NCBI RefSeq assembly: GCF_020630935.1
Contig: NZ_JAHDIG010000008.1
Location: 1 to 64,000, forward strand
DNA: 64,000 bases
Direction of reading: 5' to 3'
DNA from: Bernardetia sp.
GTDB taxonomy: Bacteria; Bacteroidota; Bacteroidia; Cytophagales; Bernardetiaceae
The translations under genes and the position numbers were made by a program. Numbering within the stretch: the stretch's first letter is position 1; the number at the start of each line of letters is the position of its first letter. The notes beneath the pieces are model-generated. The model was not told where the DNA came from and made no database searches. It saw only the letters and a list, made by a program, of their open reading frames with translations. Of this stretch, positions 1 through 64,000 are shown piece by piece.

Positions 1-192
1 TGCATAAGGCAAAAAAAGAAGAAAGATAATACTTTTTTCGTGCGTTTACCCTAATTTAGGTTAGACTTTTAGTCTGATGACAAAGACTTTATTTACTCCA
101 AAAACTTAGCTTTTGATTTTACAGAGCAATCAGAAAGACTGGTGTACAAAATTAACTGTGATAACCTTTATTATTATTGATTTTGCAAGTAA
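1..192. other. window edge and short intergenic region
   Basis: The first 29 bases can be read on the plus strand as the tail of a gene that begins outside the window (HKAKKEER followed by TAA at 27-29), but eight residues cannot prove this. A second frame stays open to 54. The remainder up to the end of the minus-strand membrane protein is AT-rich and shows no clear hairpin or promoter. Confidence 0.3.
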
Positions 193-1023
193 TTAGACTT
201 CACCTCGCTGCCATTTGACAAAAGGCGAAGTATCTTGATTTTTGTAGCCGTGAAAACTAGCAGCTAAGAATATTACAATTCCAAAACCAAGAGCTGTATA
301 GGCAATCAGAGATTCGGTGTACCAATGGCGATATGCAATAGCTATCAATGCCCAAACGCCTACCATAGCCGTTTCTCTTAGATTTCTAGTAGCGATAAGC
401 CCTAAATACAAGCCTGTGGCTGCCACAATCATCAAGACTGTCCATGTAGATGCAAAAAGAGGTTCTCCTTGCCAACCTAAACTGACAAAAAATGCTGAAA
501 GATTAGCTATGGAAGCTACCATAATCCATCCCAAATAAATAACGATAGGCCACCAAACAAAAACAATAATTCGAACAGGTGCATCCCACATTTCTAAACG
601 AAGGTTTTTGGTCAGTTGAATCAAAGAAAGAAGCAAAAAGAACATTGTCATAACAGAAATAGCAATGTGTTCATTCAACCAAACCACTACCCAAGCTGCA
701 TTACAAATATTGGCTATAATGAGCCAAAGTCCTGTTTCGTGAATGGTTCGAATAAATAAATTTTCTGATTTGTCATAATCTATTTCTGAATCTTTAAATT
801 TGTGAAGGACATACCATTGGAAACCAACAAAAGCAAAAAGCATCAGAAATATTACTCCCCAAATAGAAAAAGCATAACTTGCTGGGGTAAAAAGCGTATC
901 ATATTTCTGACTAATCTCTCCAATTGTTTTGCCTCCGAAAAAGCCTGTATTGGAAAGATAATTCATAAAGACAGTAATAATGAGTGTAAGCGTATTAAAA
1001 AATACGAGTAATTTAGTTTTCAT
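193..1023 (-). CDS. TspO/MBR-like tryptophan-rich multi-pass membrane protein
   Basis: A 276-residue protein made almost wholly of hydrophobic helices (about seven to eight segments) and rich in Trp, for example in YAFSIWGVIF near residue 55 and WWPIVIYLGW near 157. This pattern resembles the tryptophan-rich sensory protein (TspO/MBR) group, whose members bind porphyrins and other ligands in the membrane. It is longer than the classical 160-residue TspO, so it belongs at best to the longer, poorly characterised branch. The ATG start is followed at once by a hydrophobic segment. It is transcribed divergently from the omega-amidase gene across a 107-bp gap. Function beyond membrane location is inference. 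Confidence 0.55.
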   Translation of the reverse strand: MKTKLLVFFNTLTLIITVFMNYLSNTGFFGGKTIGEISQKYDTLFTPASYAFSIWGVIFLMLFAFVGFQWYVLHKFKDSEIDYDKSENLFIRTIHETGLWLIIANICNAAWVVVWLNEHIAISVMTMFFLLLSLIQLTKNLRLEMWDAPVRIIVFVWWPIVIYLGWIMVASIANLSAFFVSLGWQGEPLFASTWTVLMIVAATGLYLGLIATRNLRETAMVGVWALIAIAYRHWYTESLIAYTALGFGIVIFLAASFHGYKNQDTSPFVKWQRGEV

Positions 1024-1130
1024 AGTGTTGTTTTAGTTAAAAAAATTGGTCAGATTGAGGATATAAAAAAAATATGTTCTTTAAAAAATAGTTCGATATA
1101 AACTACAAGTAATAAAATCAAACAAAAAAC

Positions 1131-1961
1131 ATGAATCCTACACTACATATAAGTCTTTTACAAGCTAATTTGTTTTGGGAAGACTCTATGAAGAATAAAA
1201 GTCATTTTGAAAACTTGCTTTCTAATTTTTTTGAAAATGAAGAAAATCAAAACACAGATATTGTTGTGTTACCTGAAATGTTTACTACTGGCTTTACAAT
1301 GAATGTAGATTTGGCTGAAAAAATAGAAGATAGTCCAACCTTAGAATGGCTGAAGAAAAACACTAAAAAATATGATGTAGCCATTACTGGAAGTATAATT
1401 ATTGAAGATGATAAAAAGTTTTATAATCGCTTATTTTTCGTAGAACCGAATGGAAATTATAATTACTATGATAAGAAGCATCTTTTCAGAATGGCAGACG
1501 AACAAAAAACCTTTACAGCAGGAATAGAACATCTGATTTTTGAGTATAAAGGTTGGAAAATTTGTCCACAGATTTGTTATGACTTGCGCTTTCCTGTTTT
1601 TTCTAGGAACAGATTAAATATTGATAAAGATGGAATAGCTACTTCTGGATATGATATTCTGCTCTATGTAGCTAACTTTCCTGCTGCTCGTGCGTTGGCT
1701 TGGAATACACTTTTACCTGCTCGTGCCATTGAAAACTCTTGTTATGCAATTGGAGTAAATAGAATTGGAAAAGATGGAAAAGGAATTAATTATGATGGAG
1801 ATTCAGCTATTTACAATCCCAAAGGAGAAAAGTTAGATTCAAAAATTGAAAATATTGGAGAGGCTGAAATTTTGTCGTATTCGCTTTCGGCAACGGATTT
1901 GCAAGAATATAGAAAAAAGTTTCAAGTCTATTTAGATGATGATAATTTTGAGTTGAAATAA
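1131..1961 (+). CDS. omega-amidase / carbon-nitrogen hydrolase (YafV/Nit2 type)
   Basis: A 276-residue nitrilase-superfamily enzyme. The Glu-Lys-Cys triad is visible: E49 in LPEMFTTGF, K115 in YDKKHLF and C149 in PQICYDLRFP. The FTTGF and HLFRM motifs match the YafV/Nit2 omega-amidase branch, which hydrolyses 2-oxoglutaramate and 2-oxosuccinamate (the latter two arise from glutamine and asparagine transamination) or, in the methionine salvage pathway, 2-oxo-4-methylthiobutyramide-related amides. No signal peptide is present, so it is cytoplasmic. The OmpA-family gene follows after 21 bp and may be cotranscribed, although no functional link is obvious. Length is normal for the family. Exact substrate is inferred from the subfamily, not shown. 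Confidence 0.85.
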   Translation: MNPTLHISLLQANLFWEDSMKNKSHFENLLSNFFENEENQNTDIVVLPEMFTTGFTMNVDLAEKIEDSPTLEWLKKNTKKYDVAITGSIIIEDDKKFYNRLFFVEPNGNYNYYDKKHLFRMADEQKTFTAGIEHLIFEYKGWKICPQICYDLRFPVFSRNRLNIDKDGIATSGYDILLYVANFPAARALAWNTLLPARAIENSCYAIGVNRIGKDGKGINYDGDSAIYNPKGEKLDSKIENIGEAEILSYSLSATDLQEYRKKFQVYLDDDNFELK

Positions 1962-1982
1962 ATTTTTAGAAGATATTTTTAT

Positions 1983-2723
1983 ATGAAGTTAAATTTATTT
2001 TATTTATTCATACTGTTTTGCTTTTCAACTACGCTTCTCTTAGCAAAAACAGCACAAAGTCAAACGTACAGATTGTTGTATCGCTTTATTGATAAAGACA
2101 CAGGCAAACCGATTGATGGTGTAAGTGTACGCATTTTAAATACATCAAATAATGCTGAACAGGTAACCGTTACTGGAAAAGATGGCGAAACACTTGTTTA
2201 CTTAGAACCAGAAACTACTTTTTTGATTCGTGCCTACAATAGAAAATATTTTTCGACAGATACCCTTCGTCTTCAAACTCAAAAACTGCCAAATGAAATT
2301 GCTAAAAATGACTCAAGACGAGATATAAAAAAAGATATTCCACTAGAAAAAATAAATATTGGTCTAGTAAAAAAACTCGTGGGGGTTTATTTTTCTCCGA
2401 ATAGTGATGAGGTTTTGCCAGAGTGTAAAATTATTTTGAAAAGGTTGGCGTATATATTACGCCTCAATCCACGTATCATAATTGAAGTAGCTGCACACAC
2501 TGACTCTAGGGGAGAAGATGCATATAACCTTGAATTAACTCAAAGGCAAGCAAATGCACTTAAAGAGTTTTTGATAGAGCAAGGTATTTCTGATGATAGA
2601 ATCAAAGCTAGAGGTTTTGGAGAGAGTATTTTGGTAAATCAGTGCCAAAATGATGTCAAATGTACTTCTGCCGAACACCTACAAAATCGCCGTGTAGAAT
2701 ATGTAATTATAGGGTTAGAATAA
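1983..2723 (+). CDS. OmpA-family outer membrane/peptidoglycan-binding protein
   Basis: A 246-residue exported protein. Residues 1-27 form a signal peptide ending at AQSQT. Residues about 28-100 look like a small beta-sandwich of the carboxypeptidase-regulatory type (DKDTGKPIDGVSVRI, then GKDGE). Residues about 125-246 are an OmpA C-terminal domain with the peptidoglycan-binding signature AAHTDSRG, the helix NLELTQRQANALKEFL, GISDDRIKARGFGE and NRRVEYVI. It should anchor the outer membrane to peptidoglycan from the periplasm. There is no beta-barrel, so it is a peripheral rather than porin-type OmpA protein. It lies 21 bp behind the omega-amidase gene. Confidence 0.85.
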   Translation: MKLNLFYLFILFCFSTTLLLAKTAQSQTYRLLYRFIDKDTGKPIDGVSVRILNTSNNAEQVTVTGKDGETLVYLEPETTFLIRAYNRKYFSTDTLRLQTQKLPNEIAKNDSRRDIKKDIPLEKINIGLVKKLVGVYFSPNSDEVLPECKIILKRLAYILRLNPRIIIEVAAHTDSRGEDAYNLELTQRQANALKEFLIEQGISDDRIKARGFGESILVNQCQNDVKCTSAEHLQNRRVEYVIIGLE

Positions 2724-2849
2724 ATCAAAACTTCCTCAAAATCAACTATTTACATTCATTATAAATTAAAGTTTTTAAGTAGCAATACCGAACATATATA
2801 TTTTTTTAACGTTTTCGTGTTAAGTTCTTTTTAACTAAAAATTATTTTT

Positions 2850-3293
2850 ATGAGTAAGAACAAAAAACTCTTCAAAAAAATAGCTATATGGACAGTAGGT
2901 ATTTTGGGTATATCATTTATCACATTGGTAGTTCATATTTATTTAGTAACTAATCCTACAGATAAACTTCCTAACCATGACGTTTATTTAAGCCGCATAG
3001 ATTTCAAAGAAAGTATAGACTCCCTTGAAGCCAATCGAATTATGAATCACATTCGGACAATGAAAGGAGTTACAAATGCGCATTTCAATGTTCCTGCAGG
3101 AACACTTGTGTACGGTTATAAAAAAGATATTCAAGACCCTCAAAGCATTTACGAACAAGTATCAAAATTTACATCTCTTAAGTCGGAAAGATTGATAGTA
3201 ACAGAAGAAGACATTGCAAAAGGCTGTCCTGCATTTGATAAATCTGGTTTTACATACCAGTTTGGTCAGTTTGTAAAAAATATATTTCGTTAG
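2850..3293 (+). CDS. membrane-anchored protein with an HMA-like fold lacking the metal motif
   Basis: A 147-residue protein of no family I can name. Residues 12-32 are a single membrane helix, with the rest expected outside the cytoplasmic membrane. Residues about 45-115 show a beta-alpha-beta-beta-alpha-beta order (LSRIDFK, SLEANRIMNHIRTMKGV, AHFNV, TLVYGY, DPQSIYEQVSKF, ERLIV) like heavy-metal-associated domains, including the MKGV turn. However, the CxxC metal site is absent and only one Cys (GCPAF, near 126) remains. The ATG start follows a TTTTTA stretch. The gene is flanked by 126 and 114 bp of AT-rich DNA and seems to stand alone. The fold call is inference from pattern. Confidence 0.6.
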   Translation: MSKNKKLFKKIAIWTVGILGISFITLVVHIYLVTNPTDKLPNHDVYLSRIDFKESIDSLEANRIMNHIRTMKGVTNAHFNVPAGTLVYGYKKDIQDPQSIYEQVSKFTSLKSERLIVTEEDIAKGCPAFDKSGFTYQFGQFVKNIFR

Positions 3294-3407
3294 TAAAACT
3301 ACAACATATTTTTAAGTGTGTTGTATTTATTTTTTCAATAAAAATATAATAATATTATCATCATATTGATATATTTTTATATTCCACCTTTAACCTCACA
3401 AAATACG

Positions 3408-3989
3408 ATGAAAAACTTTAAATTTAGATTGAACTATTTAGCAATGCTAGCTTTGGTTAGTCTCTTAGCATTCTCTATGTCATCTTGTAATAATGACGAT
3501 GATGATGATGACAATGAAACAGAAACACCAACACTTTATGACAGAGTAGGTGGTACTACTATGGTTACTGACCCTGTAAGTGGTGGGCAAATTCAACAAG
3601 GACGCTTAACATTACGTGCTGTTGTAGATAGTGCTATTTTTGTAATTGCTGCAGACCCTGAATTGCAACCTTATTTTGCTGTTCTTTTAGCAGAGGTTGG
3701 AAACAACGATTTGAGTGGTTTTTCGGCACTAAGTAATAGCTTGACAGATTTTTTTGTAGTAGCTACTAGTGAAAATACAGTAGGTAACTACACAGGCTTA
3801 GATATGGTATCTGCGCACGATCCAGCTCAAAACCCTCGCATGGCTCTCAAAGCTGATAATGCTGCAATGGATGCCTTTATTGCAGATGTTGGAGTTTCTT
3901 TAGGAAAAAACGGAGTAACAGATCAAGAACTCATCAACGACTTAGTAGCTTTATTAGAAACTTTAAGAGACCCTATCGTGCAACGATAG
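3408..3989 (+). CDS. globin-like lipoprotein (group 1 truncated haemoglobin fold)
   Basis: Starting at the ATG at 3408 rather than the upstream ATG at 3366 gives a standard lipoprotein signal (LLAFSMSSC), with a DDDDDD linker behind the lipid-bearing Cys. The mature part begins with LYDRVGG, the usual opening of group 1 truncated haemoglobins, and later has GLDMVSAH, where the His sits in the place of the proximal haem ligand, followed by KADNAAMDAFIADVGVSLGKNGV and ETLRDPIV, which match helices G and H. About ten extra residues lie just after the His. Haem binding is therefore plausible but not proven. A strong terminator follows the gene. An exported, lipid-anchored truncated globin is unusual. 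Confidence 0.65.
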   Translation: MKNFKFRLNYLAMLALVSLLAFSMSSCNNDDDDDDNETETPTLYDRVGGTTMVTDPVSGGQIQQGRLTLRAVVDSAIFVIAADPELQPYFAVLLAEVGNNDLSGFSALSNSLTDFFVVATSENTVGNYTGLDMVSAHDPAQNPRMALKADNAAMDAFIADVGVSLGKNGVTDQELINDLVALLETLRDPIVQR

Positions 3990-4012
3990 ATTATTATCTA
4001 AAATATAAAAAG

Positions 4013-4052
4013 AAAACTCAACAAGTTTGCAATAATTTGTTGAGTTTTTTTA
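4013..4052 (+). terminator. intrinsic terminator after the globin-like gene
   Basis: A 12-bp perfect stem (AAAACTCAACAA at 4013-4024 with its complement at 4037-4048) has a 12-nt loop and runs into a T tract. It begins 24 bp after the stop codon at 3989, where a Rho-independent terminator is expected. Confidence 0.85.
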
Positions 4053-4219
4053 TGTAAGACTAACTTATCTCTTCACTTCCTAAGGAGGATTCGGTCTATT
4101 TTCTCTAGCAAAAAATAATATAATCTGATTTCCACTAACGTCTGTCTGAAAACATTCCTAAAAAAAATACTCTTCATTACGAATAATAAAGAGTACTCTA
4201 AAAATTTTTATTTTGTCTT

Positions 4220-6151
4220 TTACATTACTTTCAAACGCTGTCCAACATTGAGTTTGTCTGAACGCAAATTATTGAGTTGCTTCAATCTTGAAACGCTAAT
4301 TCCTGCATTGTTGGCAATTCCCCAAAGTGTATCGCCTTGTTTGACAACATGATACGTTCCAGAAGATTTGGTAGAAGACGAAGTTGTTGTAGTCGTTCTT
4401 TTAGATGTAGAATTGGTTGTTTTAGCAACTGCACTATAACTGCGATTATTTTTCACACCGTACATTACTATTTTTTGTCCAATATTGATTCTTGAACCAT
4501 AGATTCCGTTCCATCGTCTAAGAGAAGAAACTGATGTTCCGTATTTTACTGCAATACCCCCAAGTGTTTCACCTTTACTTACTACATGGTAGGATTTTGT
4601 ACCAGAAGGCTTTTTATAAGTTCTACTTGTAGTAGTTGTTCTTGCAGAAGCTGTGTAGCTTTGAGCAGTAGTAGTATTAGCTTTTGTATTTTTATAATTA
4701 GATGCTGTTCTAGTAGCTGTTGAAGTGGTTGAACTTCTATAATTTGGATTCTGACAAGCTATCAAAATCTCTTCTTGACTCTTCCAGAAAAATTCAGATC
4801 TGTTTTTAGGAATTCTGATAGGATGCTCTTTGGCATAGTTTGGAATAATTCCACGCTTTGCCTCTGGATTCATTGCCTTCAAATCAGCAGCACACATACG
4901 AAGCTCATCAGCAAGTTTGTCTAAATTTACATATTGACTAACAAAAACTGTATCATATTCCATTGCATAAACAGGATTTTCCACTACCATTCCGTGGTCT
5001 TCTGCATAATTGAATAGATAGGCATACGTTGTGTAAAGAGGTACATACGCACGAGTTTCTCTTGGCAAATAATTGTAGATTTCCCAAAATGTATTTTTTC
5101 CAGAACGACGCATCGCCTTTTTCACATTTCCCGGTCCACAGTTGTAGGCAGCAATGGCAAGTTCCCAGTCTCCATCAAAAAACTCATTCAAATACTTCAA
5201 GTATTTACAAGCTGCGATAGTAGAAGAGGTTGGATCCATTCTTTCATCTATGTAAAAATTTTGATTCAAATCAAAGACTTTTCCTGTACGTGGCATAAAC
5301 TGCCAAAGCCCAACAGCTCCAGCATGCGAACGAACTTGTGTTTTAAATGCTGACTCTACGACCACCAAATATTTCAATTCTTCTGGCATTCCTTGTTCTT
5401 TCAAAATCTTCTCAAAGAGTGGAAAATATTCGTCCGACTTTGCAATCAGTGTATTGGTATAAGTATAATATTTTACTCCATATTTTTCTATAAAATTTCT
5501 AACTTCTGGGGTATAGTTGAAAGGAACTTCTTTCTCAATAGCTTTCATACGAGCAGCTATTTCTTTATCAGAGAGCGCACTTCTAAAATTACCAGCCAAA
5601 TCTATTTCTTCTAAAAACTCAATCGTAGAATCTTGATGGTCAAAAAAGAGTTCTGCATCTACCATGATTGCCTCATCGCTCACAATTTCTTCAATTTCAT
5701 TGAGATATTCTACTGGTTGTCCTGAAACATAAGAAACAAAATCAGCCAAAAGATGATAAGAAAAACGTTTTTGGTCTTGCAAATCACTAGAGTCTGAAGG
5801 CGTTAGGGGAGTACCTACAATCAGACGCTCCACAGCAGGAGGTGCGCCTGTCGGTGTAAATATAGAAGTCTTAAATCTATGTGAGTTCCACTTTGCCGTA
5901 TCCGAATAATTTTGATGGAGAAGGTCTGTATTTTTTGTTAGAACAGAATGGTTGAGATGAGTTGAGGATATTGTTTTTTGTTTATCTGTAGTAGAGACTG
6001 TATTTTCTAAGGTAAAACTCTTGTGTTCTTCATATTTTAATCCATTTTGCGCTGACAAAGTATTGGTCGTACAGAACACAAATGCAGAAACTAGAAAAAG
6101 ATGAAATAATGAATTTGCTTTTTCTTGAATAGATAGTTCGCTCATTGGCAT
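4220..6151 (-). CDS. mltD: membrane-bound lytic murein transglycosylase D-like, SLT plus two LysM
   Basis: A 643-residue exported enzyme that cuts peptidoglycan. Residues 1-35 are a signal peptide ending at LSAQN. The SLT catalytic domain spans about 225-400: the catalytic Glu is E266 in VVESAF, followed by GAVGLWQFMP and AIAAYNCGPGNVKKA, the family I signatures. Two LysM peptidoglycan-binding repeats lie at the C-terminus (about 520-565 and 598-643: YHVVSKGETLGGIA and YHVVKQGDTLWGIA), separated by Thr/Ser-rich linkers. Unlike E. coli MltD there is no lipobox. A TATATTTG (6203-6210) upstream on the minus strand resembles a Bacteroidota -7 element, but no well-spaced -33 partner is visible. 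Confidence 0.92.
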   Translation of the reverse strand: MPMSELSIQEKANSLFHLFLVSAFVFCTTNTLSAQNGLKYEEHKSFTLENTVSTTDKQKTISSTHLNHSVLTKNTDLLHQNYSDTAKWNSHRFKTSIFTPTGAPPAVERLIVGTPLTPSDSSDLQDQKRFSYHLLADFVSYVSGQPVEYLNEIEEIVSDEAIMVDAELFFDHQDSTIEFLEEIDLAGNFRSALSDKEIAARMKAIEKEVPFNYTPEVRNFIEKYGVKYYTYTNTLIAKSDEYFPLFEKILKEQGMPEELKYLVVVESAFKTQVRSHAGAVGLWQFMPRTGKVFDLNQNFYIDERMDPTSSTIAACKYLKYLNEFFDGDWELAIAAYNCGPGNVKKAMRRSGKNTFWEIYNYLPRETRAYVPLYTTYAYLFNYAEDHGMVVENPVYAMEYDTVFVSQYVNLDKLADELRMCAADLKAMNPEAKRGIIPNYAKEHPIRIPKNRSEFFWKSQEEILIACQNPNYRSSTTSTATRTASNYKNTKANTTTAQSYTASARTTTTSRTYKKPSGTKSYHVVSKGETLGGIAVKYGTSVSSLRRWNGIYGSRINIGQKIVMYGVKNNRSYSAVAKTTNSTSKRTTTTTSSSTKSSGTYHVVKQGDTLWGIANNAGISVSRLKQLNNLRSDKLNVGQRLKVM

Positions 6152-6673
6152 AAGTGAAAAAATATTTTCGATAAATTATATATATATTTTTTAAACTGAC
6201 TACAAATATAATAAACTAAAAATCAAATAGTTATACTATTTTTAAAATAGGCTTTTGTCAAGATGTTAGACTTTTAAGGATATACTCGCTTTTCGATAAT
6301 AAATGCTATTCCTTTTTCATATCCTTACTCAATAATAATTTCTTTTGAAAATTTGACGTAAAGCAAAATTATATTTTTAGAAAGACAAATATCTTATTTT
6401 TTTGATAGGAAATCGAATTATTTTATGTGTTTTTATAAAAAACGACAATCAAATCAGTACAGAAATTAATCCGAAATCTGTTTTTTGTTGTTTTATGGTA
6501 TATTTTGAAGTATTGTTTTCGATAAAGCTACTAAACTTAGCGATTTATTTCAAGTGTTTTTAGATATATTGATAAGATTTGCCTGTGAAGAATCTACATA
6601 AATAATAAAAAAAACTATCAAGATTAGCTCTTGATAGTTTTAAATTTATTCTTGATAGTTTTGTTTCTGTTTC
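6152..6673. other. 522-bp AT-rich intergenic region
   Basis: This gap lies between two minus-strand genes. It holds a possible -7 box for the mltD-like gene at 6203-6210 and the terminator of the phosphatase gene at 6605-6641. The middle part (about 6230-6600) contains no convincing ORF, hairpin or RNA gene. Confidence 0.5.
6605..6662 (-). terminator. terminator with a third, competing stem arm
   Basis: Read on the minus strand, a 12-bp perfect stem (6611-6622 with 6630-6641, loop of 7) runs into a T tract after the phosphatase stop at 6674. A third copy of the right arm (CTTGATAGTTTT at 6651-6662) lies between the stop codon and the hairpin, so it could pair with the same partner and form a different stem. 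Confidence 0.75.
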
Positions 6674-7942
6674 TTAAAAACGCATTCCCATAACTAAAAT
6701 ATCATCTATTTGAGAACGGTCGCCTTTCCATTCTTTAAATCTTTTATCTAAGATTTGTTTTTGTTCTTCTACTGGTTTTTGATGAATTTCTTTCAAGAGA
6801 GCTTTGAAATTTTTACTCATAAACTTTTCCGACTTCTCGCCTCCAAATTGGTCTTGATAACCATCTGAAAAGATATACACCATAGTTGGCTCACTTAAAT
6901 CTACTTCGTGGCGAGTATAATTTCTGTCTAACTGAAACTGAACGCCTCCTATTGGATATTTGTCGCCCTTAATGACACTCATTTCTCCATTTTTGAAATA
7001 GACCAACGGATTTTTTGCGCCAGAAAATTGCAATTTTTTAGCTTCTGTATCGATAACACAAAGTGCTAAATCCATTCCGTCACGGCTTTTATTTTCTTCT
7101 TGTCTCAATGCTTTTCTCACGCTATCATGAAGCTCATTCAAAATTTTGTCAGATTCTAATACTCCTCTTGCACTTACAATCTCATTCAATAAATCGTTTC
7201 CAATCAGCGACATAAAAGCACCAGGAACGCCATGTCCTGTACAATCAGCTGCCGTTACCACAATTTTGTTCTCTTGCTTCACAAACCAATAAAAATCACC
7301 ACTTACAATATCTCTTGGTTTGAAATAAATAAACGATTCTGGAATAGACTCTTTGATTTCTTCTACACGAGGCAAAGCTGCATCTTGAATACGTTTTGCA
7401 TAATTTATACTTTCAGTAATGCTTTGGTTTTTTGCCTCAATAATTTCCTTCTGTATTGTAATTTCGTTGGTTCTTTCTTCTATTGTTTTTTCTAAGTCTC
7501 GGCTATACCTTTCTAATTTTTGATGAAGTTGTTCTTTTTCTGTAATAGATTCTTTAAGGCGTTTGACGTGCTTTATCGTTTTGGCAATGGTTGCTCCTAA
7601 ATCGTTGAAGTTGATAGGCTTTGTTACAAAATCAAAAGCTCCATTATTCATTGCTCGTCTGATATTTCTCATATCTCCATACGCCGACACAATAACTGTT
7701 TGAACAGTCGGATTGACAACTTTTGTTTTGGAGAGCAATGTAATACCATCCATCTCTGGCATATTTACATCACATAAAATAACGTCTATATTGGGGTTAT
7801 CTTTCAGTTTTTCAAGAGCTTCTGAACCATTTGCAGCAAAAATAAACTCATATTCATTATTACGAAGCTGCTTTCTGAATTTTTGTTTCATCAAAAGCTG
7901 TACGTCTGGTTCGTCATCTACAACCATTAATATTGTTGGCAT
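6674..7942 (-). CDS. response regulator with PP2C (SpoIIE/RsbU-type) phosphatase output
   Basis: A 422-residue cytoplasmic signalling protein. A receiver domain spans residues 1-122, with phospho-acceptor D58 (CDVNMPEMDG), acidic residues D9/D10 and K108 (VTKPI). A coiled coil follows (about 125-185), then a PP2C-type Ser/Thr phosphatase domain (about 195-422) with the metal-binding SGDFYWF, AADCTGHGVPGAFMS and FSDGYQDQFGG motifs. Such proteins dephosphorylate anti-anti-sigma (STAS) partners in partner-switching systems. The linker and phosphatase closely resemble those of the giant sensor ending at 10067. No histidine kinase, STAS or anti-sigma gene is adjacent, so the partners must lie elsewhere; the STAS-like gene near 59 kb is one speculative candidate. 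Confidence 0.9.
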   Translation of the reverse strand: MPTILMVVDDEPDVQLLMKQKFRKQLRNNEYEFIFAANGSEALEKLKDNPNIDVILCDVNMPEMDGITLLSKTKVVNPTVQTVIVSAYGDMRNIRRAMNNGAFDFVTKPINFNDLGATIAKTIKHVKRLKESITEKEQLHQKLERYSRDLEKTIEERTNEITIQKEIIEAKNQSITESINYAKRIQDAALPRVEEIKESIPESFIYFKPRDIVSGDFYWFVKQENKIVVTAADCTGHGVPGAFMSLIGNDLLNEIVSARGVLESDKILNELHDSVRKALRQEENKSRDGMDLALCVIDTEAKKLQFSGAKNPLVYFKNGEMSVIKGDKYPIGGVQFQLDRNYTRHEVDLSEPTMVYIFSDGYQDQFGGEKSEKFMSKNFKALLKEIHQKPVEEQKQILDKRFKEWKGDRSQIDDILVMGMRF

Positions 7943-8288
7943 AGGAATAGTTTATTTTTATTGTAAGGAGGTATATTTATCAGACTATTTTGGAAAGAAT
8001 AACCTATTTTTCTAGCTTAATTTAACTAAGATTTAAACAAATTTAATGCAAAAAATTAGTTTGCCCTAAACATACTCAAAAGTTGGGACACAAACAAAGA
8101 AAAAGCGTCGATTAATAAGGTAAAACATTCGGTAAAAACAAAAAAAGTAGAAACAAAGACAAGAAAAAAGGAACTTTAAAGAGCTAGAATTGAGTATTAT
8201 TTAGTAAATTTAGAAATAGGTTTCCTTATTTTAAATAAGATTCCATCTAACTGGTAACTGTTTCAACTGATAATCAATAACTGAAACC
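7943..8288. other. 346-bp divergent intergenic region
   Basis: This spacer separates the minus-strand phosphatase gene from the plus-strand DUF3137 gene and should carry promoters for both. I see no clear TTTG/TAnnTTTG pair on either strand, and no hairpin or small ORF that can be supported. Confidence 0.4.
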
Positions 8289-9500
8289 ATGCGTAGTTTT
8301 GCAGAATTTAAAGCCCTTTTTGATGAAGACTTACTCCCAGAACTAAAGGAGTTGAAAAAAGAACTTACTTGGCGCAATATCCTTCAATTCGGAATTGTGA
8401 TAGCCTTGGCTGTTATTTTGAGTGTTCTTTTTGTCTTAATTGCTATGGAAATTGTTTCTATTTGGGTAGTGGTAGTCGTATCTGTGCTTCTTATTGCTGG
8501 TGCAATTTGGCAAGTTCGAAAGCTCGCCGACCGAAGAGATATTCAGATGCGCTATAAAAAAACAGTCAATTCTAAGCTCATAGAATTTGTTGCTCCTAGA
8601 GGAGAATACAATCCTGATGGTTTTGTTCCTTATAAAGATTTTTTGGAAAGCGAACTCTTTAAACGTGAACCCGATTTTTATGGTGGAGATGATTTGCTAA
8701 TCACTAAACAAAATGGAGTAGAAGTAAAATTTTCAGAAGTAAAAGCTGCTTGGGAAGAACAAGGAGAAGATATAAAAGGCAATGACTCTAGTCAGTGGCA
8801 TGTCATTTTTGATGGAATTTTTATGGTTTCGTCTTTACGAAAGAGTTTTCCAGATATGGTCATTATTCCAGATATTTCAGAAGGCAGTTTTGGAAGGTTA
8901 GGCTACAAAGCAAAAAAAGCAAATCATCAACACGGAGAATTTGTAGATGTAGAACATCCAGAATTTAACAACTACTTTACAGCTTATGCTAAAGATGCCA
9001 AACAGGCAAAAAAAATGATTAGTGAAGAATTTATGGATAAAGCCGTTGAGATTGCTCAAACTATTGAAGAACCTATTTATTTTTCATTTAATGGAAAAAA
9101 AATGTACGTAGCTATTCGTTATGACAAACCTATGTTTGAATTTAATACGTATCTTGCAGACATAACGAATCCAGAAAAGCCGTTTGAAATCTTTAAAGAA
9201 ATGGACTTTTTGGTCACCATTGGAGCTTCGCTGAACAGTATGGGCAAACGCAAAATGCCAGATATGGGCAGCCTTGGAGGTGGATTTGGAAACAACTTTG
9301 GAGGCATGAGTGGAATGGGAGGCTTAGGAGATATGGACGGCATGGCAGGAATGGGCATGATGGGAATGGAAGAGCCAAGACAAAAACAGGCAGAACCTAA
9401 GGCAGAAGAAGAAGATATGATAGGAAGTTTGGGTTCTATGTCAGCAGAAGATTTAGGGCTAACAGAGGAGGAAATGCAGGCTCTTTTGAGAGGAGAATAG
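8289..9500 (+). CDS. DUF3137-family membrane protein with Met/Gly-rich tail
   Basis: A 403-residue protein with two adjacent membrane helices (about 32-52 and 55-75) after the opening FDEDLLPELKELKKEL. A long soluble domain (about 85-320) of the DUF3137 type follows; its function is unknown. Residues about 322-362 form a Gly/Met-rich stretch (for example MSGMGGLGDMDGMAGMGMMG) reminiscent of chaperone tails, and the last 35 residues are acidic and helical, ending LTEEEMQALLRGE. The gene is followed after 86 bp by the FtsB-like gene. The family call rests on overall pattern and is fairly secure; no activity can be assigned. Confidence 0.75.
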   Translation: MRSFAEFKALFDEDLLPELKELKKELTWRNILQFGIVIALAVILSVLFVLIAMEIVSIWVVVVVSVLLIAGAIWQVRKLADRRDIQMRYKKTVNSKLIEFVAPRGEYNPDGFVPYKDFLESELFKREPDFYGGDDLLITKQNGVEVKFSEVKAAWEEQGEDIKGNDSSQWHVIFDGIFMVSSLRKSFPDMVIIPDISEGSFGRLGYKAKKANHQHGEFVDVEHPEFNNYFTAYAKDAKQAKKMISEEFMDKAVEIAQTIEEPIYFSFNGKKMYVAIRYDKPMFEFNTYLADITNPEKPFEIFKEMDFLVTIGASLNSMGKRKMPDMGSLGGGFGNNFGGMSGMGGLGDMDGMAGMGMMGMEEPRQKQAEPKAEEEDMIGSLGSMSAEDLGLTEEEMQALLRGE

Positions 9501-9549
9501 CCTACTGCTGACTAATTGCTTAAATAGGATTTGGCTTCGCTAATTTTCA

Positions 9550-9580
9550 ATTCGTAATTCGTAATTTTTAATTTGTAATT
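9550..9580. repeat. AATTCGTAATT-type AT-rich short repeat
   Basis: Three imperfect copies of the unit ATTCGTAATT stand between the DUF3137 and FtsB-like genes. Related units occur at 14827-14838 and 45538-45575, also just outside coding regions. Confidence 0.5.
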
Positions 9581-9586
9581 GATATC

Positions 9587-9862
9587 ATGACTTTTTTTCA
9601 ACGCATCAATAATTTTTATTTTTGGTTTTTTGTTGCCTTCATTTTATGGATGTTTTTTTTAGATGGCAATGATATTCTGAATCAGATTCGAATGCGCCAA
9701 ACGCTAGACGAGCTACAAGCAGAAAAACAATATTATAGCAAACAAATTGACCTTTTGGAAACTAAACAAGAGCAAATCAATAACGCCAAAAGCCTAGAAG
9801 AAATAGCTAGAGAAAAATACCTCATGACCAAAGAAGGCGAAGATGTGTATGTGGTAGATTAA
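9587..9862 (+). CDS. septum formation initiator, FtsB/DivIC family
   Basis: A 91-residue bitopic protein: a membrane helix (about 10-26) followed by a coiled coil (about 30-75) and the family ending SLEEIAREKYLMTKEGEDVYVV. FtsB/DivIC proteins form a complex with FtsL and FtsQ/DivIB in the divisome and help activate septal wall synthesis. The small size and domain order are typical. It lies behind the DUF3137 gene in the same direction. No division gene is adjacent, which is common for this family in Bacteroidota. Confidence 0.85.
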   Translation: MTFFQRINNFYFWFFVAFILWMFFLDGNDILNQIRMRQTLDELQAEKQYYSKQIDLLETKQEQINNAKSLEEIAREKYLMTKEGEDVYVVD

Positions 9863-9914
9863 TTGAATTTTAGAATTTAGATTTATTAAGCATATAGAAT
9901 GAAACACAGAAGAT

Positions 9915-9975
9915 AACCGTCGTTGAGGCTCAAAACACAACTATCAACGAGGAAAGGCTATCCTAAACGACGGTT
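9915..9975. repeat. intergenic hairpin repeat related to the CGTTGTTGG family
   Basis: AACCGTCGTT at 9915-9924 pairs perfectly with AACGACGGTT at 9966-9975. Inside, CGTTG (9921-9925) can also pair with CAACG further in. It sits between two convergent genes. The arms resemble the CCGTTGTTGG module found in other gaps of the window. Confidence 0.6.
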
Positions 9976-10066
9976 CAAAACCTCGTTTACGGTTGAGAAA
10001 GCACATGAAAATATTTTTCATAGCTCTAAGCAATTTTTTACTTTTAACTTTGCATTTTTCATTAAT

Positions 10067-13000
10067 CTACCCCATTTTAAATCCAATCACAAGAACATCA
10101 TCTATCTGCTGATGCTTACCTTTCCAACGCATAAAACCACGTTCTAAAAGCTCTTTTTGTGCTTGCATTCCCTCTCTGTGAATGTCTTGTAAGACCTTAC
10201 GGAAACGTTTTTTCATAAATTTCTCATTGTGCTTCCCTCCAAATTGGTCTTGGTAGCCGTCAGAAAAAATATAAAAAGTAGTGGGTTGTGTTACTTCAAT
10301 GATGTGTTCTGTGAAAGTTGGCGTTTTCTTCAAATACTTTCTTGAATATCCTCCAATGCCTCTAATGCTACCTTTTTGCTGTTCTACTTTCCCATCAGCA
10401 ATATAAATAAGTGGATTCTTTGCTCCTCCAAAGGTTACCTTCTTATTTTCATCATCTATAACACATATCGACATATCCATTCCATCACGGCTTTGTGTTT
10501 CGTTTTGACGTAATGTATTTCGCACAGACTTATCTAGCTCATTCAAAATCATTGCAGGGCTAGTTATTCCCATCACATTTACAATTCTGTCTAAATGTGT
10601 TTCGGCAATAATAGACATAAACGCACCTGGAACGCCATGTCCTGTGCAGTCGATAGCAGCAACAATTGTTTTTCCATCTTTTTCTGTAAACCAATAAAAA
10701 TCGCCACTCACAATATCACGAGGCAAAAATAACACAAAGGCTTCAAACTTATCTTTTAAAATAGAAAGAGGAGGCAAAAGTGCGTGTTGAATACGTTTAG
10801 CGTAATTTATACTATCTGTAATGTCTTTATTTTTAGCCTCAAGTGCAATTCTGTTTTCATCTATTTCTCTGTTTTGAGCTTCTATTTTGGTGTAGGCTTG
10901 TGAATTATCTAAAGCAATAACAATATAAGTAGCCAAATTTCGCAGAATAGACAAATGATTGGAGTCAAAGGCATTTTCTTTATAGCTTTGCACCGAAACG
11001 ACACCCATTTTTCGTTCTCCTAACACAAGAGGTAAATACACCACAGAAGAAGTCGTTTTACCAAAAATTGGATTTGGTTTTTCTTCCATATACCTTGCGT
11101 ACTCTTGCTCCACATTGTGAATTATAATTTCACGCTGTTCATTAAAACACTTCACAGCAAGCTCATTTTTGTCGTTCAAATCTACTACATGAAAAGGAAG
11201 GACATTTCCATTTTCAATAAAACCAGAGACTGTCAAATAATTGGCATCTTTATCAAATATAGCGACACCAAAAGCATCAGCAGGCATTACCTTTTGGATA
11301 TTGTCGTAAACAGCTCGGATAATTTCTTTATGATGTAAACTGGCTGTTATTTGTCTTCCAATATCACTCAAAAGGCGAATATTTGCATACGCACTTTCTA
11401 GTTGGTCTCGCTGCACACGTAGTTCTTCAGTGGTTTCTAAAAGCTCACCTGTTCTTTCCTTGACCGAATTTTCTAATCTCTGATTTTGCTCTCTTATAGA
11501 CTTGGTTCGGAAATAATAAATTCCCCAAAAAACTCCAGCAATAGCTAAAACAAAGAGTGTTCTGAATCCCCATGTTTCCCAATAAGGAGGGCGCATTTTG
11601 ATTCTGACAGATGCTCCTTCATTGTTCCAAAGTCCGTCGTTGTTGGCAGCACGCACTACAAATTTGTATTCTCCTTTGGGCAGGTTAGTGTAAGAAGCAA
11701 AACGACGGTCATTTACTTCGTTCCAGTTTTCTTCAAAGCCTTCTAAACGGTAAGAATATCTGTTATTTTCTGGGTGTAAAAAATTGAGTGCCGTAAATTC
11801 AAAAGTAATTACTTGGTCTTCATAATCCAAAACAATCTCATCTACTACTGAAATATGGTGTTTGAGAGGAGAGTTTTTATTATTTTTATCTTTAACAGGT
11901 ACAGATTTATTAAAAATCTTGAAATCGGTCAATACTACTGGAGGTAAATAATCATTGGGACGAACTGTATCTGGATGGAACATCGTTAGTCCTCCAATTC
12001 CTCCAAAAAACATCATACCATCACTTTTTCTTAAATGATATGCTCCAGAATTGAACTCATTGCTCTGTATGCCATCTTCCATAGTAAATTCCCATATTGT
12101 ACTATCTCCAATGTCAAATTTTAAGATACCATTATTCGTACTCAGCCAAAGGTTTTCTTTTTTGTCTCCCAATACTCCATGAATTACTCGGCTAAGTTTT
12201 GGATAGGTTTCTCCAAAATGCAGGGCTTGTCCTGTTTTTGGGTCAAAACGGTTTAATCCATTAGGCGTCCCAAGCCATAGATAACCCGATTCGTCTTCCC
12301 AAATAGAGCGAATAGCATTACTACTTATACTTTTTGGGTCGTTGTCTTTGTAAGAAAAATTCTGAAAGGATAAAATATTTCCATTGTTGTCCCTTTTAGC
12401 GAGGCTAAGACCTCCTTCTTCTGTTCCTATCCAAAGATTTTGTTTTCTATCTTCAAAAATGACACGCACACTATTTCCAGCTAAAGAAGTTTTATCATTC
12501 TTATCATAATTGAAATACCTAAAGCGATATTTTTTAGGTGCAATCGTATTTTGATTCAGATATAAATAGTTTCCTGTTGTGTCTTCATAAATTTCATTTA
12601 GTCCCCTTTTAGCTGTTCCTACCCATATTTTACCAAAACTATCTTTATACATTGTATAAATTGCATTTCCACTTGGAGAAGCATTTAAGCTATCATTTGC
12701 TTTTTCTACAAAAGTTTGAAATTCGATAGGAATTTGAGTTTGTCTGTCTAGTTTAGCTCTAAAAATTCCATTGTTTATTACTGCTCCCCACAATACAGAG
12801 TCGCCCTCGTTGAGCAATGCTGTTATATCTCTGTTATTCGGATTTTGAAAAGAAGATAAAAGTGTGGTGTAATTGAATGTGGAATCTTTAGCTACATTTA
12901 GATAACTCCAACCATCTGCTGTTCCTACCCAAAGATTGTTATTATCAGAATTTTCAATACTCCAAACCCAAGCAGGAGGTAAACTATTGGTATTTTCTGG

Positions 13001-14074
13001 ATTATGACGAAATGTTTTGAACTGCTTTGTGCGAGTATTTACCTTAAAGACTCCATTTTTATTTGTTCCTATCCATAAAAGTCCAGATTTACTTTTTGCA
13101 ATAGCTTGAAAAGAGCCATAATTCTCAAACGTATTTCCTATATTTTGGCGTTTGTAAGTATGATTATTTTGATTAAACTTTCCTAATTCTCCAACAGATA
13201 TAATCCATAAATCTCCACCTTCATCTTGTGCAATTCCCTCAATCGGATACGGTGAGGCTTTGTAGGCTGAAATGTTATCCCCAAGACGGTTGTATCGCCC
13301 TATTCCATTTCTAGTGCCTATCCAAAGAGCTTTAAAACGGTCTTCAAAAAAGCAAGTTATTTGTCCGTTGGGCAAAGTAGAAAAAGTAGAATCAGCTACA
13401 TATACTTTAAAATTGTTGGTTTTGGGTTGGTAGCGAGCCACTCCATTTTGTGTACCTATCCAAACATTACCTTTTGTATCTGTGTATAAGGCTGTTATTT
13501 CATTATGAGGAATAGAGTTATTTTTTCCATCAGCAAAATACCTTTCGAAAGTCTTTGTTTTTCTATCGAATCTATTCAAGCCTTTTTTCGTTCCTACCCA
13601 AATTGCTCCTGTTGTGTCTTCAGTGATTGCATTTATTCTGTCATCAGAAATAGTTTTTTTATTAGTTTCTTGATGATAATAGTTTATAAAGTTATTAAAA
13701 TCAAGATTATACATAGAAAAGCCAGCCCCTGTTCCCACCCAAATTGTACCATCTTTAGATTCGAAAAGCGTCTGTATATTGTTATCTGGCAAAGAAGTAG
13801 AATCTCCTCTTTTTAGTTTAAATATTTTGAATTTGTAGGCATCATATCTATTTAGTCCATCTTGTGTTCCAAACCACATAAATCCTTTCTGGTCTTGTAG
13901 AATTGAAAGCACTGTAGATTCTGACAACCCTTGCTCACTACCAAGATGCTCAGCCTCTAATGGTGTATCTCCAAAATCGGTAAATTGAGCAAAAGATAAA
14001 TTAGAAAAAACAGATAAGCCATATATAATCAGAATACAGAAAAAAAGTGTACAGATGTACCTCATGTATTTCAT
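10067..14074 (-). CDS. two-component-type beta-propeller sensor with GAF and PP2C phosphatase output
   Basis: A very large exported/membrane sensor of 1,335 residues, taken from the ATG at 14074 (the frame also opens at a TTG nine bases earlier). A signal peptide ending SFAQ is followed by about a dozen Reg_prop repeats (recurring patterns such as GTIWVGTGAGFSMYN and NLWIGTEEGGLSL), a Y_Y_Y domain (about 735-825), one membrane helix (about 840-860), a coiled coil, a GAF domain (about 895-1050), a second coiled coil and a PP2C phosphatase (about 1115-1335; SGDFYWF, DCTGHGVPGAFMS, FSDGYQDQFGG). It should sense a periplasmic ligand and change phosphatase activity in the cytoplasm. There is no histidine kinase module. 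The output half is a close relative of the phosphatase at 6674-7942. Confidence 0.92.
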   Translation of the reverse strand: MKYMRYICTLFFCILIIYGLSVFSNLSFAQFTDFGDTPLEAEHLGSEQGLSESTVLSILQDQKGFMWFGTQDGLNRYDAYKFKIFKLKRGDSTSLPDNNIQTLFESKDGTIWVGTGAGFSMYNLDFNNFINYYHQETNKKTISDDRINAITEDTTGAIWVGTKKGLNRFDRKTKTFERYFADGKNNSIPHNEITALYTDTKGNVWIGTQNGVARYQPKTNNFKVYVADSTFSTLPNGQITCFFEDRFKALWIGTRNGIGRYNRLGDNISAYKASPYPIEGIAQDEGGDLWIISVGELGKFNQNNHTYKRQNIGNTFENYGSFQAIAKSKSGLLWIGTNKNGVFKVNTRTKQFKTFRHNPENTNSLPPAWVWSIENSDNNNLWVGTADGWSYLNVAKDSTFNYTTLLSSFQNPNNRDITALLNEGDSVLWGAVINNGIFRAKLDRQTQIPIEFQTFVEKANDSLNASPSGNAIYTMYKDSFGKIWVGTAKRGLNEIYEDTTGNYLYLNQNTIAPKKYRFRYFNYDKNDKTSLAGNSVRVIFEDRKQNLWIGTEEGGLSLAKRDNNGNILSFQNFSYKDNDPKSISSNAIRSIWEDESGYLWLGTPNGLNRFDPKTGQALHFGETYPKLSRVIHGVLGDKKENLWLSTNNGILKFDIGDSTIWEFTMEDGIQSNEFNSGAYHLRKSDGMMFFGGIGGLTMFHPDTVRPNDYLPPVVLTDFKIFNKSVPVKDKNNKNSPLKHHISVVDEIVLDYEDQVITFEFTALNFLHPENNRYSYRLEGFEENWNEVNDRRFASYTNLPKGEYKFVVRAANNDGLWNNEGASVRIKMRPPYWETWGFRTLFVLAIAGVFWGIYYFRTKSIREQNQRLENSVKERTGELLETTEELRVQRDQLESAYANIRLLSDIGRQITASLHHKEIIRAVYDNIQKVMPADAFGVAIFDKDANYLTVSGFIENGNVLPFHVVDLNDKNELAVKCFNEQREIIIHNVEQEYARYMEEKPNPIFGKTTSSVVYLPLVLGERKMGVVSVQSYKENAFDSNHLSILRNLATYIVIALDNSQAYTKIEAQNREIDENRIALEAKNKDITDSINYAKRIQHALLPPLSILKDKFEAFVLFLPRDIVSGDFYWFTEKDGKTIVAAIDCTGHGVPGAFMSIIAETHLDRIVNVMGITSPAMILNELDKSVRNTLRQNETQSRDGMDMSICVIDDENKKVTFGGAKNPLIYIADGKVEQQKGSIRGIGGYSRKYLKKTPTFTEHIIEVTQPTTFYIFSDGYQDQFGGKHNEKFMKKRFRKVLQDIHREGMQAQKELLERGFMRWKGKHQQIDDVLVIGFKMG

Positions 14075-14314
14075 TGAACTCAATATTTATATAGTTTTAT
14101 TTTTAATATGGAAAAATACGCAAAAATTGAAGCAAAAAGAAAAAAATAAATTTCAATATCACTACTTTCGATAAAAACGTTTTTCTATTAGATAGAATAA
14201 TTTTATACTCTCACAAAGCATATCATTTCAAAGCTAATACTTCATTGCTCAATAAATTGTTTAGAAGACAAAAAAAGAGTATATTGATATATAAAATATT
14301 TAAAACAAACCTGT

Positions 14315-14764
14315 ATGCAAACACTTAAATATCAACTTGGTAAAATAATTGGAATTATCCTTTTAATCATAGGCAGTATTTTCTTTATTGCTATGTTGGG
14401 TACAATTAGTGAAGGAAAAAATGAAGTAGTAAATGGTCTTTTGGGAGGAGTAGCTTTGGGAATTATTCCTGCCATAGTAGGTTTTTTCTTATGGAGAAGC
14501 TCAAAATTAGGACAGCGTAGATTTCTGATGAATAAATATGAACAACAAATTTTGCAGGTAGCTTCCCAAAACGGTGGACATCTCACACCTACCGAACTAG
14601 CAATGAAAACCGACCTAAATTTAAAAGAGTCTAAAAAAGTTTTGGAAACCATGCAATTAGAAGGCTACTGCGAACTCAAAATCTCTTCTAATGGGTCAGT
14701 TGTATTTTATTTTAGAGAACTAGATAAAGGAGATGGATATGGAGATAGTGAGCTGTTGAACTAG
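14315..14764 (+). CDS. two-helix membrane protein with C-terminal winged-helix domain
   Basis: A 149-residue protein. Residues 10-30 and 41-61 are membrane helices; residues about 72-140 look like a winged helix-turn-helix (YEQQILQVASQNGGHLTPTE, then ESKKVLETMQLEGY and a beta wing ending VVFYF). It has a clear paralog in this window at 41620-42051 with the same order and the shared signature GxLTPTxxA. A DNA-binding domain tethered to the membrane is possible, but the domain may instead bind protein. It is divergent from the giant sensor gene and ends at a strong bidirectional terminator. Confidence 0.7.
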   Translation: MQTLKYQLGKIIGIILLIIGSIFFIAMLGTISEGKNEVVNGLLGGVALGIIPAIVGFFLWRSSKLGQRRFLMNKYEQQILQVASQNGGHLTPTELAMKTDLNLKESKKVLETMQLEGYCELKISSNGSVVFYFRELDKGDGYGDSELLN

Positions 14765-14775
14765 AAAAAATAAAA

Positions 14776-14805
14776 AACTCGCTTACTTTTCAAAAGAAGC
14801 GAGTT
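14776..14805. terminator. bidirectional terminator between convergent genes
   Basis: The arms AACTCGCTT (14776-14784) and AAGCGAGTT (14797-14805) enclose a second short self-complementary stretch (CTTTT/AAAAG). A runs on the left provide a T tract for the minus-strand gene. It separates the winged-helix gene from the lipoprotein gene. Confidence 0.8.
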
Positions 14806-14863
14806 CTAAAGTTTTGCCTAACTAAAAATTCGTAATTAGCTACACTGACTTTCAATTCTATAA

Positions 14864-16003
14864 TTAATAACTTCTATAAAACCTTCTCATATTTTCAGTC
14901 AGTTGGCTATAGATGGGCTTAAAGAGTTCAACAAATAAATCTTGTGGTGGTGGTGGCGCAACAGGACGTACTTTAATGGCTTCTTTTTGCTTATCGTCTA
15001 AAGCTCTTTTGTCGCCTTGATACGTTCCCCACTCATTTCTCCAAACAAACTCACCTGGATACTTGTCTTGCATCAAAATTCTGTTGGTTTTGGCATCTAC
15101 CACACGTACGTCTAAAAGTCCATTAGAAACTACATATTGTTCGTGATGTGTATAATCAGCTTTTACAGCATCTGTGATTGTTTTAGACGAACCGTCATCC
15201 AAACGAACACTTCTTCTGACGCTATCTACTGCTGTTGTTGTTTTTTCTTTTTGAAATACTTGCCCTACTGTAAACTGATCAAAACTCATCATCAGATATT
15301 GGTCAGCACAACAATAGTTTGGAGTTTCCCAAGAAAGATAAAAATCTACAAAATCATTCATTCTTCGGTTAGTATTCAAATATTCCATTACTTGGCTTTG
15401 TACAAAATCTCTTCCTACACTAAACGAATTAGGCACTTGAATAGGCTGCACCAATACTTTTAATGTCGCTGCTTCTCTTGCCGTTGTGATTTGTGTCGCT
15501 ACGTCTTTATATCCTTTTACCCATTCGTCAGCTTTCACGAAGTGATAATATGCTTTTTTTGCATCTTCTCTTGTGTTTAGAGCCATTGCTTTCACACCTT
15601 CATTATAACGAGCTTCGGCAGCTTTGTTTTTAGCTTTTATTTCTTCGCCTAGATAGCTTGTCGGATTTTTGACAATACGTAAAGCAGCAGGACTACGACG
15701 AATTTCATCGCCCATTGTATTGATTCTTCCATAGCTTTCTGCAATTTTTTCCCAGTTGAGAGGATTTATTTTGGTGTCTAATGTGCGTGTTGTTCTCAAA
15801 TTTTCCTCTACAGCTCTATAATAGGCTTCTCCTAGTGTTTGTCTAGCTTTCTTGTTATTTGGACTTTGGCGCAGACGTTCTACTGCTTTAAGAGTAGCAT
15901 CGTAATAATCTCCTCTTTGTAAGGCTTTTTTACCCGACGAACAAGCAGATATTATAAAAAGTAGAATAAATAAATGTAGAAATTTCGTAGAATCAAGTTT
16001 CAT
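14864..16003 (-). CDS. lipoprotein of unknown function with TPR-like N-terminus
   Basis: A 379-residue lipoprotein: signal peptide with lipobox ISAC (Cys near 21). The first third is helical and TPR-like (ALQRGDYYDATLKAVERLRQ, then KARQTLGEAYYRAVEENL), which suggests protein contacts. The C-terminal part has beta character and a short Pro-rich stretch (VAPPPPQDLF). I do not recognise a named family, though its make-up is common in Cytophagales envelope proteins. It is expected on the periplasmic or outer-membrane face. It lies downstream of the CHAT gene on the same strand across 120 bp and may share its transcript. Confidence 0.65.
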   Translation of the reverse strand: MKLDSTKFLHLFILLFIISACSSGKKALQRGDYYDATLKAVERLRQSPNNKKARQTLGEAYYRAVEENLRTTRTLDTKINPLNWEKIAESYGRINTMGDEIRRSPAALRIVKNPTSYLGEEIKAKNKAAEARYNEGVKAMALNTREDAKKAYYHFVKADEWVKGYKDVATQITTAREAATLKVLVQPIQVPNSFSVGRDFVQSQVMEYLNTNRRMNDFVDFYLSWETPNYCCADQYLMMSFDQFTVGQVFQKEKTTTAVDSVRRSVRLDDGSSKTITDAVKADYTHHEQYVVSNGLLDVRVVDAKTNRILMQDKYPGEFVWRNEWGTYQGDKRALDDKQKEAIKVRPVAPPPPQDLFVELFKPIYSQLTENMRRFYRSY

Positions 16004-16123
16004 AATTTTAAGTAGATTAAGTGATGGGTAAATTTATAATTAAATTTGATGGTGTCTATAAAAAATCTGTGCCAAAATGTAATTTTATATTAAAAAAAGA
16101 TTTTTTTTAACAAAATATTATTA

Positions 16124-19100
16124 CTAATCTCCAATAAGCAAAATCCCAGACCAATAAAAAGGACTATTAAATTTTTCAGAGGTAGATAATTCTTTCTTGG
16201 CAAGTCGTAACGCCTCAGTATATGGCTTTCCTTCGGCTACCTGTTTATAGAAAATTTCCATAAGCTCTTTTGTAGCTAAATCGTCTATTTGCCAAAGAGA
16301 AAAAACAATGTTTTGTGTTCCTGCATTGAGAAACGAACGAGTAAGCGTAATTACTCCTTCTCCTTCTACTACTTGCCCTACTCCAGAACGACAACTACTC
16401 AAAACAACTAATTCGTTTGGAAAAGACATTCCATACAAATCACTGGCATATATTTTCTTTGAAACCAAATTATTTTGAGCAGAATCATTACCAAATAGCC
16501 AAATATGAGAATTGAAAGGCGTTTTTGTAAATGTCTGACTATGTGTAGCTAGATGCAATCTACGTGTTTTGGTTGCATAGCTCTCCAAATTTTCTTGATT
16601 TGCACGCTGATTTGTTAAAGCTAAGGATTTCCGACCTTTGTTTTCAAATAGTTTGGCTATCTGACTGACCTCTTCTTCGCTGTAAGGCAAAGAAGTAAGT
16701 CGGTTTCTGCTATTTGATGCTATGAGATTCTTATTAGTTTCATCAAAATTGAAAACAGGAGCAAGCCCAACAAACTCATATTCATACTCTTTAGACTTTT
16801 TTTCCCTTTCCATATTCCATAAAGAGGAAGAATAATGAAAAGATATTTGAAAGTTTAATAGTGGATAATTAATATTTTGATAAGATATATTATCCTTATT
16901 TTCAGATGTACTGATTAGCGTAGAAAATGGAATTTGTTGTAGAATAGCATCTGGAATAATAATTAGTTTTTTGCTTTTTTCAATATGTGAAATAATAGGT
17001 TGAATCAAAATTTTATAAAGTGCATCACTTTGTGTTACAAATTTTTCTGCACTACCATCTTTAGCAATGCCATTGCGATAGTTTTTGAGTAATTTTTCAA
17101 AATCAATAGGTTTTACTCTATAAAAAAGTTGTCTATTCTTATCAATCACTTGGATAAACAAATAAGGTTCAAACCATTGATAAATAAGCATTTGTTCTTC
17201 TTCACGTAGATTGGTCTTAATATCTTCTGTTGTTACTAAATGTATTGGTTTTTCTAAATTTTTATAACTTTCAAATTTGCTTGACAGCTCTTCTTTTAGC
17301 TTTTGGTGCTTTGTTCTTGTTTCTAAAAGTTGTTGGTTGTAATACGCCAGTTGTGTACTTTGTGCTGGTTCTTCCTTTTCAAGTTGCCAAACTTGGCGTT
17401 GATAATGGTCAATCAGAGAATTATAGTTTGCTTCTTTTTTTCTTAGGTTATTAGGCACTTGTGCTAGAAATAGTGTTTCATTGGTCTGCTTTCGCAGTAG
17501 AAAAGCACGGTTTTTCTCTGCAAAGTAAAAAGCATCTTCATAAATTTTTTTGTCTATGTTTTTTGATTTGGTAGCTTCAAAACACAATGAAAGAGCCTTT
17601 CCATAAACTTCTGTTGTGAGCTTGCTCACTAAAAGTTGGTCATTGTCAGTATATATCTGTGAGCGCATTTTGTCTATCACCTCATCTGCTTTTTTGTAAT
17701 ACTCTAAGCGTTCTGTAAAAGAAAAAACAGGCAGAGCTGCCAGTCCTTTATAAGAATCTATGGCTACTTCGAAATCAGCATATTCTTTCCCTAAATTATT
17801 AAGAGAAAGTGATGTTTGGTAGTTTTCTTTTGCTTTTTTAAAGTCTGAAATAGCAGAAAACGTATTTGCTAAATTATTCAACACATTTGCACTGTTCCAA
17901 TCTTGTTCTTTTACTTCCAATGCTTTTTCATAATAAAAAATAGCCGAATCGTAGTTTTGTTGTGCCTCAAAAGCATAGCCTAAATTGTTGTAGGTTACAC
18001 CTATTCTTGCAATATTCCAGTTTTTTTGTGGAATTGATTTTTCAGCAGCCAAAGAAAGATGGTAATATTGATATGCAGAATCATAATTTTCAAGATTTCT
18101 GTACACCATTCCCATATTGATATACGTAGAAGCAAGTACATAGAATCTACTTTTTAGAAAGCGTTCTTCCATAATCTCTTTTGCTTCCAAGCTATGAGAA
18201 AGAGCTTTTTCGTTTTCATCTAGTTTTAAATAAGCCGTAGAAATAATTTGATGTGAACGAGCTATGGCAATAGGCAGACTTTCGTCGTTTGTTTGGGCAT
18301 AAATTTCAATCACACGTTTGGCATACTCAATCGTTTGTTCAAAGTTTTCTTGCTCTCTATGCAGACTTGCAAATAAAGAATAGATAGCTGCTATCTGCAA
18401 ATGATTTTCTCCTAATGCTTTTTTGGTAAGAACTAAATACTGATTGGCATACTCAAAAGCTCTTTCGTAATCGTTTACCTTTGAGTAGGTAACAGCAGCC
18501 ACTTTATAGACATCCATTTTCAAATTTTCAGAAGCTAAGGGATTAGCTAGTATTTTTTTTGAGTAATCAATAGATTTTTGATAAAAATTTTGATAGAAAT
18601 AAAGTAACGATTTGTGAGCATACAACTGTGCTACTTGTATAGATTTTTCAGAGTATAACTTTGTAAAAATTTCAATATTTTCATCTATCCAAGTTTCTGC
18701 CTCCTCCCACTTACGAGCCTCTAACAACAGAACACTTTTCATTTTGATATTATCATACACAATAGATTGAGTAACAGGAAATTTCTTACAAATTTCTAAT
18801 ACAGAATCTATTTCTTGTAGTTTATTTCGTGTTCTTCTTTCTACAAAGGCTTTACTTGTCTTGAGCCACCAAAAACGAAGTGCTAGTTCTGTTTCAGAAG
18901 CATACTCTTGTATCACACCTTCCATTTCTGATAAAAATTTCTCACTCTCTTTACTTTCATACAAATCCAATAGTAGAATGTCAGTATAATGCAGTTTGAA
19001 CTTTACTTCTTCTATTTTATTGGCATCTTTTGGAAGATAATCAATAGCCTTTTTGGCAAATTCTAGAGCATCTTTTGGCATTCCGTATAACCCAAAAAGC

Positions 19101-19636
19101 TGACTTAAAAAGTAAGTTTGCTGGGAAGCTGTTTCAAATTTATTATCCTCAAATGTCTGAATTTCCAAAAAACTTGTATCTATTTTTGCAACAGTTGCAT
19201 ACCGATTTGCTAACTGATATAATTTTAAATTTTTATAGTTTGGGATTTGTGCTAGTAGTTCTGTGGATTCTTTATAATATCCTTTCCAATACTGATATTT
19301 TGCTTCTTGATAAGTAATTTGATGAATTAAATCACTTTCTTTTTTTGGATGTAGCTTTAAAGATTTTAGTTCTTCAATAGATTTTTTTATTGCTTCTGCT
19401 TTTCCTATCAAATAAGCTACTCTGAGATATTCTTTTTGAACTTCAATATACTTCTCTGATTCTTTCTTAGGATTCGTTTCTTCTAGCAAACGCTCATAAA
19501 AAAATAAAGTACTATCAGTTTGGTTATTTTGCCAATGCTCTACTATTTTTTGCTCGTAAACATTAGTTTGTGCTTTTGAAAGAAAAGGAAATACAATAGC
19601 AAAAAATAGTAAAACGTAAAAACATTTATTTTTCAT
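16124..19636 (-). CDS. exported TPR-CHAT domain protein
   Basis: A 1,170-residue protein. It begins with a signal peptide (ending LSKAQT) and continues with a long array of tetratricopeptide repeats (about 60-700; for example NLGYAFEAQQNYDSAIFYYEKALEV). A helical stretch leads to a C-terminal CHAT domain (about 860-1170) of the caspase-like clan CD peptidases. The His-Cys dyad is visible: H1032 in HLATHSQTF and C1082 in VVLSSCRSG, followed by GVITLTRSFLNAGTQNIVFSLW. CHAT enzymes resemble separase and caspases; TPRs usually bind the partner or substrate. Here the protein should act outside the cytoplasm. No gasdermin, CRISPR effector or other known CHAT partner is adjacent. Confidence 0.9.
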   Translation of the reverse strand: MKNKCFYVLLFFAIVFPFLSKAQTNVYEQKIVEHWQNNQTDSTLFFYERLLEETNPKKESEKYIEVQKEYLRVAYLIGKAEAIKKSIEELKSLKLHPKKESDLIHQITYQEAKYQYWKGYYKESTELLAQIPNYKNLKLYQLANRYATVAKIDTSFLEIQTFEDNKFETASQQTYFLSQLFGLYGMPKDALEFAKKAIDYLPKDANKIEEVKFKLHYTDILLLDLYESKESEKFLSEMEGVIQEYASETELALRFWWLKTSKAFVERRTRNKLQEIDSVLEICKKFPVTQSIVYDNIKMKSVLLLEARKWEEAETWIDENIEIFTKLYSEKSIQVAQLYAHKSLLYFYQNFYQKSIDYSKKILANPLASENLKMDVYKVAAVTYSKVNDYERAFEYANQYLVLTKKALGENHLQIAAIYSLFASLHREQENFEQTIEYAKRVIEIYAQTNDESLPIAIARSHQIISTAYLKLDENEKALSHSLEAKEIMEERFLKSRFYVLASTYINMGMVYRNLENYDSAYQYYHLSLAAEKSIPQKNWNIARIGVTYNNLGYAFEAQQNYDSAIFYYEKALEVKEQDWNSANVLNNLANTFSAISDFKKAKENYQTSLSLNNLGKEYADFEVAIDSYKGLAALPVFSFTERLEYYKKADEVIDKMRSQIYTDNDQLLVSKLTTEVYGKALSLCFEATKSKNIDKKIYEDAFYFAEKNRAFLLRKQTNETLFLAQVPNNLRKKEANYNSLIDHYQRQVWQLEKEEPAQSTQLAYYNQQLLETRTKHQKLKEELSSKFESYKNLEKPIHLVTTEDIKTNLREEEQMLIYQWFEPYLFIQVIDKNRQLFYRVKPIDFEKLLKNYRNGIAKDGSAEKFVTQSDALYKILIQPIISHIEKSKKLIIIPDAILQQIPFSTLISTSENKDNISYQNINYPLLNFQISFHYSSSLWNMEREKKSKEYEYEFVGLAPVFNFDETNKNLIASNSRNRLTSLPYSEEEVSQIAKLFENKGRKSLALTNQRANQENLESYATKTRRLHLATHSQTFTKTPFNSHIWLFGNDSAQNNLVSKKIYASDLYGMSFPNELVVLSSCRSGVGQVVEGEGVITLTRSFLNAGTQNIVFSLWQIDDLATKELMEIFYKQVAEGKPYTEALRLAKKELSTSEKFNSPFYWSGILLIGD

Positions 19637-19762
19637 AATTAGATTGTTTATTAGAAGATAGTTAAAACAAATCTAATAAAAAATTGCATTTATCACACTT
19701 TTACAAAACAACTAAAATATTTTTTTAGAAAAAATACTATTATCGCTCTTTCAATTTGATGT

Positions 19763-20476
19763 TTATTTACTCAATCCTTTTACTAACCTTTCTCTATTGT
19801 AGCTCATTTCTTTTGGTATGATGGCATAAAGAGACCAGTTTATTTTCGGATTGTACAGGTTTCGTTTTTTAGTTTTATTCCACCAAGGTAGCATTAAGTC
19901 TTGTTGTCCGTAATTAAAAATAACAAGCGTGTCAGTTGGGGAGCATATTGTCATTCCAAACAATGGATAATAGCTAGTCATAGTAATTGAATTACCATAA
20001 GAAACTTTATCGTTTAGCTCTAACAGAAATATCTCTTCATCATATACCGAATCTTGTACTCCTTCCAATAGATTGATAATAACATCTTTAGGAATATACT
20101 TGATAAAAACTGGTTGTACGGTATCGCAGTAATTCAAGTAAGCATTTTCTAAAAACTCCCTTCTCTTCTCATACATAGCTATAAGACTATCTATATTTTT
20201 ATTTCTTTTTGCCTTTAAAATGGAACTAGAATAAACACTATCCGTTTGTTGCTTAAAAATTTCTTGATAAAATTCCCCTCTAGTAATTTGCTTAGTATGC
20301 CAAAGTTCGATAGAGTCCTTAAAGCAAATTTCAAAAACGTATGAGTTTATTTTCTCATAGTTGATATTTAGTTGGTCAGTAATTGAAATTGAAGAAACAT
20401 CATCTACATCAATTTGCGCTTTAGCAATACTACTTAAGCCTAATATAAGAAATAATATATTTAAAAGTTTTTTCAT
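19763..20476 (-). CDS. exported protein of unknown function
   Basis: A 237-residue protein with a signal peptide (KLLNILFLILGLSSIAKAQ). The mature part is predicted to be largely helical at first, then beta-rich, with no motif I can name. It stands 126 bp upstream of the CHAT gene on the same strand. Its own upstream gap carries a two-hairpin repeat unit. Confidence is in the gene being real (signal peptide, even codon use, clean start at ATG), not in any function. Confidence 0.6.
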   Translation of the reverse strand: MKKLLNILFLILGLSSIAKAQIDVDDVSSISITDQLNINYEKINSYVFEICFKDSIELWHTKQITRGEFYQEIFKQQTDSVYSSSILKAKRNKNIDSLIAMYEKRREFLENAYLNYCDTVQPVFIKYIPKDVIINLLEGVQDSVYDEEIFLLELNDKVSYGNSITMTSYYPLFGMTICSPTDTLVIFNYGQQDLMLPWWNKTKKRNLYNPKINWSLYAIIPKEMSYNRERLVKGLSK

Positions 20477-20584
20477 AAAAAAAAATGAGAAGGTAATGGA
20501 AAAAATTTATGCACTATAAATGGAATCATATAAAAAAGTAAAAGTAACATTTAAACCTCATCAACTTCAGTCAATAACACAAAA

Positions 20585-20649
20585 AGCCAAGGCAAACCTT
20601 GGCTCTACAAAAAAACATTCTTGCCGTTATTGGTTTCTCCACCAACAAC
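20585..20649. repeat. modular intergenic repeat: AAGG-type hairpin plus CGTTGTTGGT-type hairpin
   Basis: An 8-bp stem AGCCAAGG/CCTTGGCT with a CAAA loop (20585-20604) is followed after 21 nt by the arms GTTATTGGT (20626-20634) and ACCAACAAC (20641-20649). The same two-part order recurs at 23364-23426. It lies between two minus-strand genes, downstream of the TonB receptor. Confidence 0.75.
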
Positions 20650-20653
20650 AGTC

Positions 20654-23161
20654 CTAAAACTCCAAAATAAATCCAATCGTAGGCAAAACACTAGGCTCAT
20701 CATCTTCTAAGAAAGTCGGGATGGCGTTTGAACCGTCGTTTCTTATAGGTTGTCCGTCGGTGGTTTGAAAACCCGAATTATCTGCCGTTCTAGCAAAGGT
20801 ATAGCGTGGAAACTGTGGCGAAGTTTGTACAAAAGCATTCTGAACATCAAAATAAAGGTCTAACGTAATTTTTTTGAAATTGATTTTTTTGTCTATTCTA
20901 AAATCAAACTGACTGAAATTACCTAAGCGTTCGGAGTTTAGGCGAGAATTATCCAAAACACCTGTTCCGATACTCAAATAATTTCTTCTTGATTCTAACA
21001 AATCAAAAGGTGTGTAAGGTGCACCTGCTGCAAAACGGTATTTCAAACCCATTTCCCAACCTCTGCCAAATTTTCTTCCTAAAATGGCTGAAATCAAATG
21101 TCCGTTGTCCCACGCTGAAGCGATGAGTTCTCCGTCTGAACCTGAAAATTCACTTCTAACAAAGGTATAAGAAAATACTGCAAAAATTTTACTGATAAGT
21201 TTTTGTTGGAATAAAAATTCTACTCCATAAGCTCTTCCTTCTCCAATACTGGCAACTTCTTCATTTCCGATTGAGCCAAAATTTCCTCCTTGATTAGCAA
21301 GTGAAATTCCATCACGCACCGAAACAGGGTAGTTGGCATAGCTTTTATAAAAGCCTTCTAAGGTAAAACGTGTACTTGTTCGTGGTATAAATTCTGTTCC
21401 TAAAACGTAGTGTGTAGAAGAAATATATTTGTTGGATTTATTGACAAATTCGCCTGCTTTATTCTGAAAACCCAACACTGTATAAATCGGAAGTTTGAAA
21501 TAACGCCCTACCGAACCATTTATAGACCACTCATCATTGAGATAATACGAAGCTGAAAGACGTGGAGAAAGTGTTTCGAAAGGATTATTTCCTGTTTCTG
21601 TAAACGTATTCATATCTGTACGAACGCCGAAAGAAAGTCCTAATTTGTTATTCAAAACTGTCTTTGAAACTTGTCCAAAAGCTCCATATCTAAAGAAATC
21701 AATGGCAGAGTTATAGTTGATAGTTACCTCTGGTTGAATGATATTTCCTGTCGAATCTCTCAATTCTTTTCTGATTCTACTAAAAATATCATTGTTAAAC
21801 TTTACATACTGTCCTACCAAACCGTAAGCGTATTTCCAACCATTTTTATTTTTATTTACATCAATTCTTAGCTTGTTTTCTATTTCTTGTGATTCTAAAA
21901 GCAATGTTCTGAACTCTTCAGTTTCTTGTTTGTCTTCAAATTGGTCTAAACGATTATCAAACATATTTCTACTGAGTGCTACATTTACATATCCATCTTT
22001 TACTAATCTTTTGAGCGCAAAACCAGTCGTATAATTCCACTGATTGATACTTGGATTGGAACGTAAAATATACTCTGTTTCTGGTGTAGATTCTTTAGGA
22101 GCTTCAAAAGTAAATTCATCTATTGCACCTACTCCAATGGCTGTAAGCGTTGTTTTTTCGTTGAATTTATGCGTTACTTTATATTGAAAATCCCAGTAAT
22201 TGGGACGGATAGGCAAATCCAAAACAGAAAATAAAAATTGCAAGTACGAACGACGAGCCGAAAAAAGTGCTGTCGTATTTTTTCCTAGTGGAGTTTCAAA
22301 AGTAGTGGCAAGTTCTGTTCCTGAAAGACGAACATTTCCTTGAAAACGCTCCGAATTTCCCTCTTTTTGTTTGAAGGTAAAGACAGAAGCAAGTGCATTA
22401 TCGTAACGAGCCTCAAAAGCTGAAGTACTAAGGGTTACATCTTCAATAAAAGAAACATTCAAAATTCCTGTTGGTCCTCCTGCGCTTCCCTGTGTAGCAA
22501 AATGATTGATAACTGGAATTTCGATACCATCTAAATAATAAACATTTTCATTTGGCGCACCTCCACGAATAATAATATCGTTGCGAAAGCCTCCCACAGA
22601 GCCACTCGTTGTTCCCACCCCTGGGAGAGCTTGAACTACACGAGAAATGTCAAAATTTCCACCGGGATTACTTTTTATTTCTTCTGTCGTTAGTCTCTGT
22701 GTAGAAAGAGGACTTTCAACCGTCGTAGGAGAAGCAGACGTTTCTTTTCTTGCTACAATTTCGACACCTTCCAAATTAGATGCTGATTCGGCAAGTTCAA
22801 AATTCAAATTATTAGCATTTCCTGTATTTACAACAATATTAAATTTTGTAAGAGGTGCAAAACCGACATAAGAGGCTTGAATATTATAACTTCCTACTGG
22901 AATTTCTAGTTTATAATTTCCTTCCAAATCTGTAACCACACCAATAATGGGGTCACTTTCCAAAACGATGACCGAAACGCCAATCAGAGGCTCTTGTGTG
23001 TCTTTATCTCTGACAGTTCCTTGTACAATTCCTTTATTTACAGCTTTTTCTGTTTTAGTAGATTCTTCTTCTATATTTTGATTAGTATCTTGTGCCAAAA
23101 CAGGAAAAGAAAAAACAAACCATAAAAATAAAAACAGGTAGTTAAACGGTAAAATTTTCAT
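20654..23161 (-). CDS. TonB-dependent outer membrane receptor
   Basis: An 835-residue outer membrane transporter. The signal peptide (1-23) is followed by a carboxypeptidase-regulatory-like domain (about 45-130: GTVRDKDTQEPLIGVSVIV) typical of Bacteroidota receptors, a plug domain (about 140-260, with PGVGTTSGSVGGFRND and IIRGGAPNENVYYLDGIE) and a 22-strand beta-barrel ending in GFILEF with a terminal Phe. It imports a ligand with energy from TonB. There is no SusD partner, so it is not a classical glycan uptake pair; the substrate (siderophore, vitamin or peptide) cannot be read from sequence. It is divergent from the MarR-exosortase pair. Confidence 0.93.
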   Translation of the reverse strand: MKILPFNYLFLFLWFVFSFPVLAQDTNQNIEEESTKTEKAVNKGIVQGTVRDKDTQEPLIGVSVIVLESDPIIGVVTDLEGNYKLEIPVGSYNIQASYVGFAPLTKFNIVVNTGNANNLNFELAESASNLEGVEIVARKETSASPTTVESPLSTQRLTTEEIKSNPGGNFDISRVVQALPGVGTTSGSVGGFRNDIIIRGGAPNENVYYLDGIEIPVINHFATQGSAGGPTGILNVSFIEDVTLSTSAFEARYDNALASVFTFKQKEGNSERFQGNVRLSGTELATTFETPLGKNTTALFSARRSYLQFLFSVLDLPIRPNYWDFQYKVTHKFNEKTTLTAIGVGAIDEFTFEAPKESTPETEYILRSNPSINQWNYTTGFALKRLVKDGYVNVALSRNMFDNRLDQFEDKQETEEFRTLLLESQEIENKLRIDVNKNKNGWKYAYGLVGQYVKFNNDIFSRIRKELRDSTGNIIQPEVTINYNSAIDFFRYGAFGQVSKTVLNNKLGLSFGVRTDMNTFTETGNNPFETLSPRLSASYYLNDEWSINGSVGRYFKLPIYTVLGFQNKAGEFVNKSNKYISSTHYVLGTEFIPRTSTRFTLEGFYKSYANYPVSVRDGISLANQGGNFGSIGNEEVASIGEGRAYGVEFLFQQKLISKIFAVFSYTFVRSEFSGSDGELIASAWDNGHLISAILGRKFGRGWEMGLKYRFAAGAPYTPFDLLESRRNYLSIGTGVLDNSRLNSERLGNFSQFDFRIDKKINFKKITLDLYFDVQNAFVQTSPQFPRYTFARTADNSGFQTTDGQPIRNDGSNAIPTFLEDDEPSVLPTIGFILEF

Positions 23162-23363
23162 TTGAGATATTTTTTAGGTGAATAAATTAAGTATGTTTTC
23201 GTATTAAAAATAAAATTTCAATAATTTTTTATGTGTTTAATGTTGGTTAAACAGAAATTATTTTAGATTGTTTGGACTAAATCACACTTTTTTATTAAAT
23301 TTCATAAAAAACATTTTCAAATTTAGTACGTTATAGTTTTAAATCAAAACTAATATATTTTGT

Positions 23364-23426
23364 CAAAGGCAAGCCTTTGCCCTAAAATTTTGTAACAACA
23401 GCCGTTGTCGGTGTCTCCACCGACGA
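23364..23426. repeat. modular intergenic repeat just upstream of the MarR-type gene
   Basis: CAAAGGC/GCCTTTG (23364-23379, two-nt loop) is followed after 24 nt by GTCGGTG/CACCGAC (23407-23424). The second stem differs from its relatives by TTGG to TCGG on one side and CCAA to CCGA on the other, so pairing is kept. It ends 17 bp before the ATG at 23443, so it may lie in that gene's 5' untranslated region. Confidence 0.75.
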
Positions 23427-23442
23427 TACACCTCCCAAAAAA

Positions 23443-24099
23443 ATGAACTACGATATTTTACACCAGCTTATAGATAAAGCTCAAGAATATGAGAACCAAA
23501 CAGGGCAGAAATTGGAAAAAGATGATTTGGCTGAATTTTCTGCATGGTTATATGAAAAAACAAATGCAGAAGAAGTAGAAAAACAAAGACAGGCTATCAA
23601 ACTAGAACCTACAGGTGAAACATTAGATAGTCTTATTGGAAAGTTTATTGGCTACATGTATCGTTTTGCTAAGTTTTATGTAAAAAAAGCCTTAGAAAAC
23701 AGTCCTCTGACTACCTTAGATGATTTTACCTATTTGGGAAGCATTATGCTAAAGGCTGGAAGTACCAAAACAGAAATCATAGACTATCATATCCACGAAA
23801 AAACAACAGGCATAGAAATTTTGAAACGCTTGAAAAAAAATGGTTTTATTACAGAAAAAAAATCAGAAACTGATGGGCGTAGCAAGGCTTTATTTGTTAC
23901 AAAAGCAGGACAAGGAGTATTTTTTGCGCACGTAGAGCGAATGCAGAAAATAGGAGAACTTATTGTGGGAGATTTAGAAGAAAATGAAAAACTACAACTC
24001 GTTTCACTTCTGAATCGTTTGAATGATTTTCACCAGCCTATCTATCATGAGAATAAAAAAGAAAATATTGAAAGGCTTTTTAGTTTTAGGAAACAGTAA
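23443..24099 (+). CDS. MarR-type winged-helix transcriptional regulator
   Basis: A 218-residue regulator. Residues about 85-200 have the MarR order: LTTLDDFTYLGSIM, then KTEIIDYHIHEKTTGIEILKRLKKNGFI (recognition helix) and the wing KSETDGRSKALFVTKAG. An extra 80 N-terminal residues are helical. Its stop codon shares one base with the next start (TAATG), so it is translationally coupled to the exosortase gene and may control it. The ligand is unknown. Confidence 0.8.
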   Translation: MNYDILHQLIDKAQEYENQTGQKLEKDDLAEFSAWLYEKTNAEEVEKQRQAIKLEPTGETLDSLIGKFIGYMYRFAKFYVKKALENSPLTTLDDFTYLGSIMLKAGSTKTEIIDYHIHEKTTGIEILKRLKKNGFITEKKSETDGRSKALFVTKAGQGVFFAHVERMQKIGELIVGDLEENEKLQLVSLLNRLNDFHQPIYHENKKENIERLFSFRKQ

Positions 24100-24620
24100 T
24101 GAAAAAATCACATATTATTTTCCTGTTTACATTATTTTGTGTTGGCTTTTCTTTCAAATGGATTTTTACAAATCTTGATGTAGAATATTCTGTTTGGCTT
24201 CTGAAACCTACTACGCTTTGGGTAGAACAAATTACAGGTTTTGACTTCGATTTTTTGAAAGGAGAAGGTTATGTCTGTACTCAAATTGAGCCTATTACGA
24301 TTATTGATAAAAGCTGTTCTGGACTGAATTTTTGGCTGATGGCTTTTCTTGTTGGAGGATTTTTGTTACATAAAAAAGTAACTGATGTGTGGCGTTTTTT
24401 TTATGCTTTTTTGGTTTCATTTTTCTTGGCTTGGTGTGTTACTATCATTGCAAATACTGGACGAATTGTGATTTCTATTAAGTTTTTATCGCTTTTAGAA
24501 CCACACATAGAATACGCTCAAAGCCATCTATTACTTGGTATTTTTATTTATCTGACTATGCTGATTTTGTATTATGTGATATTGAATTATGCACTCAAAA
24601 AATGGTTTTCTAAAGTTTAG
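24099..24620 (+). CDS. exosortase, small Bacteroidota type (XrtK-like)
   Basis: A 173-residue membrane protein with about five helices. The three exosortase catalytic residues are present in the right order: C73 in DKSCSGLNF, R122 in NTGRIVIS and H143 in QSHLLLGIF. Exosortases are transpeptidase-like enzymes that recognise a C-terminal sorting signal, cleave it and hand the protein to the cell surface. The length is close to the compact exosortase K group; that subtype is my best guess. It is coupled to a MarR regulator and overlaps the convergent gene on the other strand by 11 bp. No protein in the window has an obvious PEP-CTERM-like signal, so the target must be elsewhere. Confidence 0.8.
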   Translation: MKKSHIIFLFTLFCVGFSFKWIFTNLDVEYSVWLLKPTTLWVEQITGFDFDFLKGEGYVCTQIEPITIIDKSCSGLNFWLMAFLVGGFLLHKKVTDVWRFFYAFLVSFFLAWCVTIIANTGRIVISIKFLSLLEPHIEYAQSHLLLGIFIYLTMLILYYVILNYALKKWFSKV

Positions 24621-25356
24621 GTAAAAACTTCTGTTTTAGTTTCTTCCAAAAATTATAATACCCCACAAAAAATACGGCTCTGCCTTCTAAAAAGTAAGAT
24701 GTATTTTTTTTGCTTATAATTTCGTGCTGCATAAAAAAAGCATTTAGCTTTTCACTTTTAGATTGATATGCCGATTTCCAAACTTCTGTGATAGGTACAG
24801 GAACATCAAACTTATTTTTTCGGATAAGATAATCACTAAGTTCTATTTCGTCAGACTTCAAATGATTGTCAATAAAACTACGAACAAAATCATAAACTTT
24901 TTCTGAAACAGGCATATCTATTTTTGGATAAACTTCATAAAAAGCAGGAGAAATTCGCTCAATAGCTTTTGGGTTGTAGGTTTGAAAAATGAAGAGAAAT
25001 TTTCGTAAAAACCAAAACTGTCCAAGAGTGCGTTTTAGAAAAAGAATATTTCCCTTTTTAGCAAAATTCTTAATGTAATGGTCTGCTTCTGTATCTTTAA
25101 AAACTACACTTACAAAAATGATTTCTAAGGGCTTTTGATGAAATGACGTTTTTAATTTTCTGTTGAAAAATGCCTGCACAGCGACTGTTTTGCCTTCCAA
25201 TTTGTGCATATAAAAAATAGGATTGTATCTTTCAATATGAAAATGAGTGATATAATTATCTGGAAAAGCAGGGTTAGCTTTTTGTGCAATATTTGTGATT
25301 TGTTGAAGTTCTTTTTCAGAAAGTTCTGTTCCTTTTTTGGCTATTATTTCTATCAT
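24610..25356 (-). CDS. uncharacterised GNAT-like protein
   Basis: A cytoplasmic protein of about 248 residues from the ATG at 25356. The frame also opens at a GTG at 25395, but that codon lies inside an intergenic hairpin repeat, so the ATG is preferred. The order of strands and helices (ELSEKELQQITNIAQKANPAF, HKLEGKTVAVQAFFN, LEIIFVSVVFKD) loosely resembles an N-acetyltransferase fold, but a clear acetyl-CoA loop is not visible. Convergent with, and overlapping the end of, the exosortase gene. No function can be assigned with confidence. Confidence 0.55.
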   Translation of the reverse strand: MIEIIAKKGTELSEKELQQITNIAQKANPAFPDNYITHFHIERYNPIFYMHKLEGKTVAVQAFFNRKLKTSFHQKPLEIIFVSVVFKDTEADHYIKNFAKKGNILFLKRTLGQFWFLRKFLFIFQTYNPKAIERISPAFYEVYPKIDMPVSEKVYDFVRSFIDNHLKSDEIELSDYLIRKNKFDVPVPITEVWKSAYQSKSEKLNAFFMQHEIISKKNTSYFLEGRAVFFVGYYNFWKKLKQKFLPKL

Positions 25357-25390
25357 CTTGTTCTGTATTTTTATTAATACTAATTTTCTT

Positions 25391-25415
25391 CTCACTCTAA
25401 AAAGTGAGCTACATT
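25391..25415. repeat. CACTCT-type hairpin followed by CTACATTTTT
   Basis: CTCACT (25391-25396) pairs with AGTGAG (25403-25408), then GCTACATTTTT. The same shape, with different outer stem bases, occurs at 46577-46600 and 57868-57889. Confidence 0.6.
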
Positions 25416-25559
25416 TTTATTTTTTTTTATAAGCAAGGAACTTCTTTTGTGTTCTTTTTGGTTAGGGTTACAAATTCTAAAAAAAACAACTACTTTGTCA
25501 GAACACTTCCAAAGTGTCATACAAATAGTAATTAATTTTTAAGAAAAATATTTTCATTT

Positions 25560-25579
25560 GGATAAGGCAAACCTTATCC
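25560..25579. repeat. AAGG-CAAA-CCTT hairpin
   Basis: GGATAAGG/CCTTATCC with a CAAA loop is the third copy of the type at 20585 and 23364. The inner AAGG/CCTT is kept while the outer bases differ on both sides. Confidence 0.7.
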
Positions 25580-25680
25580 AAAAAATTATAAAACAATGAT
25601 GTTACGCAAAAACAACCTTTCAAAATATAGGTAATTCGTCTTGTTTCTCTCCCTATTCTTTACTTTTCTCTAAGAAAACA

Positions 25681-25754
25681 GAATGGTTAGAAATAAGCTG
25701 CTCAGAACAACCATTCTACATTACCTTACCGTTGTTGAAGTATTCCTACCAACG
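25681..25754. repeat. two-hairpin repeat: GAATGGTT stem plus CGTTGTTG stem
   Basis: GAATGGTT (25681-25688) pairs with AACCATTC (25709-25716), followed by TACATT. Thirteen bases on, CGTTG (25730-25734) pairs with CAACG (25750-25754). This is the same variable-plus-constant order seen at 20585 and 23364. Confidence 0.65.
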
Positions 25755-25848
25755 ACATCTTTTTCATCGCTTTTGTTTGCAAAAACTCTCGTTTTTGTAC
25801 CTCCTTCGTATTGCCTTTTGTTAGAAACAGCCTAAAAATATAGAAATC

Positions 25849-27141
25849 ATGGCTTTATCAAAACTCAAACTTAGAAAACTTAGAGAACAACAAATTATTC
25901 AAGATTATCAAAATTCACTTAAAGAAAGTAAACAACATAGCGTAAAATCATTACGAAAAGTAGCTAAAAAACATTATAACGACGAGCCTTCTCCTATCTA
26001 TGCAAGTGATAAAGCAAGAAAACTTGTTGAGCTTATGAGTTCGGGTTCTCATAGCAAGGAATTTTCAGATATTGTAGCTCGTATTGCAAAAAAGGGAAAG
26101 GTTGAATCGCTATTACAAGAAGAGTATATGCTTGATGCGCTTGCTTCAGTAGCAAAAGAACACGCTTTTTTTGTTAGAAATATTGAAGATTGGAAACCAA
26201 AAGGACGTAACTCGTTGAAACTCTTTACTGATTTGGTAAGACACCTTTTTGTAAAGTATGAAGTACCTCATTGTATGACTTCACTTTGGTTTGATAATGA
26301 AAATCAACTGGCTAGAAGTTGGTTTATTGATGTAGCACAAGGAAAAAATGCTTCAAAGCTCAACCATTTTCCTGTACCGATTACCAAAAAAGAAGCTCAC
26401 CACTTTGTAAAAGCTCCTGCAAAATTTACATTTGTAGCTGCTATCAGATACGGACAGGCAAAAGCTATGGGTGCATCTACACCTTTTATCAATAATCTCA
26501 TCAAAACTGATTTAGGAAAGTACCTTTATCCTAAAGAAAATTTTTGGAAAGAGGTAATAGGATTTTTGTACAGAAATCGTCCGAATGCAACAGCACAAGA
26601 ACTAGAAATTGTGGTAGAATATATTTGGGCGCAAAAATTTGCCAAAACGTGGGGTGCAAATAACAAGGGGCAAGTGGTTCGGAAGAATCCTCCTTTTCCA
26701 AACTTCGAATTGAAAGGTAGAACATGGGATGCCCTTTGGCGAGTAGCTTTTGAATGGTTTAAAATAGTCGGAATTGTTCGTCAAGTACCTCAAGAGTGGG
26801 CGCATTTTATTATCAAAGAGAATTATGTTAAAGCCAAAACAGGACAGTGTTTTGTTTTTAATCAACTCTTAACAAGACAAGAACTCTTTGAAGAAGGAAG
26901 AAATATGAATCACTGTGTGGGTTCTTACACCAATAACTGTAAGAACAGCAATGCAGCTATTTTTTCTATGCGAAATGTACTTTCAAAAGGAAACTCTTTA
27001 GTTACGATTGAAGTAAACCCTAGAAATAGAAATATTGTACAAGCACAGCGTCGTTTCAATCACTCGCCTTCTGACTTTGAAATGAAAATCATCAAAGAGT
27101 GGGCAAGAAAAAACGACTTGAAAGTGCCAAGCTATTACTAA
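25849..27141 (+). CDS. PcfJ-like protein
   Basis: A 430-residue soluble protein. The C-terminal part has the PcfJ family signature: RNMNHCVGSYTNNCKNSNAAIF followed by NSLVTIEVNPRNRNIVQAQRRFN and a final helix EMKIIKEWARK. The N-terminus is basic. PcfJ is named from a conjugative plasmid of Enterococcus, and homologs are scattered on mobile elements and chromosomes; its biochemical role is not established. Here it stands alone, with no relaxase or T4SS genes near it, behind a gap dense in hairpin repeats, and ends at a strong terminator. Confidence 0.75.
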   Translation: MALSKLKLRKLREQQIIQDYQNSLKESKQHSVKSLRKVAKKHYNDEPSPIYASDKARKLVELMSSGSHSKEFSDIVARIAKKGKVESLLQEEYMLDALASVAKEHAFFVRNIEDWKPKGRNSLKLFTDLVRHLFVKYEVPHCMTSLWFDNENQLARSWFIDVAQGKNASKLNHFPVPITKKEAHHFVKAPAKFTFVAAIRYGQAKAMGASTPFINNLIKTDLGKYLYPKENFWKEVIGFLYRNRPNATAQELEIVVEYIWAQKFAKTWGANNKGQVVRKNPPFPNFELKGRTWDALWRVAFEWFKIVGIVRQVPQEWAHFIIKENYVKAKTGQCFVFNQLLTRQELFEEGRNMNHCVGSYTNNCKNSNAAIFSMRNVLSKGNSLVTIEVNPRNRNIVQAQRRFNHSPSDFEMKIIKEWARKNDLKVPSYY

Positions 27142-27146
27142 AAATT

Positions 27147-27180
27147 AAAGGTCTGATAAAATGAAAATTATCAGACCTTT
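27147..27180 (+). terminator. intrinsic terminator after the PcfJ-like gene
   Basis: A 13-bp perfect stem (27147-27159 with 27168-27180, loop of 8) starts 6 bp after the stop codon and ends in T residues. Confidence 0.85.
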
Positions 27181-27244
27181 CTAATTTATACAAAGCTATT
27201 TAACTTATCAGTGTTACTAAATACCAATTACAGTATTCTTAGCC

Positions 27245-27266
27245 GTTGTTGGTGTTTTACCAATAC
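27245..27266. repeat. short CGTTGTTGGT-type hairpin
   Basis: GCCGTTGTTGGT runs into TTGGT/ACCAA (27249-27253 with 27259-27263). It is a solo copy of the constant module, between two convergent genes. Confidence 0.55.
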
Positions 27267-27274
27267 ATGAAATC

Positions 27275-28312
27275 CTACTCTCCTCGCTTATTAAAAAAAC
27301 GAAGTCTAATGATTTCTCTTTCATTTAATAATCTCCAGTTACCACGTCCAATGGTTTCTTTTGTAAGTCCTGCATAAACAGTTCGGTCTAGCTTAACCAC
27401 TTCATAGCCCAAATGAGCAAACATACGTCTTACGATTCTGTTTTTTCCTATGTGTAATTCTATTCCTACTGAAAGACCATCAGGAGATAAAATAGCTGCT
27501 CCATCTGCTTTAGCCATTCCATCTTCTAGCTCCAAACCTTGTTTTAGTTTTTCTACATCTTCCTCTGTAAATGGCTTATCTAAAGTTGCTTTGTAGATTT
27601 TTTGTACTTCATAAGAAGGATGAGAAAGTTTTTTAGCTACCTCACCGTCATTAGTAAATAATAAAAGTCCAGTCGTATTTCTGTCTAGTCTTCCTACTGG
27701 ATAAATGCGTTCTGTAGTGGCATTTTTTACTAAATCCATTACGGTCTTACGTCCTCTTGGGTCGCTTGTAGTGGTAATGAAATCTTTTGGCTTATTAAGT
27801 AGGACATACACAGGTTTTTCTTTACGAAGCACTTTCCCTTTATACTTTACCTCGTCAGTTGTTCTGACTTTAAAACCAAGTTCTTTGACGACTTTGCCAT
27901 TCACTTTTATTTCTCCAGCAGCAATAAGTTTGTCAGCTTCTCTTCTTGAGCATACTCCAGAATTAGAAATATAACGATTGAGTCGCCATGTTTCATTGGC
28001 AGCAGCAGAGACCGTTTTTTGAGTCGTTTTTTCCTCCTTTGTAGGTTTGGAAATTATTTTTGAGCGTTCGAACTTCTTATCAGCCTTTTTAAAAACTGTT
28101 TTTTTTCCCTTTCTCTCAAATCTTGATTCAGCAGTTTGTTCTGGATTGGTTTCTGGTTTCTCTCTACTGGTTTTGTTTCGTTTCAAATTACTAGGTTTAG
28201 TAGATTTTCTTTTTTCTTTGTCAAAACGATTTTTTTTAGGTCTTTCCTCTTGGTTATCACCTTTGGGTTGGAAAGATGTTTTTTTACTTGGCTTTTTATC
28301 GTTACTTTTCAT
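27275..28312 (-). CDS. rluB: ribosomal large subunit pseudouridine synthase, RluB/RsuA family
   Basis: A 345-residue RNA-modifying enzyme. Residues 1-105 are a Lys/Arg-rich, low-complexity extension. An S4 RNA-binding domain follows (about 108-165: NRYISNSGVCSRREADKLI). The catalytic domain (about 170-340) has the signature GRLDRNTTG, in which D210 is the catalytic Asp, and LLFTNDGE. RluB modifies U2605 of 23S rRNA in E. coli and RsuA a 16S position; the close similarity of the two makes the exact target uncertain. The basic extension is common in Bacteroidota homologs and probably adds RNA affinity. Confidence 0.88.
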   Translation of the reverse strand: MKSNDKKPSKKTSFQPKGDNQEERPKKNRFDKEKRKSTKPSNLKRNKTSREKPETNPEQTAESRFERKGKKTVFKKADKKFERSKIISKPTKEEKTTQKTVSAAANETWRLNRYISNSGVCSRREADKLIAAGEIKVNGKVVKELGFKVRTTDEVKYKGKVLRKEKPVYVLLNKPKDFITTTSDPRGRKTVMDLVKNATTERIYPVGRLDRNTTGLLLFTNDGEVAKKLSHPSYEVQKIYKATLDKPFTEEDVEKLKQGLELEDGMAKADGAAILSPDGLSVGIELHIGKNRIVRRMFAHLGYEVVKLDRTVYAGLTKETIGRGNWRLLNEREIIRLRFFNKRGE

Positions 28313-28660
28313 TGAATCTATTATTCAGTTGATAAATTTAAAATTACGAGCGCATCTCGTAATACAATAGTGTTTATTGATTAGTTATTGATAAAGTTGT
28401 TTAAGCAATGTAGCTTTACAATTGTCGGTCTGACCTCAGTCTATTAGGTCAGTCTCAGACCTTAAATAATTTGCTTTTTCTCTATTGGCTTCGCCGACTT
28501 TCAAGTCTTAAACAATTTCGATGATTAATTAAAACCTATTAATAAGAATTAGTTTATGTATTTTATAATCATGCATTATTATCATATAAAATAATGAATA
28601 GTTAAACCATATAATTAGTATTACAGAATTTACAATTAATCACTAAACATTGATAACTAA
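28313..28660. other. 348-bp intergenic region with a REP-like repeat
   Basis: The gap between two minus-strand genes holds a palindromic repeat at 28424-28461. The remainder is AT-rich, with no ORF or RNA gene that I can support. Confidence 0.5.
28424..28461. repeat. REP-like palindromic repeat containing the IS110 target sequence
   Basis: GTCGGTCTGACC (28424-28435) is followed by CTGACCT/AGGTCAG arms (28430s with 28446-28452) and TCTCAGACC. The reverse complement of the first 12 bases, GGTCAGACCGAC, equals the sequence rebuilt by joining the two flanks of the IS110 element near 52 kb. Confidence 0.65.
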
Positions 28661-29332
28661 TCATTCATTATCTTCTTCTTGATTTTTCTTGTTTTGAATT
28701 GCTTCTGTCCCTTGCTTAAACTTAAAGAGTGAAAACTCATCGCCTTCTTCTCCCTCTACTTTGGCTTGTAGCTTGGCTTGCTGTTGTGCATTTTCTACAT
28801 CTTCAGCAGACAAATCTTCTGGCATAGGCAAGTCATCTAAAGAATTTATCCCAAAATAGTGCATAAACTTATCTGACGTTCCGTAAAGAATTGGTCTCCC
28901 TGGAGATTTGTCTTTTCCCTTGATAACTAAAAGCTCTTTTTCCAAAAGTTTCTGCACAGCATAATCACAACTTACGCCACGTATAGCCTCTAGCTTCGAC
29001 TTTGTGATAGGCTGTTTGTAGGCTATCAAAGCAAGCGTTTCGATAGCAGATTTGGAAAGTTTTCGCTTTGCCCTTTGAGTCAGCAAAAGACTTACACTAC
29101 TCTGAAATTCCGTTTTAGTCAGAAATTGAAATCCTCCTGCAATAGCTTTTATTTCTATCGCAAAATCTGCCTGCTCATAGCGTTTTTGTAGCACTTCAAT
29201 AGCTTCTTCTATATCTTTTTTAGGAACATCTGTCCCAAAAAGTTCTGACAATACTCGCTCAATTTCTTTTACAGAAATAGGCGAAGGCGAACAAAAGATA
29301 AGCGATTCGATATGATTAAGTAAATATTGCAC
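28661..29332 (-). CDS. scpB: segregation and condensation protein B
   Basis: About 223 residues from a GTG at 29332. The frame also opens at a TTG at 29368, but that codon overlaps a TACCTTTG -7 element, and ScpB proteins normally begin just before the HIESLIF helix, so the GTG is preferred; there is no ATG. Tandem winged-helix domains are visible, with the family motif LSKSAIETLALIAYKQPITKSKLEAIRGV and GRPILYGTSDKF. ScpB is a kleisin-associated (kite) subunit that works with SMC and ScpA in chromosome condensation. The acidic C-terminal tail is normal. scpA is not adjacent. Confidence 0.9.
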   Translation of the reverse strand: MQYLLNHIESLIFCSPSPISVKEIERVLSELFGTDVPKKDIEEAIEVLQKRYEQADFAIEIKAIAGGFQFLTKTEFQSSVSLLLTQRAKRKLSKSAIETLALIAYKQPITKSKLEAIRGVSCDYAVQKLLEKELLVIKGKDKSPGRPILYGTSDKFMHYFGINSLDDLPMPEDLSAEDVENAQQQAKLQAKVEGEEGDEFSLFKFKQGTEAIQNKKNQEEDNE

Positions 29333-29671
29333 GATAATTTCTTTTTCTGTGTTAAAACAAGTTAGCAAAGGTACGACTTTTTATACAACTTTCTGAAATA
29401 TAGACTACTAGAATTTCAGTTATTATACTGATATAAAACTTTTTGACTTTAATGATTATAGCTACCTAATAGACTATTTTTTTCTTTTTATTCTTAAAAA
29501 AACACAATTCAGTTTTTGTTTTTCATTTGGAACGGTTATTGAAACTTGGAAGAATAACATTTAAAATAAAATCCTGTCTTAGTAATTCGGTACGTTTTTA
29601 GTAAACTATTCAATAATCATTTTATTTATCCTAAAAACAAACCATTACTCAACCAAAAATAACATTCAAAA
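29333..29671. other. 339-bp divergent region between scpB and lolA
   Basis: The gap holds the probable scpB -7 box at 29366-29373 (minus strand). The rest, including 100 bp upstream of lolA, shows no clear hairpin, ORF or second promoter. Confidence 0.45.
29366..29373 (-). promoter_or_regulatory. probable -7 element of scpB
   Basis: On the minus strand the sequence reads TACCTTTG, matching the Bacteroidota -7 consensus TAnnTTTG, 33 bp before the preferred GTG. A -33 TTG at the usual distance is not evident, so only half of the promoter is supported. Confidence 0.45.
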
Positions 29672-30319
29672 ATGAGAAAGATTTTCATAATTTTTATTGC
29701 TTTATTTTTTGCAAATGTAGCAACTACCTCTCTTTATGCTCAAGATGCAAATGCTCGTGCGCTTTTGGATGCAATGAGCAACAAATACAAAAAATACAAT
29801 TCGTTTAGAGCCACTTTTACCTCTACGTTGGCAAGTGAATCAGAAAGTATCAACGAATCACTTACAGGAACAATTACTGTAAAAGGAAACAAATATCATC
29901 TCAAAACCCAAGGACAAGAAATCTACAACGACCACAAAACGGTCTGGACATTTTTAGATGATGCCAACGAAGTAACCATTACGAGCTACGACGAAGCAGA
30001 CGGACTAAACCCAACTGACATTTTTGATATTTATAAAAAAGGCTACAAGTATGTAGTAGTTGAAGAAGTAAAAGTAAATGGTAAGCCTCACAAGGTAATT
30101 GACTTAGTTCCAGAAGATAAAAATTTACAATTCTTCAAAGTGCGCCTAACGATAGACAAAGCCAATCATAACCTTGCTAACTGGAGTATTTTTGAAAAAA
30201 ATGGACGAGTTCATTCTTACAAAATTGCTAACTTCCAACCTAATGTTTCGGTAACAGATTCTGATTTTCAGTTCAATAAAGCCAAACATCCAAATGTGGA
30301 AGAAGTAGATTTGAGATAA
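29672..30319 (+). CDS. lolA: outer membrane lipoprotein carrier protein LolA
   Basis: A 215-residue periplasmic protein with a signal peptide ending LYAQD. The LolA-like half-barrel pattern is clear: ALLDAMSNKYKKYNSFRATFTSTL, GTITVKGNKYHLKT, then KTVWTFLDDANEVTI and a late VRLTIDKANHNLANWSIFEKNGRVHSYKI. LolA takes lipoproteins released by the LolCDE transporter across the periplasm to the outer membrane. Length is typical. It is monocistronic, with a strong terminator behind it; lolB is absent here, as usual in Bacteroidota. Confidence 0.87.
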   Translation: MRKIFIIFIALFFANVATTSLYAQDANARALLDAMSNKYKKYNSFRATFTSTLASESESINESLTGTITVKGNKYHLKTQGQEIYNDHKTVWTFLDDANEVTITSYDEADGLNPTDIFDIYKKGYKYVVVEEVKVNGKPHKVIDLVPEDKNLQFFKVRLTIDKANHNLANWSIFEKNGRVHSYKIANFQPNVSVTDSDFQFNKAKHPNVEEVDLR

Positions 30320-30342
30320 ATATCTTTACGGTCTTAAACTCT

Positions 30343-30380
30343 AAAAACACCTATTCATTTAAAAATGAATAGGTGTTTTT
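30343..30380. terminator. bidirectional terminator between convergent genes
   Basis: An 18-bp perfect stem (30343-30360 with 30363-30380) has A and T runs at its two ends, so it can serve both lolA and the convergent lipoprotein gene. Confidence 0.9.
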
Positions 30381-30399
30381 ATTTTCTATAATCACTAAA

Positions 30400-31059
30400 C
30401 TACTTGGTTTTGTAATAACAATTCTCCTCTATAAAAATATCAGAGTTTGCTATTTCTTTAAACTCTTTTTTACTCGGAGAAATTAGATACTCTATACTTT
30501 CAATCTCTCCTTTTTCATCTGCTGTTTCGTTTTTAGATACAAAACCATAATTAAGCAGAGTATCAGAAGGAAAAATATACCCAATAAACAAACTATCATT
30601 CGTCAGACTTAAACGATTTACACTCCAAAAATTTTTACTTTCCTTTCTATTTAGGAAATAACTTCCTTTTACTCTTTTTAAGATGTGCTGGTCAGATAAG
30701 TAAAATACTGTATCTATATCTATACAAATTCCCTTTATCGAATCTCCAATAATTTTGACATTACAATTTTTATCTGCAAAAACACTGAGTATTTCTTCAT
30801 CCGTTAAAATGGTAGAATCTGTATCAAAATCTCTCTTATAAAAACTAACTATTGTTTTTTTATGACCTATAATGGATTTATCACTAATAATCAGCCTTTC
30901 GCTTTCATCTAAACAATTTATGTACTCACCTTTTATTTTACGACTGAAAAAGTTTTGTGCTTTTGTGTTCGTAGGTTGAGCCGTTTCAAAACGAATATAT
31001 TCATATTCTTGGCAGCTAACCAAAAGAAATAGTAAAACGATATAAGCTATTTTTTTCAT
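30400..31059 (-). CDS. lipoprotein of unknown function
   Basis: A 219-residue lipoprotein with lipobox LVSC (Cys near 16). The mature part is beta-rich with several Ile/Asp repeats (IGDSIKGICIDIDTVFYL) and no recognised domain. It shares a bidirectional terminator with lolA and is divergent from the nnr gene. Confidence 0.6.
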   Translation of the reverse strand: MKKIAYIVLLFLLVSCQEYEYIRFETAQPTNTKAQNFFSRKIKGEYINCLDESERLIISDKSIIGHKKTIVSFYKRDFDTDSTILTDEEILSVFADKNCNVKIIGDSIKGICIDIDTVFYLSDQHILKRVKGSYFLNRKESKNFWSVNRLSLTNDSLFIGYIFPSDTLLNYGFVSKNETADEKGEIESIEYLISPSKKEFKEIANSDIFIEENCYYKTK

Positions 31060-31167
31060 AGTATTTTAATGATGATATTTTGCGTAAAGGTAAAACCTTT
31101 CTATTTCAATCCAAAAACTATAAATTAGTAACAAATCCAAATCAGCCTAGCCAAAATTATTCTTATT

Positions 31168-32775
31168 ATGAAAATCCTATCAGCACAGCAAATGAAAAAA
31201 GCCGATAAGGCTACTATTGAAAATGAACCTATTTCTTCTTTAGATTTAATGGAAAGAGCTTCAAAAAAAGCATTTTATTGGATTCAAAATTATTTTGGAC
31301 AGCATTTAATCAATACAGAATTTCATATTTTCTGTGGCATTGGAAATAACGGTGGCGATGGACTTGTACTTGCTAGACTTCTCTCAAACTTTGCTTTTCA
31401 AATAAATGTATATGTAGTAGCTTTTTCAGATAAACGAAGTGATGATTTTAAAGCTAACTTTGAAAGGATACAAGAAATTTCGAATATCAAAATTGTAGAA
31501 ATCAAAGCAGAAGAGGATTTGAATAAGATTTCCATTTCTGAAAATGACTGGCTCATTGATGCTATTTTTGGATATGGTTTGAATAGAGTTCCAGAAGGAA
31601 TTGCAGGGAAAGCGATTCAGTTTATTAATAAAAACTCAAATCAGAACGTAATTTCGATAGATATTCCATCTGGGCTTTTTGCAGACAAAAACCAAAGTAA
31701 AAGACAATATTTTGATAAAAGCTTAACTATAAAAGCAACACATACACTTACTTTTCAAGCTCCAAAATTTTCGTTTTTCTTTGACGAATACAGTGGGTTT
31801 GTAGGTAACTTTGAAGTGTTGGACATTGGACTAGATAAAAATTTTATTGAAAAATTAGACACTCAAAACTACTGGCTTACCACACACAAAATAAAACAAA
31901 TCTACAAACCACGCACACGAACAGGACACAAAGGAACATTCGGACATGCACTCTTGGTAGTGGGAAGTTATGGAAAAATAGGTGCAGCACAGCTTTCAGC
32001 AAAAGCAGCTCTTCGAACTGGAGTAGGACTTTTATCTATCAGAACGCCGAAGTGTGGAGTAGAAATCCTTCAAACAGCTATTCCAGAAGCAATGGTTTTG
32101 GTAGATAATTTTGACAAAAAAAATAAGAAGGGTAAAAAAGAAAACAAATATTTTTTATCTGCCTTTTCTGATGATTTATTAGAAAAAACACAAGATTACA
32201 AAACTATTGGAATCGGTTGTGGAATAGGAACAGAACAAAAAACACAAGATATGTTTTTACACCTTCTAAAAACCATTGATTATCCTATTGTGATTGATGC
32301 TGATGCACTCAATATTTTAGCACAAAACAGAAATTACGAAAATACAAAAGATGATTGGTTAGATTTTGTTCCCAAAAATTCTATTCTTACACCTCACCCA
32401 AAAGAATTTGAACGTCTGTTTGGAAAAACCAAAACTGTAGAGGAAAGACACCGACTTTTAAGAAATTTAGCAAAAGAATATGAGCTTTGTATTTTGCTCA
32501 AAGGTAGCTTTTCAGCTTTAGCTCTACCTAATGGAGATATGTATCATAGTTCTTTTGGTGATATTGGAATGGCGACAGGTGGAAGTGGTGATGTCTTGAC
32601 AGGCATACTTACTTCACTTTTGGCACAAGGCTACACGTCAGAAGAAAGCCTGCTATTCGGTGTATTTTTACACGGAAAAGCAGGCGAACTAGCAGCCAAA
32701 AACAAATCTAGTGAATCAATGCTGCCTTCTGATTTGATTGAAGAGTTGGGGAATGTTTTTAAGATGCTCTCATAG
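31168..32775 (+). CDS. nnr: bifunctional NAD(P)HX epimerase / ADP-dependent dehydratase
   Basis: A 535-residue metabolite-repair enzyme. The N-terminal YjeF_N epimerase domain (about 1-215) has GIGNNGGDGLVLARLL and DAIFGYGLNR. The C-terminal dehydratase domain (about 235-530), of the ribokinase-like fold, has HKGTFGHALLVVGSYGKIGA, LTPHPKEFERLFG and the ADP/catalytic loop GGSGDVLTGIL. Together they convert both epimers of hydrated NADH or NADPH back to the active cofactor. Length and domain order are normal for the bacterial fused form. The convergent lipoprotein gene ends 1 bp downstream, with no room for a hairpin. Confidence 0.95.
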   Translation: MKILSAQQMKKADKATIENEPISSLDLMERASKKAFYWIQNYFGQHLINTEFHIFCGIGNNGGDGLVLARLLSNFAFQINVYVVAFSDKRSDDFKANFERIQEISNIKIVEIKAEEDLNKISISENDWLIDAIFGYGLNRVPEGIAGKAIQFINKNSNQNVISIDIPSGLFADKNQSKRQYFDKSLTIKATHTLTFQAPKFSFFFDEYSGFVGNFEVLDIGLDKNFIEKLDTQNYWLTTHKIKQIYKPRTRTGHKGTFGHALLVVGSYGKIGAAQLSAKAALRTGVGLLSIRTPKCGVEILQTAIPEAMVLVDNFDKKNKKGKKENKYFLSAFSDDLLEKTQDYKTIGIGCGIGTEQKTQDMFLHLLKTIDYPIVIDADALNILAQNRNYENTKDDWLDFVPKNSILTPHPKEFERLFGKTKTVEERHRLLRNLAKEYELCILLKGSFSALALPNGDMYHSSFGDIGMATGGSGDVLTGILTSLLAQGYTSEESLLFGVFLHGKAGELAAKNKSSESMLPSDLIEELGNVFKMLS

Positions 32776-32776
32776 G

Positions 32777-34384
32777 CTACATTGCTTTTCCCAAAGCTAT
32801 ATTTAAAGAATCTTTCAAATTCTGACTTGAAATGTGTTTCATATTCATATCAAGACTAATTCCGTCTTCAATTTTTATTTTCTTGGAAGCATAAAAGATA
32901 GAATCATTTTGAACAGAAACACCTACCACAATGGCATCTTTTCCGATAGGTAATTTTGTGTACACACCCTCTTCCTTTGTGAAGGAATACAAACCATTAT
33001 TTCTTTTAAAACTCATCAATCGGACATTCATATCTGGAATTACTAAAGAAAAGTCTATAAAATTTAGTTTAGTATCAGATGTATTAGCTAACATAATTTC
33101 GGCTTTTCCTGCTTTTGGGTCGTCGTAGAATCTATCACAATTAATCCAACCTAGTTTTTTGAGAGAAAAGATTGTTTTTTCATAGAGTTTGTCCATAGCC
33201 TTCTTGTCTTCAATGGCTTGCTTTTGTTTTTTTAATTCTTGAATAAGAGCTTCTCTTCTGAGGTTGTACTCCAAAATTTCACTTATTTCTTGTTTTGATA
33301 CTCCTAAGTCTTTTAGTTTTTGATGTGCATTTTTAGCATTCAAATCTACTCCATAATCTTTTATGGTTTTCAATTCTTTTTTTGTTGAATTAGGAAAATA
33401 TATTAGAGGTTGTTGAATATAGCTCTCTAAAGTTACACTATCTACAATGTACCCAGCTAATTGAACTTTTTTGTCATTTAAGTAACTACTATATGTAGCT
33501 TTAGCTATTGAATCCAAATACCATAATGGCTTTTCGTAATTTTGATAATATATATTCGTCATTGTGTAATCTAATTCAAACCTTGAGCAATTCCAGCCAT
33601 AGTTAAAATAATACATTTTTTCTTTTTCCCAATTTGTTCCTTTTGTCCAACTCATAAAGCTATTCATGAGTAGAAGATCAACAAATCTTGTTTTAAAATC
33701 TTGAGTAGCTATTATCGTATTTTCATATTTCGGATTAGTAAGGCTAATTAGTGTGGTATCATACTTACAACTTTTTCCATCGTAAACCCAAAGATAATCA
33801 AACCAATCATTCCCTTCAGGATAAAGCAACTCCAAAGGTAAAGGAATCAAATAATCTTCTTCTAGCATAGAGCTATCTACTTTCCAATTTGTGCCATCTC
33901 CTGTAAACATCTGAAAACCTTCTTTACTCATGTTTCCCATCGTAGGCATCGAAACGGTAAGCTGTTTTCCTTCTTGAAGTTGTAGAGAATTTCCATCAGA
34001 AGTTGCGTCTATGAATAGCATTCCATTTGATAAAAGAAGTTTATCATTAGAAAGCGTTGTGAGTCCAGCTGTAATAAAATCGGAGAGTTTGAAGGCTTCT
34101 ACTACTTCAATCTTAACTTTTCCCTTGACAGGATTTCCATCCTTGTCTATGAAGCTATTTTGAGGAATAAAAATCTGTGTACCTGCTTCCATTTCAAGCG
34201 TAGTAGGAATAGAAGTATCTATTTCTCTATACTGCGTTTTGGGTCTTAATGAAGAATAAGCACTATCGACAGGACTTTCATTAAAAACAGTCGTTTTGAT
34301 TTTCTTGGTCTGCTCTTTCTTAGTGTCCGAACATGAACTAAAAAAGATAGAGAAAATCAGTAATGCTAGAATAGGATATTTCAT
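32777..34384 (-). CDS. large lipoprotein of unknown function
   Basis: A 535-residue lipoprotein with lipobox FSSC (Cys near 18). Residues about 55-170 form a beta-rich domain with the pattern GTQIFIPQNSFIDKDGNPVKGKV ... EAFKLSDFITAGLTTLSN ... LLLSNGMLFIDATSDG, which recurs in Bacteroidota surface proteins and resembles ZU5-type sandwiches. A helical charged segment (about 355-400) follows. Its end almost abuts the nnr stop. Function unknown. Confidence 0.65.
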   Translation of the reverse strand: MKYPILALLIFSIFFSSCSDTKKEQTKKIKTTVFNESPVDSAYSSLRPKTQYREIDTSIPTTLEMEAGTQIFIPQNSFIDKDGNPVKGKVKIEVVEAFKLSDFITAGLTTLSNDKLLLSNGMLFIDATSDGNSLQLQEGKQLTVSMPTMGNMSKEGFQMFTGDGTNWKVDSSMLEEDYLIPLPLELLYPEGNDWFDYLWVYDGKSCKYDTTLISLTNPKYENTIIATQDFKTRFVDLLLMNSFMSWTKGTNWEKEKMYYFNYGWNCSRFELDYTMTNIYYQNYEKPLWYLDSIAKATYSSYLNDKKVQLAGYIVDSVTLESYIQQPLIYFPNSTKKELKTIKDYGVDLNAKNAHQKLKDLGVSKQEISEILEYNLRREALIQELKKQKQAIEDKKAMDKLYEKTIFSLKKLGWINCDRFYDDPKAGKAEIMLANTSDTKLNFIDFSLVIPDMNVRLMSFKRNNGLYSFTKEEGVYTKLPIGKDAIVVGVSVQNDSIFYASKKIKIEDGISLDMNMKHISSQNLKDSLNIALGKAM

Positions 34385-34463
34385 ATTGTTTTTTAGTTGT
34401 GGCTAATTGAGTATCTGTTAGCCATATTTTCAATCTTTAAATTGAGGAAAAGTAACAGATATT

Positions 34464-35837
34464 TTATGAAGTTTTACTTAAAGTTTGTTCTTTTTCAAAA
34501 ACTGGATTTACTTTTATTTCCTTTCTCTTCGACATATCGATAGGATAATTTTTTCTTAATTTCTTTAAACAATAAAATGTATTCATAAAGAAAACCATCA
34601 AAAATGCACCTCTTCTCAATCTAAAACTTCTGAGTATGCGCTTAATAGAGTTCTTGAGTCCAAAACTTCTTTTCCATAATTCTCTATGTGCTTGTAAAAG
34701 TTCTGTAGCTGTCATGTTTTGAGGCTCAAAAGCTACATTGTATCCGTTGTAATAATTCCAGCCTCTTTCCTTTAAAATTCTATCTTCTTTTACTAATTTT
34801 TCTTGTAAACTTGTTCCTTGAAAGGGAGTCATGATACTCAAAAAAGGAACATCAATTCCTATTTCCATCAGTTTGTCCGACATATCAACTACAGCCTCAT
34901 AATCATCATTATCAAAACCTGCGATAAAACCTGCCATTACAGCAATCCCTCTTTTTCTAATTTCAGTTACTGCTTTTTTATAATTTTCAATCTTATTTTG
35001 TCTTTTATTGGCATCCTTCAATGATTCTTTTCCGAACGATTCAATACCCAAAAATACACCAATACATCCTGATTCTTTCATCAAATCCAAAAGCTCAGCG
35101 TCTTTGGCAATATCCATACTTGCCTGTGTGAGCCACCATTTTTTCAGTGGTATCATTTCTTTGAGCAAAGGTTTAATGTAATTTCTTCTAATTGTAAGAT
35201 TATCATCCCAAAACCAAACTACTTTTCGTTGCCACCAATACGGAAAATTATCATACGAGGCATCTCTAATCACATCTTCAATCGGACGCAGCCTAAACCC
35301 AGGATTTAGTGAAGGAACAGTACAAAACGAACAAGAAAACGGACAACCTCTAGTAGCTTGCAAGACTTTTTTGATAAAAAACTTATTGGGTAATAAATCA
35401 TATCTAGGCGTTGGCAAATTTTTCATATCACAGGGAATGCCTGTATAAACTCCTTTTAGTGTGCCATTTTGTGCATCCTCCAAAACAGACGACCAAACAT
35501 CTTCGGCTTCTCCAGTTACGATAGCATCAAAATACTGTAATGACTCGGTTTCATTGTAGGTTACATGAGGTCCCCCTCCAATCACGATTTTACCTCGTTT
35601 TTTATATTCGTTAGCAATATGATAGGCAGAATTGGCAAAACCACTAAAAAAAGAAACAGCAATAAGGTCAGCATCCGAATCAAAATTAATGGGTTCTACT
35701 TGCTGATGAATAACTCTGACCTCGTGTTCCTTTGGAGTGATAGCTGCCAAATGAATACCTGTAATGGGAGGAACAAAATCTTTTTCATGCCCAAATTCAT
35801 ACCTTTGAATGTAGGCTACAATGATGTCAATTTTCAT
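34464..35837 (-). CDS. B12-binding-domain radical SAM protein
   Basis: A 457-residue enzyme. The N-terminal cobalamin-binding-like domain (about 1-135) has [33 protein letters not shown]. The radical SAM domain has the [4Fe-4S] motif C165-x3-C169-x2-C172 ([10 protein letters not shown]), then [13 protein letters not shown] and [11 protein letters not shown] basic C-terminal region follows. Proteins of this layout are often methyltransferases acting on unactivated carbons, but many substrates occur (lipids, hopanoids, tetrapyrroles), and the neighbours give no hint. It is probably transcribed alone; a 7-bp-stem hairpin follows at 34400-34424. Confidence 0.85.
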
Positions 35838-35931
35838 TTTTTTTATGATTTAATAATAAAACAGAAAGAAAAAAGTAGAAGAAGTATTACTAAATTTAAT
35901 AAAAAAACAACGACTTAAAATCCCTTATGCT

Positions 35932-36780
35932 ATGAAAATCAATAATTTAAACAAAATTAATTTTGACGAATTGATAGAATGCTTTTTACTTTCTTTTGAA
36001 AATTATTTTGTCAAAATGCCTACAGATGCAGAATATTACAAGCGACGATGGCAAACGGCAAAAGTAGATTATCGCCTTTCTTATGGAATGTTTGATAATA
36101 ATAAATTAGTTGGTTTTATAATTCACGCCATTGACAAACGAGATGGAAAGTTAGTTGCTTATAATACAGGAACAGGTGTAATTCCTTCTCATAGAGGACA
36201 AAAAATAGTACATTCTATTTATGAATATGCTATTTCTGATTTAAGAAAAAATGGAGTAGAAAAATGTATTTTGGAAGTCATCACAGAAAATACAAAAGCC
36301 ATAAAAGCCTACCAAACTGTTGGTTTTGAAATAACAAAATGCTACAAATGCTTTGCAGGAGAAACAAACTTTGAAAATCAAATAATAGATAAAACCAAAA
36401 CACATATTAAGAAAGTAAATTATTCGGATATAAACTGGTTAGAAATGCCGAATCAAAATAACTATTCTTGGGACAATCATTTCAAAACTATCAAGAACGG
36501 AGACTATGACTATTATCAAATTTGGAATGAGAAAAATTTAGAATCTTTTTTTATTATCAACCCTAAAAATGGGTATATCGCACAATTTGATATTTTAATA
36601 GATGAAGAAACATATAAAAATCTAGCCTATCAAAGGCTATTTTCTGCCATAAAGAAAATTTCGCCCTTCATCAAGGTCAATAATATTGACACAAAATTTG
36701 AAGACAAAATTAACTTTCTTAGTTCAATGGGCATTAAGAATAACATAGACCAATATGAAATGGAAATGAATTTATATTAA
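35932..36780 (+). CDS. GNAT family N-acetyltransferase with a second C-terminal domain
   Basis: A 282-residue protein. The N-terminal GNAT domain (about 5-145) has the acetyl-CoA loop region GVIPSHRGQKIVHSIYEYA and the late strand-helix KCILEVITENTKAIKAYQTVGFEI. The C-terminal 130 residues look like a second, degenerate GNAT-like unit (AYQRLFSAIKKI). The acyl acceptor is unknown. It is divergent from the radical SAM gene (94 bp) and is followed by a gap with hairpin repeats. Confidence 0.82.
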   Translation: MKINNLNKINFDELIECFLLSFENYFVKMPTDAEYYKRRWQTAKVDYRLSYGMFDNNKLVGFIIHAIDKRDGKLVAYNTGTGVIPSHRGQKIVHSIYEYAISDLRKNGVEKCILEVITENTKAIKAYQTVGFEITKCYKCFAGETNFENQIIDKTKTHIKKVNYSDINWLEMPNQNNYSWDNHFKTIKNGDYDYYQIWNEKNLESFFIINPKNGYIAQFDILIDEETYKNLAYQRLFSAIKKISPFIKVNNIDTKFEDKINFLSSMGIKNNIDQYEMEMNLY

Positions 36781-36810
36781 AACTTAGAATACTGAACATG
36801 AGATAAAAAG

Positions 36811-36877
36811 TTGTTGGTGTCACTACACTAAAATACCAACGAACGTTACTTTTCCCTGTTCTGTGACTCACAGAACA
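36811..36877. repeat. modular intergenic repeat: CGTTGTTGGT hairpin plus TTCTGTG hairpin
   Basis: GTTGGT (36813-36818) pairs with ACCAAC (36835-36840). After 16 nt TGTTCTGTG (36857-36865) pairs perfectly with CACAGAACA (36869-36877). The whole unit recurs, inverted, at 45467-45526, with the spacer motif CCAACGA and the preceding CCC also shared. Confidence 0.75.
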
Positions 36878-37007
36878 ACAATATCTATTGATGTCCAGTA
36901 CTCTAATTAAAACTATTTTATATCCTTTTCTAAGAGTTTCATAAATATGAATTATGTAAAAATAATTGGACTTTATTTTGCAACTATTGAATTAGTTGCT
37001 ACTCCAA

Positions 37008-37016
37008 TAAGTAGTT
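37008..37016. repeat. solo TAAGTAGTT terminal motif
   Basis: The nine-base end sequence of the palindromic element at 57019-57168 occurs here just before the start of the Lys-rich exported protein, with two further matching bases (AG). It may be a remnant end or chance. Confidence 0.3.
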
Positions 37017-37027
37017 AGATTAAAAAT

Positions 37028-37531
37028 ATGTTCACTCATACCAAATCAATTATGAATACTCAAAAAGCTAATACAAGTCTAATTGGAAAAATACTTCTTT
37101 TATCTTTCCTGTTTTTGTTTGTTGGAACGACACAAATTTTTGCACAAAGCGCAAGAGGAAGGCAAATGCGAAATAAAAATGCTACAGCAGAAGGAAAAGC
37201 CGAAAAACGTTCTCAACAATGGCAAACAAAATTTGGATTGAACAACTTACAAACTTACCAGTTAGAAGTTGCTATGCTCAAACAAAATAGAGATATGGAG
37301 AGACTAAAAGGAGGAGGAAATGGCTTTGAGAAAAAAGAAAAACGTCAAGCCATAAAAACTGAATTTGAGGCAAAAGTAAGAAACATCTTTACTCCGACTC
37401 AGTATGCCAATTACCAAAAAATGAAAGCCGAGAAAAAAGAGAAAAATAAGAATAAAGGAAAAATAAAGTATAAAAACAAAGGCAAGAATAAAAATAAGAA
37501 AATAGACCATTACGATAACGACAATTTTTAA
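37028..37531 (+). CDS. exported Lys-rich Spy/CpxP-like small protein
   Basis: A 167-residue protein with a signal peptide ending IFAQS; the start could be the ATG at 37028 or at 37052, both in frame before the signal core. The mature helical part has two spaced segments like the LTxxQ helices of Spy-type chaperones (KFGLNNLQTYQLEVAMLKQN and NIFTPTQYANYQKMKAEKK). The last 40 residues are a Lys/Asn-rich basic tail (KNKNKGKIKYKNKG). It probably acts in the periplasm; a chaperone role is inference. No partner gene is adjacent. Confidence 0.6.
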   Translation: MFTHTKSIMNTQKANTSLIGKILLLSFLFLFVGTTQIFAQSARGRQMRNKNATAEGKAEKRSQQWQTKFGLNNLQTYQLEVAMLKQNRDMERLKGGGNGFEKKEKRQAIKTEFEAKVRNIFTPTQYANYQKMKAEKKEKNKNKGKIKYKNKGKNKNKKIDHYDNDNF

Positions 37532-37619
37532 ACTCTCATTCTACTTTAAGTACTGAAGACAATGAAAATGAGTTCATAAGGTGAAAAATTAGCTTCGCTG
37601 CTTTGGCAGGTCATAATTC

Positions 37620-38960
37620 TTAACTTATTTTCATTGCTTCCATAATCTCCTCTAAGGCTCTCTCAGCTGTTTCTAGTGCGCCATGAACAGTGGCAAAATG
37701 TCCGTTGTAATGGGTGGCTTCTCCTGCAAAAAATATTTTATCTTCTACAGGACGAGCCAAGTGTTTACGAAGTTTGTGTGAACCTACTGATGGATACGAG
37801 TATGCTCCTTCAATATATTCTACTTTTGCCCAATCCAAATATTCAAAATCTAAAATGGTAGCCGAAGCATTGCCATCAAAATGTTTGTCTAGCTCGTCAA
37901 TGAGTTTTTCTAAAATTTGCCCTTTTGAAAAGCCATTTTCTGTATAATATTTGGCTTTATCTCCCATAATAAATGCTGTCAGTCCAAACGTTGAAGCATT
38001 TTTTATGTAGGGAACTGTTTCCCAATATTCACTAGCAGCTTCCATTCCTACCAAATACTCAGTTGCTATGCCATCGTTGTATTTTTTTTGCCAAAAATTT
38101 TCAGAAAAATTGAGAAAAAACTTGATGGCGTAACTATCCATTCCTATTTTATCAATAGCTTCTTGTTTTTTAGGTGGTAGTTCTGGCAGGAAGGTAATTT
38201 TATTTTGTTTGAGTTGTGTAAGGGGAACAGTTATGAGTGCTGCATCGGCTCTATAATTTTGAAAATCTTTGGTAATGATTTCTACTCCTTCTGCAAACGA
38301 ACGCACCATCACAACAGGTTTATTGAGTTGCAAAATTGGTTTTGTTTTTTCCTTCCACTCATCCAAAAGACTTTCAAAACCTATACACATTCTATAATTT
38401 TGTTCTCCTGCTTCCCATCGGTAGGCTTCAACAGCAAGAGCTTTCATTCCAATATTTTCCAAACTCGTTCCCATTGCACCAGCAAAGGCTTCATACCAAC
38501 GATAGGCATCTGGCTGACGTGTAGGTGTAATTTCGTGCTGTTCTAAAAAAGATTTGAGAGAAATATCTTCTCCTTCGTAGTTATGGTGTGCATCATAAAA
38601 TTCTTCGTAGTCTGCAAAATATTGTTTGGCATCTTGTAGTTTTTTGATTTTTCTATGAGAAAAAAGTTCATCTCTCCAAAGAAAAGAAGAGCCTCCTTCT
38701 TTATGGAGTTTATCAGCTTTTTTTGCCATTTTATGCCAAAGAGTTCCCTTTCCGTGTACAAATTCTGCTCCCATTTCTAGTTTATAAGGAAAACGGTCTG
38801 TTTTTGTCCATACTCTTCCCCCTGTTCTGTCAGAAGCTTCTAATAAAGTTACTTCATATCCTTCTTCCATTAGCAGACTGGCAGCATACAAGCCTGCTGC
38901 CCCAGCTCCAACTACAATAATTTGCTTCTTATTTTTGATTTTTAAGGATGAGTTTTCCAT
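37620..38960 (-). CDS. FAD-dependent flavin monoamine oxidase family protein
   Basis: A 446-residue flavoprotein. The dinucleotide-binding signature is near the start (VVGAGAAGLYAASLLMEEGYEVTLLEAS, then RTGGRVWT), and the C-terminal FAD motif reads KIFFAGEATHYNGHFATVHGALETAERA. This matches the amine oxidase family (monoamine and polyamine oxidases, and related desaturases). There is no signal peptide. The substrate cannot be told from the sequence. Confidence 0.87.
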   Translation of the reverse strand: MENSSLKIKNKKQIIVVGAGAAGLYAASLLMEEGYEVTLLEASDRTGGRVWTKTDRFPYKLEMGAEFVHGKGTLWHKMAKKADKLHKEGGSSFLWRDELFSHRKIKKLQDAKQYFADYEEFYDAHHNYEGEDISLKSFLEQHEITPTRQPDAYRWYEAFAGAMGTSLENIGMKALAVEAYRWEAGEQNYRMCIGFESLLDEWKEKTKPILQLNKPVVMVRSFAEGVEIITKDFQNYRADAALITVPLTQLKQNKITFLPELPPKKQEAIDKIGMDSYAIKFFLNFSENFWQKKYNDGIATEYLVGMEAASEYWETVPYIKNASTFGLTAFIMGDKAKYYTENGFSKGQILEKLIDELDKHFDGNASATILDFEYLDWAKVEYIEGAYSYPSVGSHKLRKHLARPVEDKIFFAGEATHYNGHFATVHGALETAERALEEIMEAMKIS

Positions 38961-39254
38961 AATTAAATGCCTACTTTACAAAGAGAAATAAGTATGTTCA
39001 TTGTAAAAATAGCTTTAATTTAATTAGCTTCAAAAACTAACAAATGTTATTTACAGCTCGTTAAATCAAAAATAAGTCAAATAAACAGCTGCTGATACTC
39101 TATTTTAAAAAATAGTATGTATTTTGGCTTAATTTTTTAGCCTAATTATTTATATCAAAAACCTATCATAAGGATTGTGTAGAAGATAAAGAGTAAATTA
39201 AAATAGTCAAATAGATAGGGTTTTAATCTTCTTCCAACATTATAAAACTACAGC

Positions 39255-41540
39255 ATGAAAACATCTCTAAAAAACATATATTCAGATACAACTGATGTAT
39301 CTGCTCTAGAAAGAGCTAAGGTATCTATCCATACTAAGCTAAAGTCTGCTTTCAGATTTGGCTACTTAGGAGCTTTTGCCCTTCTTACGCTCTCTTCTTG
39401 TGGTCAGAGCCAAAAAACAGCCGAAGCAGAAGAACTAGACTCTAGTCAAGTTCCGATAGAAATGGTTGCTCAAAATGTTGCTCTCCAATATCCTAGCCTT
39501 ACCACATTAGATAATCCAGATGAAGATAGTGAAGAGAAAAACCGTTTCTTGCTTACTCTTTTAGTGCAGGCTCTCACACAACAGCACTATCAACCACTTG
39601 CTTTAGACGATGATTTTGCAGGAAAGACATTCGATTTGTTCTTGACAAGAATGGATAATAATAAGCGTTATTTTACTAAAGATGATTTTAAAAAAATAGA
39701 AGCTCAAAAAAATCAGATTGATGAGCAAGCTATGCAAGGCGATTATACATTTTTCAATACAGCTTATGAAATTTTTGAAGAAAGGCTAAAGGAATCAGAA
39801 GAAATCAGTAAAGAAGTTTTATCACAACCATTTGACTTTTCTAAAAACGAATCTATCGAATTAGATGGAGACAAAACAAATTACGCAGCAGATAAAGCAG
39901 AGCAAAAAGATAGATGGCGAAAACTCTTGAAATATCAAGTGATGGTTCGCTTAGATGACTTACTGTTGGCAGAAGAGAAAAAAGCAAAAGAAGAAGAAGG
40001 TTATACAGCTAAATCAGTTGAAGAGCTAGAAAAAGATGCTCGTGAGCGTGTACAGAAAAACCAAGATGAGTTTTTTAAGCGTATGTATCGTTTAAAGAAA
40101 AAAGATTGGAGAAATCTTTACTTAAATAGCATTACAAGTGCTTATGACCCACACACAGAATATTATCCACCAAAAGACAAAGAAAACTTCGATATTCAGT
40201 TTTCTGGTCAGTTTGAAGGCATTGGAGCAACTTTGCAGGAGCGTGAGGGCGAAATTAAAGTAATGGCAATCGTTCCGGGGAGTGCATCTTGGAAGCAAGG
40301 CGAGCTCAAAGAAGGCGATATTATTCAAAAGGTAGCGCAGGGAGATGAAGAGCCTGTTTCTATTATAGATATGCCTTTAGATGATGCTGTTCAGCTTATT
40401 CGTGGAAAAAAAGGTTCAGAAGTACGCCTAACCGTTAAGAAAGTAGATGGCACAACCAAGATAATTCCGATTATTCGTGATGTCGTTATTTTGGCAGAAA
40501 CGTATGCAAAATCGGCTGTTTTAGAACCACAGAAAGGAAAGAAAATTGGTTATATCAAACTTCCTTCTTTCTATGCTGATTTTAGAAATCAGAACGGACG
40601 CAACTCTTCTAGTGATATGAAAGAAGAATTGGAAAAGCTCAATGATGAAAATGTAGAAGGTCTGATTTTAGATTTGAGAAACAATGGTGGTGGCTCGCTT
40701 GCTGACGTTATCAAAATTGTAGGACACTTTATTGAAACAGGGCCTGTGGTGCAGGTCAAGCAAAGAGGAAGCCTCCCACAAGTTTATTCAGATAATGACA
40801 AAGAAGTAGTTTTTGATAAGCCTTTGATTGTTTTGGTCAATGAATTTAGTGCATCGGCTTCTGAAATATTTGCTGCTGCTGTTCAAGACTATAATCGTGG
40901 TATCGTGGTGGGTAGTCCAACATTTGGTAAAGGTTCAGTTCAGAATTTTATGGATTTAGACCGAGTTTTGGGTAACGACTATGACAATATTAAGCCTTTG
41001 GGAGCTTTAAAACTTACCATTCAGAAATACTATCGTATTAATGGAGGTGCAACACAGCTTAAAGGAGTTGTTCCAGATATTACTCTTCCAGATATGTATT
41101 CGTATATAGACTTTGGTGAGGAGCAAGAACCTTATGCGCTAAAGTGGGACGAAATTAGAGAAGCTCGTTACAAAGAATGGAATCCGTCTTATAAACTGTC
41201 AAAAGTACAAGAAGACACAAAGAAGCGAGTTTCTAAGGATGGTATTTTTTCTTCTATTGATGAGAATGCCAAGCGTCTGAAAAAGCGTAGAGATGAAACA
41301 CTTTATTCTCTAAACTTAGAAGAATACAGAACTCTACAGCGTCAGTTGGAAGAAGAATCTAAAAAATACGAAAACTTAGCTAAAGCAGACGAAACGCTCA
41401 AAATCTTTGCTGTCAAGAAAGATTTAAAAGAAATCGAATCTGATACTGTAAAGCAAGCAAGTTTTGATAAGTTTGAAAAAGAACTCAAAAAAGACATTCA
41501 CTTGCAAGAGGCAATTCGTATTATGAACCAAGTGCAATAA
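39255..41540 (+). CDS. prc: carboxy-terminal processing (tail-specific) protease
   Basis: A 761-residue S41 peptidase. It has an unusually long polar stretch before the hydrophobic core and a lipobox-like LSSC near residue 49, so it may be a lipoprotein on the periplasmic side. A helical N-terminal domain is followed by a PDZ domain (about 315-400), the Ser/Lys catalytic region (S536 in FSASASEIF and K559 in TFGKGSVQNF, about 415-610) and the Prc C-terminal domain. Prc degrades or trims periplasmic proteins from their C-termini, including murein hydrolases. A strong terminator follows. Confidence 0.93.
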   Translation: MKTSLKNIYSDTTDVSALERAKVSIHTKLKSAFRFGYLGAFALLTLSSCGQSQKTAEAEELDSSQVPIEMVAQNVALQYPSLTTLDNPDEDSEEKNRFLLTLLVQALTQQHYQPLALDDDFAGKTFDLFLTRMDNNKRYFTKDDFKKIEAQKNQIDEQAMQGDYTFFNTAYEIFEERLKESEEISKEVLSQPFDFSKNESIELDGDKTNYAADKAEQKDRWRKLLKYQVMVRLDDLLLAEEKKAKEEEGYTAKSVEELEKDARERVQKNQDEFFKRMYRLKKKDWRNLYLNSITSAYDPHTEYYPPKDKENFDIQFSGQFEGIGATLQEREGEIKVMAIVPGSASWKQGELKEGDIIQKVAQGDEEPVSIIDMPLDDAVQLIRGKKGSEVRLTVKKVDGTTKIIPIIRDVVILAETYAKSAVLEPQKGKKIGYIKLPSFYADFRNQNGRNSSSDMKEELEKLNDENVEGLILDLRNNGGGSLADVIKIVGHFIETGPVVQVKQRGSLPQVYSDNDKEVVFDKPLIVLVNEFSASASEIFAAAVQDYNRGIVVGSPTFGKGSVQNFMDLDRVLGNDYDNIKPLGALKLTIQKYYRINGGATQLKGVVPDITLPDMYSYIDFGEEQEPYALKWDEIREARYKEWNPSYKLSKVQEDTKKRVSKDGIFSSIDENAKRLKKRRDETLYSLNLEEYRTLQRQLEEESKKYENLAKADETLKIFAVKKDLKEIESDTVKQASFDKFEKELKKDIHLQEAIRIMNQVQ

Positions 41541-41560
41541 TTTTTAGCAATCTGCACAAA

Positions 41561-41598
41561 AAAAAGAGTTTGAAACTGGTGTTTCAAACTCTTTTTTT
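41561..41598. terminator. bidirectional terminator after prc
   Basis: A 14-bp perfect stem (41563-41576 with 41581-41594, TGGT loop) has an A run before it and a T run after it. It lies between prc and the convergent winged-helix gene. Confidence 0.9.
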
Positions 41599-41619
41599 AT
41601 TTATTTTTCTGATAGAATC

Positions 41620-42051
41620 TTAACCAATCTTTTCCATATAATCTTCTAGAAAGACTTCGTCTGTGAGTGTATATACCAAGTTTCCTTTATGTGAAACTTG
41701 TAATTCCATCACACCAGCATCAGAGAGTGAATCCAAAATTTCTTTTGTTTCGTCAATCGGTGTATTGGTTTGTAAGGCTACTTGTGTAGGCGTAAGCTGT
41801 CCTCTGTGTTGGGCTGCCAAATACAAAATATCTAGCTGCTTTTTCTGAAAAAGTTCTTTTTTCTGTTTTTTATGAAGACGAACTGTATTCCATCCAGAAG
41901 CTGCTGCAATACTTCCTGCACTCAGAACACCAACGAGCAAATCTATATCTCCTGAGCCAAGAAACTCCCCCAAAACTGCTACACTAACAAAAGAAGAAAC
42001 ACCTCCTGTTATTGCAGAAGCCACTTTAAAAAATTGATTTTTAAAACCCAT
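41620..42051 (-). CDS. membrane protein with C-terminal winged-helix domain (paralog of 14315-14764)
   Basis: A 143-residue protein. A hydrophobic N-terminal half (about 8-55, one hairpin of two helices) is followed by a winged-helix-like domain (about 65-135: LDILYLAAQHRGQLTPTQVA, ETKEILDSLSDAGVMELQVSHKGNLVYTL). The soluble part aligns along its whole length with that of the protein at 14315-14764. Both genes end at bidirectional terminators. Role unknown; a membrane-tethered regulator is one possibility. Confidence 0.7.
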   Translation of the reverse strand: MGFKNQFFKVASAITGGVSSFVSVAVLGEFLGSGDIDLLVGVLSAGSIAAASGWNTVRLHKKQKKELFQKKQLDILYLAAQHRGQLTPTQVALQTNTPIDETKEILDSLSDAGVMELQVSHKGNLVYTLTDEVFLEDYMEKIG

Positions 42052-42150
42052 AACCGTAATTTTTTATAAAAATGAAGCAAATAAAATCTGTTAATTAAGA
42101 TACGGTTATTTTTTGAGTTAAGATATGAGAAATTTAATTTTTAAGGGATT

Positions 42151-42828
42151 TTAGTAAACATTTTTTTCTTTCTTCTGATATAATTTCCACCAAGGCGTAC
42201 TGGGACTGTCGTGGTGTTCGTAATGATAGCCAAAAAAATAACACGAAATAAATGCCCAAATGTGGTTTTTTTTCTGACTTCTTGAATGGTGTTTGTTATT
42301 TGGAGCGTGCCTGTGAGGTAAATATGTTCCAAAATAAAAGAGCTGAAAAGTAGAAACTACTGACGGAATCATCCAATAAAAAATAACATTTTCTATCGGA
42401 AAAATGAGCTTCAAAACATTGTAGGTAATTGCCATCAACAGGATTTGCCAAACAGTAATGTAGTTTTTAGCAAAATTGAAATACCAAATCCAAAAGTTGC
42501 CATGATGAAAGTCTGGGTCTTTGTCTGTGGCTACAAAACGATGATGTTCGTGGTGTTTTTTGAGAAGTCTTGGGTAATAGTTGAAGGCAAAAAGTCCTGT
42601 TGCAATCGTTCCGATAGTATGATTTACTTTAGAGTTTTTCGAAACTGTATGGTGCATTGCATCGTGTGCTGTGATGAAAACACCTGTATAAAGATGAGTT
42701 TGGATAAGAAAAAACAGATAAGTCAGAGGATTGTACCAGTTTATTTCATAAAATGCAAGTAAAAAGCTAAGACTAAGAAGCCAAAGTGTAATAACTGTAA
42801 TGCCGATATATGTTCCCTTTTGATTCAT
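42151..42828 (-). CDS. crtW: beta-carotene 4-ketolase (CrtW type)
   Basis: A 225-residue integral membrane di-iron enzyme. The His-rich motifs of CrtW are all visible: FITAHDAMHHT, HHEHHRFVATDKDPDFHHG, FGTYLPHRHAPNNKHHS and FGYHYEHHDSPSTPWWKLY. CrtW adds a keto group to C4 of the beta ring of carotenoids, giving canthaxanthin-type products or, in Cytophagales, the 4-keto end of flexixanthin. A CrtD-like desaturase is encoded at 59571-61067. The gene is flanked by unrelated small genes, so the carotenoid genes are dispersed. Confidence 0.88.
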   Translation of the reverse strand: MNQKGTYIGITVITLWLLSLSFLLAFYEINWYNPLTYLFFLIQTHLYTGVFITAHDAMHHTVSKNSKVNHTIGTIATGLFAFNYYPRLLKKHHEHHRFVATDKDPDFHHGNFWIWYFNFAKNYITVWQILLMAITYNVLKLIFPIENVIFYWMIPSVVSTFQLFYFGTYLPHRHAPNNKHHSRSQKKNHIWAFISCYFFGYHYEHHDSPSTPWWKLYQKKEKNVY

Positions 42829-42938
42829 TTTTTAATGACTTCTGCAACTGATTAGTTAAGGATTTATAGGATGAAAGGCAGGATTAAATATGGTTTTATT
42901 TTTTAAGTATAAATAAAAATTGTCTCAACTATTTACTG

Positions 42939-43202
42939 CTAACTGCCCTTTACTTCTTCAAACTTCACATATTCGCCTACTTTATCAAAATTATATTTCT
43001 TTCCTTTGACTGTTTTTTGTGTGGCTGGCGTTTCGACACGCAATTCTCCTTCTGGACGAATATCGTTTTGAGCTTCGTATTGTTGTTGGGCTTGCTTTTG
43101 CATTTTCTTGACGAGCTTCTTCATCAAGAACTGCATTATTTTTCCAGAAAAAAAATACAAAACCAAAAGAATAATAACCGAAATAATAAAGAACTCTAAC
43201 AT
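42939..43202 (-). CDS. small DUF4834-like membrane protein
   Basis: An 87-residue bitopic protein: a membrane helix at 3-22, a basic helical stretch (KKLVKKMQKQAQQQYEAQ) and the ending GEYVKFEEVKGS, which matches the DUF4834 type found across Bacteroidota. Role unknown. The next gene upstream on this strand is waaA, across 117 bp. Confidence 0.65.
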   Translation of the reverse strand: MLEFFIISVIILLVLYFFSGKIMQFLMKKLVKKMQKQAQQQYEAQNDIRPEGELRVETPATQKTVKGKKYNFDKVGEYVKFEEVKGS

Positions 43203-43258
43203 TTGAATTAGTGATAAATGGTAAATGATTAATTGTAAATTATGAAGTCCTAAATCCT

Positions 43259-43278
43259 AGTTCTGTGTCTCATAGAAT
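43259..43278. repeat. degenerate TTCTGTG hairpin
   Basis: TTCTGTG/CATAGAA around a TCT loop is a decayed copy of the hairpin seen at 36857 and 45467, with one mismatch in the stem. It lies between waaA and the DUF4834-like gene. Confidence 0.45.
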
Positions 43279-43318
43279 ATAACCCTTGTAAAAATTAACT
43301 CTCTAATTTACAGAAAGT

Positions 43319-44641
43319 TTAATCAATAATTTGCGCAATGTATTTCATAATTTGTTCAGTTGCTCCTGTGTGTTGAATAACGTATTCCCTCGTAATTTCG
43401 TTAATCTGTTCTCTGAAATACTCGTCTGTAAAAAGGTTTTTTAGTAATTTTTCTGCTTCTTTTGCATCTGAAACCGTAAAAGCTCCTTTTTTTTCTAATA
43501 AATCGTTGGCTTCTTTAAACTTTTGATAGTTTTTATTTCCAAAAAGAATCGGCATTCCAAACGTAGCAGCTTCTAAAATATTATGTAGCCCTTTTCCATA
43601 TGCTCCTCCTACAAACGCTACTTCAGCATAGCTATAAATAGAAGATAAAAGTCCAATATTATCAATAATCAAAACATCAGCATTACGTAATTCTTGAACC
43701 TTTACTTTGTTGCTCAAATTTATTTCAGAATACCGAATTGTAGATAAGAAATTAAAAGCGTTTTCTACTTTTTGAATGTCAGATGCTGCAATAGTATGAG
43801 GAGCAATTACTAATTTGAAGTTTACAATATCTTCTCTAGCTTTATATTTAAAATGATTTTGATCTTTGCTTTTATTTTCCTTTATCGCTTTACACGCAGG
43901 CGCAATTACTTCAATATCTTCTTGCCACGAACTCCCCACTACCAAAAGATGATGCTGACCTGCAAACTTTTCTATGATAGGAAGTTCTTTACGTTGTGAA
44001 ACAATGTGTGCTACCCTATCAAAGCGAGTATCTCCAGAAACCTCTACATTCTGAAAACCAATCTTATTTAAAAGCTCTTTAGAAGAATTATTTTGCACAA
44101 AAAAATGAGTAAAGCCTTCTAACATTTTCATTGAAAAGTTATTTTTCTGCTTAAAAAAATGTTGGTCAGCTCTAAAAATTGTCGAAACTGAAAAAAGTGG
44201 AATGTTTTGTTTGTGAGTTTCTTTTATGATATGATACCAAAATTCATATTTTACAAAAAAAGCAATTTTGGGCTTCGTAGTTTCTATAAAAAACTGGGCA
44301 TTGCTGGGTGTGTCTATTGGAAGGTAGGTAATTATGTCTGCTTTTTCATAATTTTTGCGAACTTCATAACCACTTGGAGAAAAAAATGTCAAGAGAATTT
44401 TATAATGAGGATAGTCTGCTTTAAAGGCTTCTATGAGGGGTCTGCCCTGCTCAAACTCTCCCAACGAAGCACAGTGAAACCACGCCACAGGTTGTTTTAT
44501 TTTTTCAAACTTGGCTTTTAGTTCTGCTCTCCAGTTTCGTCTTCCTTCCCTAAATAGATTTGCTTTTTCATTGAAGGGAGCAGCTAATTTTATTCCTTGC
44601 CAATATCCCCATAGAGAAGCGTCATACAATAGGCTTTTCAT
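43319..44641 (-). CDS. waaA: 3-deoxy-D-manno-octulosonic acid (Kdo) transferase
   Basis: A 440-residue GT30 glycosyltransferase with an N-terminal membrane-associated helix. The signature WFHCASLGEFEQGRPLI carries the catalytic Glu (E62). The C-terminal donor-binding half has SWQEDIEVIAPA, VIAPHTI and FVGGAYGKGLHNILEAATFGMPILFG. It transfers Kdo from CMP-Kdo to lipid A precursor on the inner face of the cytoplasmic membrane. Its start is only one base from the stop of the alpha/beta hydrolase gene, so the two form an operon. Confidence 0.92.
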   Translation of the reverse strand: MKSLLYDASLWGYWQGIKLAAPFNEKANLFREGRRNWRAELKAKFEKIKQPVAWFHCASLGEFEQGRPLIEAFKADYPHYKILLTFFSPSGYEVRKNYEKADIITYLPIDTPSNAQFFIETTKPKIAFFVKYEFWYHIIKETHKQNIPLFSVSTIFRADQHFFKQKNNFSMKMLEGFTHFFVQNNSSKELLNKIGFQNVEVSGDTRFDRVAHIVSQRKELPIIEKFAGQHHLLVVGSSWQEDIEVIAPACKAIKENKSKDQNHFKYKAREDIVNFKLVIAPHTIAASDIQKVENAFNFLSTIRYSEINLSNKVKVQELRNADVLIIDNIGLLSSIYSYAEVAFVGGAYGKGLHNILEAATFGMPILFGNKNYQKFKEANDLLEKKGAFTVSDAKEAEKLLKNLFTDEYFREQINEITREYVIQHTGATEQIMKYIAQIID

Positions 44642-44642
44642 T

Positions 44643-45443
44643 TTATACTTTCAAAAAATTCTCAATTTCAGTTATCAGTTCTGGAATTGCCTCCAAATTT
44701 AGGGTGTGTCCTTTTTTAGATAATAATTTCAGTTCTGCATTCGGTAAAGCATCTACAATATTCTGTCCCATTTTTGGAGTTGTCAAAATGTCTTGTTTTC
44801 CATGAATAACTTTTACTGGAATAGTTACAGGTTTTAGTTTTTCTCTATAATCTGTACTATTTTCTGTCGCATCCATCAGTTTCATCAGAGACTCAGAGCT
44901 AATTTTGTTTTGCAAACGTGCATTCTGAATTTCTTGAATAGGAATAAGTGGACTAAAGAAATACTCTTGCCCCAAAACGGCAGGAAGCATCACATCAAGC
45001 ATCAGTTCATATCCTCCTACCAAAAGCGCACGTCTCCAACTTGTTCCTATAAAATCAAAATAGGGAGTACGATTGGCAAAGGTAGAAATCAAAACAGCTT
45101 TTTCAATGTTTTGAGGATAGTTTACCAAAAGTCGCATCGCTACAGCTCCACCGTATGAAATACCGACAGGAACAACTCGTTTAGCATTTATTTTTTCTAA
45201 AACTTGATTGACATCAGCAGCGTGCTGCTCAAAACTTCTGTATTCGCCTTTTTGGTCAGATTGTCCTTGAAAAATTTGGTCTATCAGAACTATATTAAAC
45301 TGATTTTTCAATACTTGTACTATCGGAAACCAAGAAAGAGTAGATTGTGAAAGTCCGTTGAGAAAAACCAATGTGTATTTAGAATCATCTATAAAATGAT
45401 GTTCGTAATAGATAGAAAGACCGTCTGGCAATTTTAATTTCAT
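44643..45443 (-). CDS. alpha/beta hydrolase
   Basis: About 266 residues from the ATG at 45443; the frame stays open further upstream but without an ATG and across a hairpin repeat, so the longer form is rejected. The alpha/beta hydrolase pattern includes the oxyanion strand LVFLNGLSQS, the nucleophile elbow VGISYGGAVA, and late acid and His (HGKQDILT, KKGHTLNLE). The substrate is unknown. It is cotranscribed with waaA, though this does not prove a role in lipopolysaccharide. Confidence 0.83.
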   Translation of the reverse strand: MKLKLPDGLSIYYEHHFIDDSKYTLVFLNGLSQSTLSWFPIVQVLKNQFNIVLIDQIFQGQSDQKGEYRSFEQHAADVNQVLEKINAKRVVPVGISYGGAVAMRLLVNYPQNIEKAVLISTFANRTPYFDFIGTSWRRALLVGGYELMLDVMLPAVLGQEYFFSPLIPIQEIQNARLQNKISSESLMKLMDATENSTDYREKLKPVTIPVKVIHGKQDILTTPKMGQNIVDALPNAELKLLSKKGHTLNLEAIPELITEIENFLKV

Positions 45444-45466
45444 TTGTTTTTGTTTTAGTATATTTT

Positions 45467-45526
45467 CTGTTCTGTGAGCCACAGAACAGGGATAAATATT
45501 TATCGTTGGTAAAAACATCAACAACG
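45467..45526. repeat. modular intergenic repeat, inverted copy of 36811-36877
   Basis: CTGTTCTGTG (45467-45476) pairs perfectly with CACAGAACAG (45480-45489). CGTTG (45504-45508) then pairs with CAACG (45522-45526). Read on the minus strand the order and spacing match the copy at 36811-36877. Confidence 0.75.
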
Positions 45527-45537
45527 AATTTATTTCA

Positions 45538-45575
45538 TTCGTAATTTGTAATTGTCCAATTCGTAATTAATTACC
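45538..45575. repeat. AATTCGTAATT-type AT-rich repeat
   Basis: Several imperfect copies of ATTCGTAATT/ATTTGTAATT stand next to the end of the EF-hand gene, as at 9550-9580. Confidence 0.45.
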
Positions 45576-46121
45576 CATTTTCCCAAAAAAATTATTTCCT
45601 ACTGCATTTTTATCATTAGAAAGATAAAACTCTCTAAAACAAAAAATTACCTCTAGATGTGAGAGAAAACCATCTTTGTTAGCATCCATTTTTGAGAATG
45701 CTTCTTCAGCATAATTTTCACTTTGCTTACAGAGCCTATAGAAATGTGTAAACTCTTTTTTGTCCCAACACTTATCTTTATCCAAATCTATCAGATGAAA
45801 CAAACTTTCGATAAAAGGGTACACATAACGCTGATAAGAAGCCGAATCGGCTATCAAAACTTCATGAACCTCTACAAACTCTTCTAAGCTAATTTTTCCA
45901 TCTCCATTTTCATCGGCTGCATCAATGAGTTGTCTCCAAAAACGATGAAACATTTGTTGCAAACGCTTTTGATGTGCCTGTTCGGCTTCATCTTCTGAAA
46001 TAGCCAAGTTATCTACAATTTGGTCTAATTCTTTGGGTTCGATAAATCCATTTCCATCTCTATCAAAAAAATGAAAAAGATGAGTAAGTTTCTTTTTTTG
46101 GAAGGTAGTTAGCATAGACAT
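45567..46121 (-). CDS. four-EF-hand calcium-binding protein
   Basis: About 184 residues from the ATG at 46121; the open frame before it starts at a TTG and is not preferred. Four EF-hand loops are clear: DRDGNGFIEPKE, DENGDGKISLEE, DLDKDKCWDKKE and DANKDGFLSHLE. The third has Lys and Cys at usual ligand positions and may bind calcium weakly. The arrangement resembles sarcoplasmic calcium-binding/calerythrin proteins, which buffer or sense calcium. No signal peptide, hence cytoplasmic. Next to an HNH gene with no evident link. Confidence 0.88.
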   Translation of the reverse strand: MSMLTTFQKKKLTHLFHFFDRDGNGFIEPKELDQIVDNLAISEDEAEQAHQKRLQQMFHRFWRQLIDAADENGDGKISLEEFVEVHEVLIADSASYQRYVYPFIESLFHLIDLDKDKCWDKKEFTHFYRLCKQSENYAEEAFSKMDANKDGFLSHLEVIFCFREFYLSNDKNAVGNNFFGKMGN

Positions 46122-46224
46122 TTTGATTGAAAATGGATGATTAACAATAGACAATGAAAATTACAGATATTTTTCTAAGCGAGCAAAAATGTATAAAGTA
46201 TAGTCCCAACAAATTTCAAATTAT

Positions 46225-46548
46225 TCATTTTACTTTTTTTACCCACGCCACAAACTTCTGCATTTCTTCGGTTGCCATAAGCTTTTCTTTGGTATTGTAT
46301 TTTTCGCCTAGTGTTTTCTCATCCCAAAACTTATGAATCGTAGAATGACATTTTCTACATACCATAATTCCTCGTGTTTTCATTTCTTCTTTTCCAAACT
46401 TTCTTAAAAAAGGCTTTTTTCGGTGCATTTTTCTAGGAATAAGATGATGAAAACTAAGTCGTTTTTCTCGTTCGCAAAGCTCACATTTTTCTTCTTCTTC
46501 GTGTTCCAAATTCGGATACTTTGAATAGTCTATTTCGTAATCGTTCAT
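46225..46548 (-). CDS. HNH endonuclease-like small protein
   Basis: A 107-residue protein with two zinc-binding Cys pairs (CELC and CRKC) around FHHLIPRKMH and ending CHSTIHKFW, the order expected of an HNH nuclease fold. It lacks extra domains, so the DNA target and role are unknown; such stand-alone HNH proteins are widespread in Bacteroidota chromosomes. Confidence 0.75.
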   Translation of the reverse strand: MNDYEIDYSKYPNLEHEEEEKCELCEREKRLSFHHLIPRKMHRKKPFLRKFGKEEMKTRGIMVCRKCHSTIHKFWDEKTLGEKYNTKEKLMATEEMQKFVAWVKKVK

Positions 46549-46576
46549 TTTTCATAAAATTTTGATGATTATTTTC

Positions 46577-46605
46577 AACACTCTACAGAGTGTTCTACAT
46601 TTTTA
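46577..46605. repeat. CACTCT-type hairpin followed by CTACATTTTTA
   Basis: AACACTCT (46577-46584) pairs perfectly with AGAGTGTT (46587-46594) around a two-base loop, then CTACATTTTTA. It sits between the divergent HNH and coaBC genes. Confidence 0.65.
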
Positions 46606-46687
46606 GAAACGCTTATTTTTTGTTTGAGGTTCTTTTTCGCTTATTTTTGTTATTGGTTCAAAGTAAATTATACACAAACTCTTCTCT

Positions 46688-48055
46688 ATGGCAACTGTTT
46701 CCACTTCTCATAACTCTACAAATCATTTAAAAAACAAAAAAATTCTTTTAGGTGTTTGTGGCAGCATTTCAGCTTACAAATCGGCTCTTTTGGTGCGTCT
46801 GTTAGTAAAACAAGGCTGTGAAGTTCAAGTAATCATGACAAAATCGGCAACTGATTTTATTACTCCTCTCACACTTGCCACACTTTCCAAAAAACCTGTT
46901 TTGACTGAATTTATAAAAAATAAAGAAGGTGTTTGGAACAACCACGTCGATTTAGGACTTTGGGCAGATGTATTTGTTGTTGCACCAGCTTCTGAAAACA
47001 CAATTGCAAAACTTGCCAACGGACTTTGTGATAATTTGCTTTCTGCGACATATTTATCAGCTCGCTGTCCTGTTTTTGTTGCTCCTGCAATGGATTTGGA
47101 TATGTATCAGCATCCCTCAACGCTTCGAAATTTGGAATTTCTAAAAAGCTATGGCAACATCTTGATTGAAGCTACTCATGGAGAGCTTGCTAGTGGACTC
47201 GTTGGACAGGGAAGATTAGAAGAACCCGAAAATATCGTTAGTTTTTTGAATGACTTCTTTGAAAATTATAAGCAAGAAAAAGCTGTTACAAAAGAGATAG
47301 AACCTCCTTATTTGCCCCTCAAAGGTAAAAAAATCACACTTACAGCAGGAGCAACTCGTGAAGCCATTGACCCTGTGCGTTACCTTACCAATCATTCTTC
47401 TGGAAAAATGGGCTACGCCATTGCAACAGAAGCACAAAAATTAGGAGCAGAAGTTATGCTTATTTCTAGCTCTAATTTAGAAGTGCCAGAAGGCGTAGAA
47501 ATTACAAAAGTCGGTTCGGCAGATGAAATGCTTTTGGGCGTAGAAAATGTTTTTCAAGAAACAGATATTTTCATTTTTGCTGCTGCTGTGGCAGATTATC
47601 GTCCGTTGGAAGTAGCGACACAGAAAATCAAGAAAAAAGAAGGCGTAGATAACATGGTTATTGAACTGACCAAAAATCCAGATATTGCTGCAACGATTGG
47701 AGGAAAAAAACAGAGTAGTCAGTTTTTGGTAGGCTTTGCATTGGAAACTAATAATGAATTAGAAAATGCAGAGTCAAAGCTCAAAAAGAAGAATTTGGAT
47801 ATGATTGTTCTTAATTCTTTGCAAGAAAAAGGTGCAGGCTTCGGACACGATACTAACAAAATCAGCATTATTGATGCAAAAGGTAAAAAAGATTTTGAAC
47901 TCAAATCAAAAACTGAAGTAGCAAAAGATATTTTGGAAACTATTATTGAAAAGTTAGACCTTAAGAAAAATCCAGTTTTGGAGGAAGAAAAGAAAGAAGA
48001 AGTCAAGAAACCAGTTCATAAGAAGTTTGAAATCAATAAGGAAGAGGAGTTTTAG
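46688..48055 (+). CDS. coaBC: bifunctional phosphopantothenoylcysteine decarboxylase / phosphopantothenate-cysteine ligase
   Basis: A 455-residue enzyme of coenzyme A synthesis. The N-terminal CoaC flavoprotein (about 18-195) has GVCGSISAYKSALLVRLL, the active-site His in NHVDLG, VVAPASENTIAKLANGLCDNLL and PAMDLDMY. The C-terminal CoaB ligase (about 215-425) has TAGATREAIDPVRYLTNHSSGKMGYAIA and AAVADYRP with KIKK. A charged Lys/Glu tail of about 30 residues is added. The next gene starts 4 bp after the stop, so coaBC heads an operon. Confidence 0.95.
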   Translation: MATVSTSHNSTNHLKNKKILLGVCGSISAYKSALLVRLLVKQGCEVQVIMTKSATDFITPLTLATLSKKPVLTEFIKNKEGVWNNHVDLGLWADVFVVAPASENTIAKLANGLCDNLLSATYLSARCPVFVAPAMDLDMYQHPSTLRNLEFLKSYGNILIEATHGELASGLVGQGRLEEPENIVSFLNDFFENYKQEKAVTKEIEPPYLPLKGKKITLTAGATREAIDPVRYLTNHSSGKMGYAIATEAQKLGAEVMLISSSNLEVPEGVEITKVGSADEMLLGVENVFQETDIFIFAAAVADYRPLEVATQKIKKKEGVDNMVIELTKNPDIAATIGGKKQSSQFLVGFALETNNELENAESKLKKKNLDMIVLNSLQEKGAGFGHDTNKISIIDAKGKKDFELKSKTEVAKDILETIIEKLDLKKNPVLEEEKKEEVKKPVHKKFEINKEEEF

Positions 48056-48059
48056 AAAG

Positions 48060-48557
48060 ATGGAAAGATTTACGAATGATAGAAATCAGTTCGTTGAAGC
48101 CATAGAAAACGAGCTGATGGAATATGAAAAACAAAAAGATTTTGAGCATTTGTTTACTTATGTAGAAGTTCCTTTTTTCCTACGTTATGCTTTTTCTTAT
48201 GCTTTATGGTTTGATAAAAATAACTCAAAGTATTTTTTGAAGAGAAAAGAATGGAATGCAAAATATGACCATTCAAGATTTGATAAAGGAATATACAATT
48301 TAGATAGGCTAGCAATCATTGAAAATGAAGTATCTTTAAATGACACAGACAGAGCGTATTTTGACAAAGTAGAATGGACATTATTAAACACCATAGACTT
48401 TGAAGGAATCGTATTAGACGGTCTGACGTGTAAACTTCGAATAGGAAAAGAGAATAAAACTTTGGTATGGAATCCTGATAGTAAGATGAATAATAAACTA
48501 AAAGAATTAGTGTATCTTATACGAAATTGGAAGAGAAAATTTGATGATTTTAAATAA
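48060..48557 (+). CDS. protein of unknown function downstream of coaBC
   Basis: About 165 residues from the ATG at 48060, which lies just after the coaBC stop; a longer frame beginning inside coaBC has no better support. The sequence is helical and rich in charged residues (NQFVEAIENELMEYEKQKDF, LVYLIRNWKRKFDDFK). No domain or motif is recognised. It sits between coaBC and a DinB gene with short spacings, so the three are probably cotranscribed. Confidence 0.7.
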   Translation: MERFTNDRNQFVEAIENELMEYEKQKDFEHLFTYVEVPFFLRYAFSYALWFDKNNSKYFLKRKEWNAKYDHSRFDKGIYNLDRLAIIENEVSLNDTDRAYFDKVEWTLLNTIDFEGIVLDGLTCKLRIGKENKTLVWNPDSKMNNKLKELVYLIRNWKRKFDDFK

Positions 48558-48566
48558 AAATATAAA

Positions 48567-49088
48567 ATGACTAAACAACAACTAATCGACCAAATTTGTG
48601 AACATCATTATGCTTTTATTGACTATGTCAGTACGCTAAGTGATGAAGATTTTGAAAAATCCATTCAAGACAAATGGACAGCAGGGCAGCAAGTAGAACA
48701 CATGATAAAATCTGTCAAGCCTATCACGCAAGCATTTCTACTTCCTAATCTTCTGCTTAAAGTCGTAATTGGTAAATCTAATCGTGAAGGACGTTCTTAT
48801 GATGAAATAGTAGCAAAATACCATCAAAAGCTAGAAGAAGGAGGAAAAGCGCCCAATCGTTTTGTTCCCAATAAAATAAGCGCAAATCAAAAAGGCTCTC
48901 TCTTAAAATCCTTGAAGAAAGTAACTTTTACATTAAGCACTCAAGTAGAAAATTTCTCAGAGGAGGAATTAGATACGTTGCTACTGCCTCATCCTTTGCT
49001 TGGCAAACTTACGCTACGTGAGATGATGTATTTTACCGTTTATCACGTACAACATCACCATCAAAAAACCATAGAAAATCTCAGATGA
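48567..49088 (+). CDS. DinB family protein
   Basis: A 173-residue four-helix-bundle protein. The three metal-binding His are recognisable: H45 in QQVEHMIKS and two in YHVQHHHQK near the C-terminus. DinB/YfiT-like proteins are metal-dependent, some being thiol S-transferases; for this one the activity is unknown. It follows the unknown gene by 9 bp. Confidence 0.82.
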   Translation: MTKQQLIDQICEHHYAFIDYVSTLSDEDFEKSIQDKWTAGQQVEHMIKSVKPITQAFLLPNLLLKVVIGKSNREGRSYDEIVAKYHQKLEEGGKAPNRFVPNKISANQKGSLLKSLKKVTFTLSTQVENFSEEELDTLLLPHPLLGKLTLREMMYFTVYHVQHHHQKTIENLR

Positions 49089-49101
49089 AAGACATAGAGA
49101 T

Positions 49102-49134
49102 TTGAAATAGCTTTCAATTAAAATCATAACTTTG
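49102..49134 (+). promoter_or_regulatory. Bacteroidota-type promoter of the MBOAT gene
   Basis: A -33 TTG (49102-49104, in TTTG) and a -7 TAACTTTG (49127-49134) are separated by 22 bp, within the range known for Flavobacterium-type promoters. Transcription should start near 49141, about 48 bp before the ATG at 49189. Confidence 0.6.
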
Positions 49135-49188
49135 CAGTTCATTATTCTTAACAATCATTTGGCTTAGATAGATAATTTCTCTGTTTTT

Positions 49189-50706
49189 ATGGTCTTCAAC
49201 TCGTGGGAGTTTGCACTCTTTTTTCCCTTTGTCATTTTTTTATTCTTTGCTTTTCCTTTTCGTTATAGATGGATAATCTTGCTAGTAGCGAGTTATGTAT
49301 TTTACATGGCGTGGAGAGTAGAATATATTTTACTACTTATTTTTTCTACTTGTATTGACTATTGGGCAAGCAACCAAATGAGTAAAAAAAGTACTAAAAA
49401 TGAACGAAAGCCATATCTCTATGTCAGTATTTTATCTAACCTAGGGCTTTTGTTTAGTTTCAAATACCTTGATTTTTTTGCTTCTAGCTTTAATTATGTT
49501 TTTCCTTCTACTTTACAGATTCCATTGATGCATCTTGTGTTGCCTATGGGAATTTCATTTTATACTTTTCAAACGCTTAGTTATTCTATTGATGTATATA
49601 ATGGAGAAATAAAAGCTGAAAAACACCTTGGTATTTTTGCTGTCTTTGTCTCTTTTTTTCCACAACTCGTAGCAGGTCCGATTGAAAGAGCTTCCAATTT
49701 ACTTCCCCAATTTAGAGAAAAGCATTTTTTTGATGAAAAACGAATTAAGTTGGGTTTACAACTTATGGCGTGGGGGTTTTTCAAAAAATTGGTTATTGCT
49801 GATAGAGTAGCTATTGTAGTTAATCAAGTTTATAACAGTCCTTCTGACTTTTCAGGTCTTAGTATTTGGATAGCTTCTATTTTATTTGCTTTTCAAATTT
49901 ATTGCGATTTTTCTGGATACTCTGATATTGCTATTGGTGCTGCACAAGTAATGGGCTATAATTTAATGAAAAACTTTGACCGTCCTTATTTTTCAAAATC
50001 CATTTCAGAGTTTTGGAAGAGATGGCATATTTCACTCTCTAGCTGGTTTAAAGATTATGTTTATATACCATTAGGAGGTAATCGTACAGTAAAATGGCGT
50101 TGGTACTACAATTTGTTTATTACCTTTCTTATTAGTGGGGTATGGCACGGAGCAAACTGGACTTTTGTCATTTGGGGAGCTTTGCATGGCTTTTATCTCA
50201 TTGCAGCCCTACAGATTCAACCTATTAGTAATTGGATTTATTCTAAGTTTTCTATCTCCAAAGAAAGTCTTTTTTATAAATTTTTCCATATCAGCATTAC
50301 ATTTTTTTTAGTCTTGGTGGCTTGGGTATTTTTTAGAGCTAATAATGTTTCTGATGCTTTTCTGATTTTGGAAAAAAGTGTGGAAGGTAATTTTTTAGCT
50401 CAAATCAAAGACCTTTTCTTGCCTTTCAAAGAAACTTTTATCAGATTTTCTACGGCTTATCTGAAAAGCGACCTTACCTTACAAAACCAAAATTTAGGAA
50501 TCAAATTTTATGAGTTTTTGATAACTCTTTTTGGGCTTTTTATTATGGAAACAGTGCACTTTCTACAGAGAAACCATTCTCTAAGAGAAGAAATTTCAAA
50601 ACTACATTGGATTCTACGATGGGGACTATATTATGCTTTTATAGCTTCTATTATCTTCTTGGGCAGTTTTGGAGAGGCTTCTACATTTATCTACTTTCAA
50701 TTCTAA
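49189..50706 (+). CDS. MBOAT family O-acyltransferase (AlgI/DltB-like)
   Basis: A 505-residue multi-pass membrane enzyme. MBOAT signatures are present: LPMGISFYTFQTLSYSIDVY, FPQLVAGPIERA, DFSGYSDIAIG, FWKRWHISLSSWFKDYVYIPLGG, then the catalytic His H320 in GVWHGANWTFVIWG and H333 in ALHG. In AlgI/DltB systems the enzyme passes acetyl or other acyl groups across the membrane to a periplasmic transferase. The following gene encodes an SGNH-like protein and starts 9 bp on, fitting this two-component scheme. The acceptor polymer is unknown. A good promoter lies upstream. Confidence 0.92.
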   Translation: MVFNSWEFALFFPFVIFLFFAFPFRYRWIILLVASYVFYMAWRVEYILLLIFSTCIDYWASNQMSKKSTKNERKPYLYVSILSNLGLLFSFKYLDFFASSFNYVFPSTLQIPLMHLVLPMGISFYTFQTLSYSIDVYNGEIKAEKHLGIFAVFVSFFPQLVAGPIERASNLLPQFREKHFFDEKRIKLGLQLMAWGFFKKLVIADRVAIVVNQVYNSPSDFSGLSIWIASILFAFQIYCDFSGYSDIAIGAAQVMGYNLMKNFDRPYFSKSISEFWKRWHISLSSWFKDYVYIPLGGNRTVKWRWYYNLFITFLISGVWHGANWTFVIWGALHGFYLIAALQIQPISNWIYSKFSISKESLFYKFFHISITFFLVLVAWVFFRANNVSDAFLILEKSVEGNFLAQIKDLFLPFKETFIRFSTAYLKSDLTLQNQNLGIKFYEFLITLFGLFIMETVHFLQRNHSLREEISKLHWILRWGLYYAFIASIIFLGSFGEASTFIYFQF

Positions 50707-50715
50707 GTGTATGTT

Positions 50716-51645
50716 ATGAAAACAGTAATTAAAATATCACTTCTCGTTTTACCTTTTATTTTGTTTTACACGATTGGGTTATTTTTTTTAGACTCACACC
50801 TTAGAAAAGATAATTATTTGTATGGTAGTTTAAATAAGCGAGAAAGATTAGAAAATGTATCTTCTCCAAAAATGGTTTTTGTAGGTGGTTCTAGCATGGC
50901 ATTTGGCTTAGATAGCAAGAAAATAGAAGAACAACTTGATTATTCTGTTGTCAATATGGGTTTACACGCAGATGTCGGTCTAAAATATATGCTATTAGAG
51001 ATTGAAGATGAGATGAAAGAGGGAGATGTTATTGTACTTGGAGCAGAGTATGAACAATTTTTAAATTACTTTTATGGTGGACAGCCTTTAGTTGCTTTAT
51101 CTTTTGACATTAATAAAGATTATTATAAGTTTTTCGACTTCTCAAGCTATTCAGAACTTTCAAGTTCAATTCATAAATACACTCTAAAAAAAGTGGCTCA
51201 TAGCGTATTGAAGAGTTCAAATAGTGGGCAAGTCTCTGAAATATATTCGTTAAATTCATTTAACCCTTACGGAGATGTGGTATCTCATTGGAATAAAAGC
51301 CCTAAAGAATATATATACAATTTTAAAATGCAGCCCAATATCAGCAATGATGCTTTTTTATTTTTGAAAAAATTCAAAAATAGAATGAATAAAAAAAATA
51401 TAACTCTCATAATTATACCTCCCATCATTCAAGATTCACAGTTTAGGTTAAATGAGAAAATTATTAAAAAAATAAACAATAAACTGGAGGAAGAAAGTTT
51501 AGATTATTCTAGCCCTTATTCGAAATATGTATTTGCTGACTCATTATTTTTTGATTCCCCTTATCATTTGAACAGAAAGGGAATTGATATACGTATGAAA
51601 CATCTTATTTTTGATATAAAAAAGCATCTAAATACTGCAAACTAA
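50716..51645 (+). CDS. SGNH/DltD/AlgX-like partner of the MBOAT acyltransferase
   Basis: About 309 residues from the ATG at 50716; a GTG nine bases earlier adjoins the MBOAT stop but is less likely. An N-terminal membrane anchor (about 5-25) is followed by the SGNH block I motif FVGGSSMAFG (nucleophile candidate S59) and, near the C-terminus, DSPYHLNRKG, with the Asp and His spaced as in an SGNH catalytic dyad. Such proteins take acyl groups from MBOAT partners and modify an extracellular polymer. The middle is poorly conserved and helical. Confidence 0.78.
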   Translation: MKTVIKISLLVLPFILFYTIGLFFLDSHLRKDNYLYGSLNKRERLENVSSPKMVFVGGSSMAFGLDSKKIEEQLDYSVVNMGLHADVGLKYMLLEIEDEMKEGDVIVLGAEYEQFLNYFYGGQPLVALSFDINKDYYKFFDFSSYSELSSSIHKYTLKKVAHSVLKSSNSGQVSEIYSLNSFNPYGDVVSHWNKSPKEYIYNFKMQPNISNDAFLFLKKFKNRMNKKNITLIIIPPIIQDSQFRLNEKIIKKINNKLEEESLDYSSPYSKYVFADSLFFDSPYHLNRKGIDIRMKHLIFDIKKHLNTAN

Positions 51646-51672
51646 TTTCAAATTATAAAGCTAAATCATTGA

Positions 51673-51825
51673 ATTTCTATTGCAATTTCAAAGGGTTATA
51701 CTGTTCGTGTCAGTGGAAGCAAAAAACAAGAGGGAGTAATTCCAGATATTGTTATTGAAGATTATTTATTAGATGAAGAAGATGAGATTTTGGACGAACT
51801 CTTAGAAAGAATTAAAAATAAGTAA
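51673..51825 (+). pseudogene. C-terminal remnant of an S41-family peptidase
   Basis: After an in-frame TGA at 51670-51672 the frame reads ISIAISKGYTVRVSG, then KQEGVIPDIVIEDYL and an acidic helical tail ending LLERIKNK before TAA at 51823-51825. The YTVRVSG ... QEGVIPDIVI part matches the region just after the catalytic Lys in C-terminal processing peptidases (compare QLKGVVPDITLPD in prc of this window). There is no start codon and no catalytic domain, so it is a tail left by a deletion. It lies next to the IS110 element. Confidence 0.65.
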
Positions 51826-51899
51826 GACAAAAAATGTAATCTGAGCTTGCATATAAAAAGGTCAGTTTACCAACATAAAAGTTAAACTGCATCAAAAGT

Positions 51900-52200
51900 A
51901 TGTCGGTACTGCCCTATTGGGCTGACCTAATTGGAAAATAAGGTCAGTCTCGTAGAGCCTTTAGGTTTGTATTTATTATAGCAAGTTGTAAAGTACATAC
52001 TTTTTTCTTTTTTTGTAATAAAGAAAAAACGTGGTAGAAAAGTAGGCGAATTATCGCTAGAGGTAGACAGAAAGGTCTATGGTCTGAACAAATCCTGCTT
52101 TTCATTTACCTGTAAGGTTCAACTAACATTTTGAGTTTATAGGCTCGTTAGCAAGGTTTTAAATAACACAGATTTTTCCACGTCTTTTACTGATTTATCT
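51900..52200 (+). ncRNA. candidate bridge (seek) RNA region in the IS110 left end
   Basis: IS110 recombinases are guided by an RNA made from a non-coding end. This long left end contains TGTCGGT (51901-51907, complement of the right target half) and AGGTCAG (51941-51947, same as the left target half), and again AAAGGTC (52071-52077) next to GGTCTG (52081-52086). CTAACATT (52123-52130) equals the last eight bases of the right end before the crossover CAG. Several hairpins are present (for example 51911-51922 GCCC/GGGC and 52047-52058 GCGA/TCGC). RNA ends and the true guide pair are not determined. Confidence 0.4.
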
Positions 52201-52221
52201 TCCATAAAACTACTATCGATT

Positions 52222-53235
52222 ATGCTCAATTACAAATACTTTGTTGGCGTAGATGTAAGTAAATCTACTTTGGACATCGCACTTTATCAAGGTCAGCACT
52301 ACCTAAGTCATCATCAAATAAAAAACGAGGTCTCCTCTATAGAAACTTATTTTGCTAACCTATCTTCTACTTACTCTGACTTTACTCCTTCTCAAGTCTT
52401 ACTATGTTTAGAGAATACGGGCAGGTACATGAACTTTCTACTTTCTTCACTAAGTAGTCAGTCCTATTGCATTTGGATAGAAAATGCTTATTCTATTAAA
52501 CATTCATTAGGTCTACGAAGAGGTAAAAACGATAAAGTAGATGCGATGAGAATAGGAGAGTATGCTTCTCGCTTTTCTGATAAAGCACTTTTATATAAGG
52601 CTAGTAGCCTCTCTGTTCGAAAACTAAAGGCAATGCAATCTGTAAGAAGTCAGCTTGTAGAAAGTAGAAAAAGACTACTTACTGACCTCAAAGAAGCACA
52701 GAAATATGACCAAAAAGAACTTTATCACATCAAAAAGAAAGCTACTTATCGGACACTCAAAGCATTAGATAAAGATATTGAAAGTGTTGAAAAACAACTA
52801 GAACAAGTTATAAAGGAAGATACCCAACTTACTCGTATCATGAAGATACTCTGTTCTATACCAGGTATTAAAAAAGTAACTTCTATTGCTCTAATTATTG
52901 TTACAGAAGCATTTACTAAGTTTGAGTCTGCTAAACAATTAGCCTGTTATTGTGGAGTAGTACCCTTTGAAAATCGTTCAGGAACTAGTCTTAGAAAAAA
53001 AAGTAGTGTCTCCAAAAAATCTGACAGAAAGATGAAAGCACTATTAACCCTTTGTGCCAGATCCATTACACGAACAAAGGGAGAACTAAACGACTACTAT
53101 CAAAGAAAACTAAAAGAGGGAAAAGAAAAAATGGTCATTTTAAATGCTATTCAAAACAAACTTATTCTTAGAGCCTTTGCTTTAGTAAGAGATAATAGAA
53201 TGTATGAAAATAAATATCAAAATAAAGTTGCATAA
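52222..53235 (+). CDS. IS110-family transposase (DEDD recombinase)
   Basis: A 337-residue recombinase. The N-terminal RuvC-like DEDD domain has D11 in GVDVSKSTLDIA, E64 in LENTGRY, and D104/D107 in KNDKVDAMRI. A helical coiled region follows (about 130-200). The C-terminal Transposase_20 domain has SIPGIKKVTSIALI, YCGVVPFENRSGTS (Ser nucleophile region) and RKMKALLTLCA. The frame is intact from ATG to stop, so the element may be active. Confidence 0.93.
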   Translation: MLNYKYFVGVDVSKSTLDIALYQGQHYLSHHQIKNEVSSIETYFANLSSTYSDFTPSQVLLCLENTGRYMNFLLSSLSSQSYCIWIENAYSIKHSLGLRRGKNDKVDAMRIGEYASRFSDKALLYKASSLSVRKLKAMQSVRSQLVESRKRLLTDLKEAQKYDQKELYHIKKKATYRTLKALDKDIESVEKQLEQVIKEDTQLTRIMKILCSIPGIKKVTSIALIIVTEAFTKFESAKQLACYCGVVPFENRSGTSLRKKSSVSKKSDRKMKALLTLCARSITRTKGELNDYYQRKLKEGKEKMVILNAIQNKLILRAFALVRDNRMYENKYQNKVA

Positions 53236-53290
53236 TCCCTAACATTCAGACCGACAAAAAAAGGGCAAAATAGTTTTTATATTGGTATAA

Positions 53291-54235
53291 CTACGCTTTA
53301 GGCAAAAATACTTCTGCCATCATACACCTTGCACTTCCCCCTCCGAGGGCTTCGATAGTATCTAAAGAACTGCTCAAAATTTCGCAATATTTCTCAATTC
53401 TTTCTACTTGACTTTCATTTAACGACTGATGAGCAGCTGCTGACATCACAAGATAAGATTTGCCATCTGTTCCATTTACCTGCAACATATTTCCTGCAAA
53501 ATGATGCTTTTGCTCTTCGCTAATTTCGATGATTTTTTTGCCTGTTTTTTCTAAACTTTCAATGACATTTTTTCTTTCTTCCAAATCATCAATAGAATCA
53601 GCACATAAAATGGCAAACTCATCTGCAACACACATCATTACATTGGTGTGATAAATAGGCAACCTTTTACCATCTACGGTTTGATTCGCTGTAAATTTAA
53701 TGGCAGTATAGCCAAATTTTTCACAGAAATCTTCTAAAACTTTTTCATCTGTTCGCACTGAAATAGCTGCATAAACGAGCTTGTTTGGTCTGTCCAAAAT
53801 CATACTACCTGTGCCTTCCAAAAAAAGTCCTTCAGCTTCATAGTCTGAAAAATCTATCACATTTTTTATTTTCAAACCTTCTTGGCTTTGTAATTTTTCT
53901 AAAATATCTGGTCGTCTTTCCAGTCTTCTATTTTCTGCAAACATAGGATATAAACCAACTTTTCCATCTGAATGAAAAGAAACCCAGTTGTTTGGAAAGA
54001 TAGAGTCTGGCGTGCTTGGAGTGAGTGTGTCTTCTATTACAATGACATTGATTTTTTTAGTTCTTAGTTTTTCTACAAATTGGTCAAACTCTGTAATGGC
54101 TTTTGATTGTATTTCGGATTCGCTTAGTCCAGCTATAGCTTTTTGGTAATAATTATTTACGGCTGTTTGTTCATTAAACATAAATTTGACAGGACGAATC
54201 ATCATTAGTGTAGAAGTGCTTTGTTGGTTTGTCAT
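53291..54235 (-). CDS. ctlX: citrulline utilisation hydrolase CtlX
   Basis: A 314-residue enzyme of the guanidino-group-modifying (arginine deiminase) fold. Early motif LMMIRPVKFMFN, catalytic acidic region FLEGTGSMILDRPN, His in IYHTNVMMCVADEFA, and the catalytic Cys C304 in GGSARCMMAEVFLP fit the CtlX family, which is thought to hydrolyse citrulline to ornithine, CO2 and ammonia in Bacteroidota. It is cotranscribed with a second enzyme of the same fold 26 bp upstream. Confidence 0.85.
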   Translation of the reverse strand: MTNQQSTSTLMMIRPVKFMFNEQTAVNNYYQKAIAGLSESEIQSKAITEFDQFVEKLRTKKINVIVIEDTLTPSTPDSIFPNNWVSFHSDGKVGLYPMFAENRRLERRPDILEKLQSQEGLKIKNVIDFSDYEAEGLFLEGTGSMILDRPNKLVYAAISVRTDEKVLEDFCEKFGYTAIKFTANQTVDGKRLPIYHTNVMMCVADEFAILCADSIDDLEERKNVIESLEKTGKKIIEISEEQKHHFAGNMLQVNGTDGKSYLVMSAAAHQSLNESQVERIEKYCEILSSSLDTIEALGGGSARCMMAEVFLPKA

Positions 54236-54261
54236 TCCATTTATTTTATGAGGTTATAATT

Positions 54262-55179
54262 TTATTTTGCTCTTTCTAGTGGCAAGGTCGAACACCTTAA
54301 TAATCCTTCCATTTTTGAAATTTCAGAATAGGGAACTTTCTCTACTGTAAATCCTCTTTTTTCTAAAACGGTAGCTAAACGAGTAAAATTTTTCTCCAAA
54401 ACTACTACTTTCGGACTAATAGAAAAAACATTGGAGTTCATCTCATACATTTCATCTCTGTTGATATGAATTAGATTTTCTTCTCCAAAATACTCTTTCA
54501 GATAATTATAGTCTTCCTCAAATTTAAAACCACCCTTATAAATAATAGCTTCATTCTTTCCAATAGGCTGAAAGCAACAATCTAAGTGCAACGCATTGTC
54601 TTTGGCTACTTCGTCTGATTTATTGAGTTGGAATCCTTTCACTTTTTTGTTGGGAAATTCTTTGGTAAGAAAGTCTAAACCTGCTCGGTTAGTTCTTGCC
54701 ACCACATATTTATCAAAATCTTCTTTTTCTGAATAGCCTACAAAAATATGGTCTTTCCACGGCATTACATCGCCTCCCTCAATTCTCACACCTTCAGGTA
54801 CTACAACAAGTTGTTGGGAGTCAATTTCATCTAAAATATATTGAATTCCCTTTATTTCTTCTTTTCTATCCTTGAGGATGGTAGGTTGTATAAACTTATC
54901 CTCAATCACGAAACCAATGTCTCTAGCAAAAATTTGATTGTAGTCTTCAATAATTTCGGGACGATATACTTTTACGCCATACTTTTCCAAAACATTTGAA
55001 AATGCTTTTATTTCTGCTACCATATCAGCTTCCTTTGGGTACGTACCAGCAATAATATGTTCTTTTGATTTTGGGTCATACGCCTCTTCAAAGTGTGGTG
55101 TTCTGCCTATGCGCCTAGCAGCTCCTAAGATAACTGCTTTCAAAGGGGAAGTTTCATCATTTACAAATATATCTATCAT
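54262..55179 (-). CDS. dimethylarginine dimethylaminohydrolase / amidinotransferase-like protein
   Basis: A 305-residue enzyme of the same pentein fold as CtlX. It has the N-terminal AVILGAARRIG, the acidic RIEGGDVMPW, the His in NALHLDCCFQP and the catalytic Cys C296 in GLLRCSTLPL. It could act on arginine, methylated arginine or another guanidino compound; the pairing with ctlX suggests that it makes citrulline for CtlX, which is inference. Confidence 0.78.
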   Translation of the reverse strand: MIDIFVNDETSPLKAVILGAARRIGRTPHFEEAYDPKSKEHIIAGTYPKEADMVAEIKAFSNVLEKYGVKVYRPEIIEDYNQIFARDIGFVIEDKFIQPTILKDRKEEIKGIQYILDEIDSQQLVVVPEGVRIEGGDVMPWKDHIFVGYSEKEDFDKYVVARTNRAGLDFLTKEFPNKKVKGFQLNKSDEVAKDNALHLDCCFQPIGKNEAIIYKGGFKFEEDYNYLKEYFGEENLIHINRDEMYEMNSNVFSISPKVVVLEKNFTRLATVLEKRGFTVEKVPYSEISKMEGLLRCSTLPLERAK

Positions 55180-55290
55180 ATAAAATTTTCAAGTTTTTAT
55201 CGAAAAGGGTTGATTATTTTTATTTTTAGAGCTTTATTTTTGCAAATATTGTAAATTTAATTCGATTTCATAGAGACATCAACCCATCAA

Positions 55291-56091
55291 TTACTGTATT
55301 GCAGGAAAAGGCGTATTTATAATCCTTAAATCGGTAGGTAATTTTGAAATAAACTCACTCCATTCTGGAATGGTATCTCTATGAATAGTCGCAAAGTAAT
55401 TTTCTTTTCTAACTCTAGTTTTTATTCTTATTTGCAACTGACAATAAAGGGCATCTATATTTGTATTAGGATGATAAATAATATGATATTTAAACTCTGT
55501 TATTCTTGCAAAATCAAAAAATTCTCTTAGCTCTTTTGTTTTATTATTCTCTATTGCTAATCCTCTTAATTTATAGTCTATATAAATAGAAAATTTTGAC
55601 TGCATATTTTCCATTTCTTTAATGGATTTATTTTTTGTTTTTGCTGGTAAAATAGACTTTATTCCATACGTCAAACAAGAACCAAAAAGAATAAAAAATG
55701 CCATCCATCCCACAATTTCATTAGATTCTTCGCCTATTATAAGACTAAAAATAATGGAAATAAACCCTCCAAATATAGAAAAGACACACCCTACATTATT
55801 ACTCATAAACATAGGACTATCAGCAAACCCAAAACTTAGCACTTCTTGTGTGTACTTATTATTTGCTTTTAGATAAAGTGTTTGGGGAAGAGGCAAAAAC
55901 TTGAGTGTTTCAGTTTGGTCGCAATGCGAATGTCCTAAATACTCCCAACTTTCAATAAAAAAAGCAGACTTACAAGCAGCACAAACTACGACCGTATGCC
56001 CTTCTTCTATTTTTTCTCCTGTAATGGGGTCAATTCGATTTTGATTTAAAAAGTCTTGATGATTCGCTGTAAGCTGATGAGAGTGGAACAT
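55291..56091 (-). CDS. zinc-ribbon/RING-like membrane protein, tandem copy 2
   Basis: A 266-residue protein. The N-terminal part (about 18-62) has ITGEKIEEGHTVVVCAACK ... ESWEYLGHSHC, a treble-clef pattern with C37, C40, H54/H56 and C57 as likely zinc ligands; the usual first Cys pair of prokaryotic RING domains is replaced by DPITGE. Two membrane helices follow (about 100-150), then a soluble domain with KYHIIYHPNTN and TIHRDTIPEWSEFI. Its first 96 residues are almost the same as those of the upstream gene, while the membrane part is unrelated. Role unknown. Confidence 0.68.
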   Translation of the reverse strand: MFHSHQLTANHQDFLNQNRIDPITGEKIEEGHTVVVCAACKSAFFIESWEYLGHSHCDQTETLKFLPLPQTLYLKANNKYTQEVLSFGFADSPMFMSNNVGCVFSIFGGFISIIFSLIIGEESNEIVGWMAFFILFGSCLTYGIKSILPAKTKNKSIKEMENMQSKFSIYIDYKLRGLAIENNKTKELREFFDFARITEFKYHIIYHPNTNIDALYCQLQIRIKTRVRKENYFATIHRDTIPEWSEFISKLPTDLRIINTPFPAIQ

Positions 56092-56142
56092 TATTTCTTA
56101 TGTGCAAAGTAAATATAAGATATTGTTTTTTGTAAAAAGTCG

Positions 56143-56955
56143 TTACTGTTGAAAAGGTGTATTGATAATTCTTAAATCAGTAGGTAATTTTGAAATAAAC
56201 TCACTCCATTCTGGAATAGTATCTCTGTGGATAGTAGCAAAGTAAGTTGTGGAAAACTGCTGTCTCATTGTTATTCTTATTTGTAATTGACAGTAAAGCG
56301 CACCTAGTTCTGTGTTTGGATGATAAATAATGTGGTATTTAAACTCTATCATATCTTCAAAAGCAAAAAAATATCGTAATACTTTTGTTTTATTACTTTG
56401 CACTTCTAAACCTCTTGATTTGTAATCTATAAATAAATTTAAACTGGCTTCTAGGTTTTCCATTTCTGTGATAGATTTATCTTCTATATTTTTTGGTGTT
56501 GCTCCTGCATCTACAATAAATCCACTAATAAGACTCAATACGATACCTACTATAAAAATAGAAAAGCCTACACCTCCGCTAAAAACATTCCCTATAACAA
56601 TAGCAAATATAAAAGATACAATACTTAAGAGAAAAGATATTAAACAGCCAGAATTATCATCATTTCCCATAAACATATGACTATCAGCAAACCCAAAACT
56701 TAGCACTTCTTGTGTGTACTTATCATTTGCTTTTAGATAAAGTGTTTGGGGAAGAGGTAAAAACTTGAGAGTTTCGGTTTGGTCGCAATGCGAATGTCCT
56801 AAATACTCCCAACTTTCAATAAAAAAAGCTGATTTACAAGCAGCACAAACTACAACTGTATGCCCCTCTTCTATTTTTTCTCCTGTAATGGGGTCAGTTC
56901 GATTTTGATTGAGGAAATCTTGATGGTTCGATGTAAGTTGGTGTGAATGGAGCAT
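56143..56955 (-). CDS. zinc-ribbon/RING-like membrane protein, tandem copy 1
   Basis: A 270-residue paralog of the next gene (51 bp apart, same strand). Only about five differences occur in residues 1-96, including the Cys/His site, and the last 45 residues are likewise close (FATIHRDTIPEWSEFISKLP), but the membrane helices (about 102-150) are different. The pattern points to tandem duplication with later exchange or correction at the ends. Role unknown. Confidence 0.68.
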   Translation of the reverse strand: MLHSHQLTSNHQDFLNQNRTDPITGEKIEEGHTVVVCAACKSAFFIESWEYLGHSHCDQTETLKFLPLPQTLYLKANDKYTQEVLSFGFADSHMFMGNDDNSGCLISFLLSIVSFIFAIVIGNVFSGGVGFSIFIVGIVLSLISGFIVDAGATPKNIEDKSITEMENLEASLNLFIDYKSRGLEVQSNKTKVLRYFFAFEDMIEFKYHIIYHPNTELGALYCQLQIRITMRQQFSTTYFATIHRDTIPEWSEFISKLPTDLRIINTPFQQ

Positions 56956-57018
56956 TATTTCTTAGTTATGGAAAAAGAATATCTTTTCCTTACAGATAGT
57001 AAAACAAAATTTTATATT

Positions 57019-57168
57019 AAGTAGTTAGCTGGTATAATTTTGTTATTTTCAAAAGCTAGTGCAATTTTATAAAAAGTTGAATTTTAACTTTGTCAAGGAT
57101 CTTTTCGAAGAAAAAAACAGACCTTGACAATAGTTTTTATAAACTAAATTGTACTACTCAACTACTTA
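57019..57168. repeat. 150-bp palindromic MITE-like element
   Basis: The ends are TAAGTAGTT (57019-57027) and AACTACTTA (57160-57168). Inside, GTATAATTT/AAATTGTAC, TTTATAAAAA/TTTTTATAAA (57066-57075, 57134-57143) and TTGTCAAGG/CCTTGACAA (57090-57098, 57122-57130) are nested in mirror order, with a TTCG-capped hairpin at the centre (57099-57112). It has no coding capacity. It lies between recX and the tandem membrane genes. Confidence 0.6.
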
Positions 57169-57194
57169 GTTACAGAAAGTTGAAAGCTACTGCT

Positions 57195-57821
57195 TTAAAA
57201 ATCACTAAGAATTTCTCTGATGAGTCCTGCTTCATAACCTTTTTGTAGTCCATAATTCGTCGCTTTTACTTTTCTTTTATAAGCATCGTCTTCTTTTTCT
57301 AGCAAATCTGACCATTTTTTTTCTAAAAGCTCATACAAAACAGAAAAATATTCTTGCTTATCAATTTCAGAAGCTAGGGCATCACTAATTACTTTTTCTG
57401 AAATATCTTTTTGTACTAATCCATATCTAATTTTTTTTCGTCCCCACTTTTTATAATTAAATTTCCCTCTCACATACGATTCTGCAAAACGCTTTTCACT
57501 CAAAAAGTTTTCTTCTTCTAAAAGTGTTATGATAGCATAATGGTCACCTTCATCGATTTTCCATTCTGCCAGTTTTTCGTAGATTTCTTTATGACAACGC
57601 TCTTGATAGGCACAAAAGGCAGCTAATTTTAAGAAAGCTTCTTTGGGTGTGAGTTGTACGAAAGGCTTGGGTTCTCGCTTTTTGAGTTCTCTGTAATCTT
57701 TTATTTTGTACTCTTTCTTTTTATATTTCTTCGTCTTATATTCTTTATTTTTAAAATCTTCTGGGTTGTATTCTTTTTTCTTTAATGGAGTTCTTTTTAG
57801 TGGTTTTTGTTTTTTTGCCAT
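57195..57821 (-). CDS. recX: RecX-family regulatory protein with a basic repeat extension
   Basis: A 208-residue protein. Residues 1-55 are a Lys/Tyr repeat region (KNKEYKTKKYKKKEYKIKDY) not usual in RecX. The RecX helical repeats follow: LTPKEAFLKLAAFCAYQERC, EGDHYAIITLLEEENFLSEKRFAESYVRGKFN, KWGRKKIRYGLVQK and the C-terminal KATNYGLQKGYEAGLIREIL. RecX binds RecA filaments and limits recombination. recA is not near. The extension may bind DNA or RNA, which is inference. Confidence 0.85.
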   Translation of the reverse strand: MAKKQKPLKRTPLKKKEYNPEDFKNKEYKTKKYKKKEYKIKDYRELKKREPKPFVQLTPKEAFLKLAAFCAYQERCHKEIYEKLAEWKIDEGDHYAIITLLEEENFLSEKRFAESYVRGKFNYKKWGRKKIRYGLVQKDISEKVISDALASEIDKQEYFSVLYELLEKKWSDLLEKEDDAYKRKVKATNYGLQKGYEAGLIREILSDF

Positions 57822-57867
57822 GATTTTGTTTTTGTATAATTAATTTCTCTGATGCGCTATAATTTTC

Positions 57868-57889
57868 CACTCTTTAGAGCGTGCTACAT
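57868..57889. repeat. CACTCT-type hairpin followed by CTACAT
   Basis: CCACTCT/AGAGCGTG around a TT loop with a GCTACAT tail lies between the TRAP binding protein stop and the recX start. It is the third copy of the type at 25391 and 46577, with one bulged base. Confidence 0.5.
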
Positions 57890-57895
57890 CAACTT

Positions 57896-59041
57896 CTACA
57901 AAAAATCAACAATAGACTGTTCTGAAACCTCTCCCCACTTTTTGACCTGCTTCTTGAAAGTCTTAAAGCTCTCATAGACACGCCCAGTAAACTCATCGTT
58001 AGAAGCAATTTCATCTAAAATATCAGTTGTTTTTTCTCTCAAGACATCTAAAACTTCTTTTGGAAATTGCTTTAATTGTACATTTGGAGCTTCTTTCAAT
58101 ATTTTTTGTAGATAAAAATTATTTTTAGCTTCAAATTCTGATAAAATCAAGGAATTATATTTTAATGCTGCTGTTTTGACGATTTCCTGTAAGTCTAAAG
58201 GTAGTTTCCCAAAGGCTTCTTTATTCACAATAAGTTCTAAAACAGACCCTGGTTCGTGCCACCCTGGATAGTAATAATATTTCGAAACACGATGAAAACC
58301 CATGTTGTAGTCGTGATAAGGTCCTATCCATTCGGCTGCATCTACTACACCACGTTCTAAACTTGTATAAAGTTCACCCCCAGCTACTGTAACAGCCGAA
58401 CCACCAGCAGCAGAAATTACTTTTCCTCCTAAGCCCGGTATTCTCATTTTTAATCCTTTCAAATCTTCTGGCGTATTGATTTCTTTATTGAACCACCCTC
58501 CCATCTGAACACCTGTATTCCCACACGGAAAAGGAATCAAATTGTAAGGTTCGTAAAGTTCTCTCCAAAGCTCTAAACCACCACCATAAAAAAGCCACGC
58601 ACTCATCTGTTGGGCATTCATTCCGAAGGGAACAGCCGTAAAAAATGAAGATGATGGCAAACGCCCCGCCCAATAATAGGACGCTCCATGTGCCATCTGG
58701 ACACCTCCCAATGAAACAGCTTCAAAAGCTTCCAAAGGAGGAACAAGCTCTCCACCACCAAAAACGGTAATTTTTAATCTTCCAGCAGAAAGAATTTCTA
58801 TTTCTTTTGCCATCTTTAGTACTCCTTCTCCCAAAACAGGAAAATTTGGAGGCCAAGTAGTAGTGGCTTGCCACTCAAAAACTTCATCTGACGTAATGGG
58901 AACATCTGATTTTTGCTCTTCTTTTTTATTTTCAGAAGAACACGCTGAAAAGCCTCCAGCTAAAAGTGCTGCTGCTGCTAATGAGCCTTTTTTTAGAAAA
59001 TCTCGGCGATTGGTGGATGGGTTAATATTAGTTTTTGACAT
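57896..59041 (-). CDS. TRAP transporter solute-binding lipoprotein (DctP/TakP type)
   Basis: A 381-residue binding protein. The N-terminus combines a twin-arginine motif (NRRDFLKKG) with a lipobox-like GFSAC at about 31-34, so it is probably exported folded and lipidated. The body matches DctP-family receptors: WPPNFPVLGEGVLKMAKEIE, AHGASYYWAGRLPS, LKGLKMRIPGLGGKVISAAGG and VDAAEWIGPYHDYNMG, the last typical of keto-acid-binding TakP-like proteins. No DctQ/DctM permease genes are near. It follows the STAS-like gene by 10 bp. Confidence 0.88.
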   Translation of the reverse strand: MSKTNINPSTNRRDFLKKGSLAAAALLAGGFSACSSENKKEEQKSDVPITSDEVFEWQATTTWPPNFPVLGEGVLKMAKEIEILSAGRLKITVFGGGELVPPLEAFEAVSLGGVQMAHGASYYWAGRLPSSSFFTAVPFGMNAQQMSAWLFYGGGLELWRELYEPYNLIPFPCGNTGVQMGGWFNKEINTPEDLKGLKMRIPGLGGKVISAAGGSAVTVAGGELYTSLERGVVDAAEWIGPYHDYNMGFHRVSKYYYYPGWHEPGSVLELIVNKEAFGKLPLDLQEIVKTAALKYNSLILSEFEAKNNFYLQKILKEAPNVQLKQFPKEVLDVLREKTTDILDEIASNDEFTGRVYESFKTFKKQVKKWGEVSEQSIVDFL

Positions 59042-59051
59042 TTCTTGAGGA

Positions 59052-59492
59052 TTATGAGTTGGCTTGTCTTCTCAATTCATTTTCTATATCTTCTTTTTTG
59101 CTGTACATTTTGGTTAGCCATTTTTTTGCTTTTTTAGGGTCTTCAAAAACTTCTATTTGATAGTTATCAAACGACTGTTTGACTTTATCAATGTATTCTT
59201 GTCTAAAAATATCTTTAGAAACTAAAAAGGCAACTCTTCGAAGTGGGCTTTTTGCAATATAATTAGGAATAAACTCTTTTAGCATCCATTGTTGTGCCTC
59301 AACCGAAACTACTTTTCCTTCCCTTGTATCAGTTAGCCAGCGAGTAACTTCAAATTCTACTGTTTTTTCATAAGCAATTTTTACAGCTGTTCGGTACTCT
59401 TCATCACTTACAGCTCCTAACCATTTAAAAGAAATCATATCATACTGCCTATCATAAAACAAAAAAGCATTCTCCACTTCATACAAAACCAT
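59052..59492 (-). CDS. STAS/SpoIIAA-like protein
   Basis: A 146-residue single-domain protein. The pattern RQYDMISFKWLGAVSDEEYRTAV, RWLTDTREGKVVSVEAQQWM, RRVAFLVSKDIF and FEDPKKAKKWLT fits the SpoIIAA/STAS-like group abundant in Cytophagales, with alternating strands and helices. Its role is unknown; it could be a target of PP2C signalling, but the expected phospho-Ser motif is not evident. It lies 10 bp ahead of the TRAP binding protein gene. Confidence 0.65.
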   Translation of the reverse strand: MVLYEVENAFLFYDRQYDMISFKWLGAVSDEEYRTAVKIAYEKTVEFEVTRWLTDTREGKVVSVEAQQWMLKEFIPNYIAKSPLRRVAFLVSKDIFRQEYIDKVKQSFDNYQIEVFEDPKKAKKWLTKMYSKKEDIENELRRQANS

Positions 59493-59570
59493 AATAACAA
59501 ACCATTTATCAAAAATATTATTTAGTTCTAATACTATAAATATACAATTTATTAGGCAAGTAATAAAACT

Positions 59571-61067
59571 TTAGACTGCTTCAATCATCTCTCCTACGAT
59601 TTTGGCAGAAGATAAAGCAAGAGGAATTCCTCCACCTGGGTGTACACTTCCACCACAAAAATAAAGTCCTTTTGTTTTGGAAAAATTAGCATGGCGAAGA
59701 AAAGCAGCATAACGATTATTACTACTATTTCCATACAATGAACCTCCCAAAGACGATGTTCTGAGTTCGATTTTTCGTGGGTCTAATATAGATTCTGAAA
59801 TGATATTTTCTTCAACATTTCGCATCAAAATGCGCTCTAGCTTTTTGATAATATCTTGCTTTGCTTTTTCTATCAAACTATCCCAGTCTTGCGAGCCGTC
59901 ATTGTGGGGTGCATTTATCATAACAAACCAGTTTTCACAGTCTTTTGGAGCATCTGTTTTGATATGCTTAGAGGAAATAAAAATGTAAATAGTTGGGTCT
60001 TGATAGAGTGTTTTACCACGAAAAAGGGCATTAAACTCTTTTTTGTAATCTTTAGTAAAGAAAATATTGTGTAAATCTAGTTCTTTATACTCGGCATTCA
60101 TTCCCCAGTAAAAAATAAGGGCAGAAGAAGATTTTTGCTGTTGTAATAGAAACTCTGGTGCTTTTTCGTTTGGTAATAACTTCCTGTAAGTATGAACAAT
60201 ATCCATATTCGAAACCACTACATCAAAATCTAAGTTTTCAGAATTTACATTTTCGGATTTAGAATCTTTTACTTTTATACCTGTTACTTTATTATTTGAT
60301 TTATCAATCAGAATTTCCTCTACTTTTTTATTGAAATGATATTTCACTCCCAAATCTTGCCCTAGCTTCACAAGACTTTTTGTAATATCATACATTCCAC
60401 CAGTGGGCAAAAATGCACCTTTGTTAAACTCTAAATGAGGAATTACATTGAGAAGTGCAGGAGCAACATACGGCGAAGAACCGTTGTAGGTTGCATAACG
60501 ATTGAAAAGTTGAATGGTTTTTTCTTTCTCAAACTTAGAACGATTTGCTTCATTCATCGTCTTGAAAAGCTCTAATTTCCAAATCTGTGAGACGGCTTTA
60601 AGGGCAGTTTTATTAAAAAAAGTTTCTGCTTTGTGAAGCGAGCGAGTGAGAAAAAGGTCTGCCGTCAAATCATATTTTTCTTTACTGTTTTTGAGGAATT
60701 GCAATACGTTTTCTTTGGGTTCACCAATTTTTTCTTCTAACTGCTTTGCAAACTCTTCTATATCTGCACTAGCTTCTAGTTTTGTGCCATCTTCCCAAAA
60801 ATATTTATTGATAGTGTCTAGTTTTTCATAAGAAAAATAATCTTCTACTTTTTTTCCAGACTTCAAAATCAGCTCTTCTACTCGTTCTGGCAGCGTAAAA
60901 AGAGAAGGTCCAGCATCGTAACGAAATCCATCTTTCCAAAACTCTGATAATTTTCCTCCTGCGTAGCTATTGGCTTCAAAAACTTCTACTTTATATCCTT
61001 TGTTGGCTAAATGAATGGCTGTTCCTATTCCTGCAATTCCTGCTCCGATAATGGCTGCTTTTCTCAT
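59571..61067 (-). CDS. crtD: carotenoid desaturase, CrtD-like (CrtI family)
   Basis: A 498-residue FAD-dependent desaturase. Dinucleotide-binding motif IGAGIAGIGTAIHLANKGYKVEVFEA at 7-32, substrate region FRYDAGPSLFTLP, LFNRYATYNGSSPY, TGGMYDITKSL, and the C-terminal SSLGGSLYGNSSN and GGSVHPGGGIPLALSSAKIV. The TSSxxGSLYG part resembles 1-hydroxycarotenoid 3,4-desaturase (CrtD) more than phytoene desaturase, but CrtI cannot be excluded. With CrtW at 42 kb it would make a flexixanthin-type pigment. Confidence 0.78.
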   Translation of the reverse strand: MRKAAIIGAGIAGIGTAIHLANKGYKVEVFEANSYAGGKLSEFWKDGFRYDAGPSLFTLPERVEELILKSGKKVEDYFSYEKLDTINKYFWEDGTKLEASADIEEFAKQLEEKIGEPKENVLQFLKNSKEKYDLTADLFLTRSLHKAETFFNKTALKAVSQIWKLELFKTMNEANRSKFEKEKTIQLFNRYATYNGSSPYVAPALLNVIPHLEFNKGAFLPTGGMYDITKSLVKLGQDLGVKYHFNKKVEEILIDKSNNKVTGIKVKDSKSENVNSENLDFDVVVSNMDIVHTYRKLLPNEKAPEFLLQQQKSSSALIFYWGMNAEYKELDLHNIFFTKDYKKEFNALFRGKTLYQDPTIYIFISSKHIKTDAPKDCENWFVMINAPHNDGSQDWDSLIEKAKQDIIKKLERILMRNVEENIISESILDPRKIELRTSSLGGSLYGNSSNNRYAAFLRHANFSKTKGLYFCGGSVHPGGGIPLALSSAKIVGEMIEAV

Positions 61068-61154
61068 TAAAATATAACTTAATTCTGTAAAAATGGTCTA
61101 TTGTTTTCTACCTAATTACAAAATTAAGTTTTATGTTTTAATCCTATTGTTATT

Positions 61155-61592
61155 TTATTCGTTTTCAGCTAATTCTTTTAGTTTTTGATTCATCAGTTCA
61201 AAACCAGTTCGTGTATTTTTGTCTAGCTGACTTTTGAAAATAGGAACAAATAAGCCTTTGAAGTTTTCACTTTGAACAAATGTAGTTGTACCATCTTGAT
61301 TATCGATGAGCTTAAAACGGTGTTCTCCATCAAACAAACCTTTAAATAATAAATGTCCTAACCAAACAAATTCTTTATTTTCATCAAAAACAAGAACCTT
61401 TGGTGTAAAACTCATTAAATTAGAATTAGGAGGTTGAATTTTAGCTATTATTTTATTTCCTACTTTTGGCGTTCCTTCTATAGATTTTATAAATGGATTC
61501 CAATTTGGATAATTTTTAAAGTCTGTCAGAATTGACCAAATTTTTTGAGGTGTACTTTGAATATTGATAGAAGTCTGAATTTGATAAGCCAT
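61155..61592 (-). CDS. SRPBCC (START-like) domain protein
   Basis: About 145 residues from the ATG at 61592; the upstream open frame begins at a TTG and is not preferred. Pattern TSINIQSTPQKIWSILTDFKNYPNWNPFIKSIEG, then EFVWLGHLLFKGLFDGEHRF and the last helix GFELMNQKLKELAE, matches the SRPBCC polyketide-cyclase-like fold that binds hydrophobic ligands. Function unknown. It lies between crtD and a Crp-type regulator. Confidence 0.8.
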   Translation of the reverse strand: MAYQIQTSINIQSTPQKIWSILTDFKNYPNWNPFIKSIEGTPKVGNKIIAKIQPPNSNLMSFTPKVLVFDENKEFVWLGHLLFKGLFDGEHRFKLIDNQDGTTTFVQSENFKGLFVPIFKSQLDKNTRTGFELMNQKLKELAENE

Positions 61593-61702
61593 AATTGAGT
61601 ATTGATTTAAATGATATTTGAACAATACAAATATCAAGTTTCTTATCAATCTACTTCTTGACCTATATCAAGAAAATATTTTCATACATTTTGTATGATA
61701 AG

Positions 61703-62290
61703 CTAAACCTCCAGTTGTTTTCTTCTAATTCTGCTTAACGTTTCTGGACTCATTCCTAAAAGAGACGCAATGTATTGCAATGGAACTTGATTAAAAACTT
61801 CTTGATTCATTTTGAAATATGCATTATACCTTTCTTCTGCACTCATAGAAAGATGACTATACACTCTATTTTCTAATATTTCAAAGCATTTGACAATAAA
61901 CATTTTTTCAAATTCAAACCATTTGGGCTCAATAGTTTCAATCATTTTGTATTTCCTTTTTGTGATCAGATAAATATCTGTATTTACTAAAGCCTGTATA
62001 TTCCAGCGAGACTTTCCTTCCAATTTGAAAAATGAAATATCTGTTACAAAATAGCCTTTAGTGGAAATCCATTGTGTAACTTCTCTATCATCTTTGAGGG
62101 CATAAATTCTTAATAAACCGTTCTTGATAAAACAGAGCGTATTACAATGTTGATTTTCTCTAAGAAAAAAGTCTCCTTTTCTAAGTTCTACTTTTTCAAA
62201 CAAATCACTTACTTTTTCAAGACTTTGAGCTTGATTAATACCAAAATACGATGAAATATAAGTTTGTAACTCTAAAGAAGACTTTTTCAT
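61703..62290 (-). CDS. Crp/Fnr-family transcriptional regulator
   Basis: A 195-residue regulator. The cyclic-nucleotide-binding-like beta barrel (about 20-130) has RKGDFFLRENQHCNTLCFIKNGLLRIY, and the C-terminal helix-turn-helix reads VPLQYIASLLGMSPETLSRIRRK. The family usually responds to a small molecule; no Fe-S Cys set is present. The gene points toward the SRPBCC and crtD genes across short gaps. Confidence 0.87.
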   Translation of the reverse strand: MKKSSLELQTYISSYFGINQAQSLEKVSDLFEKVELRKGDFFLRENQHCNTLCFIKNGLLRIYALKDDREVTQWISTKGYFVTDISFFKLEGKSRWNIQALVNTDIYLITKRKYKMIETIEPKWFEFEKMFIVKCFEILENRVYSHLSMSAEERYNAYFKMNQEVFNQVPLQYIASLLGMSPETLSRIRRKQLEV

Positions 62291-62333
62291 TTTAAAAGAT
62301 TAAATATTGTTTCGCTTATACTTAAAAACACAA

Positions 62334-62390
62334 TTTCTACAACTGCTCCAATTCATACTCAAACCCACTAAGGAGAAGTAGAAAGTGACA
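62334..62390 (-). pseudogene. duplicated 3' end of nadE
   Basis: On the minus strand this fragment ends FLLLLSGFEYELEQL before TAG at 62337-62339. The intact nadE at 63669 ends FPILSSGFEYELEQL before TAG. The last nine residues are the same, while most base differences are at third codon positions, so the fragment comes from a coding nadE relative and not from a recent exact copy. Similarity stops near 62390. It has no other nadE sequence. Confidence 0.7.
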
Positions 62391-62435
62391 CTTTATTAGT
62401 TCACACTCTAAATATAAAAACAAATATATCTGTTC

Positions 62436-62626
62436 TATTTACGTTTCAAGACCCTGTAGTCGCAGTTATTTTCTGCATTATATTCAATTTTATGTTCCGA
62501 CAAAAGCCTTGCTATGATTTTTCTAGTTTCAGCTTCATCAAACCCTAGTGTTTCTCCAAGGTCAATTTCATTTAGTTTTCCTTTATTGAGTTTTAACGCT
62601 TGATAGTATTTTTCTTTATTTTCTAT
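62436..62626 (-). pseudogene. frameshifted small winged-helix-like gene
   Basis: Just past the methyltransferase stop the minus strand encodes ENKEKYYQALKLNKGKLNEI, DLGETLGFDEAETRK, then, after a change of frame near 62517-62522 (a run of four A where five would restore the frame), IIARLLSEHKIEYNAENNC and DYRVLKRK to TAG at 62436. Together this is a typical 60-residue helix-turn-helix protein. There is no ATG, only ATA at the expected start (62624-62626). It appears dead unless the run was misread. Confidence 0.55.
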
Positions 62627-62635
62627 TTTTGTGAT

Positions 62636-63457
62636 TTATTTTTGAGTGGCTATCATTATATGTGGACTAAAAGATAGGAGTTCAAAATTATTTTCAGTAA
62701 GATGTAGAAGTTCCATAAGAGTTTTTCTAGTATCTGTCTTACCAAGATTAGAAAAGAAATTTTTATCTAACCAAATCATTCCCTCAACAGCGTACATATC
62801 TAGAAAATTAAGTCCTTCGCTTACGAATTCTTCTTTAAGAAGGTTAGGTGTATGATAAAATGCTTCTGTCAAAAGCCAAGGAAAATCTGCTGGAGGATTA
62901 TGGATTCCATTAGTGAGTTCTTCCTTACACATTTCAAAAAAGGCTCTTTTATGAAGCAGTCCATTCAGAAGTCCTACTAAAGTTGATGCTGTGTGATTAA
63001 TAGCAAAACCGATTATAATTCCGTTGTTTTTGGAGATACGTTTGGCTTCTTGTATAGCTTTTTCTCGTTCCTCTTTTTTTTGTAGGTGATACAGAGGGCC
63101 ATGCAGAATTACAACATCTGCAAAACCTGTTGGGAAGTCTAATTGTGTTGCTTCACTTTTATAAACGGAAAATTTATTTTTCAGCCTACTAGCTCTTTGT
63201 TTTGCTATTCTTAAATGTTTGGGAATCGGCTCTACCATGTGAACCTCATGTCCTTTTTTAGAAAGCCATTCAGCATATTTTCCTGTTCCTCCACCTACAT
63301 CTACTATTTTTATTGACTTGTTAGGAAGGTATTTTTCTATTAGAAACCTAACTCGTTCAAATTCGAAAATACCCATTCCCTTTTCAAGGCGAGTTTCTTC
63401 TGAGGCTTTGTTATAAAAGTCTTCTAGTTGCTTACTTATCAGTTGTTTATTATTCAT
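62636..63457 (-). CDS. class I SAM-dependent methyltransferase
   Basis: A 273-residue enzyme. The SAM-binding motif I is VDVGGGTGKYAEWLSKKG, followed by the acidic end of strand 2 (VHMVEPIPKHLRIAK), KSEATQLDF and VVILHGPLYHL. The C-terminal half is the substrate side and is not recognised. It is the only intact gene of an islet between two copies of the nadE 3' end, and a broken gene lies directly behind it. Confidence 0.82.
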   Translation of the reverse strand: MNNKQLISKQLEDFYNKASEETRLEKGMGIFEFERVRFLIEKYLPNKSIKIVDVGGGTGKYAEWLSKKGHEVHMVEPIPKHLRIAKQRASRLKNKFSVYKSEATQLDFPTGFADVVILHGPLYHLQKKEEREKAIQEAKRISKNNGIIIGFAINHTASTLVGLLNGLLHKRAFFEMCKEELTNGIHNPPADFPWLLTEAFYHTPNLLKEEFVSEGLNFLDMYAVEGMIWLDKNFFSNLGKTDTRKTLMELLHLTENNFELLSFSPHIMIATQK

Positions 63458-63668
63458 AAATTTACCCTTGTCATAATTCTCTGTTTTATAAGCGAGAGAA
63501 AAACGACTAATTTTCGATTGAAAAATTATAGAAAAAAGAGCATAAACATCTGCACATCAAAAAAAGATTATTTTAATGGTTTGGTAATGGCTAACCAATG
63601 TGGTCTTTTTGGAAAGACGCAGATGCTATGTTATGAATAATCTAACAGACTGCTAATATAGGTATTTT
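63458..63668. other. gap upstream of the methyltransferase gene
   Basis: This spacer next to nadE contains an inverted repeat, CATCTGC near 63549 and GCAGATG near 63619, and a small TTGGT/ACCAA hairpin near 63583-63599. It lies at the presumed junction of the islet. No ORF is supported. Confidence 0.35.
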
Positions 63669-64000
63669 CTACAACTGCTCCAACTCATATTCAAATCCAC
63701 TAGAGAGAATTGGAAAACGACACCACGTTTTTGGGTCAAGGTTTTTGTCATCTAAATGAAATGATGGCGCATAGCGTTCTCGTTTCCATTGGTTTCTACT
63801 CCACAGTCTAAAGAATTTGATTGTCCATTCTTTTAATTTTTGCTCATCGTATTGTTTAAATTTAGTTTTCATGAGTTTCAAACAATCGGCAGGAGATTTT
63901 TTATCTCTGATGGCAGCCTCCTCAATAGCATCTAATAAATCATAAGGCATTAAGTCGTCTTCATCAGTTTGTTTGTTTTCTAGTGGACGAAGTTCGGCTG
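63669..64000 (-). CDS. nadE: glutamine-dependent NAD+ synthetase, C-terminal part
   Basis: The minus-strand frame is open to the window edge, reading LRPLENKQTDEDDLMPYDLL, then FRLWSRNQWKRERYAPSFHLD, DPKTWCRF and the end GFEYELEQL. This is the C-terminal region of NadE, which makes NAD+ from deamido-NAD+ with ammonia from glutamine. Only about 110 residues are inside the window. Its 3' end is duplicated at 62334-62390. Confidence 0.87.
   Translation of the reverse strand, partial: AELRPLENKQTDEDDLMPYDLLDAIEEAAIRDKKSPADCLKLMKTKFKQYDEQKLKEWTIKFFRLWSRNQWKRERYAPSFHLDDKNLDPKTWCRFPILSSGFEYELEQL

What the first reader, a model, noticed from the sequence alone, without database searches (positions are those of the whole stretch)
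36811..36877. Dispersed modular two-hairpin repeat (variable hairpin plus constant CGTTGTTGGT hairpin)
Four intergenic sites pair a conserved stem of the form CGTTGTTGGT/ACCAACRACG with a second, different stem at 13-25 nt: 20585-20649, 23364-23426, 25681-25754 and 36811-36877. The last recurs inverted at 45467-45526, including CCAACGA and CCC in the spacer. Solo or degenerate copies lie at 9915 and 27245. They occur in convergent, divergent and tandem gaps, so they are not simply terminators. This looks like a REP/BIME-like family, possibly mobilised in trans or acting in RNA.
Basis: seen in the sequence. Interest (0 to 1): 0.75.

Follow-up and report, generated by a model that had tools for sequence, protein, structure and literature searches.

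The report
REP hairpins packed in mini transposon
The flagged repeat is a 121-bp miniature transposon with insertion-sequence ends that carries two small hairpins, each of a kind that also flanks its own transposase gene elsewhere in the genome, so it is a real family of genomic parasites of a known sort combined in an unusual way.

Summary
The repeat is real and genome-wide. The window belongs to the genus of Bernardetia MAG-102. Three layers were separated.

(1) An "alpha" REP-like palindrome, GCCGTTGTTGGTG-loop-CACCAACRAC: at least 89 scored copies in this genome, 82-123 in each of six congeners. It is intergenic and flanks RAYT genes (HuH tyrosine transposases matching subclass 2.6 / Bertels group 5) across Bacteroidota and Ignavibacteria. 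Window 20623-20651 and 23401-23429 are plain alpha copies.

(2) The flagged site is more: a 121-bp MITE (36785-36905) with terminal inverted repeats (consensus TAGAGTACTGGACAT) and a 9-bp target duplication. Its ends match a 1,208-bp IS4-like insertion sequence found in three congeners. Inside lie one alpha and one "beta" hairpin (TGTTCTGTG/CACAGAACA).

(3) Beta flanks a second RAYT paralogue, seen in the genus only in this genome and G004, the two genomes seen to carry the alpha-beta MITE.

The partner stems at 20585, 23364 and 25681 are not parts of one shared unit, and 9915 belongs to a third hairpin family. Actual movement by either transposase is inferred, not shown.

The parts
36785..36905 (+). 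MITE, 121 bp, carrying an alpha and a beta hairpin; core of the finding
   Evidence: About 40 aligned relatives at 86-100% identity in own genome; terminal repeats and 9-bp duplication; single-strand DNA fold z -3.9
36785..36799 (+). left terminal inverted repeat TAGAATACTGAACAT
   Evidence: consensus TAGAGTACTGGACAT, 165 genome hits at up to 2 mismatches against 27 for the reversed control
36891..36905 (-). right terminal inverted repeat ATGTCCAGTACTCTA
36776..36784 (.). 9-bp target duplication, left copy ATTAAAACT, overlapping the end of the upstream gene (stop codon at 36778-36780)
36906..36914 (.). 9-bp target duplication, right copy ATTAAAACT
36810..36842 (+). alpha REP hairpin, long-loop type, inside the MITE
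   Evidence: same hairpin type flanks RAYT1
36856..36878 (+). beta hairpin CTGTTCTGTGACTCACAGAACAA inside the MITE
   Evidence: 98 sites in own genome, control 0; flanks RAYT2
20623..20651 (+). plain alpha REP, short-loop type, just past the end of the minus-strand gene 20654-23161
   Evidence: 40.5 bits (this copy is in the model)
23401..23429 (+). plain alpha REP, short-loop type, with a paired T-A to C-G change; about 14 nt before the ATG at 23443
   Evidence: 39.6 bits (close variants are in the model)
25728..25758 (+). degenerate alpha hairpin
   Evidence: 17.4 bits, E 0.008
27242..27268 (+). truncated or decayed alpha hairpin
   Evidence: 12.3 bits, E 0.27; exact GCCGTTGTTGGTGT half
45467..45489 (+). 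beta hairpin of a divergent alpha-beta pair without recognisable terminal repeats
45500..45528 (-). alpha hairpin of the same divergent pair
   Evidence: 15.4 bits, E 0.032
9915..9952 (+). copy of a third dispersed hairpin repeat (gamma), not alpha
   Evidence: five matching loci in own genome and G006; a similar hairpin flanks a RAYT in G003

Best explanation
Two kinds of mobile repeat are nested here. Alpha is a REP-like palindrome about 27-39 nt long with a GG(C) extension at one foot. It is most likely recognised as single-stranded DNA by a resident RAYT (a HuH single-tyrosine transposase matching subclass 2.6 / group 5) and was spread between genes by it. The flagged unit 36785-36905 is a MITE: an internally deleted relative of a 1.2-kb IS4-like element whose ends now enclose an alpha hairpin and a beta hairpin, beta being the probable REP of a second RAYT. 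Shown: the MITE, its terminal repeats and 9-bp duplications; the matching IS in congeners; RAYT genes flanked by alpha or by beta; other species whose MITEs with the same ends carry a different hairpin pair. Inferred: that the IS4-like transposase moved the MITE in trans by the double-strand DDE route; that the RAYTs moved the single hairpins; that the hairpin pairs were captured by the MITE rather than the reverse.
For: Genome-wide family and full extent with terminal repeats. 9-bp duplication: mean flank identity 0.856 at exactly 9 bp, against 0.395 (max 0.459) for shuffled flank pairs; 36 of 61 exact, none exact at 10. Parental IS: 1,208 bp, TIR TACAGTACTGGACAT, 9-bp duplications at L215 and L197, DDE_Tnp_1 domain, best NCBIfam model IS4 (127.8 bits, below its 152 cut-off); in G001 (2 copies), G002 (5 intact genes found) and G003 (1). 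RAYT1 flanked both sides by alpha in own genome, G006 and G001; RAYT2 flanked by beta in own genome and G004. About 20 of the RAYT genes scanned from Bacteroidota and Ignavibacteria have an alpha-like hairpin upstream on + and downstream on - (counted by hand). RAYT profile finds only PDB 4ER8, TnpA-REP, and the predicted fold has 4ER8 (RAYT bound to a REP hairpin) as top hit, E 7.6e-8. RAYT-clade genomes carry alpha: 13/16 against 7/43, p 6.7e-6; 7/10 against 6/42, p 0.001 without the genus. Covariation above all slid controls. Intergenic: alpha 27/30 against 18% of random points, MITE 28/28 against 22%. MITEs of G001 and G006 enclose an inverted alpha-alpha pair, those of G002 another hairpin pair.
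Against: No movement was observed. The IS4-like transposase was not found in this draft genome or in G004, the two MITE-rich genomes, so it may be lost, collapsed in assembly, or replaced. Some genomes have alpha hairpins but no close RAYT (G009, G046; G005 only a broken one), so the link is not strict. Most short-loop alpha copies here are single, not REPIN doublets. Own RAYT1 matches Pfam Y1_Tnp (22 of 23 bits) and NCBIfam REP_Tyr_transpos (76.1 of 80 bits) just below cut-off. The RAYT/REP genome comparison ignores shared ancestry.
Confidence: 0.85

Rival explanations
1. The whole family, including the 36811 site, is an ordinary REP/REPIN (BIME) set spread only by RAYTs, and the outer inverted repeats are just part of the REPIN.
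For: RAYTs with cognate hairpins exist; alpha occurs mostly without terminal repeats; alpha-beta pairs without terminal repeats occur (window 45467-45528; L266, L275).
Against: 36785-36905 and its relatives have ends matching a DDE insertion sequence and precise 9-bp duplications. IS200-like HuH transposition is not known to make target duplications (general knowledge).
Confidence: 0.1
2. The hairpins are functional RNA or DNA elements (transcription terminators, mRNA stabilisers, protein sites) kept by selection, and their mobility is incidental.
For: Strongly intergenic placement; fold z-scores down to -3.9; 20623-20651 lies between a stop codon and a likely terminator.
Against: Copies lie in tandem, convergent and divergent gaps; lineage-restricted amplification; presence inside a MITE and beside RAYTs.
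Confidence: 0.15
3. The unit is a plain IS-derived MITE whose inner hairpins have nothing to do with RAYTs.
For: Terminal repeats, duplications and parental IS.
Against: Both inner hairpins also occur outside the MITE and flank RAYT genes; inner hairpins differ between species while the ends stay.
Confidence: 0.08

Closest known systems
RAYT subclass 2.6 / Bertels group 5 with its 'atypical' REP-like structures (PMC6006769)
   Same: About 179 aa, NHIH, W, YIHxNP and SS motifs; Bacteroidetes; gene flanked by hairpins lacking GT[AG]G, with further copies in the genome
   Different: The stem, the GG foot, the genus-wide copy numbers and the second paralogue with its own hairpin are described here; these sequences were not in the text read
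REPIN / BIME (PMC3116915)
   Same: Short extragenic palindromes, some in inverted pairs, each type tied to a RAYT
   Different: Mostly singlets here; the flagged pair is made of two different REP types inside insertion-sequence ends
IS4-family-derived MITE
   Same: Matching ends, 9-bp duplication, no transposase gene, about 120 bp
   Different: Inner part is REP hairpins that change between species
REP dimers inside longer palindromes, e.g. Anabaena GTAG-15 (PMC3733652)
   Same: REP pair enclosed by an outer inverted repeat
   Different: No transposase or target duplication for the outer repeat is given in the passage read; the REP tags are GTAG or CGTC
IS110 elements that insert into REPs (PMC1525189; bridge RNA, PMC11208160)
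   Same: In G002 and G039 an IS110 sits exactly at the hairpin foot
   Different: Only a bystander that uses alpha as its target, not part of the family

Membership tests
REP (repetitive extragenic palindrome) | 20-40 nt palindrome in high copy, mainly intergenic | tested here: met
   at least 89 scored copies in own genome; 27/30 intergenic
REP (repetitive extragenic palindrome) | 5' GTAG (or CGTC) tag at the hairpin foot | tested here: not met
   Conserved foot is GGC / GCC; lack of GT[AG]G is stated for subclass 2.6 structures in PMC6006769
REP (repetitive extragenic palindrome) | same hairpin flanks a RAYT gene | tested here: met
RAYT subclass 2.6 / group 5 | HuH, W and YIH[QN]NP motifs, about 179 aa, SS motif | tested here: met
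   NHIH, WQ or WE, YIH[ANHQE]NP, 171-193 aa, YSSA; the position after YIH is A in RAYT1, outside the published [QN]
RAYT subclass 2.6 / group 5 | placement in the published tree | not tested
   reference sequences were not at hand
RAYT subclass 2.6 / group 5 | fold of TnpA-REP | tested here: met
   4ER8 top hit by sequence profile and by fold
REPIN | two REPs of one type in inverted orientation as the replicating unit | tested here: inconclusive
   4 of about 29 short-loop loci are inverted doublets; G001/G006 MITEs hold alpha-alpha pairs
IS4-derived MITE | terminal inverted repeats matching an autonomous element | tested here: met
   14 of 15 bases of the consensus, at the ends of the 1,208-bp IS in G001-G003
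IS4-derived MITE | target duplication of the same length as the IS | tested here: met
   9 bp in both
IS4-derived MITE | transposase of the IS4 family | tested here: inconclusive
   DDE_Tnp_1 over cut-off; best NCBIfam model IS4 but under its cut-off
IS4-derived MITE | mobilised in trans | not testable with these tools
   no transposase found in the own draft genome

The most novel reading that the evidence does not exclude
A MITE lineage in Bernardetia repeatedly captures pairs of REP hairpins that match the RAYTs resident in each species, so one small unit can be moved by two unrelated chemistries: double-strand DDE transposition through its ends and single-strand HuH transposition through its hairpins.
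Probability: 0.25. Interest if true: 0.7.

Novelty: new variant of a known kind. Interest (0 to 1): 0.45.

Why it matters
REPs and MITEs are usually treated as separate kinds of miniature element moved by different enzymes. Here one unit combines insertion-sequence ends with two REP types, each matched to its own RAYT, in a group (subclass 2.6) whose hairpins the literature calls atypical. The alpha hairpin found beside these RAYTs across the phylum gives a concrete substrate to test what this RAYT group recognises, and the pairing of two hairpins with two paralogues in two species gives a built-in specificity test.

Tried and rejected
Y1_Tnp family search of own genome: two IS200-like genes (subclass 1.2-like by motif) with their own different hairpins were set aside; the relevant RAYT1 scored just below cut-off. 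Contig ends at C103, C82 and C28 first looked like the parental IS of the MITE; they are an IS110 inserted into alpha hairpins. L104 was a chance hit. A first mixed alignment (A1) misplaced the two loop types and was replaced by A2. CGTC-type REP membership (PMC3733652) was considered: foot and stem do not fit. The partner stems at 20585, 23364 and 25681 were considered as parts of one module and rejected. No literature on Bernardetia repeats was found.

Full report
Check of the observation. The pattern of the alpha hairpin with a long loop has 28 exact matches in the own genome and none for the reversed control; the short-loop form has 45 at up to 3 mismatches and none for the control. A covariance model made from 24 genome copies ranks the window sites: 20623 and 23401 high (they or close variants are in the model), 25728, 36811 and 45500 modest, 27242 marginal, 9919 at chance. 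So two sites are plain family members, three are decayed or variant, one is marginal, and 9915 is not alpha. It is a copy of a third repeat, AACCGTCGTTGAGG..TCAACGAGG, seen in five other loci.

What the flagged site is. Searching the own genome with 70 bases around 36811 gave about 40 near full-length matches at 86-100% identity. Reading them with flanks shows terminal inverted repeats TAGAGTACTGGACAT / ATGTCCAGTACTCTA. In the window the unit is 36785-36905, with ATTAAAACT duplicated at 36776-36784 and 36906-36914. Over 61 paired ends (a few of them mispaired neighbours), flank identity peaks sharply at 9 bp: 0.856 against 0.395 in shuffles, 36 exact, none exact at 10. This is a MITE.

Its parent. 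A scan of 59 genomes for the terminal repeat found pairs spanning 1,208 bp, TACAGTACTGGACAT, in three congeners. These carry a DDE transposase (PF01609; nearest NCBIfam model IS4, below cut-off) and 9-bp duplications. The transposase was not detected in the own genome or in G004, the two MITE-rich genomes; both are drafts.

Its cargo. Inside the window MITE are an alpha hairpin and a beta hairpin, CTGTTCTGTGANTCACAGAACAG. Beta has 98 sites in the own genome, control 0, some without terminal repeats. MITEs with the same ends enclose an inverted alpha-alpha pair in G001 and G006 and another hairpin pair in G002. The ends stay while the hairpin pair changes.

RAYTs. A 179-aa HuH protein at G000:C28:168-704 (RAYT1) has alpha hairpins on both sides, as do its 84%-identical relatives in G006 and G001. 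G006 corresponds to Bernardetia sp. MAG-102 by coordinates and sequence, which names the genus. A second paralogue, RAYT2, at G000:C34 and G004:C65, is flanked instead by beta; in the own genome the downstream copy is shortened. In named genomes from Cytophagales, Chitinophagaceae, Mucilaginibacter, Runella and Ignavibacteria, relatives of RAYT1 have alpha-like hairpins, upstream on + and downstream on -; other members have other stems. The protein profile finds only PDB 4ER8 and the predicted fold (pLDDT 88.5) matches it best. Motifs and length fit subclass 2.6 / group 5, described as flanked by atypical structures in Bacteroidetes (PMC6006769).

Distribution. Presence of the RAYT clade (E up to about 1e-35) and of alpha (4 or more hits) go together: 13/16 against 7/43, p 6.7e-6; without the genus p 0.001 (the classes were set by hand). 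There are exceptions in both directions, and species are not independent, so the p values are only a guide.

Structure. Over 24 copies the stem has 95.4% standard pairs and three pairs with changes on both sides, above all slid controls; the evidence is modest since copies are similar. A T-G wobble in one strand is a C-A mismatch in the other, so the two strands are not equal as single-strand substrates.

Mechanism. Shown: the MITE anatomy, its parent in congeners, the hairpin types and their RAYT neighbours. Inferred: movement of the MITE in trans by the IS transposase, RAYT movement of plain hairpins, and capture of hairpins by the MITE. The order of events was not established; insertion of REPs into an empty MITE and internal deletion of the IS followed by capture are both possible. 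The left ends of the IS and of the G004 MITE agree beyond the terminal repeat (GGACATGAGTTAAA), which favours descent from the IS.

A third mobile element uses alpha as a target. In G002 (L111) an IS110-family element lies exactly between CACCAAC and AACGGC of an alpha hairpin, in G039 (L105) at the matching place, and three own contigs end at the same junction (IS110 over cut-off). The non-coding part before the transposase gene repeats the target sequence AACACCAACA, as expected if a bridge RNA chooses the site; that is inference.

Limits. 

Noticed in passing
L111 (G002) 1500-2850; L105 (G039) 1530-2830; own contig ends C103, C82, C28: IS110-family element inserted exactly at the foot of alpha hairpins; its non-coding leader holds copies of the target sequence (AACACCAACA), suggesting a bridge-RNA guide for REP targeting.
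   Followed up: partly
window 9915-9952; L012, L020, L041, L068, L109: Third dispersed hairpin repeat AACCGTCGTTGAGGCTCAAA..TCAACGAGG; a similar hairpin flanks a RAYT in G003 (L282).
   Followed up: partly
window 23363-23380; L084, L101, L102, L247: Recurring hairpin AAAGGCAAGCCTTT, another possible dispersed palindrome (one copy next to an IS200-like gene, L084).
   Followed up: partly
L071 1209-1519 (own contig C17): A MITE copy interrupted by a second small element with ends TAACGTRAACTYGG; similar ends also seen in L110 (G003).
   Followed up: no
L083, L084 (own C6:10641, C3:90091): Two IS200-like genes flanked by their own different palindromes (ACACCTACGGTGT; GTTGCTCTGCAAC).
   Followed up: no
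L193, L213 (G001, about 84.6 and 97 kb): The two IS copies appear to have swapped flanks: the left flank of one (ATTCCCAAA) matches the right flank of the other, which suggests an inversion between them.
   Followed up: no
window 55291-56955: Two adjacent ORFs are tandem paralogues sharing stretches at 74-91% identity.
   Followed up: no

Follow-up and report, generated by a model that had tools for sequence, protein, structure and literature searches.

Results

An IS110-group element splits a dispersed palindromic repeat

The window analysed here, the whole 64,000-nucleotide stretch from Bernardetia sp., carries an IS110-group element of about 1289 bp at 51959..53247 on the forward strand, as placed by empty sites, with one C ambiguous at the ends. 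The element and its flanks comprise the following features:

51868..51958, + strand: left portion of the repeat into which the element inserted, a dispersed palindrome of subfamily A; from genome copies, empty copies, covariance model R2 and the consensus fold
51950..51958, + strand: left target half TCGTAGAG and core C; from empty sites and the junctions of relatives
52222..53235, + strand: IS110 recombinase, 337 aa, with DEDD_Tnp_IS110 and Transposase_20 domains; from Pfam and phmmer
53239..53247, + strand: left donor CTAACATT and core C, the right end of the element; from the junctions and right-end identity
53248..53290, + strand: right target half AGACCGAC and the remainder of the split repeat; from empty sites

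The boundaries were set by comparison with the flanking repeat as it occurs in 18 further copies, of which 17 lack the element and one, on C48, keeps a remnant of it. Empty copies with a clear junction, all from the same genome, run ..CTCGTAGAGC-AGACCGA.. without interruption; the window reads ..CTCGTAGAGC/CTTTAGG at the left junction and ..CTAACATTC/AGACCGACA at the right (slashes mark junctions). In a longer view, the empty copies read ..AGTCTCGTAGAGC AGACCGA; at the left junction the window has ..AGTCTCGTAGAGC/CTTTAGGTTTG, at the right one CCCTAACATTC/AGACCGACA. Since the empty copies continue across the junction, the element spans 51959-53247, and 51868-51958 and 53248-53290 are the two parts of one palindromic repeat that it has split. 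An earlier note on this DNA had placed the left end near 51868, which is wrong, and the target halves it gave were wrong too.

The start CTTTAGG is common to the genus relatives of the element, and a left-end remnant in G002 begins at the same base. The pattern CCTTTAGGTTYGTA is present in six of seven genus genomes, at 19 places in total, and its reversed form at none. In C-type elements a single C only is common to both junctions; the left guide of the window element has G there. A second copy in the genome, L070 (G000:C48, from about 22727), is internally deleted, keeps its last part only and occupies the same point of another repeat copy. Judged from its sequence, it apparently arose by deletion between AGAGCCTTT at the left junction and AGAGCCTTT within the recombinase gene. 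Left-end scars from a recombinase cutting its own guide DNA were also considered. This idea was dropped because L105 and L106 end in or near the target loop and L104 (after about 26 bases), L092 and L093 end elsewhere, which leaves no consistent end point among remnants.

The recombinase matches PF01548 (E 1.4e-14) and PF02371 (E 5.2e-21), giving a DEDD recombinase with a C-terminal Transposase_20 domain as in the IS110 group, and phmmer aligned it to IS621 (8wt6, E 1.3e-20) and ISCro4 (9t56, E 6.3e-22). The ISCro4 alignment spans GVDVSK, CLENTG, NDKVDA and the NRSG serine, which have catalytic roles. Ahead of the start codon lie 263 non-coding nt (51959-52221) and past the stop codon 12 nt (53236-53247), the long left end and short right end of the IS110 group.

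The repeat itself is widespread. A DNA search with 51850-52221, in which 37 of 146 candidates were scored, showed that fragments of 51868-51958, some as long as about 91 bases, recur at scattered places in this genome. Covariance model R2, built from 14 copies, gave 86 matches there, which were merged by hand to at least 60 distinct places because palindromes match on both strands; with 150 of 2818 candidates scored, this count is a lower bound. As DNA, the 71-base repeat consensus folds with a z of -5.98 against shuffles, and TGTCGGT, AGGTCAG and their complements form its hairpin arms.

The repeat also has imperfect inverted ends outside the palindrome (in the window 51868-51887 and 53273-53290, TACCAA.ATAAAA.. 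and ..TTTTTATATTGGTATA), so that some copies resemble a MITE with a palindrome inside. Two clear Y1_Tnp (PF01797) genes occur in the same genome (G000:C6:10641-10985 and G000:C3:90091-90435); these may encode REP-type transposases, through which the palindromes could have spread. A general rule that all targets are hairpin feet was rejected, as joined targets fold just somewhat better than shuffles (n=28, mean z -1.18; 16 below -1 and 5 below -2).

The left end encodes a predicted bridge RNA

Within the non-coding left end, the following RNA features were assigned:

52030..52163, + strand: bridge RNA target- and donor-binding region; from covariance model R1, built without the window
52037..52046, + strand: 5' strand of the closing stem of the target-binding loop, GAAAAGTAGG; 10-bp helix with 52094-52103
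52054..52062, + strand: left target guide TCGCTAGAG, followed at core position 52063 by G, not C; from alignment, target tracking and genome sites
52064..52079, + strand: hairpin TAGAC-AGAAAG-GTCTA between the target guides, holding AAAGGTC; from folding and stem comparison
52078..52086, + strand: right target guide TATGGTCTG, complementary to CAGACCATA, which shares 2 bases at its 5' end with the hairpin; from tracking and genome sites
52094..52103, + strand: 3' strand of the closing stem of the target-binding loop, CCTGCTTTTC; pairs with 52037-52046
52123..52130, + strand: left donor guide CTAACATT; from identity with the right end at 53239-53246 and tracking
52133..52146, + strand: hairpin of the donor-binding loop, GAGTTTATAGGCTC; from the consensus fold and R1
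52148..52156, + strand: right donor guide TTAGCAAGG; from sequence and conservation among relatives

The earlier note had proposed a bridge RNA in this left end and suggested a covariance model as a check. Model R1, built from 14 relatives with the window left out, matched 52030-52163 at 49.4 bits (E 1.7e-9), the next best match reaching 9.0 bits; R1 carries 4 pairs only. The left ends of the relatives, whose proteins are 35-44% identical, align into one architecture: closing stem, left guide, a hairpin of 13-17 bases, right guide, the other strand of the stem, and then a donor loop composed of left donor guide, hairpin and TTAG..AAGG. The order in which target guides precede a donor guide, also put forward earlier, is the one seen in the alignment.

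In most relatives the closing stem differs in sequence and is kept complementary. Over 17 elements the mean helix was 9.5 with the element's own strands versus 6.9 with swapped strands, and short stems by this measure were found in L075 (4), L013 (6) and L099 (6). Single-sequence folding was weak (z -1.41 and -1.02), and RNAalifold returned 4 consensus pairs on the 14-sequence alignment because MAFFT shifted the closing stem by one base in distant members. None of the 4227 Rfam families matched in the window above its gathering score. A scan of genome contigs for relatives gave 5 loci and a search of viral contigs none; one relative, L047, comes from a Bacteroidota MAG.

All the strings on which the earlier proposal was built are present: TGTCGGT (51901-51907), AGGTCAG (51941-51947), AAAGGTC (52071-52077), GGTCTG (52081-52086) and CTAACATT (52123-52130 and 53239-53246). 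The left end having been misplaced, half of the guides drawn from them were wrong. TGTCGGT and AGGTCAG, offered as a first guide pair, lie outside the element in the flanking repeat, and they match the flanks because they are palindrome arms of the split repeat. From the second pair, GGTCTG holds its place as part of the right target guide, and AAAGGTC falls in the hairpin that separates the target guides, across its loop and 3' arm. The left target guide TCGCTAGAG at 52054-52062 had been missed. The donor guide CTAACATT was correctly recognized: it is identical to the right end and sits where a donor guide is expected, and the agreement exceeds chance, with 0.009 matches expected in the left end and a match in 185 of 20000 shuffles. 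The earlier observation is thus partly confirmed and its interpretation partly supported.

Guides track targets and donors

A comparison of guides with target and donor among homologues had also been suggested, and the corrected guides track both. Non-core matches were summed over 13 elements (17 element-copy rows). Left target guides made 70.6 of 104 matches versus a permuted mean of 39.8 (sd 6.8), and right target guides 61.4 of 78 versus 30.1 (sd 4.8); in each case 0 of 20000 permutations was as good. The set omits L092, L093, L094, L099 and L100 (right end missing or not extracted), the G042/G056 clade (other core offset) and L048 (same locus as L012). The target-guide offsets had been set by hand from hairpin length after the alignment was viewed, and an offset scan of 9 elements served as a less supervised check. 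It peaked at the predicted positions of the left (z 4.26) and right (z 5.08) target guides on the expected strands, with runner-up offsets at z 2.9 and 3.2. The target guides covary with their target on opposite strands.

Individual fits vary. The best cases (L047, L012 and L075) match at 9/9 left and 6/7 right positions, and poor left matches occur in L004 (4/9), L008 (4/9) and L009 (3/9). The left guide of L025 was mis-cut in the permutation (offset 22, not 20), scoring 1/9 where the correct cut gives 7/9, an error that works against the result. In the window element itself, just 5 of 8 non-core positions agree between left guide and left target (TAGAG), and CG is recovered if a one-base gap is allowed.

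On the donor side, left donor guides agree with left donors in 101 of 104 cells over the 13 elements versus 82.0 when permuted (0 of 20000 as good), so that the left donor guide covaries with the element end. The window differs from its relatives in donor guide and right end together (CTAACATT versus ATAG....). Indels kept a left-donor scan that used the right target guide as its anchor from showing a clear peak, and an anchor at the aligned column replaced it. By eye, the right donor guide can be matched to the left end CCTTTAG: AAGG pairs with CCTT and, if 2 nt are skipped, TTA can pair with TAG.

Three left ends show rearrangements. In L004 (G001:C1, upstream of 4336558) about 22 extra bases break the left donor guide and the target guides fit poorly; its sequence suggests that it is perhaps a dead copy. 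In L074 (G002:C1, about 5197848-5198204), 87 bases of the left end, between the left target and a left target guide nearly identical to it, are duplicated in tandem; when guide and target are equal, they form a direct repeat that can recombine. In L075 the left target guide region is tandemly duplicated within the bridge RNA (GTAACACCAAC twice).

The guides match dispersed host palindromes

Read together, the window left guide TCGCTAGAG and CAGACCATA, to which the right guide is complementary, spell the target TCGCTAGAG-C-AGACCATA, in which the core C is taken from the target and the guide itself has G. This 18-base target has 2 exact host sites and 43 sites within 3 mismatches, mostly in these palindromic repeats, versus 1 for a reversed control. 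For its inner 11 bases, TAGAGCAGACC, the genome has 45 sites, where base composition predicts 0.8 and the reversed control gives 0. Twenty-seven of these sites fall within the 60 repeat places, and most of the remaining 18 in a sister palindrome close to TCGGTACTGACCTTAATTAAGTTAGGTCAGTCTCG(C/T)TAGAGCAGACCATAAATA. The element itself sits in subfamily A with a shorter guide match, TAGAG-C-AGACC. Based on these counts, the window guide is cognate to the palindrome family and fits the sister subfamily best.

For L075, a 13-base target has 67 sites in its own genome (G002) and 22-73 across the six genus genomes tried (controls 0-1), with 0 sites in G039 and 1 in G044. The 11-base guide target of L006 has no exact site in its own genome, G002, where five L006 copies match the left target at 5-7 of 9 positions. 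Two further observations concern these elements: ACACCAACAACGG, which belongs to a second hairpin repeat that is also widespread, has 22-73 sites in each of the genomes G000-G003, G005 and G006, and the left target AACACCAAC is common to L075, L007, L012 and L047.

A candidate promoter is split between the element ends

Two short motifs lie at opposite ends of the element:

51962..51969, + strand: TAGGTTTG, candidate -7 box (TAnnTTTG); from the published consensus
53228..53230, + strand: TTG, candidate -33 box; from TTG at the corresponding place in relatives

In the available text of PMC7366714 and PMC2483708, Bacteroidota promoters are described with a -7 motif TAnnTTTG and TTTG near -33. 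When the circle is modelled, the right-end TTG lies 20 bases ahead of TAGGTTTG (19 in one clade). The full motif of the TTG-N20-TAGGTTTG type is present in 21 of 29 rows in the circle versus 1 of 29 in situ, rows that include near-identical copies; TTG, read from the printed rows, is present in 29 of 29, and eight carry other -7 letters. These sequences point to a candidate Bacteroidota-type promoter motif that would be completed only in the circular RE-LE junction. For IS621, the excerpts of PMC11208160 report a sigma70-like promoter that arises at the junction of the circle. No Bacteroidota-type junction promoter was found in the available parts of PMC11208160 and PMC11187229 or, elsewhere, in titles and abstract openings, which is not proof of absence.

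Discussion

These results make it very probable that the left end encodes the bridge RNA of an IS110-group element, in which a target loop would specify host palindromic repeats and a donor loop the element's own joined ends. The target-binding loop, in which a hairpin separates the left guide TCGCTAGAG from the right guide TATGGTCTG, would specify TCGCTAGAG-C-AGACCATA, and the donor-binding loop (CTAACATT and TTAGCAAGG) the joined element ends. Excision would give a circle joining right and left ends, whose junction would complete the Bacteroidota-type promoter TTG-N20-TAGGTTTG and may then transcribe the bridge RNA. RNA and recombinase would together bind and recombine a repeat copy, inserting the circle at the C of GAGC/AGACC.

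The version in which the element starts near 51868, with TGTCGGT and AGGTCAG or AAAGGTC and GGTCTG as guides, has in its favour that the strings exist and match the flanks. However, 51868-51958 is a dispersed repeat found elsewhere without the element, relatives begin at CTTTAGG, and AAAGGTC lies in a hairpin, off the aligned guide position. The empty sites refute this version, of which GGTCTG and CTAACATT alone survive, and we give it almost no credence. Scarcely more plausible is that guide and target resemble each other as a by-product of descent, related elements lying in related sites. Several genus elements are closely alike and four share one left target, but permutation inside the same set never did as well (0 of 20000), the signal peaks at one offset per half on the expected strands, and the window target and donor differ from those of relatives with guides that differ along with them.

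That the left end is a relic, an inactive copy with a decaying bridge RNA, deserves more weight, although we think it rather unlikely. The genome has one full copy and one deleted remnant, and the left guide mismatches the core position and its own target in part, as described above. Against this, the recombinase is open over 337 aa and aligns to IS621 and ISCro4 through the catalytic region, the stem, donor guide and promoter motif are intact, and the guide still matches 2 host sites perfectly. Returning to the bridge-RNA reading, the sequence tests made here place the predicted window RNA in the known IS110-group bridge-RNA kind.

IS elements have reportedly been found inserted in REP sequences, as Tobes and Pareja are said to have described in 2006 (PMC1525189). 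The window element shares with these the site-specific insertion into dispersed extragenic palindromes; it differs in repeat family and host group, and here the guide sequences probably responsible are identified. In the available text of PMC11208160, the IS621 bridge RNA of E. coli is likewise a left-end RNA with the target loop ahead of the donor loop, its 5' guide equal to the top-strand left half and its 3' guide complementary to the right half, with donor guides arranged alike. Pairing is also discontiguous there, the 9-nt right donor guide being set against 7 donor bases with a skip, and the RE-LE junction forms a promoter (here a candidate motif) and the target lies in palindromic repeats (REP in IS621). 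Unlike IS621 as described in those parts, the window element has a Bacteroidota-type TTG/TAnnTTTG junction motif instead of a sigma70-like one, and one C clearly common to both junctions instead of a CT core; its guide sequences and its repeat family are also different.

A similar likeness holds for the seekRNA of ISEc21, an IS110 element, which, in the excerpts of PMC11187229, comes from an upstream non-coding region with a bottom-strand match followed by a top-strand match; ISPa11 targets REP sequences there, as the window element targets a palindromic repeat. Unlike the RNAs of that study, the window RNA is predicted from sequence, and the order and downstream location described for IS1111 elements do not apply to it. 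By word count, the phylum name Bacteroidota does not occur in the two founding papers.

In summary, this analysis provides a corrected, testable guide map for a predicted bridge-RNA system, and the elements of one genus supply natural examples of retargeting. The analysis also shows that a palindromic target can mislead a guide search, as the arms of a split target mimic guides outside the element. The junction motif leads to a proposal of how, in bacteria whose promoters are not of the sigma70 type, IS110 elements may come to make their RNA only when excised. More broadly, and with our judgement evenly balanced, a Bacteroidota IS110 lineage may live in host extragenic palindromes, repeatedly rewriting its guides to follow whatever palindrome family is abundant as the donor guide co-evolves with the ends, and a split sigma-ABfr-type promoter (TTG at the right end, TAnnTTTG at the left) would confine expression of the RNA to the excised circle. 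The window copy, whose guide fits one subfamily and which sits in a sister subfamily, would then represent either a tolerated mismatch or retargeting in progress.
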